Notes under the pieces: model-generated
What the model saw: the letters and a program-made list of their open reading frames with translations, nothing else
Databases searched by the model: none
Told to the model about the DNA's origin: nothing
Translations under genes and position numbers: made by a program
Shown here: in pieces, positions 1 to 64,000 of the stretch
How the letters are laid out: every line of letters starts with the position of its first letter
How positions within the stretch are numbered: the stretch's first letter is position 1
Source of the DNA: Polytrichum commune
Lineage: Eukaryota > Streptophyta > Polytrichopsida > Polytrichales > Polytrichaceae
Assembly (NCBI GenBank): GCA_950295325.1
Contig: OX485803.1
Location: 22,940,001-23,004,000, forward strand
DNA: 64,000 bases
Direction: 5' to 3'

Positions 1-1153
1 ACTACTCTCCACCTGCACTCCCTGCCATAGCCCCAATTTCTGGGAGCAGAGTATAACAAACAACCTGCGAAGTGCATACTTACCAGCCTGACGATCGGAG
101 ATCGAAACAAACTTGAGAAGCGGGCGAGCCTGAGATTCTTGGCTCCCTGATCCTCGCAGACAACAGATGTCAACTCTGTGTGCATGCCTCACAGATTCTC
201 ACCTTGCATGTGATGCACTACTTATTCTGGACTGCAATCTCTGGTAGCTGCAAATTTCTGTGGAGAGCTCATTGGAGCCCAAAAGGAGCAAGGATTATAG
301 TAAGCTGACATTTGAGGATGAGCTGATTTCTGTGCTCCTGACCCTCCCAGATGTGTACACATGTGTGATTTATAGTAGCATTCATTTCCTTGTTGCTTTC
401 TCATTTGTCACTACTGTAGGCTCAATCAGCAAGTGACAGAAATTGTGCTAGGGTTGACATGTTGTGGGGTAGGAGAGGAATGATATATGGTGTACTGATA
501 ATCACAAAATGTCAGTCCCGCCTGTCCCACAACACCAAACCTCCTCCTAAGTGGGAAATGGCATTTTGTAGGCATTGGCAGAGAGGAGAGGGAAGGATAC
601 TGTGGATAGAGTGGCGCTGGTGGGTTGTGCATGGAGTTTCTTTCATGTGACTGGGCATGTCAGGTCATGTGAAAGTGCTTGCAGCATTTATTTTTCTTGC
701 TACTTTCTCATGTGTCATTACTGTAGGCTCAATGAGCAAGTTGCAGAACATGTGCTGCACATCATCAGGAGCTGCTAAGCTTATGTGACATTTTGAGGTT
801 AACACTTCTCATGGCAGCAATTGACTCTAGGCTTCTTGCTTTGGAGGAGGTTTGGTGTTGTGGGGTATGTGGGATCGACATTTTGTAATAGCTTCGGCAT
901 TGGCAGAGAGGAGTGAAGTGAAGTGAAGTGAATCCAGTAGCACAGGTGGGTTGTGCATGAAGTTTAATCTTGCATGTGACTGGGCGTGTCAGGCCATATC
1001 CACCAGTTGTGAACCTGCAACAGTCGGCTGTATCTGGCGTTGTCACTCTTGGTATCTCACATAGGCTGTTGTTCTTCCACATCGGTTGACATCGTGTGCA
1101 GATAGTGTCCACCAGCGGCAGGTGCCGAGGATCACTCTGGGGAGGGAGAGAGC
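1..1153. repeat. Upstream region of the receptor gene with a roughly 310-bp tandem duplication
   Basis: No gene is seen before the ATG at 1154. Two diverged direct copies lie at about 398-690 and 705-1000. Both begin with a TTTCTCAT-GTCA-TACTGTAGGCTCAAT stretch, both carry GGCATTGGCAGAGAGGAG (from about 571 and 896), and both end with GGTGGGTTGTGCATG followed by CATGTGACTGGGC. Copy 2 also contains a short GTGAA run near 913-931. The segment is presumably promoter plus 5' UTR of the receptor gene. I see no clear TATA box or transcription start. Copies are judged by eye and differ by several substitutions and small indels. Confidence 0.6.
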
Positions 1154-4100
1154 ATGTGGGAGCCATGGCATGGCTCATCCTTTACACAACAGCTGCTGCT
1201 ACTGAAACTTATACTTGTGATGCTAGCTTCACGGTGTTTTCTGATGGGGAATGCTGATCAAAATGGCACTGCCACCGCACCACCTCAAACTGTGGGCATC
1301 GGAGGGCTGTTGTCCTACAACTCCACCATCGGAAGAGCAGCCAAGGCGTCCTTGGAGCTGGCTGTGGAGGAAGTGAACAATGCTGGATTGTTGGGAAACG
1401 CCACTTTGGTGTTGCATCTTGGCAACACCAATTGCAGCGCCTTCCAAGGCGCAGCCGCTGGTAAACCAAAAAACTCAACCCATCCCTCTCGCCTCCATCT
1501 GAACGTTCCGAATGTCAAGAAGTTATGTACTCAAAATGAAATGTTAGCTTTGAAGGGAGCTCATGTCTTCTATTAATGTCATGGGCAAATTCAATCGCCA
1601 TACATATTGAAGGTGATGATCTGTTGCTTCGTAATTGAGAACCACTAGGTCCGAAGTGCATGCCTAAGCTCCTCTTACTATCTGAATGTTCCGAATATCA
1701 AGAAGTTATGTACTCAAAATAGAATGTTACCTTTAAAGGGAGCTGATGCGTTCTATCAAGTCACACATTTTGAAAGCGATGATCTGGTGCTTCATAATTG
1801 AGAATCACTAGGTTTGAAGTGCATACCTAAACTCCTCTTATTATCTATATGCCTCCGGACTGTTTAGGGGTCAATTGGCACGACCCACCAACTCACAAAG
1901 AACTCTGAAACGAGAGTAGTTTTCGACTTCTCTTCACAAATGGGGGAATTCCCAGAGTCATAGAAGCTAAGTGTGCATCTACTTATGGTTCATTCGTTTG
2001 GCTCCGGGCGAGCTGGGATGCCGAGTCACCTGAGTGCATCAGCAATAGATGGCCTTCCCGGAACATCCAAGTCTGATTCACAGATTCTTTATTGGATTTT
2101 GTTACCAGCAATGAATCAGTTGAAGGAAAAGATGGTATAATTGTCAAATTGACAGATTTTTTGTAGGGAATTTGTGTACCGGCCATGAACATGCTGAAGG
2201 AGAGGTGGGTACATTGTCTGATTGACAGGTCTTTGTTGGTTTTTGTGTACCAGCAATGAACTTGCTGAAGGAAGAGGTTATAGCCATTGTGGGGCCGCAG
2301 ACGTCGGTGGTGTCGCATTTTGTTTCGCACATGGGGACTGCTACCCGGGTGCCTTTGGTGTCGTTCTCTGCCACGGATCCTTCTCTATCTGAAGACCAGT
2401 ATCCCTACTTTGTACGCCTCACACATAGTGATACTGTGCAGATGGCCGCCATTGCAGGTACTTACAATTCCTCCTCCTCATCCTTTTGGGTCACTGCGTA
2501 TGTCATGAAGTTTTGTCCTCGAAACGGAATGTTACCTTTGAAGGGAGCTCATGTGTTCTATTTAGGTCATGGGCAAATTCAACCGCCATACATAATGAAG
2601 GCGATGATCTGGTGCTTCGTAATCGAGAACCACTAAGCTCCCCTGATTGCCTGCTTGCTTGCTCTATGTTTGCGAATTCCACCCGGTCGTAAGTTTCTGG
2701 ATGTATTGCAGGCATCATCCAGTATTACGGGTGGAGAGAAGTGGTGGCATTGTATACAGACGATGATTTTGGCAACAACGGCATTGACGCATTGGGAGAT
2801 GCTTTGCAAGCTGTGGGTTCCACAATTGTGTTCAAGGCAAATTTGGATCCCAAAATCACGAAGGACGGGATCGGCCGAATGTTGACCAAACTCTCACAAA
2901 TGGAATCAAGAGTGTTCGTGGTTCACATGGAACCGAATGTGGGGCGAGACGTCTTCCTCATGGCGGAGTGGCTCCAAATGGTCAGTAGCGGTTACGTGTG
3001 GATTGTAACAGAAGCGATGTCAAGCATCATGGATTATCTCGACACCGACCCGGAGTTTTTAAACGCAGTCCAGGGTGTCATTGGCACGCGGAGCTACATT
3101 CCACCTTCACATGATTTGCACAGTTACAGAAAAAGGTGGGAAGAAAAATATGCAAATAATTCTGACCTCGGACCAGCTCAGATGAACAACGTGTACGCAT
3201 GGTATGCTTATGATGCAGTGTGGTTGATTGCACATGCAATTCAAAACTTGTTTGCTCAGGGTGGATCTGCCACCTTCGTAGACCCTGTTACGTATCCCAG
3301 TGATGCGGGAGGGAACTCGGAGCTCACAGAATTGAAGGTTTTCCAAGATGGGCAGATGTTCAAGAAGAGTTTGCTTGGCTACCAGTTCAATGGCATCACA
3401 GGTCCCGTGCAGATGGACCAGAGGGGGGATTACGTGGGGTCTTCGTTCGAGATTCTCAACATGTGGGGAAAAGGTTTAAGGGTTGTAGGATACTGGTCTA
3501 ATTCGACAGGGTGCTTGCCGTTTGCCCCAGCTGGAAACCTCACTCCAGTTGCAGCAGTCAGTCATGCTCTGGGTCATCACTCTTCCAAGTCCTGGGTAAG
3601 CCCCATGCATCACAAACCTCTATATCTATATATCATTAACACTGATATCCTTGGTTGCAAATTTCATCTTTTGTTTTCTATACTTGATAGAACTGCAAGA
3701 TCTAAAAGGATGAAGTGTGTGAGTTAAATTACTGCTGAACGAATCATTGGCTAAATGTTGCATTGGCGTTGGAAAGATATTATACCCTGAAAGGTATGTA
3801 AGCCCCATCACAAACCTGTAAATTCATATTTCATCGACACTGGTATCCTGGGTTGCAATGTTATTCTTTTATTTCTATGTTCGATAGAACTGCAATAGGC
3901 ATCTAAAGGTTGAAGTCTGAGTTAAATCACCGTTGAATAAAACATTGGCTAAATTTTGAATTGGCATTGGAAAGACAAAATCCTGAAGGGTATGTAACGT
4001 CACTGGCTCAACATTAAAGGCTGGGCACTTGCATTTTGAGATGCCTAATTAAACTGGGCAAGACACCCAAGTCATGAAATTAGAAAGCTCTCTTGCGGAT

Positions 4101-7100
4101 TCAGCTCTTGTGATGGAGTTAGTGACGACCTATGTCTGACTTGTTTTTGGCTTCTCTGTAATAATTGTGACTGATCCAACCAATGTACGATACACAGGTG
4201 CAAACTGTTGTCTGGCCTGGTGGTGGTAATGAAGTACCGCGTGGCTGGGTGGTACCTAAAAATGGAAGGCCTCTCCTCATTGGCATACCCAACAAGAATG
4301 GGTACAAGGAATTTGTGAGCACATCTGTGGATTCTGAGAACAGGACAACTTTCCATGGATTTTGCATTGATGTCTTTGAAAGTGCGATTGCAAACCTGCC
4401 CTATTCTCTGGCATTCAACTTTCATAAATATGGCAATGGCAGTTCCACCCCAAGCTATGATGCGCTTGTGAACAAGATCGTTGAAAAGGTACAATGCTTC
4501 TGATCTCTTCCCGTATGCAGGGTCTTAGGGCACCGGTAGACTTGTGTTGCACAGAATTTCTCGTGAACTATAAGCAGATAAACTTCAACGAAGTCTCATA
4601 GGTCAAGAATTCTGGGCAGAACCTTCTTTTGATCTAGAATTCTCAACTGACGCTCGACTCCTTCGTCAGGATATGTGTACACATTCTCAATTTCGGCTAA
4701 CACTTAGTGCTTTGATGTGTTCACACGTTATTTCATACATGTCCTTCCCATGATTCACGAATCATCTCTTCTCAATTGAAAGTGTTAGGCTATGTCAAAT
4801 AAGAACATACAGAGTATGTAGTGATTCTCTCATAATTGGCTTTCAAAGCATTTTGGGGCAATGACACATGCTCATCTCACACATGAAGTCCATATATATC
4901 ATAAATCCTCATTATTGCCCACCGATTATTGAGACAGGTAGACGACCCTCTCAAGTCCTTTCATGTTCAATTCTTGAGGGGGGAAAGGGGTTTAGAGGGT
5001 AGCCTCTCTCTCAATAATCGGCGGGCAATGAGGATTTGGAAGACATAAAGGCCTTGTGGGGTAGAATGAGCATGTGGTCATGCCCCCTAAAAGAACTAGA
5101 AAGCCGATTATTGAGAAGAATCAATTTCCAGCCAATTATTTTCGTTGGCTATGTCAAAAAAGAACATACACAGCATGTAGTGATCTTTCAAGGAAAAATG
5201 GAGAAATTCTAGTGTAAGAAACAATGGATCATTTTCAGGCGTGATTTCATGCAAGTCCTTCAAGTTATTGGTGAGTGATCTCCCATTATTTGCAAGTTAT
5301 AGGCTATGTCAAACAAGAACATACACAGCATGTAGTGATCTTTCAAGAAAGCAATGGAGAAATTCCAGTGTAAGATGAGTGGTTGTATAGGTGGCCTGAG
5401 CAGGAGTTTGATGCGGTGGTGGGGGATGTAACCATCACGACGAAGCGTTCCATGACCGTGGACTTCACCCAGCCTTACACCACTTCTGGGTTGGCAGTCC
5501 TCGTCCCTGTAGCGCCAGGGGGAGGTAGCCATGCTTGGGCCTTCATGCGACCCTTCACACCTCTCATGTGGGTAACCACTGGGGCCTTCTTCTTCTTCAC
5601 CGGCCTTGTCCTGTGGTTGTTGGAGCACAAAAAGAATCGTGACTTCCGTGGTCGCCCAAAGAAGCAAATTGTCACCACTCTCTGGTAACTTGCCATAGAT
5701 TTATCCAGATGAGATTTGATTGGGATATGCTTAACTTACTCACACAAATACACTGCAGATCATAGCCACCTGCATTGTCAGCTTTTTAGTATAATCTTAT
5801 GTCCAGGATGTAACAGTTGCACATTTGAAGTATTTAAGAAAAAATCTCTCATGTACACATACTACATTATGCAACTACATTTCCAGTTTAGAACTTGTAT
5901 TCCCCTTCTATACTCGCACAACAGACTATTGGGTGTATATGTAGGAACTTTGTACAGATCATGCTGATTGCCTTGTAATGGAAGGAGGGGGCTTGTGCAG
6001 GTTCATATTCTCGACTCTTTTTTTCTCCCACAGTAAGACCTTATGACTCTATATATATTACTACCTGATTAGTTTGAATCATTCAGCATGACTTTAATCA
6101 TTTCCATTTACACAGATGTGTCATGCTGATTGCCTTGATTTGCACGAATCTCCAAATATAAGACCCTATCAATCTATATCCATCTCTACCTCACCTCATT
6201 AGCTTGAATCAATCAGGATGACTCTAATCATGATGTCCATGTCCACATTTCCTTTGAGCACACTTGTGACATCGATATACAATCTTTGTGTTGTTCGAGG
6301 AAACTGATGAGACATTGGTGCAGTGCATGTGTCATCAGTTTCCCCAAGGATGCGCTAAGATAAGTTTAGACATTGGGACAGTTCATGTGCCTCAAGTTTG
6401 AGTGTCCATCAGCACTTTATGACACACATGAGTTTGCACGAATGCCCACATGATATTTTCATCAACTAAGATTGTGACTGTGCTAATTTGACTAGTTGGA
6501 AATGTGGGGTTTACAGGGGAGAGAGTGAACAGCACTTTGGGTAGGGCAGTGCTCATCATATGGCTGTTTGTGGTGCTCATCATCATCAGCTCATACACGG
6601 CTAGTCTGACCTCCATCCTTACTGTGCAACAGCTAATGCCCACCATCCAGGGAATTTCTAGCTTGCTGGCCAGCTCTGTGCCTATAGGTTATCAAACTGG
6701 ATCCTTTGTCCGAGATTATTTGCTCCAGCTCAATGTAGCTGAGGAGCGCCTTGTGCCTCTTGATTCTCTTGCAGCATTTTCAGCTGCACTGACAAAGGGC
6801 CCCAATCACGGGGGCGTTGGCGCCATTGTGGATGAGCTTCCCTATGTGCAGCTGTTTCTGGCATCAGAGTGTGCTTTCACCATTGCTGGTCAAGAATTTA
6901 CCAAAAGTGGCTGGGGCTTTGTACGTTACACTCCAGTAGTATCCTCTTTGCACATTCTGCCAATGAAAGCTTGTGATGTTGGTCTACTAGTAACGATTCA
7001 TTAGACTTATCCGTAAAGTAAAGTAGATGAAACTATGGGTTTAGTCCCGAACCCTGAGCTTATGAGAATTAACACCAAGTCATTTAAGTTTTCTTAACGC

Positions 7101-9956
7101 TTAAAAAACTATACACGAAGTATGGTGCCAGGTTATTAAAAACCGGTTTTCTAGCTTGTCCTACTAGGGTGGGTGAGCCAAGCTAGCCTTGCATAGGCCG
7201 ATCCGGGATTTAGGATAGTGGGTCCCATTCGCATACTCTATTTTAGATCCTAATTTTTTCTCAAAGTTTGAGAGATGGAAAGAGGAGGTCCCAAAAATTT
7301 CATCCAACTCTCAAAATAGGCTCCGATACACGACGAGTTAATGAGCTCTCGATAGAAAAGTTCTCAATGAAGGATCAAATCCACAGTTTCGCCCCTCTTT
7401 GAGGGACTTTACACATAACTCTATTGTTGGCCGAGGTTGAGTTGTCTAGATAGTGCTCAAATGGATGAACTAGGTTATATCAACCAACCATGTGGGAAAC
7501 CTAGGGGCATGTCCTTGGGCGAGATAGGTGCAGGCCGGCTTGTCTGCGCATGTCCAAGGTTTTCACCTTTGAAAGATTGCAGTAGTGTTCGAGGGCCCTC
7601 GAATTCTCGGAATGCCTGGTTTTGGAAATAACATACAAAAACACACTAACTTGGAGACGAAGCAACAACATAATTCACGCCATGGCAACATCAGAAACAT
7701 CTCTTTCACTTTGGTTAGTTGTGAGGAATTTTCTATCTGTAGATCGAGTTGATGACACTTTAACATTCATTTTTCAACATATACTGCTGAGAGGAAGTGT
7801 TGATGAGTGGGTCTGGGGCTGGCTATGGCAGGCATTCCCTAAGGGCTCACAGTTGGCCATCGATATTTCAACAGCAATCTTGGAGTTGGCAGAAAGCGGA
7901 CAGTTGCAACGCATCCATGACTTATGGCTTACTGGAGAAGGATGCATCAAGGGTAATGTGCAACTTGAGTCCAATGAGCTGGGCCTCAGCACTTTCTGGG
8001 GCCTCTTCCTCATCACAGGCAGTGCCTCACTCTTGTGTTGCCTCGCCTACTGGGCACGCATGATTGTTCTTCATCGAAGGCTGTCGCGAGGTCGCCTGTC
8101 AGCCCAGGTTGTGCCTCTCGCTTTGGGACGATGTTCCATTCCCTGTGCATTTTATTGAGTGAATGTCATCACACTTGTCTGCACTGATTATCCCAATTAG
8201 CAAGGGTGGTACTAATTCCCAAAGCACGCGCTACTTAGCCAAATGAGGGCTGAAATTTTTACCAAGTGGCACTAAATTAATGAAGACATGCTCATTTACC
8301 ATAGATTTCAAGAAATTAAATGCGTGCTCTACATTGTTTGTAGAGTGATAGATTTAAAAAATATGGAAACACATGCTTGTCAATGAATAGTGCCAAGTGC
8401 CGATACTTTCAGTGAATTGTGTTGCTATGAGTAGTATTTTCATTGAACAATGCTTCCTAAATATTTTGGTGGCACTAATTTCATAGCGTAAAGAAGTTTA
8501 GGATCACCTTCAGTAATTTCCCACACTCACTATTAGCCCTCCCTCACTAATTGGAATAATCGGTGTAGGTATGCTTTGTGGCACAAATTTGCTAGTCAAT
8601 AGAGTTATCCGTAAAGCCTTCGGGTCAAACTTTGGGTGAGTTGGCTAAAAGATGAGTTTGAGAGCTTATGCATGAAGTCACCCAAGTCTTCTCAAGGTTT
8701 AAGATGCTAAAAGAAGTGGAGTTGGGCTACATAAAATCGGTTTTCATACTAGCTTTGTTACACAAGGTAGCCTTGCATAGGTGGAGCTGAGATTGAGGGC
8801 GGTGGGTCCCATGGGCCCTAAAGTTCAGTCAAAGTTTTTAGATTGAAGGGGAGGCCACACATTTGAAAACGTTGGTTTTGAAGCAGGTTTTGGTGGGTCA
8901 AGGTAAAAGAATTTTGGCCTTGACATCTGCCTAATCTTGAGGAGCTTGGTTTCAAGGTCGGTCCCTCTTTATTTGACCCATAAAAGAGGGACCAACGTGA
9001 AAACCAAGCTTCTCTAGGTTAGGCACATGCCAAGGCCAAAATTATTTTGCCTTGATCCACCGGTCTTTGTTTTGTAACCTGCGTTTTTAAATGTGTGTGG
9101 CCTCCACATGAAAGAGGAGGGCCATGGCTCTGACACAAGACGCTCTAACAAGCTCGCCCCAAGCTCATAATTGGAACCTCTTTCAAAGAGGCTCCTAGTT
9201 TAGTCCCTCTTTTGGGCAATTTGCAGTAAACTATAATCAACCTTGTAATTTAAATATCAATTCCAACTTCACATGATCGTTTGGTGGCATTTAGCACAAA
9301 ACTTGGATGAAGACATTGAGCAGTCCTCTTTTCTGGCAATCCTAAATTTTTGAAGAATCTACCCAATTATCCTATCTGGAATGTAATTGACACAGATGAG
9401 GTGTCACGTTTCTTATTGTGACTTACTGTTGTGCCAGGTGTTGCAGGGGCACCAAATGTCTCGACTGCAAAAGAGCAAGAGTTTTTTGCGATCTTTGGTG
9501 GCCTTCATAGAGGAGGAGGAAGTGGACACATCCAGATGGTCTCGGAGGCAGCAGAGGAAAGGTAAGGAAAAATCCCTTGATCCAGTAGGTGAAAAATCCT
9601 CTGAATCTTGGGGTGATTCTTCAAGTCGCTCCCATCATCATAAATCACCAACCACGACATCAACAACTCTACAAGATTCTTTGCCAGCTACACAATCGAT
9701 CACTCATGATGCAGACATTCCTATCAAAACAACCAGCAAATCAAAGAAACAACAAGCCAGACGAATACCAGACACTGAGAGTCCTCTGTCGTCTCCTAAA
9801 CCTGGAGCAACACCAGAGGTATTCCTTGATGATGGACTGAACAATTCTTCGGATCTCACAAACAAGAACCACTCACCACAAAATGTGGAAGAGAGCACCC
9901 CTTCTATAGAGATTGGTAACTTCAAATTTCTTGCTACCAGTTTGCCACCACAATAA
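1154..9956 (+). CDS. GLR: Glutamate receptor-like ligand-gated cation channel (GLR), nine exons
   Basis: Exons: 1154-1460, 2254-2457, 2712-3595, 4198-4488, 5404-5684, 6001-6032, 6517-6920, 7832-8107, 9438-9956. They total 3198 nt (1065 aa), and every GT-AG junction keeps phase. The protein has a hydrophobic signal peptide (about 12-32), then an amino-terminal LIVBP-type domain with [10 protein letters not shown]-like and VGPQ motifs (about 45-445). The bilobed amino-acid-binding region (S1/S2) follows, with [19 protein letters not shown]; Arg about 577 is the ligand-binding Arg. M1 is about 617-635. The pore loop (about 657-666) is encoded by a 32-nt exon. M3 ends in [10 protein letters not shown] (about 692-701) and M4 is about 856-881. 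An unusually long Ser/Lys-rich cytosolic tail (894-1065) starts near [16 protein letters not shown]. By family it is a Ca2+-permeable channel of plasma membrane or endomembranes. An acceptor at 5390 would break frame, so 5403 was used. For exon 9, an acceptor at 9446 is also in frame. Confidence 0.94.
1498..2640 (+). repeat. About 140-180-bp repeat, three copies around receptor exon 2
   Basis: Copies at about 1498-1675 and 1680-1855 (tandem, in intron 1) and 2506-2640 (intron 2). All share a core around GTTACCTTTGAAGGGAGCT or close variants, followed by a GATGATCTGGTGCTTC-like block and GAGAACCACTA. The first copy begins directly downstream of the exon 1 donor and the third lies just downstream of the exon 2 donor. 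No coding capacity. The three copies together make up most of introns 1 and 2. Confidence 0.7.
2095..2290 (+). repeat. Triplicated splice acceptor and 5' edge of receptor exon 2
   Basis: Three consecutive versions of TTTGT(T/G)TACC(A/G)GC(A/C)ATGAA followed by an (A)GTTGAAGGA-like stretch occur near 2097-2152, 2170-2228 and 2243-2290. Only the last continues into an open, conserved exon (VIAIVGPQ). The first two diverge after about 25 coding bases and run into a shared ATTGACAG. All three keep a plausible acceptor region, although the middle one has CGG in place of CAG. Confidence 0.75.
3590..3990 (+). repeat. Tandem pair of an interspersed repeat forming receptor intron 3
   Basis: Copy 1 starts at the exon 3 donor (GGTAAGCCCCAT, 3594) and copy 2 at about 3793 (GGTATGTAAGCCCCATC). 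Both contain a TTCTAT-CTTGATAGAACTGCAA-like block, a GAGTTAAAT block, CATTGGCTAAAT, and end in CCTGAA(A/G)GGTATGTAA. A related copy in inverted orientation lies at about 15430-15600 in intron 3 of the phosphorylase gene, so the unit is interspersed and not just a local duplication. Confidence 0.65.
4790..5375 (+). repeat. Three copies of a 55-75-bp repeat upstream of receptor exon 5
   Basis: The block GGCTATGTCAAA-AAGAACATACA followed by G-ATGTAGTGAT occurs at about 4791, 5147 and 5303. The second and third copies extend through GGAGAAATTC(T/C)AGTGTAAG. The last copy ends about 29 bp before the acceptor of exon 5. This is again duplication of sequence next to an exon. Confidence 0.7.
4903..5037. 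repeat. Imperfect inverted repeat (foldback) in receptor intron 4
   Basis: Left arm 4903-4933 (starting AAATCCTCATTATTGCCC) pairs with right arm 5009-5037 (ending GGGCAATGAGGATTT) with few mismatches. The spacer contains a second, weaker CCCTCT / AGAGGG pairing. It could be a small foldback element or a hairpin in the pre-mRNA. Confidence 0.65.
7002..7423 (+). mobile_element. 422-bp TIR element (MITE family A, copy 1) in receptor intron 7
   Basis: The left end TAGACTTATCCGTAAAGT and the right end, whose reverse complement reads TAGAGTTATGTGTAAAGT, form terminal inverted repeats of about 18 bp. The interior shares long blocks with the copies at 16747-17177 and 54714-55118, for example AAGCTAGCCTTGCATAGGCC, GATCCGGGAT and GTGGGTCCCAT. 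No coding capacity, so non-autonomous. Superfamily uncertain; the TA at each outer end might be a TA target duplication. Confidence 0.75.
8600..9233 (+). mobile_element. MITE family A, copy 2, with an internal long foldback, in receptor intron 8
   Basis: The left end TAGAGTTATCCGTAAAG at 8600 matches family A exactly. The interior shares GTAGCCTTGCATAGG and GGTGGGTCCCAT with the other copies. The right end near 9210-9233 is degraded. It is longer than its relatives because it contains the 256-bp inverted repeat at 8850-9105. It lies one exon downstream of copy 1 in the same gene. Confidence 0.6.
8850..9105. repeat. Long imperfect hairpin (about 120-nt arms) in receptor intron 8
   Basis: The left arm starts GGAGGCCACACATTT and the right arm ends AAATGTGTGTGGCCTCC. 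Further paired blocks are GGTCAAGGTAAAAGAATTTT with AAAATTATTTTGCCTTGATC, TTTTGGCCTTG with CAAGGCCAAAA, and GGTCCCTCTTT with AAAGAGGGACC near the apex. Pairing persists over nearly the whole length with scattered mismatches. Its transcript strand would form a long double-stranded RNA. Confidence 0.8.
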
Positions 9957-10628
9957 CTTACTCTCCGCATCAAGTGTTGCATTTGAAGCAGGCTTTGAGA
10001 CTTTGGAGTTGGAATGTGATGCATACTCCAGACAGCGTTAGACCTGCCTAAATGACCATGCTAAGAGGCTTGGCTAAGGATCGAGGTTGCAATCTTTTAG
10101 ATGCCATGAAAAAAAGATGTGTAGCAGTGACAGGGTTGCTCATGTTGACTTCATGATTCCAACTTATTCCAACTTCCTAATTCTATACAACACATCAAGA
10201 GAGAAATAACCTGCATTGTCGTTGGATAAACCCCTGAAAGTCTCGATGACTAGTATAATCGTTATAAAGACCAACTGAGTCTACTGAAACTCTGTAACCC
10301 TCAACACATGATGTTGTAGTGCAAAGGGACGGTGTTTCTGTTAGTCTCATACAAACTCCACAAACACATTTGAGCTGTTCAATAGTTCTACATATACAAA
10401 GCAAATTTTTGAGTGCGGAACTGAATATATCCTGGTACATGCTTCAGGCTCTCTCATAAATGTCCATGAGCATTAAATAATGGTGTTCGCCTGAGTAACT
10501 TAAACATATACAATTGTATGTGTGTCTGCTGCAAAATACGAACCTTTTGTCCTCATCAATGTGGGTGAACAACGAAGATCTACAGGCACTGATTGAACAT
10601 GGGTTTCAACAAAATTTGCAGTTCCTAA
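9957..10628. other. Intergenic spacer between convergent genes; nothing recognised
   Basis: This stretch separates the stop of the receptor gene from the stop of the F-box gene on the opposite strand, so it should hold two 3' UTRs and terminators. I see no repeat, RNA gene or convincing open frame. Confidence 0.5.
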
Positions 10629-11915
10629 TCAAGGGACTAAAAGACCAGGAGCAAACAAGTAGCCACTGCTACTGGGAGGGCAGCTTTGAGTACAGAGGTT
10701 ACAATCTGGCAACCAGATCCAAGACTTCTTCGTGACATTGTATGCCAAATTCTTTGCACTCCACTTCACAAACAGAATAACATCCTCATCTTCTGTGGAG
10801 GACACCGATGTAGGCGTTTTTGAGTTCTTCGTTGTTCTTCCGTGGTTACAAATTGTCGCCTCAAGAAGCACATCGATGACCTTCCACCGTTGTGTTTCGA
10901 GGTCAAGCTCCCAGATGCCGATGTTGCTTGCTTTGTCAAGTTGGTTATGAAGGTACGCTCCCACAAGGAATAGTCGGCCAGGACGGCCCGCAAGGCTCGG
11001 ACCACGAATCTCTGCCGGTAATGAGATCTTCAGTCGGCTCCACTCCTCCTTCTCCGCATCGAATGCGTGTAGTTGGTGTGGGCGAGAGGTCATGCAATAG
11101 AGCACACCTTCGCAGACGGCCGAGCAGAGCACCGACCTAATTGCAAAACCTACAAACGCACGAAACTGGCTCGCGAGGAACGAAGTGAACGGGTCCAGGA
11201 GGTTCACAAGAGTTTCGTATGACTTCCACACCTGCATTACCGAGTCAAACATGAAAGCAATCAAAATCTTCTCCTCCCGAGTTCCAACCACCTCCTGTTT
11301 CGTGACTTCCGCCACAATGATGAGCTTGTATGTGCCCACAAATCTGTTCACCACGATTCCTGCCACCGACACCAAGCTTGTGGCAGGGTCCAAGAGAGGA
11401 GGTAACGGTATGTCCCGCCACTCCCTTGTCACGGGGTTACAAAGAACTAATCTACTCGGAGTAAACCCTTTGTTCAAAGACCTCCATCCTGCGCCGAGGC
11501 AAACGAGCCCATCTGCCGCCGCTAATGGGGACTTACTGTCCAGGTCAAAGGGGAGGAACCCAAGGGGTAGACTCAGCCATTTAGAGAGATGGACATCATA
11601 TGCAAGGCAGGCGGTTCCCGAAGGCATGTGGACAAAGGTCAGAAACCACCTCTGCAGACTCCTGTTGGTTTCTGACTCCCACAGATGCATGAACCCGGGA
11701 GTCTGCAGCTTTGATTTCCAGTCTTTGCACACAGCCTGCATTCGCAGGAGGCTCTGGAGAGGCAGGCGCGCGAGAATTCGGTCCAATATGTCCACTGGAA
11801 CTCCGGACCATATGTCTATGCTGAGGGTTACTTGGCGCTCGGCCGCATCTGGATGCTTGGAAATGTTTGCCTCCCCCTTGTTGATGCCAAGCCGCGTAAT
11901 CCACATCCCAGCCAT
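10629..11915 (-). CDS. F-box protein with F-box-associated/kelch-like C-terminal region
   Basis: A single uninterrupted reading frame of 428 aa. An F-box lies at about residues 37-75 (VPVDILDRILARLPLQSLLR, then VCKDWKSKL), the motif that binds SKP1 in SCF ubiquitin ligases. The remainder has the pattern of plant F-box-associated domains: LAAADGLVCL, then LVLCNPVTREWRDIPLPP (about 156-173), and later short beta-propeller-like strands such as HAFDAEKEEWSRL and IWELDLETQRWKVI. A role as substrate receptor is inferred from the family; the target is unknown. No signal peptide or membrane segment. The Met at 11915 gives a short non-conserved leader before the F-box; later Met residues are unlikely because they would remove the domain. 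Intronless, unlike its neighbours, which is common in this family. Confidence 0.9.
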   Translation of the reverse strand: MAGMWITRLGINKGEANISKHPDAAERQVTLSIDIWSGVPVDILDRILARLPLQSLLRMQAVCKDWKSKLQTPGFMHLWESETNRSLQRWFLTFVHMPSGTACLAYDVHLSKWLSLPLGFLPFDLDSKSPLAAADGLVCLGAGWRSLNKGFTPSRLVLCNPVTREWRDIPLPPLLDPATSLVSVAGIVVNRFVGTYKLIIVAEVTKQEVVGTREEKILIAFMFDSVMQVWKSYETLVNLLDPFTSFLASQFRAFVGFAIRSVLCSAVCEGVLYCMTSRPHQLHAFDAEKEEWSRLKISLPAEIRGPSLAGRPGRLFLVGAYLHNQLDKASNIGIWELDLETQRWKVIDVLLEATICNHGRTTKNSKTPTSVSSTEDEDVILFVKWSAKNLAYNVTKKSWIWLPDCNLCTQSCPPSSSGYLFAPGLLVP

Positions 11916-14671
11916 GGCGAACTCTAATCAGCGGAGCGACAAACGCCATGCATCTGCTTGATCCACATACACTACATTCCAACACATAACTTTTCACCCA
12001 TTACACCAAAAAAAAGTCCGCAGATAAATGATTCTATGTAAAACTTTGAGAGTTTGGTCTCTCAGTGAATATTTTAGTGCAAATAGTATGATGCTTGAAC
12101 TCAATCCCTGACAACCCCAAGCGAGCTAACCCCTCACTCTTATATAAGGACTACATTCAAGAGATAGCTCCCTCTGCTTCCATTCACATCTATTCTTGTC
12201 AACATTCCTTCATTCCAACTCCAAATTTTCTCCAAAATACGAACACTGTGGAGTCAATCTTGCAACTCCTGCGGCCACAGACGAGCTTCAATTCCCAATC
12301 CAGATGGGTCGCACACTAGATCAAGAAGAGGGGATGACAACAGCAAGCCAAAGCAGGTACACCATCCCCACAAGTACATAGAAGAACCCATTGTCGCAAG
12401 GTTCAGAAGTATCTAGCCCTTAAACCCTAAGACCTCGAATGATGATGGACCGATGGCAAGAGGTAATTCACTCCAGGAGGGTCACACCATTCATACTCAA
12501 TGAAGGACTTTTCCCTTGAGATTGAGCACAAATCCACCAAACTCCGAGAACATATGAAAATTACCACATAACATTCCCACTCTTGGTTCAATTGTCACGG
12601 GCTCCCCAAAACCTAGAGCAAGGAATAAAAGTGAGAAGAATACCACTAGAAGACCACGAATAACATGAAACTCGCGCTCTTTTGAGCTGAAATGCACAGC
12701 ACTGCAAAGGCGATAAGAAGCAGCCCCAAATCGAACAATTCATACAACGTGAGCTGGTCCAAGAACTGTAACCCCTGGCTGAACCAACTCAATTTTTCCT
12801 AGAAGCACCCGAGGGTTTGCCCACTCAAGCTCCGCCCTCGCTGCTGCTGTCCGAAATTGCCATGCCTCACGGCTCACATTCCAAACCCTTGCAGACGAGA
12901 TCGGGATCCCAAAAGGTGGCGCAAGCGAGGTATAGCGAGCTCCACAACAAGCTCAAACAATTAGGGCTTGGGGGACAGAAGAGCATCTGTAGTACATTCC
13001 GTAGCTCAATCGCGTCAATCCGGTTGCAATTCTGTTTGTTCCCCACATGCAGCCCCTCTCTGCGTCCGTCTCTCTATGGGAAGTCCACCTGTGCGTGCGA
13101 GGGACGGTGCAAATGGACGATGAAGATGCTGCTGCGATCCGAAGCTCCCCATGCAATCACCTCCCCCACCAACCCCACAGGTCGCGGAGATGATGAGAAT
13201 GCCATGCAGCCTACTTGGAACTTCTTTGGCTCTTCATCTTATCTTAGGTAAGTTAGGTGAACTCTTTACTTAACTTAGAAGTTCAAGTGGTTTGGATAAT
13301 AACTAGAAAAAGCTCGGGCATGGTGGGTTCACATGGAAAAGTACTTTGGCATGTGTCGAGCTCAAGGTTTACAAATCACGGGACTCCCTTTGCATCATCA
13401 TCCACATGAGTATCGACATGTTGATGGCATTGGTATATTTGTTCTTTTTTTCTTCTAAAAGTGGGCACAATGAGATATGTGATTATGATTTATTGCACTA
13501 CACCCTTTATGGTATTTAATGCCATCTACTGTTTGAAGTGATGTAGTGCTCTTCTTGCCGTTTTTTTGGATTGCATGTAGTTTTTTGCTTTCTCTTTTTG
13601 TAGTCGAGGGCACAAATTGATAGGCCCTCCATTGTGCAAATCACTCCTCTTATCTACACGTGATTAACTCTCAATTCCAAATAGGACATGTTTATTTTAG
13701 TCATGTTTTCTTCTTAAAGCATGTAGTTATTGAGATTGTGTATCCCTTGCAAAAGGTTGATTCTAAAATTTCACAAATGGTTATCCTTTCCACCTCTAAG
13801 AGTGCTCACATCTTAGAGACATTTGGATAGTTTGATCACTTCAACATCATATCATGCTTGGTACTTTCCACCATTCCATAATACTTGCAATTTCATCCAA
13901 TCATGCACTTTAAGCCTTGGCATTGTCTCTACTGCCATGTGAACATGAGACAGGTTCATTAAGCCAAGCAATGGACAATGATCCCCCCAAGGAGACAACT
14001 CCCTTGTAGGGATACAAACCACATGCAATAAAAGGGTAGTTTAAGGGGACTATGAAATAATGCATATATTCATGAGTTATTTGATCAATATTCTTGGTGT
14101 AATGGGTGTTCAAGTTATTCTTGATATTTTACAAAGAGTTACCTCCCTGGACATATTCTTGATATCATATTGATGAAAGCATGTGCATGAAGTCACAACA
14201 AAGAAAACCCTGCAAAACCATGTTCTATTCTTCAAGATGTACTAAAGTGAAACCCAATAAGGTCATGATTTATGTAAAGTAACATTATAGAACAGTTCCT
14301 ACTTTTAAGTATATCATGAACATCAAACTTAGTAGTACTAAGCTTTATCATAGATGTTGTTAAAAATAGGAAGTCATGGAATTTTCTCAAACCTTCATAT
14401 AACAACTCCCAACTTTGATGTTCATTATTACAATTGAATTTTCACGGAATAACTGTGTGTCCTTAATGACTGTATTTTGGAAAAACAATGCCATCGATCC
14501 TTGGAACTTGGCTGACTTGACAACAAGGGAAAAACATTAATTTGGAGCAAACTAAGTGGCTTGCATGACACATTGATGACTTCAACCAATTTGGTCACGA
14601 GTGGTTTGATTCCAGAGTTGGCAAATGGCAATGAATGTAGAAGGCCATTTACACTAAATTCCTGTGCAGGA
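11916..14671. other. Intergenic region; one unassigned open frame, otherwise nothing recognised
   Basis: It separates the start of the F-box gene from the 3' end of the phosphorylase gene. An open frame on the + strand at 12817-13251 (144 codons, starting MPTQAPPSLLLSEIAM) matches no family I know, has no clear codon-use signal and is probably fortuitous. The F-box promoter should lie just above 11915. The rest is AT-rich without evident repeats, RNA genes or domains. Confidence 0.4.
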
Positions 14672-17600
14672 TCATACAGTCACATTCCTGAGGAACTCGG
14701 CCGCTTTCTCAGGAGAGACTGGGTTGATGTAACAGCCACTACTGAGTTCAAAACCGCCGAGAGTTACAAGATGTGGCACAAGGCGCAAATACCAATGGTA
14801 GTATTTGTTATTCTTGTAGTGCTGCTCCACAGGTGCTGTTTGAAGCATGTAGTTATATGGTGGAAATTGGAATGCAGCTTCAAATTTCTTCAAAGTTAGC
14901 CTCAACAGCTCGGCCATGGCTAGGACCTGTGATAGATGACCACGTCACATAGGTGAAGTGAATTTAATCAGCAGACACATTTAAAGCAGTGGCTAAACCA
15001 ATACTATCCATGTCATTTATTTTTAGTAACGACTCTCCTACCTCCACCTGACATTGCCATAAATACCAAATCAATGCTCAAATCTGCCCTACATCCTGAA
15101 ACAACCTTCTCGAAATGTTACTTGCTTTAGTCTGCATCTAAATACATAAAATTGTGTCCTCGAAAACTAAGCCTCCGCTAAGCTATGAACGTTTGCTGAC
15201 GTAGTTATGTTGACCAATTCAAGTCAAAATCTGGTGACACAGAAGCTGGATCTAATGTCTAATTGGGGTCTAATTTTCATTAATCCTTCATTCCTGGGTA
15301 GCTCTGCATTCATGTTGAAAGTTCAAAAAACGAGTTTCAAATAGTGGGAGTAGAGTCTTGGACTTACCATCTTCAATTTCTTTATCAGAAGAGCTTAAAT
15401 CTCATATGAAAGCGGCTAACGTTTTATATTGAGTTCGTGTCATTACATACCCTTCAGGGTTTGATGTCTTTACAGCGCTAACTCAACATTGAGCTAATGA
15501 TTCATTCAACATTGACTCAACTCACAGTTCATCCTTTTCAGTCTTGCAACTATAAAAGTATAGTTCAACCAAAGATTAAAACTGTGATCCTATATTTGTT
15601 TGGCATTGATTCAATGCTGTCGTTTTGATATGATTGAATCAATGTGAAATCGGTGTAGATGATCTACGGATCTAGAGGTTTGCAATGCACAAAAAAAATT
15701 ACAAAACAAAGCGAGGACTTGAGGCCAAACTTGCTCACCTCATCTTCAAGAATGCTTTCAAAGTTTGATGAATGCCGTTTTGGAATCAACCATGTCTCGT
15801 ATGGGAATCGAGGAGCATATGGGGCCAGTGTGACAAAACGCTCATTTTGGTCAATAAGACGTGCTGTGTTGGTATTCGTTTCGTGTAAGACGACGTCACA
15901 GAAGATACATCTACTGTGTTTGTCATAGTAGTCTTTGGCCCCACGGAGCTCGTCCTCTATGTTGTGGGCTATGATAGGAAGGGCCATAATTTGGCTGTGT
16001 GAGTGAGTCATGGACGCGCCAGCTCTATTTCCTCTGTTCTTGAAAATCTGTTTCCATTCAGTAAACACCCCTGATTTCAATTTCACAGGCAATGGATAGC
16101 ATTCTTTTAAGCATGTGTAAAGACATTCTCTTTCTATTCTAGCCTCAAGAATGCTGAGCATAATCAATTGACAAGCTCTCCTTAGAGCCAGTTCACACAG
16201 GTCCCGAGTCCTAAGTCCCAAGTCACTTGAGGCAATCTCAGCCATTGAGAGCATCAAAGTTGGAACTTACCACTTCACATGGAGTCCCAAGTCCTAAGTC
16301 CCAAGTATGACATGGATGTCTACATGACAACACTTTTCGGAGGTGAGAGCTTGGGACTTGCGTTTAGAGTTGGGTCGAGTAAAAAACTAGACCAAAATTT
16401 CAACACAAGTCCCGTGAATATTTTTGTGTAAAATAATCAAGATCCGACTTTAATGATAAATAACCATATTTTCATGGTTTCTTGAGGCTCAAAAGTTGGG
16501 ACTTTGCCTTCATGTTGGGACTTGCTAACATGAGTGGGACTTGGGACCCCATGTGAACTGGCCCTTAGTTGGCACCTCATTGTTGCCTATTTTAAACCAC
16601 AAAGCCTTCTTCCATCTACCAAGTTTCGATTGAAGAGGTGAGTCCCCAATGGAATCATTCTTAGGTTATCTGGAATACCTAAGATTTACTCCATTTGTAT
16701 CAAAACTTAAATAGGCTACATATGTATGCTATGTGTAATAAACCATTAAAGTTACGCGAAAAGTCTTGGCATCAACCTCCCAACAAGTTGGCTAAAGCAT
16801 GACTTTGAAAGCTTATGCATAAAGTCACGCAAGTTTTTTTAAGGCTTAATTTACAATGCTCAAAGAGTGGGTGTTGGGCTATTGTAGATTGGTTTTCTAG
16901 CTTCATGTTCTCATACTAAAATGGGCAACCCAAGCTAGCCTTGCATAGGCCGATCCGGGATCTAGGGTGGTGGGTCCCATAAACAAACCTTATTCTAGAT
17001 CCTAAAGTTCTTTCAAAGTTTTTGAGATGACAAGAGGAGATCCAAAGAGTTTCACCCAACAAACATGCTCCAACACACGACAAGCTAACAGGCTCCAAGA
17101 TAGAAAATTCTCTCAAAGAAGGATCAAATGCACAATTTCGTCCCTCTTCTCTTTGAGGGACGTCACGCATAACTCTATTGTGCAAGAACATGTGGAATTC
17201 AACATGTTGCACTATGGACTAGGTATTTGTTGTGACGAGACCTGCTACCAGGTCAGATCACAATAAATACTGGAGATGATTGATGATTGAACAACTTGAG
17301 CTACAAAATCATCCAAAAACCATCCACGATAAGGCCAACTACAATTCAATCAAATGTGCATCCCTGCAAGGGATAAAAGCTTACGACAGGAAGAAAAGAA
17401 ACTAAGTTCAATGTTCAAGGGGATGTTAGGGCTGCTCTAAGCCAATGGGAATCTGCCACGTCGGCAAGAGCATTTTAAAAATCAGCTACTTCAGGATACG
17501 TCAAATTGAGAAAAACAATAGGTGGTACCCAAAAAATGTGCAATAATCACCTGGCAGTACTTGAACCGCGAATCGTTTTGGAATGCTTTAAGCCGCACTT

Positions 17601-19066
17601 GATAAGCTTTGAGTACCTGTACGCATTGACCCAAAAACAATGTAAGTTACGCTTTGCACTAAGAATCTGTGGCATGTGTGTACCTCATTTCAATTATTAC
17701 GAAGAAATTTACGTTGGGTTGCGTAGATACTGAACACGTTGCCTCAATCACAAGTATCATGCACGTTTTCTTTGGGAAAATTGAATCACGTGGCGCCTAC
17801 ATGAGGCGATACTTCTGAGTTCATCTTCAGTTGATTCACTTGAATCCGAAGGAATTTACCTTGGAGTGGCAACTATCAGAAGCACCCACACGGGTCAGCG
17901 CCTTTAGAACATGATTTGGAGCTGCTAAAATGAATTAAAGGAGTATTTTATATCTACTTATGACTGTAAAGTCCTTGGAAATTGCCTTAGGGGTCTGGAT
18001 GGTGACCCCGGTTTTAGTAAGTGCAAAGTTGCTTCTAGTTTCAATGACAAGAACGGCATTTCAAAGCATAACCCTCCTCTAGTAACTCAGGCACAAACGA
18101 TATCAATGGAGTACTCTCGAAGCGCTCTTTTCAAGCACGCTGCTGCTCTTCTTTGCGAAATCACAAGTCGCCAATCCATCAAGAGCTTTTGAAGTGATCT
18201 AGAAACAACTGTCCTAAAGGGTAGAATTCCCACCCCAGGGTGTTCACAAATCTGACAATGGATTGCACAACCCTAGGCATTGATGACCTACCCACAAAAC
18301 CATGTGTACAATATGTGAGTAGAATGCACTGGGAGATTTCTGCCACTACTAAGGGTTAAGTGATGATAATACTTACAATTCCAATAAAAGAGAAAGAGAA
18401 TCATCACCTTGGCAGCATGGGTAATTGGCAAATCAGTGAGGTCAAGATCATGTGTTTAAAATACAATATCACTTCACTACTTCAGGGTTAAGTGAAGGTA
18501 AACTTAAAATTCCAAAGAAAGAGCTGAATCACCTGAGCAGCATGGGAGCCTGGCAAATTATGTGTGTAGATTGCAATGGGAGATTTCTGCCGCTACTTTT
18601 AATCTTATAATTCCAATCAGAAAGAGAGGAGAGAGAGATGAATGACCTGAGCAACATGGGAGACAGGCAAATCAGTGAGGCCAAGATCATGGTCCGGAGT
18701 CTCAATGACCACCTCATGGCTTCCGAATCCTGGCAACCGGCATTCCCCAAACACAGTGCCCTCCCCACTGGCCTCTCCGCAATGCACCTCGGCCGACACT
18801 GCAGGATACTTGTTCTCTATGACCCTCACTTTCCAGTCTGCTGCATCGTCTTCCTTGCCATCTCTAAGTGCGTACCGTTCGTGGCCTGTCTCTTTCTCGT
18901 TACCAGGGCAGAAATTGCAAGGCCCTGGATTGTGAAAGTCACCATCCTCATTCTTGAAGTCTGAGGGTCGCTTACCCCTCTTGTCTGAGATGATTACCCA
19001 TCTTTGGACTAATGGGTCTCGCCTCAGCTCAGCCGTGGCTGAGCACTCCGAAATCACAGACATCAA
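14672..19066 (-). CDS. ADP-glucose phosphorylase / galactose-1-phosphate uridylyltransferase-like protein, four exons
   Basis: Exons (minus strand): 19066-18647, 17616-17551, 16047-15739, 14926-14672. They total 1050 nt (349 aa), all introns in phase 0. The protein starts with the family N-terminus LRRDPLVQRWVIIS (about 14-27). The zinc pair CNFC (50-53) and GASMTHSHSQIMALP follow, with the nucleotidylated His in HSHSQ (177-181). A second half has CIFCDVVLHE, PYNYMLQTAP and FELSSGCYINPV. HSHSQ in place of the HPHSQ of classical GalT is the feature of the Arabidopsis protein At5g18200, characterised as ADP-glucose phosphorylase, so that activity is preferred here over Leloir-pathway uridylyl transfer. 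No transit peptide is evident. Exon 2 is only 66 nt. Introns 2 and 3 are filled with repeats. Length is normal for the family and no disruption is seen. Confidence 0.92.
15430..15600 (-). repeat. Inverted copy of the receptor intron 3 repeat, in phosphorylase intron 3
   Basis: Read on the minus strand this segment contains GAGTTGAGTCAATGTTGAAT, AATCATTAGCTCAATGTTG and CCCTGAAGGGTATGTAAT, matching in order the blocks at about 3715-3800 and 3910-4000. It shows that the receptor intron 3 unit is an interspersed repeat. Ends are not defined. Confidence 0.55.
16098..16716 (+). repeat. Interspersed repeat R2, copy 1, interrupted by a 380-bp MITE
   Basis: The flanks 16098-16184 (AGCATTCTTTTAAGCATGTG, TTCTAGCCTCAAGAAT, GACAAGCTCTC) and 16568-16716 (CATTGTTGCCTAT, CCAATGGAATCATTCTTAGG) match one continuous sequence at 38899-39180 in an SPS intron. 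That uninterrupted copy acts as an empty site and dates the MITE at 16185-16564 as a later insertion. Function unknown. Confidence 0.7.
16185..16564 (-). mobile_element. Tourist/PIF-Harbinger-like MITE (family Z, copy 1) in phosphorylase intron 2
   Basis: The left end GAGCCAGTTCACAC and the right end, whose reverse complement reads GGGCCAGTTCACATGGG, are inverted terminal repeats. The element is flanked by TTA on both sides (16182-16184 and 16565-16567). A three-base TTA/TAA target and GGGCC-type termini are typical of PIF/Harbinger (Tourist) elements. The interior is rich in GGGACTTGG-like words. A second, split copy lies at 61588-63208. Confidence 0.8.
16747..17177 (+). mobile_element. MITE family A, copy 3, in phosphorylase intron 2
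   Basis: It starts TAAAGTTACGCGAAAAGT and ends ACGCATAACTCTA, forming degenerate TIRs of the same family as 7002-7423. The interior shares AAGCTAGCCTTGCATAGGCC, GATCCGGGATCTAGG and GTGGGTCCCATA. It is in the same orientation as copy 1. No coding capacity. Confidence 0.75.
18400..18690 (-). repeat. Triplicated 3' edge and donor of phosphorylase exon 1
   Basis: The genuine exon edge near 18640-18690 contains ACCTGAGCAACATGGG and GGCAAATCAGTGAGGCCAAG. Degraded copies occur in the intron at about 18405-18455 (ACCTTGGCAGCATGGG, then GGCAAATCAGTGAGGTCAAG) and 18527-18560 (CACCTGAGCAGCATGGGAG, then GGCAAAT). Each keeps the AC dinucleotide that reads as GT on the gene strand, so both copies carry potential decoy donors. 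Confidence 0.75.
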
Positions 19067-19850
19067 CTTTGTTTGAATTCTTTCTGAATTTGCTTACAAA
19101 TTACAGTATAGGGAGGTTTACTTGCAACACTAGGCTCAATTGAGACAAATAATTCAAGCTGGTGTAGCAGATAGCACACAAACTTTGTGGCTTCCTATTC
19201 TAAGAACAGAAGAACCAAGAACTGGAAACACTGGGGAACAATCACGTTGTAAAAGCAAGGAAATTAGGAATGGAGGTCAAGGGATGTGCGAAAGACAAAC
19301 AATACTGTCCAAATCCTTTCTAGAGTTTCTTGAAAGTTAAAGAGGAAGACTCACCTACAAAACTCGGTTCAATTGAGGGGAAATTTCAAATTTGTGTAGC
19401 AGAGAGTACCGAAACTTTATAAAATCCAATTCTAAGAACAGAAGAACCCAAAACTGGAAACACCGGGGAACATTCAATTAGTAAAAGCAAAGAGTTCATG
19501 AATGGCAGTCAAGGAATGCGGCCAAGACAACCCATCTTGTCCAAATTCTTTCTGGTGTTGCTTGACCCACTTGAGAATTGTGTAGAGAATTTGGGTATGT
19601 CGGAGATAGGTAGGAGGAGAGTGTAGTGCGCATACAAATTACAGGGAACAACTACTTAGTTGGCAATGGAGACAAAAACCTCAAATTGGCGTCTAACCAG
19701 ATAGTACAAAAACATTTGTGCCATCCAATTCTAGAAGAACTGAAGAAAAAAACTGGGAGACAAACACTCAGGAAAAGCAAAGAAATTATGAAAGGAATGT
19801 GCCAAAGACACTCTCTGGGTATACCTATGTATGTTTACGTCCCCTTCAGT
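19067..19850. repeat. Degenerate tandem repeat upstream of the phosphorylase start
   Basis: Two clear copies of about 230 bp begin near 19133 and 19366. They share CAATTGAG, TGTGTAGCAGA, ATTCTAAGAACAGAAGAACC, GGAAACAC-GGGGAACA and GTAAAAGCAA. A third, more diverged copy lies at about 19627-19830. The array occupies the likely promoter and 5' UTR of the gene read on the minus strand. Open frames inside it are not conserved between copies and are not called. Confidence 0.6.
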
Positions 19851-20249
19851 ATAAAATTAGGAGAGACAAGAACTTGGAGCTTCTGAACCTGTTTCTACAA
19901 CCATCCGATGCAAAACCCATGTGGTTGGAGACAGGTATGTCAGTATGAATATCTGGAAAACCATGCAACGTATCTTACAGTTCACAGAAATGCTTGAAGA
20001 ATGGGTTAAAATGCGGCATCCAAATGGCAAGCGGAGCAGGAGATGGTAAAGAAGAACTGGTGATAGAGATTGCTTCCCAATGCATGAGCAAGGTTAAAAG
20101 GAAAGGCACTTCAAAATTGTGGACAAGTGGCATTCTGGTGAGGAAGTTTCCTCTCCGTTTTCTTCCCCACTACTTTCTTAACTAAACTTGTGTTAAGGTT
20201 CTTTTCATCATGAAGTTTCGCTTTAATAAAAGTGACTCGCTGGCACTCG

Positions 20250-20838
20250 AACTACCGTCCTCATAGCCGATTTTGGCCTTCCGCTCGCCGATGGGTTAGC
20301 CCCACTTTTATACTTGGGGCTAGCCTGAACTCTAAAAAATTGGTCCAATAGGATCGCTCGGTTTCATCAAATCTGGTCTAAGGATTTTTATATTAGGGTT
20401 GGGTCTGAACACTCAATCATCCCATGCAGCGTCCTAGGTGGCACAATTTTGGCACCGAACCTTTGGGTTGGCTTGAAAAAATTTCGGGCAAGTTTTTTCT
20501 CAACCCAAACTGTCAATATGAACTGGATTGGAGGTCAAACTACCGTCCTCATAGCCAATTTTGGCCTTTCGCTTGTCGACAAGTTAGCCCCACTTTATAC
20601 TTGGACCTAGATTCAAGGCCGGCTTGAACTCTATAAATTTGGTTCAATAAGATCGTTCGGTTTCATCAAATCCAGCCCAAGGGCTTTATACTAGGGTTGG
20701 GCCTGAACACTCACTCATCCCATGCAACGTCCTAGGTGGCACAATTTTGGCACCAAACCTTCGGGCTGGCTTTGCCAAAACGGGACAAACTTTTCCTTGG
20801 CCCGAACTTAACATGAATCAAATTGGGTTCATCTGTTG
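20250..20838. repeat. Tandem pair of a roughly 290-bp repeat
   Basis: Copy 1 starts at 20250 and copy 2 at 20538. Both begin AACTACCGTCCTCATAGCC, contain TTAGCCCCACTTT, TCGGTTTCATCAAAT and GTCCTAGGTGGCACAATTTT, and run to a run of pyrimidines and CAAACT/GAACTT. A short related fragment lies near 21320-21360. Origin unknown; no TIR or LTR end was recognised. Confidence 0.75.
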
Positions 20839-23800
20839 GATAATGAACATCTCTACCGCCGGTCCATAAAAGGTTAATTCTCTTCACTAAACTTTCCCCT
20901 CAAGAACATCGGGACCTACAATCAAGCCTGATCACTTTACATGTGACAAGGTTGGGCCCGCAAAAAGTTGGGCCGGATTGAGGCCTTAATTGTACATGAA
21001 CCAAGGCGGCACTCAGGCCAGCCCCAAGCCGTGTTACATTCTGGTGGGTGTCGAGGGACGAGTTCCCCAACACCAAAATCTTCGTTTCCGTGAGATATGC
21101 CGCAAAGATTTTATAGAACAATCTTGCTTCTTAATTTTCATACAGTTCATGCTATGTTAATAGTGACATTCACAACCATCTAGGTTGTCAACAATGGGAC
21201 CCTCTTAGATGTAGATTCGATCCAAGAATTTGGGGAAGGTCAAAACCGGCTACGTAAGGTAACCGGTGTGACTCGCATATATAGCCGCCCTTGTGATAAT
21301 ATGGGATTTTAAAATGGCTTAGCTTACCGGCCTCAATCATTTTTGGCCTCCGGATTCGCATGATGGATGCCCATGTATTTTGTGGGGTAAATGACTTTTT
21401 GTAGACTACCTTGAAAACGAGCGTGTTGTATAGTTGCAAAGCACACATAACAAAGAGGGAAGCAAAACCGGAATTTGTGGAAGTTCAAAAAATGTTTGAA
21501 CATCATGGCAACATCCAATTCTATGTGCATCATTGTTCCTATGGATTGTATGAGATGTGTCTAGAAGTAGGCAACTATGTTTGTATACTAGGCAAATATG
21601 TCTATAAACCAAGTTGCCGTGGTGTTAATTCCTTCAATTATAGATGTGGCCTAAAACACATATATTGAGTGGGTACCAAGTTTCTATTCTTCAATTAATG
21701 TGTGGTCCATATTCAAGGTACTTGGGCTACGCTTGTAAAGTCTTTAAAATAGTAATTGTGAGCTTAAAGGTATGTAGAAGGGTTTCCTTGCGAGATTGAT
21801 GGGTCAATATAACTATTTACTATCCCCAAGAGCCTAAAGGTCCTTTCTTTAAAAGAGAAGCTATCTTGTAGCCACTTCATATCCTTATCCGACTTCCCAT
21901 GCAACATGAAGATTCTTTAATGTTTCAAGATTAGATAGGTGCAAGTCTTATCCAATCTTGTTTAGATTTGAAGAAGAATGATGCTTTGAAGTTTTTTTTG
22001 TTGAAGCTCATAGAAGGTCAATAGGACTTCTAGGAGAGGGTGAACGGATGTAGCACGCCAGTGTAAAAAGCACTAGCTTTCCTTTGATATTATTATTTAG
22101 TAGAACTTGAAGGACGAAGCAAATTTTGCATTCCCTGGGTGTTGCCCATTGCAAGGATTAATCATCTTTAGTAATGTGGGCAACACCTCAAGCCAAACAT
22201 GTTTCAAAATTGACATTCGAGCTCATTTCGAGAGACACTCATCATCCAATCAATGAACTTTGCCCGCCTTTGAATAGGCATAACAACTCCCAAATTCAGA
22301 TATTCAAATCCTCACATATATGTATTTAAATTATAAAATAAAAAATCTATTCTATTAAAAATAGAAATGTTATACATAATCCAATCATCCAAATTTACAA
22401 AAGAAAACAAACGAGATTTTCACTGGCTGCCCCAAGTTAAGAACTCTAACTTTCTGACCATTGGTCTTTTCAAATTTCCTTGACATGAATGTGATTTTTA
22501 TCTTGGATCTTCATAATGGAGTTTGTTTCCACGTACAAGTGGTTGGTCATGATAAATATGTTGATGAAAGTGGACTAAATTGCCCCCAACATCAAGGGTG
22601 GTATGGAAGTTCAATTTCACTGGAATACACCCAGGGGCAATAATTGGTTGAAAGTTTTGGAACTCAACCCATGCCTAGAATGATGGAGGCTTATTTTCTT
22701 TTTTTGAACTAATTTCCAAGTTCAAATCCAAACTTGAACATGTAGACATCAGACTTGAAACTTTTACAAACTCATATTTGAGCTTAATGCAAAGATTATT
22801 AATGCAAAAAACATAGATTCACTCTTGAGACAAGCTCCACATGCAATCTTAGGCCCACATACATGATCATACTCTTTTCCCATGGCCCACCAAACTTGCA
22901 ACCTTAAGCTTGAGGTCAATAAATTGTGTGTGGCAAGGGCAAAGTGGACGTTAAGTTTTCCCCCACGAACTTTTTGGGGGAGGAAAATTCGGGCAGAGGC
23001 AGCCGCCCGACAGATTTTCTGGACCCAACGGAAAACTGTTGCCCGCCCGCCCGACTTCGAAAAAACTATTGTCCTTGCATTCTTGAAGGCCACTTATCCA
23101 CAAATCCCATATTGAGTGCACTCCATTTTCAAGGTCCCAAATCCAATATATATGTTCACTTCCATTGAGTAATAAAGCGATTGATTGGATTTCGTTCACA
23201 AAATGAAACCGCCAATAAAGCATGTAATTAACTTGGAAGTCAAAAATATCACGAAATCCTCATTAGCACTGAGGTTATAATTTTTGTGACTTACCATTGA
23301 AAGGGTCTTTTTCATTCTAAAATGAAAGTAAATGGATCATGTTATCAAAGGTCTGTAGATAGGATATACTAAAAAAAAAATCAAACTTTCTGATGATACC
23401 TTATCCTTTCATATCTCAACAATGTGAATGGCTATAGGCAAGAGAAAATTGCCTAAAAAAATTCACCTTTGCTACTCGTGATAATAGCGAAGTTGGTTGA
23501 CCATAATAATTATAGAAATTTGAAGTAATTCATGAGTTTTTTTAAACCTTGATCCACAAGTAATAATATAAGTATGGTGGGGATGAAACATAGCCAAGGG
23601 GTGATTCACAAACAAAAATCCTCAGTTACTCTAAATCCATGTGAGAGTAGCAAAAATGGTTTATTGTGTTGAATGCAGTTGAATAAAAAGAAGCATTATT
23701 ATTGTTATCCAATCATAAATTCTAAAAACAAAATGTAATTGTTAAGAGAAGAAAAATTCCAAAATTCATATGAAAAAGGAAGATGAGCAAGATGACCTAA

Positions 23801-24319
23801 GAAATAAGAAAAAATAATAATATCATGAAACAAGGCGATCAATGCTATCTTCGTAAAGAACATACTACAATAAATTGAAACAAGTTGAACTTGAAAACTA
23901 GGAGGATTAATTGAAAATATTATGAATGAAAAGAAACAAATAGAACATGACAATAGGAGAACACTTATTTCTAAGAAAAAATACTACACAAATAATAGTA
24001 GAATAAGGAGGACCTCAAGGAAGAAGAAAACAAGGTGATGTCAATGAAATTAAATTCTCTCTATAGAAATATGAAGGTCCAGAAATTGAAAAACAAAACA
24101 CTTAAGATGAAGAGATGACATGAAGGTCTATACAAAATCAAGAAACAAGTACTTTCAAAGATGATGGATAACCTAAAAATAAGAAGGTCCCATAAGAAAA
24201 TAAAAGCAATGAAGTGGCGATTACAAAAAAGAAAATACTTTGTATGTAGTGTTTGTGGCATGTAAAGGGGCAAGGAGGCTCCCAAACAGCCGAAAGTTGA
24301 CAACATTTCAAAATCAACA
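20839..24319. other. AT-rich intergenic DNA; nothing recognised
   Basis: No gene, RNA or clear repeat is visible. The + strand becomes markedly purine-rich at about 23690-24300, giving spurious minus-strand frames rich in Phe, Leu and Ser. A short GC-richer patch at 22950-23060 has no recognisable product. Confidence 0.4.
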
Positions 24320-24626
24320 AACTACACAAAATATGATATTTAGTGTTTGATTAGATTTAGTGTTTTACCACCCTACTCAGCTCAACACTAATTTTCAATT
24401 CTTTGATAATTAGTGTTAGACATAAATGCACCGCCGCCGCCTTCCTTGTTGCCACCTCTTTCCTACTAAACACTAAATTCGTGCATGTAACTTTCACATA
24501 TTACCATAGATGATATTTAGTGTTTGAGTTTACATTTAATGTTACTTACTTTCATAGGGTTAGTGATATTTAGTGTAGTGTTCGTATTTAGTGTATCTAA
24601 AACTAAATATCATATTTTGTGTAGTG
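24320..24626. mobile_element. 307-bp CACTA-type MITE
   Basis: The left end (A)ACTACACAAAATATGATAT and the right end, whose reverse complement begins CACTACACAAAATATGATAT, are long terminal inverted repeats. CACTA at the terminus is characteristic of the CACTA/EnSpm superfamily. Several internal copies of TATTTAGTGTTTGA-like words are present. A related end (CACTACACTAAATAGGATAT) with the following 100 bp occurs at 62399-62505. Target duplication not clear. Confidence 0.65.
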
Positions 24627-25675
24627 TGCTAGCTTAGGTTATTTTAGAATTTGCCAACATGCATGTATAGTTATCCTGCACGAAACATGAAACCATCTTA
24701 TTGCTTGAATTGCTTGTAATAAAATTGGCATTATCATTGATCAGATGAAAGTGTATGAGGAACGCTCTAGCTATGAAAATATTTGAATACTATGAATACC
24801 TGGCAGAATGCACATGAATACCTGTTTGAGTATAACAATATTACAACTATTAACTTACTTCATTATAGCGATAAACTACACATACATAAATCTAATAGCT
24901 CCAAAAACTAATTGTTTGGGGTTGTGTGAATGGAGTAACATTACTCCCTACATGGATTGGGTATCAAGGATATACTACAAACAATTCCATCTCTAGCAAA
25001 TGTTGTTGCAGAAGTAATATAAAATAATTCAAAATCTACAGCAGTATTATCAAATTTGAGATTATCAAATCCCTTGCATCCTATACAGACCTACTTAAGC
25101 CATTCTCATGTTATCAAGTTGCCTTGGTAGTGTCTGTATCTCACCAACAGATTAGAATCACCCGTGCTGGTCCTTCATGCTTCAGGTTCGTGCTGGTCAT
25201 CGTACAATTTCCTGTGCTACAAAGTTCACCAGTGCTCGCGCATCATTAATCATAAAGCAAGCACATCATTGGTTAGATTCCCTGGTTGCACTTATTACAC
25301 AGAAAGGAGGACATCACAGGACTTATGGGTGGCAAAAGTGAATGGAACACATGAGCCCCATAGAAAGTGGAGACTTCCATTCAGAATATGTTGAGAAAGG
25401 CAACAACAAAATTTGCAAGGTGCAAACTTCTCATTGCACAAGTGTTTAGTAACAAGTGCTTCAAGCGGGGTAACAACTGCAAACCTATCAACTCCTTTTA
25501 ATCTACACGTAAAAGCTAAACTTGTCATGTTACAATTACAGACGATTGCTTTAAACCCCTCAACTCTACTGTAAAAAAAAGTATGGGGTCTATTCACTAA
25601 AGGGCATTCTGAGCAAAATGTAGGGCACAATCTAAGTGATTTAAAATCTAAAAACAAATCTATAAAAAAATCAAA
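24627..25675. other. Intergenic spacer downstream of the trihelix gene; nothing recognised
   Basis: AT-rich DNA that should include the 3' UTR of the gene ending at 25676. No repeat or convincing open frame is seen. Confidence 0.4.
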
Positions 25676-27839
25676 TCACTGCACAAAGGATCCTGACTTC
25701 TTCTCCTTCTTGGCAAAATTGTCAGATGTCTCCATCATTGACCCACTCGCATTCACAAGGTCCAGCTCATCGCCACAGTCTGACACATGAGAAGGAACAA
25801 ATGTTAGAGCCACCTTGAAAACTTCCCCATAAAAATCTACACAAGGAACAGGAGGATGCAAGTGATTAGAATACCAACTATCAGTGTACCACGAATTCAC
25901 ATGCAACCACACCATTCTGCTGTCATATACCTTGGGCAAGCTTCCGTTTCTTAGACCAAATTGCTGCCTTAAATCCTCGTCTCTCCCCTCTGGCTGCCTC
26001 TGGAAACTCTTCAGCTATAATTTCATCAAGCTCCCTCTCTGACATTTCCAATAATGTAGCCACTGTGTACTTGCTGGAAGCCAGTTTCTTAGAAAAATTA
26101 CGAGCTGTTTCCTCCTCCAAAAAGTTCTGAAGCAAGGCTTCGATATTTTCCTCCAAAGAGCCTGCCATGAGGCACTGGCCAAGAGATTCTTGTAGATCAA
26201 AGACCCTGGCCACCTTCTTCTTGAGGTACAAACTCGGGGAGAGGGCTGCACAAAACCAACACACCCATCAATATCCTGCCAATGTGCCCCTATGAAGTAT
26301 AGCCGACCTGATTGTGATGTGGCTTGAAATGTCAACAACTGTTTACCATGTCCTTATGTCAGTAAAATTCCAGAAACAGGTCCAGAGAAACACCATATGT
26401 TTGTGTAAATCCATGATTTACATCTACACATTTATGGAGGAATGTTTAACGTTTTAAGACCATCAAACTCATGTCCTAAATAGGTTTTGAGACAGCATAT
26501 ATATCTATAAGCACCTAAAAGCAGCCAAAACAGAGCCAAGAGCACCACAGGAACAAAAGTTGCAAGAGCTTAAACAAGAAGACACAAGTCATTCAATATG
26601 GATCACTTGACCATCTATCACTACCCCAAATAACATTCTTCAACACATATGGCAGTGACCAGTTCCAATCACACTAAGCAAACAAATTGACATCAATAAA
26701 TGGTAAGGCAAACATGCACACACGTCCCACTAGGCACAGTAGCTCAGAAGTTGCACCTCAGCCAAATTCAATTAGTATTAAGACTATTACTTGCATTCAA
26801 CAAAGGGGCATATGACAACTGCTGTCCAGATAGGCATTGAATATTGAAAGCTGAGAGTAAGGTACCCCATAAGAAACAGATCCCCACCTCGAAAGTAAGG
26901 AGTGGGCACACCACCTGCTGGTCGCGGTTGAGGAGGGGAGCATAAAAACCGCGCTTGTTTTCGAGCAGAACCAATGCGAGACTGCTTGGGACTGCCCCCA
27001 ATCAGCTCGTCTAAAAGCTCAAACCATGGCCATTTGCAGGGGCCATTACCAGGCAATTTATCTTTCTCCTGCACGCAATTGAGACTTTCAGAATGCAGAT
27101 CCCATGTAGACCAACAACAACCCTCTTCTACAGCAGTTTGTAAGGAAAAAGACAAGACACCAGAAAGTGGCAAGCAGCACATGCAGCAATTGTAAGACAC
27201 GATATATGTTTCCTTGCCAGCACAATAAGATGAACACAAACAAGAACAAAGAATGTCCCACACACCCAACTGACAGATTTACCACAGTGGCTCAGTATAT
27301 GTGCACATTTACATTCCCCTTAACGAATATTCAAACCCCCAAGAAATTCAGCAGCAGAGTTGAGTCGATTAAGTCTCTTTAAGCATATTTTACTCTCCGA
27401 GAAAACAACACTGCCGCAAGTAGGACTTGAAATACTCACCTGCCGATATCGTTTCTTCAGGCTGTCCACTTTCATACGGCATTGTTCCTGTGATTTAGGA
27501 GTCTTCTCACCCACAGTTAGAGCATTCACTCTCTTGGCTACCTCTGCCCAGTCCTTGCTACGAAAGTTGTTCCGATCCAAAGCATGGAACTTTTCCCTAC
27601 ATCACATACATGCACACATACCACAGCATCCACCCTCATCATCCATTCCACACCATGAAACAAACAAACAACTCCTCCACAATTAGGGTCTAAATTGCAA
27701 AACAGACAACAATCATCAAAAGACAGCAGCAAAGTTCACCATCTTGGATACCTCAGCTCAGTTCTTGCTTCAAAAGTTAGTTCCAGTCCAACGATTCAAA
27801 CTTATCCTTATATCATATCACATAAATACATACACACGT

Positions 27840-27876
<37 letters not shown>

Positions 27877-28904
27877 ATCCATCATCCACCATCCATCATC
27901 AACAAACAATCAACTCCTCCATAATTAGGGCCCAAATTGCAAAACACACTACATTCATCAAAAGACACCAACAAAGTTCACTCTCTTGGCTACCTCAGCT
28001 CAGTCTTTGGTACAAAAGTTCGTTCCGGTTCAATGCATGGACCTTATCCTTATTATATAAAACAAACATACATACAAACATACAAACACATACATATATA
28101 CATACCACAAGAGCCACCATTCATCATCCATTCCACACCATCATCCACAAACACTCAACTCCTCCACAATTAGAGCCCACATTGCAAAACACACAACAAT
28201 CATCAAAAGACACCAGCAATTGATCAAAATAACCCACCCATCCTAAGTCACTCCCTTATTCGTCACTTCACTTCCACTTCATCTTACCACAACCCCAACC
28301 AATTGGCACAACACCAAACCAAAATCCCTTCTACCCACCTGAAGGCGTTAATGAGGACGCCGGTGGCCGTCTCGCTCCACTCCGTCGCAGGCTCTCGTCC
28401 CGTGGCTTTCAACGACGCGTCGATCTTCCCGCCATGACTACCTCCAAGCACACCAGGCTGGAATGTGTGAAGCTGCTGTTGGGTGTCGGGCGAGTGGTCG
28501 CCTATCTCGTGATGGTGCTCGCCTCCCGCTATTTCGTGGTGGTGTGCGAACTGGTGGTGATGGTGCTGCTGCTGATGCTGATGCAAGTGATGTTGCTGTT
28601 CGTCGTCGTCCGGGTCGCTGCTGACGACCACAGTTGGGTGCGAGTGGGGGTGTGGGTGTTGGGTGAGATGGCGATGGTGTGAGTGGAGCACGACGTCCGT
28701 GGCTGTGGAAGTCCCGTTGTTGTTGTTGCCGCTGCTGTTGTTAATGATGTTGGGGTTGGGCGTGGAGACGACGACGGGGTTGGACGACGAGACTTCCACC
28801 TCGTGCGGGTGGGGGTGTTGGTGTTGAGCGGAGTGGGGATGGGGGTGCTGGTGGTGGTGGTGTTGCTGCTGCTGCTGCTGTTCCTCCTCCTCGTCCTCCT
28901 CCAT
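25676..28904 (-). CDS. Trihelix transcription factor with a LEAFY-SAM-like C-terminal segment, five exons
   Basis: Exons (minus strand): 28904-28339, 27596-27440, 27068-26888, 26245-25931, 25779-25676. They total 1323 nt (440 aa), and junction phases 2, 0, 1 and 1 all agree. The acidic start is followed by a Gln/His-rich disordered stretch. A trihelix (GT-type, Myb/SANT-like) DNA-binding domain spans about 175-266: W at about 176 in EWSETATGVLINAF, the RSKDWAEVAKRVN helix, and KWPWFELLDELIG, which resembles the SIP1 clade. Exon 4 contains YTVATLLEMSERELDEII (361-378) and GERRGFKAAIWSKKRKL (388-404), matching in order two hallmark blocks of the LEAFY N-terminal SAM-type oligomerisation domain. 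A nuclear regulator is inferred. The start at 28904 has a strong context (GCCATGG), although the frame stays open upstream. A donor at 26915 is an in-frame alternative for exon 3. Confidence 0.9.
27519..28215 (-). repeat. Three-copy tandem repeat (unit about 235 bp) that includes the 5' half of trihelix exon 2
   Basis: The genuine exon 2 edge at 27519-27600 is copied at about 27731-27820 and 27972-28060. Shared words are TTGG-TACCTC(T/A)GC-CAGT, AAAAGTT or GAAAGTT, and TTCC(G/A)GT-CAA. Each copy is followed by CA-rich DNA and by an AAATTGCAAAACA(C/G)AC block. The central unit contains a (CA)n microsatellite at about 27841-27874. The copies lie in intron 1 of the gene, keep acceptor-like AG positions and are not open in the exon frame. 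Confidence 0.8.
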
Positions 28905-29336
28905 GGCGGATGGCGGAGGGTGCGATTCTCGTTCGAGAAACGGAGGAGTCTGCTGAGCGAGCAGAGGAGGCAGGCGGGGCAGCGAGAGCGGGCGAGGTTC
29001 GTTCGTCAGGCGGGGCGAGGGTAGCGACGAAACCCCAACCAGAGTTTCGCCTGCCTGCCTTCCTTCGACGGACGTGGCGCGCGCGCCTCGCCAACCCAGA
29101 CGCACCACGCTTGCTCGCCCTTCCTTCCTCGCGGTGGTTGCGTGGATGGATGGATGGGAGGGAAGGAGGGATGGAATGTAATGGATGGACGGACGGGGTG
29201 GATGGAATGGACGGACGGATGGGTGGGTGGATGGAATGGGCGGGTGGGTGGGTGGGTGGCAGTGGGGCCTGCCTTCCTCTTTGATGGACAGTTTTGTTTT
29301 TGTTTTTGTTTTTGTCTGAGGTAGGGTGAGGCACAC
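28905..29336 (-). promoter_or_regulatory. Leader/promoter of the trihelix gene with ATGG-type microsatellite
   Basis: Directly upstream of the chosen start the frame remains open for about 144 codons, but the sequence is Pro/Ser/His-rich low complexity. It overlaps a degenerate GGATGGATGG / GGGTGGGTGG microsatellite (about 29140-29262) and a TTTTTG run (29291-29317). This looks like 5' UTR or promoter and not protein. Related GTGGCA-TGGGG...TTCCTCTTTG segments recur at about 30375-30470 and 31165-31220. Confidence 0.45.
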
Positions 29337-32300
29337 ATATATCCAAAACCACCACTATGTATCACATGCATACGTCTGTTATTTTCATATGTATGTATAT
29401 GGTGGTGGATTTATATATACGTATCTTATACAACAGTTGAATTCGCAACAAACACTTGATGACGTAAAAACATGTTGTAGAATTATTTTTTGTTACCGGC
29501 AGGCATTTTACGTGACGTGATTTTTGTTTAGAATATCAACGGGATCTTCTTGCGTAAGAATATCGGAGTCATCCATCTGATTTGAATCTAATGGTCGAAA
29601 CCCACGGCAGAAGGGTGTTATGTTCGGTAAGGCCTTAGGGTTGGGGTGATTTGAAATATGGCTCCCGCCCTCGGGCAAGCCCTTATTCTTGGAACGCCCA
29701 GCACTAGGGCCTTTCCTAGTACATAAAGTCTTCAAAGATATTTTCCATCATCAGAGGTGGGTGTTTTATGTGGCGGAATTGCATGCGGTGGATCATGGCA
29801 GGGACTTTTGGGTAACATCGTTGCAGCCATTGATTGTCTATGAATCTCACAATTAAGAATTTAGACAAAGGTTTTACACGAGATGAGCCATTGTGCAAAA
29901 TAAAAGCATATCCTCGGGTGGGCCCTTGTTCACACAGCGCCCCCTCGCAACATGCCTTATGTACGACTTTTTCTTTGTGGAGAGCCTTGGAAAGAGGCTT
30001 TATTAGGCATAAAGCAATGCATGAAGCGTTTACATGTTGTAACACGCCCGCAAATAATGTTGAAGGTTTTTATGAATAGGAAAAGGCTCCAAGTGGAGGG
30101 CTTATTGTGATATAAGGGCACATGGCCTAGGGCAAGTTCCTTTGAATCATGGAAAGCCTAACCCAAGAAGCTTGTTTCTACAAAACAAAGTTGGGGATGG
30201 TTTTTTGTACATATGTCATGTGGATGCAACTTGTGCGTTTCAGTTCGTGGAATGCTCGTGTTTTATAGTTGTAAATTTTGCCGTGTTGCAATGGGCTAGT
30301 CACATCTACATGGTGGTTGTGCAATATACATGTAAATAAAAAGGAATATCAGTCCCAGGTTTTTACATTGGGTGGCTAGGTAGGGGGATGGGTGATTGGG
30401 TGGCAATGGGGACCACCTTCCTCTTTGCTTGAGGTCTTTATTTTATTTTATTTTTACATTGGACATACAACACCAAGATTCAACAATATTTTGATGTTCA
30501 CAAGATAAATTTCAAGTCAACTTCTAAGGAGTTGGACACATGATAGTAGATGAATCCATTTGTTATGTAGACATCACAAAAAAGAATGGTTGTTGGATCA
30601 ACTTGGGAAGTGTTTCATCCGGTTAGCAATTGTTGCAATCTACAAAGGTTTTCATTTCACGTTCCAAATTCAAAGTTGAAATCATGCAAAAGTTATAAGA
30701 GGTCGTAAGAAAGAGTAATCTAGTCTTTAAACGGTCATGTATATGCCCTTCCAAATGCATTCGATTTACTTGACCAAGCACGTGATCCAAGCTCATCATG
30801 ACACATGTCTTTTTGGTGCATGTTCTTAAGTACAAGCCTTATCATATATCACTCAAATGCAAGTGTCCATTTAAGAAAGTGACCACATAAGACATACATA
30901 CCATAGCATATTTCAACCGGGGACATTGTGCACCAACACTTGAACTTGACAAGAATTTGACATTGGCAAGATGACCTCCGATGGAGCCCCTTAAGAAAGT
31001 CAACATGGCAAACTTTCACTAGCTCACAAGTAGTTTGAATCCGAGACCTTGTGACACTAAACCTTGAGTTGTACCACCACATCATCTGGCCCTTGACAAA
31101 CATGGCGCACATGACACACATACACACATACACATGCTCATGTTTTTCACCATTGGCTTGCGAATGCGTAGGTGAGTGGGTGTTAGTGGCACTTGCCTCT
31201 ATCTTTGATGGAGTTTTCATTTATTTTCTAGCTCATAACACTTAACTCCAACAAGACTTCAGTGTTTCCAAAATGAGGCCCTAAGAAAGCAAACTGTGGT
31301 GTTTTCCCAAATGATGTCCAAGTGAGGCCCTAAGAAAGTAGACTCGTGGACGCTTTTAATTAGATCTGGATGCAAATAAAGAGCCTAGGTGGAAACTATC
31401 TAATATTATTTAAAAATGGTGATCTATGAAGAGGTCACCATCTTTAGAACTTGATTTGGAGTTGTTAAACCATTTTTACTTAGAAGCATTATTTGAGAGC
31501 TACTTTTGCACTATAAGCATTTTAAGACTTTAAATTTGAAGAAGCTTTGTATAATTTTAGAAGTGAAATAATCTCTCTCTCTCTCTCTCCCTCTCTCTCT
31601 CTTTATATATATATATATAATATAATAAAACCTCTTACGCTCATGAATGTGGGATTAAAACATGTTGGATTGTTGCTAACACCTTGCACACGAAATGTCT
31701 CCTCGTGTTCTAATGACATGTTTCATGGGTGCAAGTGACGTGGTCAACCTGAAGCGGAGAGATATGTTCATGTCCATTCTAGAGTGAATTATAATACTAC
31801 ATGATTTGATTTGAAATATGCGTAGAGTTTCTATTCGGTAGGATTTGTCACTATCTTGATCAACAATTTGGCTAAGCAAATAATTGAGATGCCTTTATAT
31901 TACCAGAAACGTGATCAAGATAGTCTAGACCAAGTATTGTCATATTCATGTGTGCCAAGAAATGTTAAATATCTACGGCATAAATGTCACTGACATGATG
32001 TCTGAGTATTGAAAATATAATAGTAGTTTTGCCTTGCCAAACATTTTAAAAAGGAAAAATATGAATGAGGTTGTGAACATGACCAACAATGTCAAATGGA
32101 TACTTGAATCAACCTTGTCAAGTTTCTCTCTCGTGCTCTAAAAGTTATGACAACTATAGTACTAGCCATGTCTCACTTGAGACATATACTATGTTTGTTG
32201 TTTACTAATTCTAAATGATAATACATATTTTAATGCAATGTCTAATACCTATTCTCATTGTTTATGAGTTAAAAGGTGGCTCGGCCACACTCATGTACGT

Positions 32301-32575
32301 GAACTTATTATTTTTGTTGACTCTTCCTTCCTTTGGGACATCATCCTTTAGCTATGATGTACTATATGATTGTGATGTCTTGGGCAGTTGCAAAGAATAT
32401 AGCTATGAGAAAATGATGTGAATCTTCACATAAACAATAACAAAGAAGTATTATTTGATCCATTTTTCATTTCATTCGATCTTAAAATTAGTAGGACACA
32501 ACTTGGAGGCAAGAGAGGTATTAGAAAGGCTATTAAGAATTTTGAGATAAAGGTATATGCATGAACCGCCGGGGG
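29337..32575. other. Intergenic region with microsatellites and short duplications
   Basis: No gene recognised. Contents: two degraded copies of the trihelix leader segment (about 30375-30470 and 31165-31220); a short direct repeat around GAGGCCCTAAGAAAG (31274 and 31324); and a (CT)n tract followed by (TA)n at 31571-31620. Open frames here, such as 29508-29735 on the minus strand, have no recognisable domains. Confidence 0.45.
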
Positions 32576-33547
32576 TGTCGCAACCCTTGCTAGGTCCCTT
32601 AACAATCTTGCCAATTTTCGTTTCTAGCAAAGGTTACGAGCGCTAACCATTCGCATTCCGCCATGCTAATGGATAGCTCCTCTTACCCCGGACCAATAGT
32701 TCATAGGAGGGAACCAACCCTCCTACTTTGCTTTCGGGATTCACCCCTTAATCGGTAACCCATTTCCCCAATGTGGACTTCCATCCATGGAAGTCCAATC
32801 CTATGTTGATCATCGCGTTGCCGGAGCAACACTACAACAACCCGAAGCATACTAGGCAACTATGGCCTCACAATAGGCCAAAGCCCATGGAGGCCTTGCC
32901 GTTCGGCCTCGGGTGGGTGAGGCCACACCACCTCACCCATATAAGCCTCTAGGACTCTACGCGGGGCCCCTACCCCACCGTCAACCAACCTCTTGTCTCT
33001 CTACCAAGAGTTGGGGCCAAGTGGACATTTTCCCTTAGCCGCTGGGCCTAGAAGCCCCCAGCAGCTTCAGACCATCATAACTTCCTTGTATGATGTCTGA
33101 TTCCAGCAACCAACCACTCCATCTTCATCTACGCTTCACGTAGATGCCGATGGACTCCTCGCTTGCCCCATTCGGGCAAGTCTTGAGGAAGTTATGCCTG
33201 TTTGAACCTTGGCAGTCCCGGGAATCACTCCCAGGCACTGCTGTACCAGGGCGCTGTCCCGGGACAGCGCCCCACTCAAATGGCCATAACTCCTAGCTCA
33301 CACCTCGGATTGAGGTGTTCTTGAGCATTCTAGAATCACCACGCCATGAGCTACGCATAGCTCATGGCCTTACCCTTGTGCCTCCTAGTCTTCGTGGATG
33401 GGAGGCGTTCCCAACGCCCGGGGACCTCATCCACACTAGGATCACTTGGGCCCTCTCACCAACGGCGCCACAAGTCCCGGGTGTCACTCCGGGGTCCCCC
33501 TTGTGCCCATGGTGTTTCGGGCACTCCTCATGGAGAGGTGCGCGACA
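32576..33547. mobile_element. Solo LTR of an LTR retrotransposon (972 bp)
   Basis: It begins TGTCGC and ends GCGACA, the short inverted ends expected of an LTR. It is flanked on both sides by GGGGG (32571-32575 and 33548-33552), consistent with a five-base target duplication. The interior is much more GC-rich than the surroundings and contains several short hairpins, for example CATGAGCTACGCATAGCTCATG and GCGCTGTCCCGGGACAGCGC. No primer-binding site, gag or pol follows, so the internal region was probably lost by LTR-LTR recombination. The G-run makes the exact right target copy slightly ambiguous. Confidence 0.75.
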
Positions 33548-35417
33548 GGGGGGGGGGGCGCTAAGGTCAAAGAGAAAATTGACAATATATGTGATAGTTT
33601 CATCCAAATTATGTTTTTTTCAATCCAAATGATGTGTGCTTTAGGGTCAAATTATTATGAGTTATATCCTACAAATGAAAGCATGTTCATTGATTTTGTC
33701 ATTGGAAATTGAAAGTTAAGTGAAAGTGGATTGTGTATGTAATAGAGGCCTTTTTATTTCATAAATTATATTTGTGAATTTGGTGGAGAATCACACTAAA
33801 TTGAAAAGCTTAGTATAAATACATGAGTCCATTTTCTAGCCTACCTTAGTACATATATGATTGTTTATGCCTTTAAATTTCTCATATATAGGGGTTTCAT
33901 TTCATGGTCACCCACACGTGTCATTTAGATTTCCAATGAGGAGTCCACCCCCCAGGATCGAATCCTTCTCAGTCACCCATTGAAGATTAAATTGAACAAA
34001 CTCTTATAGATTTTGCAATGAAAATTATGCATAATTTTCATTGTATATGAGTTCATAATGACCTAGGGCGAGAAAAATTACTACATATGACCATGCTTCT
34101 CATTCATCCAAAAAAAAACCCTAGTATCATATATAGTCCAAAGGTTACCTTTAGAAGTTGATTTGACATAGGAATTAACGTTAACAACCCTAAATTGGTC
34201 TAGACACATACATTTGAGATGAATTGGCCACAAATCTTAGGGGATTGAGTGTTTACCATGGATGGATGAGATTGGAAAGTATTTTTATACAAATTGGTCT
34301 AGCGTGCTAATGTACAAATTCAAGACAGAAGAGACATATGTGTCCATATTATGCTTCAGTTTATGTACATTATTTTGCAGAGTTTTTCACAATCCATTCA
34401 ACAAGTTATCACTCATTTGAGCTGTTTGAATGCAATGAACTCTAAGAGTTAAAATCTTTGCAAGATTCACATCATGCTCAAATCTTGCTCAAAACAAACG
34501 AGGGGCCAATCTTTCATCTTCCAAATGAGCTGCCACCCATCAGATCTTGCTAAACCAATTTGAACACGATGAATCCTAAAATTTCGTATGTGTATTGTTG
34601 TGAATGTCATTCTTATCTCACAATTCTTGCAGAAATGATGCAATTGATCAATATGTCTTGCTCAGCTTCTCAGAATTTACGTAAACCACTCGTACATGAT
34701 ACACCTCCAAAATCCAGATGTGTGTTGTTGTGTTATATTCTTGTCAATTGTATCTTGCTCAAATGTAGCAAATGGAGAGTTTACTGAGCTCTTATCCATC
34801 ACCCACCAGAACGTGATGCCTAGCCACACAGTGCACTAAGTTCAATGATAAATTGAAGAATTGCCAATAAAAATATCACACTTCTGTGTACATGCTAAGA
34901 AGGGGGATCTTCATTTTATGACATATCTCCCACCAACACCGTTTTCTTGCTGTCAAAACTGCTGGGTAGGAGCTCAAGCCAAGCCAAGGCTTGGATAAAG
35001 AATACATGGATGTGTATACACATAGATCATGTATGCATATGTATGTACCTAGCTATCATATATGAATATATATATAAAAACAATCTATATATATATATAC
35101 TCTCTGGCATGGTGTTGTGCTTTCCAGGATGTTATACCAACAAAGCTTAATAGCTCCTTGATAGCACTCGCACATCTAAGCACTTGTTCACAAAATCTCT
35201 CCACACCACAATCACCATGTCATCTCCGCATGTTCCATGGGCTGCGGGCACTACTACAGGGCAACTCTTGAAGATGGCATGTTGACCTCCAAGGTTGTAA
35301 GGCCTTGCGCTCTTCATGTTGAGGCTGGGCACTTGCTTTAAATCCTAAGAATTTTGAATAGAAGGGGGGAATTGTCGTGTTTCTATATCCTGTGGTGATG
35401 ATGATGACGAAACTGGT
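33548..35417. other. AT-rich spacer downstream of SPS; small palindrome only
   Basis: Nothing gene-like. A perfect 28-bp palindrome without spacer lies at 34016-34043, and a (TA)n tract at about 35064-35100. The end should include the SPS 3' UTR. Confidence 0.45.
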
Positions 35418-38400
35418 CTACTTCAGAGCATCTGTAAGGATCTCGCAGACTGAGCCAGCATCCGCAGTTACCATGTTGGGACTCTCGACGGGCGCAACAT
35501 CTTCGCGGCCGTAGTTGCTGGAAGCGCGCAACTTGTTCTCCGATCCACCATCCACCACCCCCTTGAGGATGATCGTCTTGTGCGTTCCTGACAGTAGCTC
35601 CTCGTAGTCTGTGTCACCCGCATCTCCGACCACAACAAACATGTTTGCAACATCCACGTTCCATCGGGCGAAGAAATACCTGTTCGTATTTATCATCATC
35701 CTCCCAGTGTGTCAGAAATGTGGCAAGAGTGACTTCCCTCAACAATTGGCATGATAGTTCAGAATTATTTCGCACAGGCAATGGACCGAATCCACAATGT
35801 AAAAATGCAAGGAAAGTGCCAGATATACTTTCCTCAACAATTGACAGAATAGTTTAGCAATACTTTTCTTGGTCAATGGAACGAATCTAAATGTGCCAGA
35901 ATACTTCCTCAATAATCAACAAAGTTGTACAGCAATAGTTTGCTCAAACAGTGGACCAAATCCACAATGTAAAAATCCGGAAGTGCTAGATATACTTCCT
36001 CAACAATTGACAGAAAAGTTTAATAATATTTTGCTCAGACAACGGACCAAATGCAAAATATAAAAATCTAGGAAAAGTGCCAGATGCACTTCCTCACTAA
36101 TCAGCTGAGTAGTTTGCTAAAACAATGGACCAAATCCAAATGTCCCAGACATATTTCCCCGACAATCGATGAAGTGGTTCAGCAATACTTTGCTCAAAAA
36201 ATGGACCAAATCAGCAATGTAGAAATCTGAGAACTACGCCAGACATACTTCTTCACATATCAATAGACTGGGTAATTCAGCAATAGTTTGCTCAGACATT
36301 GGACCAATTCCGCAGTGTAAATATCTGTGAAATGTGCCAGACATACTTCCTCAACAATTGACAGAACAGTCCCTCAACAGTCTGCTAAGACAATGGACCA
36401 ACTCTGCAGTGTAAAAATCTGAGAAACGTGTCAGATATGCTTCCTGACCAAATCGACCGAAGAATTTAGCAAAAGTTTGCTCAGATAATGGACCGACTCC
36501 AGAATGTAAAAATCCGAGACACATGTCAGACATACTTCCTCAACAATCGACAGAACAGTTCGGCAATAGTTTGCTCAGACAATGGACCAAATTGGCGATG
36601 TAAATGTCCAAGACATGTTGATGCCTATTGGTGGTAAGATCAAATCCATCTATTCTTGATACGACATGACATGGTCTTCATACCTGAGGGCTTGGGAACG
36701 GGATGCCAATAGGGGCAGGACATGAAGGCGGGAGGAGTTTTGGCAATACATCACATGGCACCGCAAGCCTCGCATCCTCAACCTCTGCCGTAGCTGGTCT
36801 ACAGTGGGGCCCTACATATACAAGCCCATCCAAGCAAAGTGTGAGAAGAAAATAAACATAGAAAGTAATCATTGGAAGCATAGTGGGGTCGATGTAAAGA
36901 AGGCTCTCAGAAATGTAAATCATACTTCACAGACCATGCTCAAAATCTTCTGGAACAGGAGCTCTCTGAACTCTACATATCTAAGCATTAGCAACTCTTC
37001 AACTGAAACTTCTCCACTCAAAGTCCAAAGATAACTTGTAACTACATAGAAATAAGAGTAAAAGAAATAAATCAGGGTTTAAGGGTCTTACATTGTCAGG
37101 GTTGTTGAGGGTGTAAGCAAGGCAATGGGAGTTGCACAACGCGGGAGCGTCAACCAGAATCTTATCATTTTCAGCACCATCGCCATCTGGGGAATTCAAT
37201 TTAGCCATGGTTTTGCGAAGGCCGTCATAACCCCATCGGTAGTCAATATGGTTCTTGTAGTCATTGTCTGCCTGCAGATCATTCTCAATGTTTGCATCGT
37301 CATGAGTGTTGGCTGGGTAGTACACCTCACTACCACTGCTGCAAATTAGGGCATCAAATTCAAGCGCAGAAAGGCCACCAGCTTTCAGCATCTCAACGAT
37401 CTCTGATTTTGAGAGTGCTGAGGAAATAATAAATCCCGGCTGCACCCGGATGCCGGCGTCGGATCGAATGGAATTCACAATGTTTTGAATTAGGTTTACA
37501 TAGGCAGTACTAGGCTTGTTGCTTGTCATGTCATATCCGTCTACTGCAATCACAACAAGGCGTCTTCGTTTTTTCACAGGCTGAGCTTTGTGTTGGTTTC
37601 CTTGCAAGGAGGCAAACCTCCTGCCATCAAGGATAGCTTCCTCCTGCATCGGCTCAAGGCGGCCACTCTGTGTACGCTGCTTTCCTGAAAGTGGTGTGAT
37701 ATTATCAAAACCGTTGTTGTTCTTACCCAAGCTAGATTGGGTGCGTAGCGCCCGCTCAAAGTCAGCTGCGTTTGAAAAGGAAGTCATTCCTAGTTTCTCT
37801 CCATCGACACTGAGGCGCAAGGATATGTCGTGCACATCACGCAGAGAATCACCCTGCGACTCAACCTCTTCTCCCTCGCCAATGGCTTCGGTTTTCCACT
37901 GTGGATGGCGCATACGGCAGAGGGCAATTCGCGATAGATAAGTTCGACAATGCTCAGGCCATGAGAACAGATGAATGTTTTTCAAACCATTCTTCCGGCA
38001 CAATGACCATAAGTTCCTGTCTGCTACCAACTTTAGCAGTGCGTCCCCAATTTCCCGCTCATTGTGTGGATCGACCAAGAGTCCATTGGAAAGGGCCTGC
38101 CAGAACAGCATCACATGACTTGAGTTTCACCTTTTCACTTGCCAAAAAAATTGAGTGATTTTCGTCAAGACCATACTAAACGGATTCAACCTCAAAAGAA
38201 CTATAGAAGACATACCTTGTGAATGTCAACAGGACCTCCATTCTTTGTAGCAACCATAGGCAACCCATGAGCAGCTGCCTGTAACATACAGCCATTTCAT
38301 GGTAAATAAGTAGCTACTTTCCATTTCCAGGTAACCCAAAAATAGTAATTGTCAGGGATTACTTTCACCTCAGTTCCAAAAGAGTGGAGTGGGTTATACC

Positions 38401-41400
38401 TCAATTAATGTGAGCCCAAAAGGTTCAACAAGAGCTGGATTGATGAATACACCCTGCAGGTTCAGCCAAACTCTACTTCAGTAATATACACTTTACTTTT
38501 ACTTACCTACCAATTCGCAAGAGCACAAATACTGTAAATTCAGCAGGACAACTAAAGACAATACTGAAAAGTCAAGAGAGCCATTTATAGATCTCCCAGA
38601 AGAGCCAATCAGAAGAAAAATTTATGTTTCTGCATTAAGTTTTCCCAAAATAACATCAATCACAAACCTTGGTCTTCGCTGCCAGGCGATAAATCTCTGG
38701 GACATCTGACTGCTTGTGATGCTTAGGATACGCCACGTGGCCGTACAAATCATACTTGTCAATCAGCTTCAGGACAGTGGTCAGCACTGCTCCATTCCCA
38801 CCTGACATTTCGTCAATGTCATCACGGTTCCCCATGATCAATGTCTGCAGATCAAAGCACCATTATGTCATCCACAATACAACGCCAATTGAGAACATAG
38901 CATTCTTAAGCATGTGTAAGGGATGTTCTATTCTATTCTAGCCTCAAGAATAAGTTGTCAAGAGTCAAGGTCCTTTGAGTACAAACATGAATGCCAAGCA
39001 TAGTCAAGTGACAAGCTCTCAATTGTCTACACATCATTGTTGCCTATCTTCAGATACAAATCCTCCTTCAATCTACCAGAATTCTATTGAAGTACGTCCC
39101 CAATGAAATCATTCTAAGGTTATCCAGATAACCTAAGAATTATTTCATCTCCATTGGAACCTAAATAGTCTACTTAAGAAAGTCATGAAGAAGGCTAAGT
39201 GAGAAGGATATTAACATATAGTCTTTCCACATTGATAATAGTCCTTCCAGATTCATTCAAATCCAAAAGGTGGAAAGCAGTGTGTACCAAATTAGCCAAC
39301 TCTCTTAAAGGTCGTCGTTCACCGAATGCCCTCAACAGGGTGGTGATATTTTTCTTTGGATCAGGCCGAGCCAACGCCAAAATCATGGGCTTGTGCGGGT
39401 TGGTGAAGAACCGCATGATCTAAATCCACAACACAACAATCAATAGAAAGAATCCACCTCAGCTCCAAGAAAAACATAGTTGCAGATCAGTGCACTATCT
39501 TTTGCCAAGTTCATTATACCATTTAAAACCCAACTATTGCAACATGAACCATAAGGTGATGAAGGTATCAGCAAAGTAATGCAATTAAATGGCCCCTACC
39601 TCATCCCAAATTGGTGGTTTGGCACGAGGAGAGACTGGCACTGCAGCTGTCGCATCACCAGTGGTAAAAGCAATGGCCTCAGCTTCACCTTCCACCAATT
39701 CTCCAGCTTCTTGAACAATGACATTGCTGAAGTCCATTCCTGGTGGAATTACCTACATCCAAATCAAATTCCATGCCAAGATTTATTGAAGACCTGTATT
39801 TAACATCTCTGCTTCTGCAGTATCCCACAATTGTGCAGCGTGAACAATCCACCCTAAAAATCACTGGGACAAGGAAAATGACCACCTCTGTAACCTGAAA
39901 TTGAAGCAAACTGGATGTTGTGCTGCTTCCCCCTAAGGAAAACCTTTTGAACACCCTATTAGAGTTAACCATGAAATAACCTCGTGAATTAAGGAAATAT
40001 AGACCCTCTTAAGTGAGGTTAGGGGGTGTATATGAGTGTATCCAGAAAGAAAAGACACTTAGGATTCTATATTTCAATATTGCACCTTACATCATAGACC
40101 TTCTTTTAGACTTAGAATAACAAGGGGAGATGCTACCTTGGCCTAAATCATGGACATTCTTTTAGACTTAGAAATAATAAGAGGTGCCACCTCGGCCCAC
40201 ATGGGACACATGGAAGAGGGTAATGTCTATTTCGGGGGATGCAAACCCAAGGTTTGGCCAAAACTCAAAAATCCTCTCTTCTTGAACCATAACTCAATCT
40301 CCCATGAGTTCATTTTGGGGGAATTTTAGAGATTACTAAAATTGACATTTGATGAAGATTCCACCAAAACTCATGATTTGAATCTTCCCTTTTGCCACTT
40401 TACGGATAACTTGAATGTTCCGGAAGGATATGATACGTACCACCATGCGAGGCATGAAACGCCCGTGGCAGTTTACACCCCTGCGAGCCCGAGCTCGCAA
40501 AACCCGCTCCAGCTTGACATCAAAACCATCATACAGACCCCATTGCTCTTCAATCTCTTGCTTGGTACTCGTAATGACCAACTCTGCTGCATCTAATGAA
40601 AGCTCCTCTGCCTCAATCCTTCGCATGATCTTGTATGTCGCATTGATGTCCTCCTTCGATTGCCTTCCCTGCTTCAAAAGCTGCTCCAGCTTGTTGCGGC
40701 CAAGAGAATGGCCTGTTAACACCATCGGAACATTCAAAGCACCTGACAACAGGGACGCAGAATCTCCCGCGTCCGCATAGTGGCCATGAATGACGTGGGG
40801 CCAAATTAGGTCTCCACCGCCAATTTGCTCACCAAGAACTTTGGCCATGTTGAGAACATGCGCAAGAGCACCGTCCACAAATTCTTGAATGTGTGGCCAC
40901 AATAGCTCTTTCCTGATATATTGGTCCCTGCAACAATGCCCACAATAACTATTAAATTAACAGCAGACTCTGGAGGAGAAGTCACCTAGGTTTATATCAA
41001 ACGAAGTAAATTCATGAAGTTCAGTAGTAAGGAATTTAACTTTTAAGAACATTACCCCAAGATACTCCTCATGAATGACGCGATTGAGGTAAGCGGACCT
41101 GATTTGGTTGCTTATCTTAATCAGACAAATATGAGTGGTGGATTGTTAGATGCACATCTAGAAACGGACACCAAAAGGACATGTGTTCAAAAGAGATTGG
41201 AATACATGCTCAAGATTTGTTATATATTCTAGGCTTGATAGTCAACATAATTGGGGGGACCATGTGACCTTCTTATGGGTTACAGTCAGTGGACTTTGCT
41301 AATTGATAACAATTCGAGATTAGCTCCAAAACTTTCTGGGATTGATCTTGTCTTCTTCAGATACATTTGTGGACTCACAGAAATCTCAACCTCATAAATC

Positions 41401-43565
41401 TGAGTAATGTAAGGTAACAAACGCCAAAACTGTGTGGAAGGATGTGATCAATGAAGGATTTTAAACTGATGGTTCAAGTTTCAAACAAAGCAGAGTTTCT
41501 TGAGAATGGAAACTGGACATTGTGGTACCATACACACTGGTTCAAGCTAATAGGAGTAATATGGCCTGATAAAAGGTTGAAGTACCTGGGGCCACATGGA
41601 ATACGAACAATGTAGGCACCACTGCTCTCACCAACTTCATCTTCCGCATCCTCGTAAAATGCCATACTCAACATCTCGGTGGGCTCACCATAACTCCAGT
41701 CCACATCGGGTGAGCAAATTTGGCGGGTCAGAAGGTCCACCCTGTACACTTCTGGCATCATAGCTAACGCTCTTGCTAACTCAACCACGTACTTCACCTG
41801 TTGCAATAGCAGCAAGACAAAAAAATCAATCAGACAGGAAAGAAATGGGCAAGCTATGCAGACCTCCTCTTCATGAAGCCCTTTCAAACGATGTGCTTAA
41901 CGCCAGGCGCCCACATCAATCAGAAAACACTATTTCTGTAACGATAGCTACAAATCTAGAACCTGAAACAATTACCATCCATCTTTGCACTCCTCTGCAA
42001 AAGGGTAATTCATAAATGCAGACAAATCCGAAGCGACATACAGACTCACCTGCCCACCAGTATCAGAATCCCGACCGAGTTCCATGTTGTCACCTCTTAC
42101 AAGACCGTGCAAACTGCAAACCAACCAACCACACACAATTATGAAGCAATCCGAGAACAACATATGCTCAACATAAAAACTGCTTATCATATGCTCCAGC
42201 AAATTACTGCAACAGTAAAATTGCTCAACATCTGCTCCAGCATCCAGGGACCATAAAATTCACCATACCAAAGCAAGGACTGCATGAAAGTTTGAGCTAA
42301 TTCAACAATTCGAAAACAGGTTCAAGTTTATAGATTGTGTACCTGATAAGAACAATGTACAAGCGCTTCTCACAGGACTCTTGGGGTGCCTTTTCAGGTG
42401 TACCAGGCGCATTGCCAGCAAGAGCCAAACTGCTCTCCACACGGGGCATGGTCTCAGCAGGGGTGCTTTCCTTCTCACCTTCTGAAAGGTCAGAAGACAT
42501 ATCAGCAGTCGCATCTTTCCTCCCCTGCTCCCGTTCCATGTGACGTCGAGCGAGCCGATGTGCATCCTCCCATTCAATCTGCACAAAATAAATCAATTCA
42601 ATCTCCACAGACTGAACACCACCACCTCGCTCCATTGTTGAAAAATCAGGGAAAAAAACAAAAACAAAAAGAAGGTAAATGAAGCACACAAGTAGGTACT
42701 ACCCAACCCCAATTCCACTGTGAAAAGATATACATCCAAAGTAGAGAGAAAATGAATCAAACTCCACATACTGAATAACATCACCTTGCTCCATTGTTAG
42801 CATAAAAGAAAAGGAAAAAAGAAAGCGAAGCACACAAGGTACTACTTGCCGAACTCCAATTCCACTTGTGAAAAAGATGTGCATCCAAAGTTGATGCAAA
42901 TGAACCATATGAACCTACTTTCGGTGGGAATTCAAGGCGCCCTTACCAGCCTTTTTTTCCGCGCAATGTGCCAAATTCTCCAGCACAAATGCTCCATCCT
43001 CAGAGTCCGCTCCTGCGAACTCCTGGAAGAAGAAGCCTAGTTTCCAAACCAGCCAACAGAAGGGGTTAGGATTCGCATTGCCGATAGTCAATCCCCTCAG
43101 TACATTGTCACCCAAGAGAACAACAAAAATAAATTTATAAAATGACACTCCCATCCTTATGATGCTATCCACTAAGACAGTGTCTGGCATCTCTCTTTAC
43201 ATTTCTATCCTGATTTTCTCCACCAAAGAAGGCATCCAACCCTCCATAGCCCAATTTCCACCACACAATCCTGGCCACACGAGCAGAAAAAAACACAACA
43301 GATGCATGCCTATATGTGTTGCAACCCTCAAAAAAGCAAGAGAAAGGCAAATGTGATGACCAAAAACAGAGTGAGGGGATCATCGAAGCACCTTGATCCA
43401 TGTTCGGTACAAGGAGTTTTCATCAAAACCTGTTACGGTTTCCACAAAGTATTTGGCGGCCTTGAATCCTTCTTTGTTAAAATTATGGCCACGTTGGTCG
43501 TGAATCCTCTCTCCGGTGTCCAAAATAGCCTCCAAGTAGCCATTAATCCACTCATTCCCTGCCAT
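35418..43565 (-). CDS. SPS: Sucrose-phosphate synthase, 14 exons
   Basis: Exons (minus strand): 43565-43392, 43012-42947 (start uncertain), 42578-42343, 42113-42050, 41797-41586, 40927-40441, 39752-39600, 39419-39288, 38844-38668, 38453-38400, 38278-38216, 38096-37092, 36811-36684, 35679-35418; about 1070 aa, normal for SPS. The enzyme makes sucrose-6-phosphate from UDP-glucose and fructose-6-phosphate in the cytosol. The start [16 protein letters not shown] is the typical SPS N-terminus. Glycosyltransferase motifs are [23 protein letters not shown] and TGHSLGR (exons 4 and 6), [22 protein letters not shown] (exon 8) and [15 protein letters not shown] (exon 10). The C-terminal half has the SPP-like HAD fold ([30 protein letters not shown]) without the catalytic DxDx(T/V) motif. 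Exon 2 joins exon 1 in frame only with the acceptor at 43013; the conserved bases before it suggest a missed short exon. Confidence 0.94.
35730..36620. repeat. Minisatellite of about ten 65-98-bp units in SPS intron 13
   Basis: Each unit runs from TTCCTCAACAAT(T/C)GACAGA through AATAGTTTGCTCAGACAATGGACCAA and AATGTAAAAATC to GTGCCAGACATAC or close variants. About ten consecutive units can be counted; two (near 35829 and 36090) are shortened. The array fills nearly all of the last intron, between exons 13 and 14. No protein-coding continuity. Confidence 0.85.
38899..39180 (+). repeat. Interspersed repeat R2, copy 2 (uninterrupted), in SPS intron 8
   Basis: AGCATTCTTAAGCATGTGTAAG, TTCTAGCCTCAAGAAT, GACAAGCTCTC, CATTGTTGCCTATCTT and CCCAATGAAATCATTCTAAGG follow in the same order as at 16098-16716, without the 380-bp MITE present there. 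Nature of the repeat unknown. Confidence 0.7.
40092..40199. repeat. Tandem pair of a 53-55-bp repeat in SPS intron 6
   Basis: The two units share CATTCTTTTAGACTTAGAA or CCTTCTTTTAGACTTAGAA, then AATAA-AAG-GG and GCCACCTCGGCC or GCTACCTTGGCC. Confidence 0.65.
41145..41320. repeat. Possible old interspersed repeat shared with 53500-53650
   Basis: Blocks such as ACCAAAAGGACATGTGTTCAAAA and GATAGTCAACATAATTGGGG here parallel ACCAAAAAGTCGTGTGTTTAAAA and TTAGTCAGCGTGATTGGG near 53510-53610, in the same order. Similarity is modest and judged by eye. Confidence 0.35.
42590..42900. repeat. Tandem pair of a roughly 155-bp repeat in SPS intron 2
   Basis: Units at about 42590-42745 and 42746-42898 share CTCCACA-ACTGAA, ACC(T/A)CGCTCCATTGTT-like blocks, GAAGCACACAAG, AATTCCACT(T)GTGAAAA and CATCCAAAGT. 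The array fills the intron between exons 2 and 3. Confidence 0.65.
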
Positions 43566-44245
43566 CTTCCCAATGCTCTCCTCCCAACACCCAAAATTCT
43601 CTCTGCTTGCTCTAACCCCCAATTCCACCTGCACAGACACAAACAAGGAAGATTCCACCAAAAACTCTCAGGAGACCACCCTAACACCCCAAATTTCCTC
43701 TTCTAGCAAGACCAAGGCTTCATGTGCACACCTTATATTGGTTCGCAACAATCCCCAAACAACCCGAAAACATATGTGAACTAAACAATCTTTTTTGGGG
43801 TTTTTTTTTAAAAATAAACACACATAGATGGCTTAACCCACCAGCCTAAACAAGATGCAAATTCCTGCAAACCCAAATTTTCAAGGCATGCCAAGTGCTC
43901 ACTCACCGAATGTATAAGATCCGGGGAAATTGATGCCAGGCCAAGGCGGACTCAGAGAGAGAGAGAGAGAGCTAAAAAGCACCTACTTACAACTTCTACT
44001 TCTAGTCCAACTCCATGTAACTTCAGATGCCAGAGAAGATCTCTCTCTCTCTTTGTGTGACCAAAGCCACACAAGGATGTATGAAGGAGGTAAGAAGCTT
44101 TTGAAGCTGTGGATTGTGAAGCCAGCATTCGACAAACCAAAAACAAAACAGAAGAAAAACAGCACCGCAGAAGAATATGCCTCTCACCACATTAACATAA
44201 TTTTTTTCACATTGGCAAATGGGAATGATGGATTCTCACACATCC

Positions 44246-44312
<67 letters not shown>

Positions 44313-45500
44313 CTTTCTTTCTGTCAGGGCCCTCACGTTCTCCCTACTGCTGCTTCAACTTCTCTCCTTTCTCGACGGGTAGTACAACAATTACCAATTT
44401 GATAACTAATTTATCCGGTGGAGGAGCATCTATCAAGTTATTAGGCAAGAACCAATTTGATAACTTAGTTATCGTCAAATTCTTTCTTTCACATTCCTTT
44501 ACTACAAACACCACAATTTCCACTTGAAATAAATATCCTATCCTGCAGCACTTTCCTCTCCCACCAGATACCCACCCACAACAACTTATCCCACCATCAT
44601 TTCCATCTCGAATTTTGGCTCACCACACATCACGGAACACCACTTTTACTCGAAACTCGAAAACTACACAAAAGCTCACGAGCCTTGCACAACACATACA
44701 TAAGCGCACATACATGTCCATACATACATACATACACACACATTACACATATACATTCCACAGATTGATTCCTACTTTTTACTTACTTGCAACAATCTTC
44801 AAGACATGCACCTTGACCACAAAACCCTAGGGAGAAGAGCTACCTGATAACCTACCTACTGCTGCAAACCTCCTCCTCGCCGATTCCAGCTCAAGTTTCT
44901 TCTCCACTTAACTTAATTCATTGCACTGCAAGCATGAGTCAGAGTGAGTCTAGAAACTCATCAAGTTTAGGCGACATAAGTAGGTGTAATTTTGGGAGCT
45001 ATAAGTACAGTAGGAAGTAGAAAATTTGACGATTGATTCTCATTCTCCCCGAGTGAAAATCGAAAGACTGCCAGTTAAGTTTGTGTAGGGTAGTCTAGTA
45101 CCTGGAATTTGTGCAGGGATCGAAAGAATTGGGTGCAGGAGGCCAATGAGAGACTGAGGGATTTGTCCTGTTGCAGTGGATTTCGCATGGTCGCCAAGTG
45201 GATTGAGAGGTGGCAGATCCCCAGTGGGTTTGTGGTGGCAAGCTCTCACACACCCATCGTTTTTTTTCACCTCCCGAAAATAGTGCATTTCTGGAAACTC
45301 CAGAAAACGAATCGAGTAAACTCCACTGCGGTAAAATTAGGGCCAGTTTACATTGAGGTAGGCTGTGTGGGTCCAGGCTCAAGAAACTTGAGGTCCAAAA
45401 CACTCCTCCGAATGGACCTCGCTTTTGGGACTCACGATTCCACCTACGCTCGACATTTGGATTGAATTGGGTGGAATGTTTTCCTGGGTTGAGTCGGAGG
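43566..45500 (-). promoter_or_regulatory. SPS upstream region with GA/CT microsatellites
   Basis: The likely 5' UTR and promoter of SPS. It holds a short (GA)n at about 43953-43970 and a long (CT)n, preceded by CTTT repeats, at about 44251-44309; the latter reads (GA)n on the SPS strand. GA/CT tracts are frequent in plant 5' UTRs and core promoters and can bind BPC/GAGA-type proteins, so a regulatory role is possible but not shown. No TATA box was located with confidence, and no gene is recognised in the stretch. Confidence 0.35.
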
Positions 45501-48500
45501 ACAAGGTTTCGTGAGGAAACAGGATTATGCTACATCAACGCCACTTTCTTTACTTTCATGTTTTGAATTCATACCATGTGTATATTGCTTGGGTCGGAAA
45601 TTATGTTCTCTACCAAAAAGATTGCTCAATTTCAAAGTTTTTTTTTTTTTGGTAAACCCATCCTAAGTAAAAGTAACGATCGGGAGCGCAAGAAATCCGA
45701 ACCGGTGGTTTTCCGAGTGTCCGTATAAAACCCAAGAACTGGTAATATTTCCAATGCTTCCTTCATTCTCAAAGAATCAACACTTTGTGAAACTAATGGG
45801 ATCAAGGTTTTACCAATGGTTGCACTTATTAGAGATTATCAATGGATGTGAATGTATAGGGTTCTTTTACTTACCATGGAATCCATTGATCAAAGATTCC
45901 ACATAAAAACCATGTTCAGTTTCATATCATATCCGCCATATTTCAATCAAAACAAGAACATATGCCCAAAACATGGTCAACAATCCACTACCATAGGAAA
46001 TAAGCAAGTTCGACAGTTTAATGTTGAAATAGTAAATTTTTGAAGTGACACGTGGAATTTTGTATGGGTGTGGCTAATAGAAAAATGACATGTGGCACTT
46101 TGCTCCTGAGTGGAATTGATCTGCACCGAACTTGAATATCACCTACAGTAATCAAATCAAATAAACATTTGAGAAAGTCACCCTCACCACAACAAGTAGG
46201 GGGGGGGATTTCAAGTAAAGAATAAAACCAACACAAAGAGTGATGTGTGGATAAAGTAAGCTGTTTTTGAGGCAATACGCCACATGTCAGACGCACATTG
46301 GCCAAGACCCGGTCAAATCCCATGTGGAACTCACCTTTCTAACACTCAAAGTGTTAGAAACCAGACATCACTCTACGGGTAGCACAAAAAAATACCGGAT
46401 AATTTAAACCTCTTGCTTGAACACAAAGAATTCACTTCCCACACAAGTTATCATCCTCTTGCTTGAACACACAGAATTTACTTCCCACACAAGTTATTAT
46501 CGTGAAAATCTGTGTGGAGTGAACTCGAGTTAATTTGCCGCTGGCACCCAGTCTTTCGTAATGTGAGCCTTGGATTTGGAATATGTTAATTATATGTGTA
46601 CAGCAGTCTCAGGGGCACCTCACAATCTGAGAGCATATAATATTATACAGTATATTGATAAGCAGGAATCCAGCGGACTCGAAGAAGAAGTAGTAAGCTT
46701 AACATAAGTTAAGTAAACTTCAAACTCCTGATTGGCCAAGCAACCTGATCCTTTTATCATCAAGTGTTGGTAAGTATGACAATTATTATTATTATTATTA
46801 TTATTATTATGATGATGCTGTGAGATAGATACCTGGCTGCAACATAGGGACTCATTTTGTGCAGACAGAATTTTTGATGATAAGAATGACAGAGTTGATT
46901 TCTCAGTGACAGTGTTAAGAGATTCTTCCACAGAATTGTAGTTAAATTCTCATCTCTTTTGCACGTGGCGAAGTGCTGGCATCGGTGTCCGCATGAGTGC
47001 AATCCCAAGGTAGGCTGGTTTCAAAACCTTCAGTGTAACTTACGTACGTGGGTGTTATTCGATTTATTTTTCAGCTTCTCCGACTCCTACCAATTAGAGT
47101 AGAGGTGCTATGACCAATCACTTAAAGAGAATTTTGTGTTAGTTTTGGAGAAGTATAAGATGGTGCATTTTTTTCCCATGCAGGAAGATATAAATTAAGA
47201 GGATTGCAAAAAAAATTGGGTGATTCTTTTCTTAAAACTGGAATTACCATAAATTTTTGAAGCCAAAAGTTGGTCCCAACGTATTGTCAATGTCTAGAGT
47301 GTACCGTGACCACACATTCCAACCATTCATTCCTCCTCACTTCAACACTCAAAACCAAGACATGTGTCATGGCGTTATTGGTTCCGGCCCAATTGAAATT
47401 GAGTCCCAACCTGATTGAAATTACATTATCCTATAGATTGCCGATGGGGTCTTGATTGAGAATAAGCGCCTCTACTATAGATTTACACAATCAACATTGT
47501 GTTGCATTAGCATATCTACCATGATGCATCAGTCGTAATCGATTTGAAAACTAGAAAGTCTCTCCTAATACATGGTTATCGGAAGCGCACGTTTGTTGAT
47601 TCCTTGACCGAATACACAGGTCCTCCCATTTGTGTCCACTATTGGATGTGGCTTCTTAGTCAATAAAACAATCCAATCTCTTTCAAACACATGTCTCTTC
47701 ATGGCGTTTGTTCATTGCTCCTCACCTAACCACACACCCAATCAAATACGGAGGCCCGATTAGCAAAAGTAACCTCATAACACCCCGCGTAACCTAAGTT
47801 TTATGTAATTTGTCCATGCATAAGTTTTGAGTAGAACGACAAAGTCGATTTCCGATTGTAATTAAGCAAAGGACCTTCACGGAATTGCAAAGTCCGGTCA
47901 CTTTGCACATGGCTATTTAAAGTAAACGAGTTGATGTCCATTAGAGCACACTCTTCCACTCCGAACGTTGTTTTGAAACCCTAAAAATGGAAGTTTTCGG
48001 TTTATAATTCGGTGACGATAAAAAATTCTTCCATCACCCCAAGATTTCGTTATCGTGGCCATTATTCCCAAATAACTTACATGACGGCACCACCACCTTG
48101 GTAAGCTTACGGGAGAAAAGGGCTTCAACAAACCGAACTGGCCGACCACGCTTAGTCAATGTTTGAAGTGGAGGGAGAATGCTTGGCACTCGAAACGAAG
48201 AAGAACCCAAAGACCCAAAGTATTCCTCCAGCTTGGCCACATGGATTCCACTTGAGGTTATTGGATCTAGATTCGGATTGAAGGATGTGTGTTAGCGGAC
48301 ATTGTCTACGACTGTATATTGATTAATATTGCGGCAGTATTTTTTGCTTCCTCTATTTAAAGAAACAACCAAAAAAACAAACAAAAACAAAATCTTGGGT
48401 CTCTCTCGTTTTGATGTTTCCAATATGTTGTTGTTGTCAATCAAAAATATAGATTCGGGCCCATGTGATATAAATTTTAATCCAAAATTTAAGCTTGATC

Positions 48501-49375
48501 GGTGGAATTTGTTATGTGAATCATGTCATGGCGCGTAAAACCTCAAGATTGTCAGGCATATATTGCCATTGGTTTGGTGAGATGTCGCCGCATAATGTGT
48601 TGCTTAGTGTCACTATGGGCACGTGGGCTCGCCAAACAGTGCAACCGGCTTCCCATATGGAAAGATTCTCCAGGTCGCTTGATATGTTTTTGTTTTTTTT
48701 ATTTTAATTTTTAATTTTTTTGTGAAAAGATGCTTTGTTACCATATCTCATTGTGGACCGAAATTGACGGCATTTGCAAAAGATTGTATGATACTCGAGG
48801 TCGTACATGACCCCATACACATTTAGGGATTGAATTGTGAGTGGACCATGGGCACATGTTATTTTTTTGGCTTTCCATGTGGTGTTGCAAGCATGTGATA
48901 CCAAATCTAGAGATTGGCGATGGTGTTTGAATATTGGAGGTGAATTAAGGCGCCAAACATCACCTTAGATGTGGATCATTGTCATGAGGAACATGAGCAA
49001 GCATTGATGGGCCCAAAGGATCAACCTAAATGTGATCGCAATACAACCACTGAGAGATGAAATCCCACCCCAAGACCCATGGGAAATCAAGAAGCAATAT
49101 CCATATGGGACCTAATCTTCCAAATAACCACCAACTTGCTCTTGGTAGCAATGGGACCCCATGAGTGGGGCACTCTATAGGATTTATGTGCACCATGTGT
49201 GGTGGAGGGGCATTTGTTTAGGGGCTATTTACTTCCAAGGCATGAATCAAAGGTTCCCTATAATGACTTAGTTCTCCATAATGACTTGTTTATTTGCACC
49301 CTACCATTACTTATAATTCCCATGCTAATACAATTTATTGTAGTCTATATTTCTTTTTAGTGTTAAAAAGTAATC
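45501..49375. other. Intergenic region; short tandem repeats, nothing gene-like
   Basis: Contents: a 46-bp perfect-length tandem duplication at 46409-46454 / 46455-46500 starting CCTCTTGCTTGAACAC; an (ATT)n microsatellite at about 46781-46810; and an unassigned 68-codon frame on the minus strand at 48034-48240 (starting MAKLEEYFGSLGSSSF) that matches nothing I recognise. Otherwise nothing is seen. Confidence 0.4.
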
Positions 49376-49510
49376 CATGTCCATACAAAAGACCTTGTCA
49401 ATACATACCATTGCATACATACAAGAAACCTTGTTTGTACATACCACTGCATACATACAAAATCTTTGTCCATACATACTATTGCAAACACGGTTCCATA
49501 CAAGCCATTG
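49376..49510. repeat. Short tandem array of a roughly 36-bp unit
   Basis: About four units of the form CATACATACAAGAAACCTTG then T-CATACCA(T/C)TG. The last unit is degraded. No spacers of constant length, so this is an ordinary minisatellite. Confidence 0.7.
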
Positions 49511-50084
49511 CAGACAACTCGTGCTTTGAGGATCATATTACAAAACATAACAACACGTTTTTCCAAGTATGTTAAATGCATTTCTCATCCATCCAACGTG
49601 CAACATGCTTACAAACAAATCATACTAAACATTAACCCTAGGATCCTAAAATTCAACCCCTATATCGATTCTCCGAAAAAGTAATGGTGCACATTTTATA
49701 CCTATCTACTTTACTTGTTATGGGATTGTCTATTGTTAACGGACACTCCATTATTTGGAATGCCTTTATAATATTCATTACAAATGAATGTAATCCTCCC
49801 TATTTTATGCCACAAGTGATTTGTAATTCGCATTGAGTGCCCCACTTGAGTGAGACCCTTATTGTAACAAACCAAGTTTAACTCATGGAGAACATCTTAG
49901 TAAGCAACATCGTTAGCTCGTTGAGCAACCATTGCTAATTAATCCTCCACAATCAATAAGAACATCCAAACTAGATGGTGCACTTTCTCCATCCAACCAC
50001 TTAATGGTGTTGAACGTAAGGTCATAACGCTCATGCCAAATGATCCAAGGTAAACCACTCCTAAGGAAAAATCATAAGCTATGG

Positions 50085-50163
50085 AACTTCTTAAAAGACT
50101 TCTTCAAACTCTTGTATTTTTTAGTTCTAGGACCATGAGTTTGAAGAAGTCTTTTAAGAAGTT
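50085..50163. repeat. Perfect 27-bp inverted repeat with 25-bp loop
   Basis: Left arm 50085-50111 (starting AACTTCTTAAAAGAC) is the exact reverse complement of right arm 50137-50163 (ending GTCTTTTAAGAAGTT). The loop is 50112-50136. No TIR element or known RNA was recognised around it. Confidence 0.85.
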
Positions 50164-53100
50164 TGAAACTTTCTTGGTTGAAAGTTGCCAAACAATGTTG
50201 GGAGGCATAGTGCCCAACTAGTTGTGCTAACAAATAATCACATAACTTGTGTTCCGCATATTCCACACTCAACATACCACAAATGGAGACAACTCTTGTC
50301 AACCTCATCATAAATCCATCCACACCAACCATTCACTGCAACTCCCTTGTGCAACACTGACCATAAAACATTACATTTCCTTCTAGACCATGTGTTTCAA
50401 GCTAGATCACATTTCACCAAGGCAAAAACAACGCAGGGATGAAATGCTTCCACTTCTCATGCCTCGATAACAACAACATTTCCATCCATTTCCAATTGTG
50501 AAATTGTTGAGGATTACGTTGAGAAATAGATGTTGATCCACCACTTTTCACACTACTACAGCCAAAGATGCCAACAAGTGGTGCCAGCAGTGACCAGTGT
50601 GATTAACCCCTCAGTAATAATACCAACTAGGGTGGCTATCTTTGCAATCCGCGCTTTACGTATTTCAAATACATGAGTACCTAACCTTGACTCTTCTCAA
50701 ACAATTTGCCAAACTCTTATTTATCCGCAATTTTACAATCTAACCTCGGGGGGGGGTGGGTAGTCATTGGTTGGAGTAGCAATATACGTGCGAACAAATG
50801 ATAGGGTATTTTAAAAACATGGGGGCAAAAAATTACAAATGAATTTAAGAGTAATATAGGGTATCAAAAATGGCATTGGACATCTTTAAAGTATTATAGG
50901 GTATGGAATAACAGGTAATTTGGAATTATAAGTAATGCAAACCATTTTTCTATTAACCCAAAGTAGAAAATGACATAATGATAGCATGTGAAAAAAAAAA
51001 TTGAAAGTAATACCCCCCTATAAAATAGTGGTTGTTCGCACCTATATCCTTAATTTTTTTTTAACACACTGCCCCCCCCCCCCCCCCCCGAGAATCTAAC
51101 CCACCAATTTCCAAGTGCAATTACAACCAATAAGTAAGACTTTTTCAAAGGTGTCCAAATGAAGTTTAGAAACTAGGGTTGGTTAATAGCACGGGAGTGT
51201 GTAAGTTGTGATGTTTGTGTACTTTTGTCACCTTCCATGCTAAGTCAAGTAACTAATTTGCGTATATACTCCCCAATTTTACCAAGTAAAGTTGGAGGAA
51301 GACACCTTTTTTTTTTTTCCCCCTTTTCCATTTCTAATAGACCACATTGTCTTAGAGTTTTGTAAAGTTGCGAAGAACCGTGATGCTTGGAGCCCGATTG
51401 GAGAGACTCGGTCATGTCCTTTCCTTCATTGTCAAATGTATTAGTGTCATGAGATGTTTTAGTTTATCAAGGACACGCACCAAGTTTACATACATCACTA
51501 CTATTCGAAATGTAGGAGTTCTTATTCTCCTAAGTCAAGTCAATTCCCAAAAGATACCAAAGCAAGAACAAAAGAAAGAAAGCTTACGATTTTCCGGTTA
51601 CCTAAATGTTATCTCAACGGAATGCAAGAAGCATTCATTATAATCTTATATTGGGTAGAGTTTCATCAAGGACAAGTAGTCAACAAATTCATTCAAATGA
51701 ACAAAGCTGACATTATCTCTGTACGTGGCCCAAGTGGAGTCCCAAGCTAGGACCGACCTCTTTATCAAAACGATTAAAGGTCAAGAATGTGTGTGTGTGT
51801 GTGTGTGTTTTTTTAAATATTTGAATGAGATGACTTAAGATGGAGGCTTTTCAATGCTCAAATGTTGTTCACCTATAGAAACAAGTTGTTACGAATCGCT
51901 CCAAGAGTATATCCATATGGCTCAAACAATGAATCTAACATCCTGATTATATGCCATAATAGCATGTGTAAGACTTCATGACTGCAAACATTCATAAACA
52001 TATTGTCACGTTTAATTATAGAATTATATGTGCCAAGGCTCACAAAATTATTTATTTACGATATTGATTGAAATATACATGAGAAAAAAACACAAGCAAG
52101 TGTAACAGTGGTGACCCAAACATCATGAATGTTGCATAAATTTGTATGATGAAACATGCAATGTACCTTATTGTATCAAAATATCTAATATCAGTTGAAT
52201 AATCATTAAATAGTGGACCCCTTTCGATGAAAATTCCATAAATATTTTATTGATGAAGCCCATGCATGTACACTTCATCTCGATAAGTAGCTTAGGTAGC
52301 AACCAAAATATTCACAAACTTCATAAAATAGAAACCTTATTCTAATTGATGAGAAATACCCAAACAAAGGCAAGAAATTCTTCCCCATCTCTTGCCTCCA
52401 GCCTATGCTCCAATCGAGTGCAAACTTACACAAAAATTAACAACCCAACTGTAAGCAAGTATATGTAATAGAACCAAGAATATTGCATTATGAATTTTTG
52501 TTCACACTACCAATTATTCACATATCATCCATGTTCAATTGTATTCTAATCTTATTTTTTGGCACATCGGAATTCTATATGTGTTCATCAAGTCTAAGTT
52601 CATCAACCTCAAATCTAGGAGATCTTTATTGAAGATGAGTTTATGAAGTAAGGAAGATTGCACATAACATTATTAAGCAGCGTGCATTCGTTCATTTGGG
52701 CCCTAAGAATATAAGCAATGCCACAACATAATCTAAAGACATAGTCTCAAAGGTAGGTCCCAACATTTTCGGAAAGCTCTCCCCTTAACGCTTTCCCATG
52801 CTTACCCCTTAAAAGACGCGGGGTCTCAATTTAACTGGCTTCGCCAAGTTCATAAATTGAATTTGATATATTTTATGTTTTTTAAATTTTACTATATGCA
52901 TTTGCTTATGTCAAGGAGAATAAAACTATACTCATCCTAGACATTGATGATCAAAATACAACGTTTATATTTGCATCCAAAGGGCACCCATGCTGCGTAT
53001 TTTGAACTTAATTCTTCCATAACGTCAAAGTGTTTAGCATATTCAAATAATGCATGTGAAGAATGAGTTGGTTTTAGACAACGTCACTTTTGACATGACT

Positions 53101-53789
53101 AACTAAACATGAAAGTGTGTAGTTCAAATACGCTATTTTTTTTGCTTGAACAAGCCCAATATGAGCCTCTAGATGCTCAACCGTTAAGACATGAAGAAGA
53201 TGCACTTATTGTGGTATGTTCCAAGCCACCTTGTAGTGTCCTCATCCATCATGTAATACCATGCCATGAAAAAAAAAGGGAATTTCAAAAAAAGAAGGCT
53301 CTCTCATTAACACAACTAAAATTTCCCATAGTGTTTTAAGATGTAAAGGAAGCATACCAAGCCAAGAATCAAAATCGATGTTTCATTAACTTGAGGTCAA
53401 TGGGAAGGTGAGCACAAAGCACTCAAGATGGATGTGCCTAAACCAAACATAACAATCACGTGGACACCTATAATTGAATGGTATGTGATTTGGTGTGGAT
53501 TTAAGACCTAATACCAAAAAGTCGTGTGTTTAAAACATATTGGGACATTGTGCTCAAAATATGCTAACTATTATAGGTTCTTAGTCAGCGTGATTGGGAA
53601 GACCTACATGGCCCACTTAACGAGCACGTGAATCTTCAATCAGATAACAAATAAAATGTTTATATGAGCTTTGAAAAATGTCAAGCAAATGGCTATGGAC
53701 ACAAATTCAATTTGCTAATCATCTCACACTAATTGTTTGTTCCATAAATCCTACAAGAAGCAGGTGTAGAGAGAAACGTATCCATCTAA
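50164..53789. other. AT-rich intergenic DNA; nothing recognised
   Basis: Apart from homopolymer runs (C-run at about 51072-51090), a (GT)n at about 51788-51808 and the possible old repeat at 53500-53650, no structure is evident. Short open frames lack domains. Confidence 0.4.
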
Positions 53790-54292
53790 GGGCCGGTTTA
53801 CACCATAAACCGTGAAGTCAGACCATGTAAGATGGTCTTTTTCCATGGTCCGACTTCATAGTCCAACTTCCATGGTCCGATTTCTTAAAACATCAATTTA
53901 CAAAGCATGTGGGCCCTCACTAGGTGTAAACCAATTGTGAACCAAGAGGAATGACCAGACACCAAAAAGTGAATGTATTGGATTTTTTTAATATATGCCC
54001 AAAAAGTGCAGCTTTGAAAAAAATTAAAGTTCGACCATTCTCTTCTTTGCCATGGGCCCTTGCGTTTTCCTACCAAAACACTTATTTGGCCTCTCCCACC
54101 GCAAAACCCATTGGACCATGTCAATAGATAATGTAGGCCTTAAAACATGTCATTTGGGAACCTCGAACTCCATGGTCACTCTAACATCTTCCCCTGGTGT
54201 AAACCGAAATGGCCCCGGGATGAGTTCAACAACCAATCACAAATTTTACAGGGCCTTGGGACAACTTCATGGTCCATGGTGTAAACAACCCC
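53790..54292. mobile_element. 503-bp Tourist/PIF-Harbinger-like MITE (family Y, copy 1)
   Basis: It starts GGGCCGGTTTACACCAT, and its right end reads, in reverse complement, GGGTTGTTTACACCATGG. It is flanked by TAA on both sides (53787-53789 and 54293-54295). Subterminal regions are rich in CATGGTCC / GGACCATG words that can pair with each other. No coding capacity: the open frame at 54052-54438 is inside the element and runs past it. Copy 2 is at 61897-63118. Confidence 0.85.
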
Positions 54293-54713
54293 TAAAACAC
54301 ATCCACCTAAACATAAACTTAGACACAAACACGCAAATCAATTTCCGAATCCGAACACATAATCGGGTCACAAAAATATTTCTTTTCTTTTATGGGTACC
54401 CGAGTAAAAACAATCTACCAATTTTATTAGCACCGTAGTAAGCGTTGTCGTCTTTCTATTCACAAATTTCCCCCCATACCTAGAGTCGTGCTCGGTCTCA
54501 ATCCGATCAATTCAAAGTGTAACCGATTCATCACATCAGAAACGGCTTTGGCGCGTACAAAGTGCGCCTTCTATGTGACATAAAGTTGCCATGAGCTTGT
54601 GGTGGAAAACCCATCCATCGCTTGGCCCACTTGGGACTCAAAGGAACATGTGGGCTACCATCACCCGGGGTTTGTTGGGTCCTCTATGGAAACCTTTACT
54701 TGAAAACCACTTG

Positions 54714-55118
54714 TTGAAGTTATCCGTAAAGTCGCTCAACAAAGAGCGACGGAAGCGAGGGTTCGATCCTTCTTTCCGAAAACTTTCAATTGAGAGCTCA
54801 TTAGCTCGTCGTTCATTGGAGCTTAATTTGAAAGCAAAGGGGGGGGGGGTTGGGACCTCTTCTTTTTATTATGACAAATTATGAGAGAATTTCATATATA
54901 AACCAGGGTGTACGAGTGGAGCCCACTATCCTATATCCCAAATTGGTCTATGCAAGGCTAGCTTGGCCCGTCCATACTAAAAAGCAGGGTTTTGATACAT
55001 TGTGTCTGGTAATTTGAGCATTAAAAGAAGTTGGGTGACTTTGTGTTAATTGTCATAAACTCTCAAAGGTTGGGACTGAACCCATGGTTTCATCTGATTT
55101 ATTTTACGAATAACTCTA
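54714..55118 (-). mobile_element. MITE family A, copy 4, inverted
   Basis: The left end GAAGTTATCCGTAAAGT and the right end ACGAATAACTCTA are the family A TIRs. The interior is the reverse orientation of 7002-7423, sharing the reverse complements of GAGCTC(A)TTAG-TCGTCG, CTATGCAAGGCTAGCTTGG and GTTTCATCT-A blocks. The TTCGATCC inside it resembles a tRNA B box by chance. Confidence 0.75.
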
Positions 55119-58080
55119 TGGCGGGCTCACATTTGGTACACCCAAATAAATTTGGAAGGTTGGCAAGGTGGCATATTGACCTGGTTTTTTGACCCGTAAC
55201 TTGCAAGTGCTAAACAGTAGTTCATAAAGGTACTTCATTCTTATATATATTTTCTTTTTCATTTTTTCATTTTTTCTTGCTAAACAATTAAGATTACTAC
55301 AACATGAGTATTTTGAATATATTCACTAAAGAAACTTTTTTGATTCACTTTAGGAGACAAAAGTCTATGCCATTCCCCCAACCCTCCTTCGATGCCTAGA
55401 AATCCATGTTATCTAACAATACGGATTTAAACTTAGTTTGGACATGTAGTCCGATAATGGGCCTATAGACAAAACCAATGTGTGTCGTCACCAATTCCAG
55501 CACTTTGTCAATGCATCCCCGTGATATAATAACAATAATGAGGTTGAAAGTATTATTGATGTTAAACACACTTCACATGTAGGGGAGTTCTTATCCGAAA
55601 CCTTGTCATAAAACTAGAATCATTCACCAAGGATGCTTGAGAAGATTTGTCATTGTTGCTTAAGATAGAACTTAACTCTACCTATTCCAGTGAGATAATA
55701 TCTATAATGTGTATTGCATCAAAAAACATCTAAACAAGCATGAACAAATGTAAAGGATACCTGAGATGACAATAACTAAAGTCTAAAAACAAACAAGCAA
55801 TTTGATTAGAAACTAAAGTTTCATTTTAATGGGGCAAGTGAATTATCAAATGATATGTGGAATTTTATCGAATAACCATTTTGATGTCTTAAACACTTCA
55901 TAATACATGTTGTTATAATGGCAAAAGAAACACAAATGCAAATAAGATTATTGGTGGAACCCAATACACCAACGAGACTCCAACTACAACACAAAATCAA
56001 GCATTTAAAATGTGGTTCCCAAGATACATCTAGAGGATATATAACTACATGAAATTTGTCTCATTAAATTGCCTAGTGTCAAATCATAGCACACACATAC
56101 AAAGCAAAGAGCTCAATAGCAAAACAATGGCCCTAAGACCAAAGAGAGAGTCACATCATACCATGGGCCTTCATACAAAACTTTATGAGTTGTTCTTTGA
56201 TCCGAAGAGGTGGTAGAGGCCGGAGATGGTTCCCTTTTTGGAATACTCGGCCAAGTTGGGAAGGACTTGGATTACTAAGGTAGCAACACCTTCAACCAAG
56301 GAATATCAACATGCACTCTTGACATTCGAATAACAAGCTTAACTCTTGCACTCAACATGAATCTCACCCAAGGAAAGATCAACAAGCCATAACGTAGCCA
56401 CCGCATCATACACCCCACCACAAATTTGCAACATGAACATGAGGTTGCACAAATTCAACCTTGCAATTCACACACCAAAATTAAACAAGTTTATCTCCTA
56501 CACTCAACGTGCCACCATTTGCACCAAACAACAATAGATGCAAGAATTGCAACCCAAGCAACAAACCCTACACAATGCAAGCACTTACAATGAGCAGACT
56601 CTAGCACATAATGACAAAACGTGCCTTCCTTCAACTCCATCGGACAATACACAGACACACACAACAAACCACAAGCAACGACGCCACACCACATACACAA
56701 CACCCTGAAAAACACCACCACACTCAACACACACTTAACACAAGGCACATAAACCCACCAAATGAACATATTATAACTTGGATATGCAATTAGAAAATAT
56801 GTCTCCCAAATGCCGCAATGCTTACTTTAACATTCCCTCTCTCACAACTCCCACCAAAGCCAGATCCCCAATGTCATCCACCTTGGAAAAGGATATACAC
56901 AAACACTTCAACATCGCAACCCAATAACTCATGACCTCATTGCCACGTCCATACCAAATTCCATTGCAGTAGCCAACTATCCGTTGTCACACACTTGGGA
57001 GAAGATTAACATGTCAATCATTGACATAATTGGGCAAATGTCTACATCATCAACAACATACAAATTTTTAGACACAACAAAGCAATATGGCACTTACATT
57101 AACTCCTCACCTCCCACTCAAAGAGTAAAACCACAATATTGATGGATTTGGACATACCCCTTGGTGCTCCCCCGTATAACATACCCTCGTATTTGTATAA
57201 GTGGATAGTGCCAATGTCTTGCTTGACTCAAACCTGAAAATAAACGAATTATTACTACCACCTCCCCCCATGGTACCACACAAAACACCACACAAAAGTC
57301 CAATATAAAGTGCATCATGCAAACACACACATGTATGCAACAAATTCACATAATAGCCATTAAATTCCTCGCACTTCTCATGCTCGACAAACACCTACTT
57401 GAAAACCACCATCTCTTCATAATGTCCTCTTAAATACAACATTGGAGACCCCACACAACAAGACCCCGAGGATGAACCTTAGAACAAGGTGCCCAAACCC
57501 ACTCAATTAGCTTAATTGCTAGGATAAACACATGATAGACAACCACCCAAATTCAACCCCAAGGAATTGGACCCAACACACGTTGAAATTAGTAAATATG
57601 CTTTGCCACCATAAAACCACCCCCACGGAACCCACATACACACACATACACCAATGACCGATTGCTTAACAAAAGGACACCCTCCAACACGAGGTTGTGA
57701 ATTCACATGTAAACTTGCAGCTATGATCAAGGTGAAGTGTCCCTCATTCATGCCCCCCCCCCCCCTTAACCTCGTGGTTGACGTTGCCTCTTATGATAAG
57801 GCCATCGCCACCGTTCCCCCCAACGGCCACGCCAACGGCAGGTGGCCGGGGCGGGTCCCGGTACAACCGCCACCGCCCTCCCGGCAACCCTAAACCCACT
57901 GCCGGTCACGCCATCCCAGCTGCCTTGGACGGCAGCTTGGTGTGCAATTTTTCCACCCTCCAAAACTTGACTTTTTCAGTCTGACACTGTTGGAGGTTTT
58001 GTCAATGGCTGGTCGGAGGGAACAAGGTGGTGGAATGGGATCACCGGAAGGGGGGTGTAGTAAGTTTTTGCTATGTCTCA
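55119..58080. other. Intergenic region with C/A-biased + strand; nothing recognised
   Basis: From about 55900 to 57770 the + strand is strongly biased to A and C, which creates spurious Cys/Val-rich minus-strand frames (for example 56491-56769). A C-run lies near 57752-57766. A GC-rich patch at about 57790-57960 shares an ATCGCCACC-TTCCCCCCAA block, inverted, with the patch at 61155-61205. Confidence 0.35.
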
Positions 58081-59944
58081 AAACAACAAAACCCAGGGAA
58101 CAAAGTCTCCATGAAGACTGAGATAGTGTCTATAAGGGTTAATGTCACATTGGATTAAGGATTACAATAACATCTTGGGTTCATTCTTGCTTCATTCCTT
58201 ATTCATTCCACTTAATCTTCACTCTTATGGTTCCTTTGTGCCCTTTCAGTCGTGGGTGATTCTGTCCTATCTTTAGGGAATTCTCTAGCACTCTAAGGCT
58301 TTGACCTAGTTCAGTCGTGAAGCTCAAAAGCTTGGCGATAGTCATTTTTCCCTTTCAGGTGCAATATTCTCGTCACTGCCATCTCTCAAATACAATCTCT
58401 CGTTATGATTTTATGTGTGGATTGATTAATTAATCCATCCTTATTTTATGTATTGCTTTTCAACAAAAGACAGGCTATAGTTAAGTTAACTCACGGTTTA
58501 GCCCAAAACAGTTTCTGAGACTATAGCCACCATCTCGCATGAGAACATAGCCTGACGCCGTAAGCCTGTAATCATCACTTATATATGTAGTTTGTTTATG
58601 CAATCACATAATCTCTGATAATAGCATAGGCGATAAACAAATTCATATAGCCAAGGGACAGGGTCGAATATTGCTCTTACCTTGCTCGGCAATTAATCTC
58701 TCTCCTTTCTCTCTTTTACTCATATACTGCTCAAATCCATAAACTGCTCTCAAAGAACTGTACTTCCGTACTCTCGGAATAATTTGACCTTTCGCTCTCT
58801 CGGCGATAAACTACTCTTATTTCAGAGGACTAATCTCGCTGACTGCTACTGAAAATATAGCGTGTTTTTCCCTCAGCCTTCCTCTTACGGCCTTTACTCA
58901 TTCTTTATCTCGACATGAACTCTTCAATATTAGCTTTCAATATGATCGAAACTTATCGAGTCGATACAACATCTCTCATCTCTATGCTCAAGACAACTTG
59001 CTGAAATTTCACTCAGCCCAGGCTATAGCTACATTTGTGCGTGATAATTCATCTCAGTATCTCACACATGTAGGCTATACACTTCAAAGCAATCTCAAAT
59101 TCACAACCTCTCCATATCCCTCATGTAATGAATGCAACACATTTACTCGCTGATACTGCACTGTTATTCCCCATGATCATCGCTCAGCAATTTACTTAAG
59201 CGACTAAGTACCATTATACTTATGACTGCGACAAAAAACTTCACAAGAAGTCTCTTTCACACGAGTTCATCACATTCTGTTAAACAACTTGCAATCTGCT
59301 TTACTCATAATTTAGAGTTTTCAAAAAGACTACCAGGCTATATCCTGGTCAGCCAACTATCTTCTAAAAGGTATTGCCTATAGCCTATGCTCCTCTCTCA
59401 GGATTCCACGGCTATGCTCTACCAAAAGCTCTCACGCTCAGCCTATAGCCTGCGCTACCATTCCTAGCTCTCTCAGCTATAATCAGATATTGAGTTTGAA
59501 AATGATCTGTCTCTCTCGTCAGAGAGAGTCTGCTTATACCCCGGCTCCCTCAGTAACTACCTGCAGGCTGCAAACCGCCGTTAATTGCCTATGGCCTTCT
59601 ATTTACACTGCTTTAAGCTTAATATTGTCTTTTTGAACAAGTTTACTACTAGTTAGCCTCCTGCCTCTAGTCAGATTAAGCTATAGCCAAAAAAATCACA
59701 CTACAGGGGGCCAGCAAAAGGTCCAATAAAAATGTATATTAAATATAAAAGCAATGTATTAAAGTAAAAGAACATAAAGTAAAAACATCACATATACAAA
59801 TGTTAAGTATAACGTAACTCATAGTTATTTAATTTAATATTTTTAATGATTTCAATTACTAAATAATTGAACGCTATCATGGTAGTTTTTAAATAACCTC
59901 AAATTTAGCATAAATAAAGAGAATAATAGAACGGCCAAACACCT
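58081..59944. other. Frame-poor segment enriched in the word AGGCTATAGCC
   Basis: No open frame of 60 codons on either strand from 58082 to 60269. The + strand is pyrimidine-rich (CTCTC words), and CTATAGCC or GGCTATAG with variants recurs at least ten times between about 58470 and 59695, together with several GGCGATAAAC-like words. No TIR, LTR end or known RNA was recognised. A diverged repeat or decayed element is the simplest reading. Confidence 0.4.
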
Positions 59945-60840
59945 ATAGGTATGTGTTGGATTTTGTCATTGTCAAGATAAGAATTCTTTGCGTGCAATTT
60001 TATATAAAATAAAATAATATTTTATAAGATTATATAATGATGTGACTAATGTAACCAATAGCCTACCGAGGTATTAGTCACATTAGTCACAACGTTATAA
60101 AATCTTGCACAACTCTCACACCGTGAGGCTTAACTTTGTTACAATTTTTGGTATAGTTGCCACATTAGAGAAGGTTCAATTGTGCAAATTTTTACGGTCA
60201 TTTGATATTGTGACATATTGTAATGAATTTTAATTTTGTTTACTTTAAATTCAATTAGAAATTGAGAAATTGTTAAAATGGTCTAGTACATGTTGGAGTG
60301 TGTTGGTTTCGGTCATGGTAATGATAGGAATGTTTCACATGCAAATTCATATACAATACAATAAGATTAGAGACGATTGTATAATGATGTGCTTAATGTG
60401 TCTAATACCCCGCCGAGGTATTAGACACATTAGGCACAACATTATAAAATCTTGCACAACTCTCATACCTCGAGGCCTAAGTTTGTGATAATTTTTTGTA
60501 TAGTTGCTACATCAAGGAAGTTTGGATTTTGGAAGTTTTTACGGTCATTTGATATTGTGACATATTTTTTTGATTTTTTGATTTTTATTCGCTTTAAATT
60601 CAATTTGAAATGGAGAAATCGTTAAAATGATCTAGTCCATGTTGGAGTGTGTTGGTTTTGGTCATGGTTATGATAGGAATTTCTTCACATGCAAATTCAT
60701 ATACAATAAAATGAAATTATAGACGATTGTATAAGGATGTGACTAATGTGACTAATACCCTGCCGAGGTATTAGTCACATTAGTCACAACATTATAAAAT
60801 GTTGCACGACTCTCATATCTCGAGGCCTAAAAATATGCTA
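59945..60840. repeat. Tandem array of a roughly 350-bp unit with a central hairpin
   Basis: Three units, the last one partial. Shared blocks include GTGTTGG, GTCAT-GT-A-GATA, CATGCAAATTCATAT, ATTATAAAATCTTGCAC, ACTCTCA-ACC-CGAGGC and TTTTTACGGTCATTTGATAT. Each unit contains an inverted repeat centred on a GCCGAGG-like loop at 60042-60090, 60389-60437 and 60739-60787, spaced 347 and 350 bp apart. No coding potential. Confidence 0.85.
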
Positions 60841-61587
60841 AAGATGTTTTGAAATTTATGGCTAGCCAAGGTTCCCAAATTTTCGACACTCAGGTTTTGT
60901 TAGGAATGGGAAAAATCCATGACAAACTCATGGGAATTGGTGTTGGACATTTAACATCACTAAAACAATGTGACATTAGAAGGGGCGGAGAGGAAGGTGT
61001 AGGGAAGGGGGTGGAGGATGGTGGAAAGCACAAGGAAGGCGGCCTTGTCAGTGACCCCCCTCCGCAATCCGCCACGTGTGCGGTTGGCGGGCCACTGCCC
61101 GGGCCCGCTGGCACAGAGCACGGGAGCTGCCCCGGCACAGTGGCCGGCCCACGCCATCCAGACCCTCCCCCCGTTGGCCTTGGGGGGAATGGGTGGCGAT
61201 GCCCTAAAGTAGTCCAAACATTCCAAATTGATCTTCATCCAACATAGCAAATAGTGGAAACCTAAATTAGGGTGGTTTTCCAACTAACAACTTCATAAAA
61301 ATGACATTGATCTTCCATGTCTACATTTAACCAAGAAAGATGCTATGTTTAGAGAAACCAACAACACTATTCATTGAAGTGGTGCCTAATAGGAAAGTCT
61401 TTGCACACACCAAGTTGAAGAAACTTGGTACCCCACCTACCACCCTTGATATATTTTGATGTAGTTGTATTTATAGGGCTCGAGTGTCCAACTTTTATGG
61501 TTCCATAGATGATAAATTTAGGATGAGTGAGTGTCCATACTCCAAAACACATGGCTCAAGGGTGGAGTGGCATGGAATCACAAGTAA
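60841..61587. other. Spacer with a GC-rich patch; no gene recognised
   Basis: A GC-rich patch at about 60980-61205 gives an open frame (60849-61247, +) rich in Gly and Pro, without recognisable domain. It partly resembles, inverted, the GC-rich patch at 57790-57960. The remainder is featureless. Confidence 0.35.
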
Positions 61588-61896
61588 GGGTTGGTTGACA
61601 AGGGTCCCAAGTCCCAAGGTCCACTCATGTTAACATGTCCCAACATGGAGGCAAAGTCCCAACTTTTGAGCCTCAAGAAACCATTACAATATTGATAATC
61701 ATCATTAATGTTGGATCTTAATTATTTTATGCAAAAATATTCGCAAGAGTTGGGTTGAGAATTGGGTCTAACCTTTTGCTCAACTCAACTCTCCACACAA
61801 GTTCCAGGCCTCACCTCCAAAAAGTGTTGCAATGTAGGCATCCATGTCATACTTGGGACTTAGGACTTGGGGACCCAAGTGAAGTGGTAAGTCTCA

Positions 61897-63118
61897 GGGG
61901 CAGTTTACACTATGGACCATGAAGTCGTCCCACGTAAGAGGTCTATTTTGCGTGGGACGACTTCATGGGACAACTTCCATGGTCCGAGTTACTAAAATAT
62001 TAGTTTTCATGGTTCATGGGCCCTTCACTAGGTGTAAACCGAATGTGGACCATGAAGAATGACCATGCGGCAAGAAGTGGATGTGCTGATTTTTTTAATA
62101 TAAGCCCAAAAAGGGCAGTTTTGGGGGAAAATGAAGTTTGAGCATTTTGTTGACTTCAATTTGCCTTCACTTGCCTACACATGCCTTCACTTATCTTGTC
62201 AATTAGTTTTTTCTTTTTTTCACCTTAAAGTTTGATCATTCTCTTGTCATCTCTTGGGCTTCAACTGTCTTCACTTTTTGTTAAATATGTCGAAGATGTG
62301 GCTTGCAAATCTTCTCACAACAATTTTTACAAAAAAAAAACGAGCTATGCAATTGTACATGTGACATGTAATTTACATGTGACATGTACCTTGTGTTTCA
62401 CTACACTAAATAGGATATTTAGTGTCTGATTATATCTGATGTTGTTACCACCCAACCTTCCTCAACACTAAATTTCAATTCTTTGATAATTAATGTTAGA
62501 AGATTTCCCATTGCGCTTCTTTTGACCACCCTGATCTACAGTCACTAAACAACTATGTATTTTCTTATTTCTTTTTCAACTGTATGTTTTAAACATTTTG
62601 GAGCGTGTAATATACCGTTGGAAAGGTATTTTCAAGACCTTTCCAATGGTATATTACACGCCTCCAAATTCCAAACATTGCAGCTGGTAGACCAAAAAAA
62701 CAAATCTGCACTTGAATTCTTGAGTTCTAGATGTCCCGCGTTGTTTGATGAAACACGTGTAAGCGGGTTTAAAGGGTAGGGCAAGGTAGTGCTAGTATGT
62801 CTCATGGGCTATAATATAATTAAGGCACATAAAAGGTAGATTCATTAAAACATTCGTGAAATGGCATTTCTCTGACATGGGCCCTTGCCTTTTCCTACCA
62901 GACCACCTCTCTTGCCTCTCTCAACGAAAAACCCGTTGGACCATGTCAGTGCATTTATTAGGCCTTAAAAATTATATTTTGGGGACCTCAACCTCTGTGG
63001 TCCCTCTGCCATTTTTTCCTTAGTGTAAACTGAAGTTGTCCCGGGACAACTTCAAGAACCAATCAACTGCCTTGCAGAGCCCTGGTCCAACTTCATGGTC
63101 CATAGTGTAAACCGCCCC
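61897..63118. mobile_element. Tourist-like MITE family Y, copy 2, inserted in family Z and itself interrupted
   Basis: It starts GGGGCAGTTTACACTATGG and ends CCATAGTGTAAACCGCCCC, nearly perfect TIRs, with TCA on both sides (61894-61896 and 63119-63121). Compared with the 503-bp copy at 53790 it has about 720 extra bases at about 62140-62870. Those bases carry a CACTA-type end (62399) and a hairpin at 62598-62668. Confidence 0.8.
62598..62668. repeat. 31-bp hairpin inside the inner insertion
   Basis: TTTGGAGCGTGTAATATACC on the left pairs with GGTATATTACACGCCTCCAA on the right, extending inward through TTGGAAAGGT / ACCTTTCCAA with one mismatch and one single-base bulge. The loop is about 8-9 nt. 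Confidence 0.8.
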
Positions 63119-63208
63119 TCAACTTCCATGCTCTCAATGGTTGAGATGGCATGGATTGACCTCATGTGACTTGGGACTTAGGACTCGGGACCCCATGTGA
63201 AATGGCCC

Positions 63209-64000
63209 TTAGTGTAAACCCAAATTCCCGCCACAAATTCTATCATGCCTACCTTCAGGAGCCATTCCCGAAAAAAATTCCTCACAATTCCGGCCAGTGT
63301 TATCCATACTTGCCAGTGGAATTTCATGTAGATTTTTCAATTACTGCAGATGTTATGGGTTGTGGTCCTAAACTACCCTCATGTAAATCCAAAGCGGGCC
63401 CCAATTTCCATGCTATCAATGTATGTGATTGCACGCATTGACCTCAAGTGACTTGGGACCCGTGTGAACCGGCCCTGAGGCAACATATCTTAGTAGGGGG
63501 AAAGGGGGGGGGGGTTATTGTTCTCCCTCTCTAGTATGACATGTTTGGGAAACACAAAATGTTGTATTATTGAGGTGTTGTCTTCTCATTGATATGACAA
63601 ATGGCATAAAATTGTCGTACTATTTAGGGAATACAAAAACATAGGTAACATGAGCTTAAAATATATACAACAAGTTTAAGCAATATAGATGGTATGAAAT
63701 AACAACTTATAACTCCAAAAAAATACAAATATTCTCAAGAACACTTGAAATAGGAGTCCAAAGACCTCTGGTGTTGCCTACCCAAGTTAGCAATTGTCGT
63801 CTTATCTACATCCCCTACTAACTTTTAAAAACCAATAATTTCATTAACATCAAAATACAAAGAGTTCTCTACTTAAAAACTAGACAACAATGATGCATGA
63901 CGTTTGGCAACATACTAAGCAGGAGGCCACTCTAACCCTAACCATGTCCATTATGCACTAGTAACCCTAATTCTCATTAAGTTCCCAATGGTAAGTGAAG
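63209..64000. other. Terminal spacer; one isolated MITE end, otherwise nothing
   Basis: Apart from the family Z-like right end at about 63440-63475 and a G-run at about 63504-63514, nothing is recognised. No telomeric or tRNA-like sequence. Confidence 0.4.

Follow-up and report, generated by a model that had tools for sequence, protein, structure and literature searches.

A Polytrichum commune gene that very probably joins a trihelix DNA-binding domain to a C-terminal LEAFY-type SAM domain

Introduction

The locus studied here raises the question of whether a plant DNA-binding protein of the trihelix family may carry a SAM domain of the type present in LEAFY (LFY), as a first-pass annotation had proposed from the translation of a single exon. 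The window, that is, the whole 64-kb stretch of DNA analyzed (C1:22940001-23004000), belongs to a genome of 407,808,757 bases (408 Mb) distributed over 64 contigs. Our analysis indicates that one nuclear gene of Polytrichum commune very probably specifies a DNA-binding protein of the trihelix (Myb/SANT-like) family that bears a LEAFY-type SAM in its C-terminal part. Computation yielded both domains, a consistent gene model and a SAM fold, and showed this order of domains in two related genes as well, referred to below as L022 and L023.

Results

A five-exon gene on the minus strand

Translation and the reading of splice sites delineated a five-exon gene on the minus strand at 25676-28904, whose exons join in one frame to give a predicted product of 459 residues. 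Its introns measure 742, 371, 642, and 94 bases. Exon 1 (28339..28904), the start codon of which was inferred from the reading frame, encodes a His/Gln-rich N-terminus and the start of the trihelix (EWSETATGVLINAFR), and ends at the donor TTCAG/GTGGGT. Exon 2 (27440..27596), delimited by GT-AG introns and covered by a PF13837 match, provides the middle of this domain (EKFHALDRNNFRSKDW...SLKKRYRQ), and exon 3 (26888..27068), placed by the splice model and by the same Pfam match, its end (EKDKLPGNGPCKWPWFELLDELIG) followed by a linker. The trihelix domain thus delineated occupies residues 175-263 of the 459-residue protein, with a PF13837 score of 61.6 bits (E 9.7e-17) against a cut-off of 27, which places the gene in the trihelix family; within this family, the factors closest to it would be the SIP1-like ones.

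Exon 4 had been placed in the first-pass annotation at 25931-26245, with LFY-like motifs in LFY order and with phases fitting the trihelix exons at both borders. Its coordinates (on the minus strand) and translation were confirmed, and the phases indeed fit across four introns, all of them GT-AG, in a single frame. This exon (25931..26245) encodes a linker and then the LEAFY-type SAM, as indicated by PF01698, by hhalign with three LFYs, by AlphaFold2 and by Foldseek. The core of the SAM, five helices predicted by AlphaFold2 from the single sequence, corresponds to 25935..26156, i.e., to residues 31-104 of the exon 4 product. Exon 5 (25676..25836) adds a short C-terminal tail and the stop, and the SAM does not need it: when intron 4 is retained, the frame gains GI and then stops, two residues past exon 4, so that the SAM is complete with or without splicing of this intron.

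A LEAFY-type SAM domain in exon 4

The exon 4 product reads ...KYTVATLLEMSERELDEIIAEEFPEAARGERRGFKAAIWSKKRKLAQ, in which SERELDEII and GERRGFKAA stand ten residues apart. It was compared with the SAM_LFY family (PF01698, family cut-off 25.2 bits). Exon 4 scored 27.6 bits (E 0.001) when the entire 408-Mb genome was searched in six frames, its product alone scored 27.8 bits (E 2.6e-6), and the product or its parts ranged from 27.6 to 28.8 bits, over the cut-off. By contrast, the full 459-residue protein gave 25.1 bits (residues 354-407, E 1.8e-5), 0.1 bit below it. The match to the LFY SAM profile that the annotation led one to expect was therefore obtained with the exon product and narrowly missed with the full protein. 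Within the 80-position profile, the Pfam match extends from 21 to 76, and the first helix is taken from the structure model.

Scored with a profile built on the three LFY SAMs of this genome, the exon 4 domain gave 25.5 bits, which none of 5,000 residue shuffles of this domain attained (best shuffle, 13.6 bits). With the same profile, exon 4 ranked first (24.4 bits) among the 505 open reading frames of at least 50 residues in the window, the next one scoring 4.6 bits; when frames of at least 35 residues were considered, no other SAM-like frame stood out in the 64-kb window, the next after exon 4 reaching 6.2 bits (E 2). The comparison of the three-LFY SAM profile with exon 4 by hhalign, a single pair, yielded a probability of 95.3 (E 2e-8), and a sequence search of the PDB with exon 4 returned the Ginkgo LFY SAM (GinLFY, 4ude) as the best of 3 hits (E 0.0058). 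When exon 4 served as a single-sequence query against the genome, LFY was reached only weakly (E 0.139 and 2.66). SAM_1 and SAM_2 gave no Pfam match to the window protein up to E 10, and SAM_KSR1 appeared in Pfam searches at E 0.13 and 0.094.

The predicted fold was in line with this assignment. In the AlphaFold2 model, computed without alignment, pLDDT averaged 72-88 in ten-residue blocks from residue 31 on, for a mean of 71.9 over the whole exon 4 product, the first 28 residues lying below 50. When this model was compared with the PDB using Foldseek, two chains of 4ude occupied ranks 1 and 2 of 56 hits (probability 1.00, E 0.036 and 0.048, TM by target 0.60 and 0.70), in a list that held no hit at all below E 0.001; the next SAM, that of tankyrase, had a probability of 0.51. 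The predicted model is thus a five-helix SAM fold most similar to 4ude, as the annotation had implied. Sequence search and alignment-free model both point to the same protein, and the proposal of a LEAFY-type SAM in exon 4 is supported by both profile and fold.

Two related trihelix genes with a SAM-like C-terminus

Searching the genome with the trihelix part of the protein returned 71 matches at E 1 or better. The best E-value outside the window gene was that of L012 (5.1e-12, 30% identity), a longer single-exon trihelix. The highest identities were found in L022 (contig C4) and L023 (contig C1), at 60 and 64%, respectively, over 45-53 residues, and the trihelix of these two genes is split by introns, unlike that of L012. 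No LFY-SAM-like frame was found in the pieces of about 3 kb examined at L012 and L015-L021. At loci L017-L021, near-identical trihelix-like frames recur across several contigs, and an internal stop interrupts two of these five; they have the appearance of a transposon family or dispersed repeat.

In L022 and L023, the last trihelix helix continues in one open frame into a C-terminal SAM-like domain, so that the fusion is read there without any splice inference. This domain is similar in size to the window SAM and occupies the same place in the protein. Its alignment to the LFY SAM profile covered 64 columns (probability 82.5, E 9.8e-6), and the scores of L023 (15.5 bits) and L022 (13.4 bits) were each reached by none of 5,000 shuffles. 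Other measures gave a weak result: Pfam gave no SAM match to either domain, and a PDB profile search returned 4 hits, none below E 0.4, of which PHC3 and GinLFY are SAMs. The model of the L023 SAM, built from a two-row alignment, had a pLDDT of 61.7 and five helices in SAM order, and SAMs accounted for two of the 6 weak PDB hits that Foldseek returned for this low-confidence model.

A direct match between these SAM-like domains and exon 4 was absent (probability 0.7): a genome search with exon 4 retrieved neither L022 nor L023, and a search with the L023 SAM retrieved L022 only. Intron positions within the trihelix, modeled by eye, comprised none common to the window gene and its two relatives. 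Aligning exon 4 with L022 and L023 only, MAFFT left a 14-column gap in the latter two across the TVATLLEM stretch; a nine-row SAM alignment was used instead. Taken together, profile, fold, gene model and these two relatives support the earlier suggestion that the domain has a second lineage outside LFY, constituted by the window gene and two related trihelix genes with a SAM-like domain.

The wider LFY-SAM family of the genome

The six-frame search of the genome with PF01698, taken down to E 10, yielded 6 matches, of which 5 exceeded the cut-off. The LFY DNA-binding domain, PF17538, also gave 6 matches, all within the genes L001, L002, and L003, which are the true LFYs and the sole PF01698 loci with a PF17538 match. 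None was found near the window gene, which is thus distinct from LEAFY/FLORICAULA genes. Two of the three LFY copies (L031; L003/L034) differ at a DNA-binding position, MRHYVHC versus MRDYVHC, where we take H to be the LFY type I state and D the moss type II state.

The remaining loci hold other arrangements. At L004 (L025:4842-5105), a SAM_LFY match of 36.9 bits lies in an 88-residue frame, for which neither the LFY DNA-binding domain nor another clear partner domain was found. The frame upstream of this SAM in L025 was considered as a zinc finger; Pfam gave nothing above cut-off there (zf-BED, E 0.076), and no fusion is therefore claimed. L006 scored 22.3 bits with PF01698, below the cut-off, and has a relative, L033, at E 6.0e-5. 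On the minus strand of L026, which contains L006, the SAM frame (4357-4929) lies upstream of an F-box/kelch-type frame located about 1.6 kb away (F-box E 3.1e-6). On the minus strand of L033, a SAM-like frame (1462-1824) similarly lies less than 0.6 kb upstream of an F-box/kelch-type frame (F-box E 1.7e-8). The SAM-like stretch of L033 had no SAM_LFY match in Pfam and reached 11.2 bits versus 10.7 for the best shuffle with the own-LFY profile, which makes it the weakest case. L026 and L033 are thus possible, putative SAM-F-box genes, the SAM of L033 being weak.

Elsewhere in the window, the minus strand holds an F-box protein with a kelch/KIB1-4-type propeller at 10629-11927 (F-box E 2.4e-7) and, at 36999-40956, a frame that presumably corresponds to a sucrose-phosphate synthase; a plus-strand frame at 2693-7004 resembles what we assume to be a glutamate-receptor-like channel.

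Discussion

Origin of the trihelix-SAM gene

The preferred reading, a single gene with both domains, has to be weighed against the possibility that exons 4-5 form a small gene of their own, located downstream of a trihelix gene of the ordinary kind. The 642 bases of intron 3 leave room for such an arrangement, and an in-frame ATG directly before the SAM (residue 27 of the exon 4 product, CLMAGSLEEN) allows a short frame of its own; splice sites and phases nevertheless fit across the exons, and L022 and L023 hold the trihelix end and the SAM-like domain in one open frame. We consider two separate genes to be extremely improbable, and the earlier claim that trihelix and SAM belong to one gene is supported by both the gene model and the single-frame joins of the relatives. 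Only slightly less improbable is a domain of another SAM kind which would have converged on LFY-SAM. SAM folds are indeed common, and the Pfam match leaves both ends of the profile uncovered, but neither SAM_1 nor SAM_2 matched up to E 10, and LFY came first by sequence as well as by fold, with a clear gap in Foldseek probability to tankyrase.

A more serious alternative, although still an unlikely one, is that the fusion of a trihelix with an LFY-type SAM took place on two occasions, in the window gene and, separately, in the common ancestor of L022 and L023. The differing trihelix intron positions would fit two such events, as would the lack of a direct match between the two SAM types. Against this, the SAM occupies the same place in all three proteins, and in a trihelix tree of 11 rows (the window gene, L022, L023 and eight other loci of the 71 matches, two rows being partial), L023 and L022 had the shortest paths to the window gene. 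In a midpoint drawing of this tree, the window gene stood opposite L022/L023 across a weak fork (49/0), the bootstrap not having settled. The tree of nine SAM domains, which has long branches, placed the window SAM nearest the LFYs, with L022 and L023 apart; a tree holding the three trihelix-linked SAMs together was nevertheless not rejected (p-AU 0.248). One old fusion followed by fast divergence is thus a possible origin of the three genes. The nine-SAM tree, with its long branches, does not separate a trihelix gene that was the donor of the SAM, as suggested in the first-pass annotation, from one that was its recipient.

Association surface and proposed function

In the LFY SAM, the ML-surface residues T72, T75, and E83 touch R112 and R116 on the EH surface; either T75E or R112E turns the Ginkgo SAM monomeric, and single-face mutants of GbLFY-SAM still dimerise with each other (PMC4844672). 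According to the same source, the SAM helps LFY to bind cooperatively and to reach closed chromatin (PMC4844672). The five contact positions were mapped by spacing onto the nine-row alignment. The window SAM keeps T72, T75, and E83, i.e., all three ML positions, and has R at 116 and W at 112, so that four of the five residues are kept; a KKRK stretch adjoins R116, and the end helix is basic. At the same positions, taken in the order T72, T75, E83, R112, and R116, the genome's LFYs have T, T, E, R, and K or R; L023 has D, T, D, E, and E; and L022 has D, T, E, E, and E.

The W at position 112, together with E at both EH positions of L022 and L023, suggests that LFY-like polymers may not form. 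The intact-looking ML face and the basic end helix make homo- or hetero-association of the window SAM likely, in a mode that may differ from that of LFY; association with itself, judged from the sequence, has about an even chance. From a mechanistic point of view, the SAM would bind itself or other LFY-type SAMs via ML/EH contacts, and several trihelix units could then bind clustered or weak sites together, by analogy with the cooperative binding of LEAFY, which uses its own DNA-binding domain.

The SAM may instead be a non-polymerising partner module, whose ML surface engages the EH face of a different LFY-type SAM, a reading that we hold to be somewhat less than evenly probable. Candidate partners would be LFY, L004 and the F-box-linked SAMs, either recruited to trihelix sites or capped in their polymerisation, which we regard with the same reserve. 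The retention of all three ML residues while R112 is replaced by W fits such a module, and the mutual dimerisation of single-face GbLFY-SAM mutants provides a precedent (PMC4844672). Five other SAM_LFY loci and the relative L033 could supply partners; R116 and the neighboring KKRK, however, keep the end helix basic. On a wider scale, the LFY-type SAM might be a shuffled module, joined to the LFY DNA-binding domain, to a trihelix and, apparently, to F-box/kelch proteins, in which case mixed polymers would link LEAFY, trihelix factors and ubiquitin ligases. We regard this as more speculative and rather improbable. A partnership between LEAFY and the F-box protein UFO exists in flowering plants, and mixed SAM polymers, if real, would parallel it.

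Comparison with known systems

The window gene resembles LEAFY/FLORICAULA (PF01698 and PF17538) in carrying an LFY-type SAM within a plant transcription factor, in keeping T72, T75, and E83, and in having 4ude as its top match by both sequence and fold. It differs in that the SAM lies on the C-terminal side, a trihelix serves as the DNA-binding domain, R112 is replaced by W and the loop that precedes GERRGF is shorter than that of LFY by four residues. Like other trihelix (GT) factors (PF13837), it possesses a canonical Myb/SANT-like trihelix. Many of these factors have coiled-coil C-termini, where the window protein has a SAM instead. In animals, transcription factors with a SAM are represented by TEL and YAN of the ETS family. 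These similarly combine a DNA-binding domain with a self-associating SAM, as proposed for the window gene, but their DNA-binding domain is unrelated and their SAM is of another kind. YAN and ETS are also named in the LFY SAM study cited above, which describes the N-terminus of LFY as not homologous in sequence to other SAM domains (PMC4844672).

The association of a trihelix with an LFY-type SAM brings two known domains into a new combination, and no report of such a protein was found in the part of the open-access literature that was searched. The trihelix-SAM gene offers a second lineage for comparison with the SAM of LFY, and with it the origin of LEAFY can be tested through the sampling of mosses and algae. 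It also suggests that SAM-driven cooperative DNA binding may have served more than one family of plant transcription factors.
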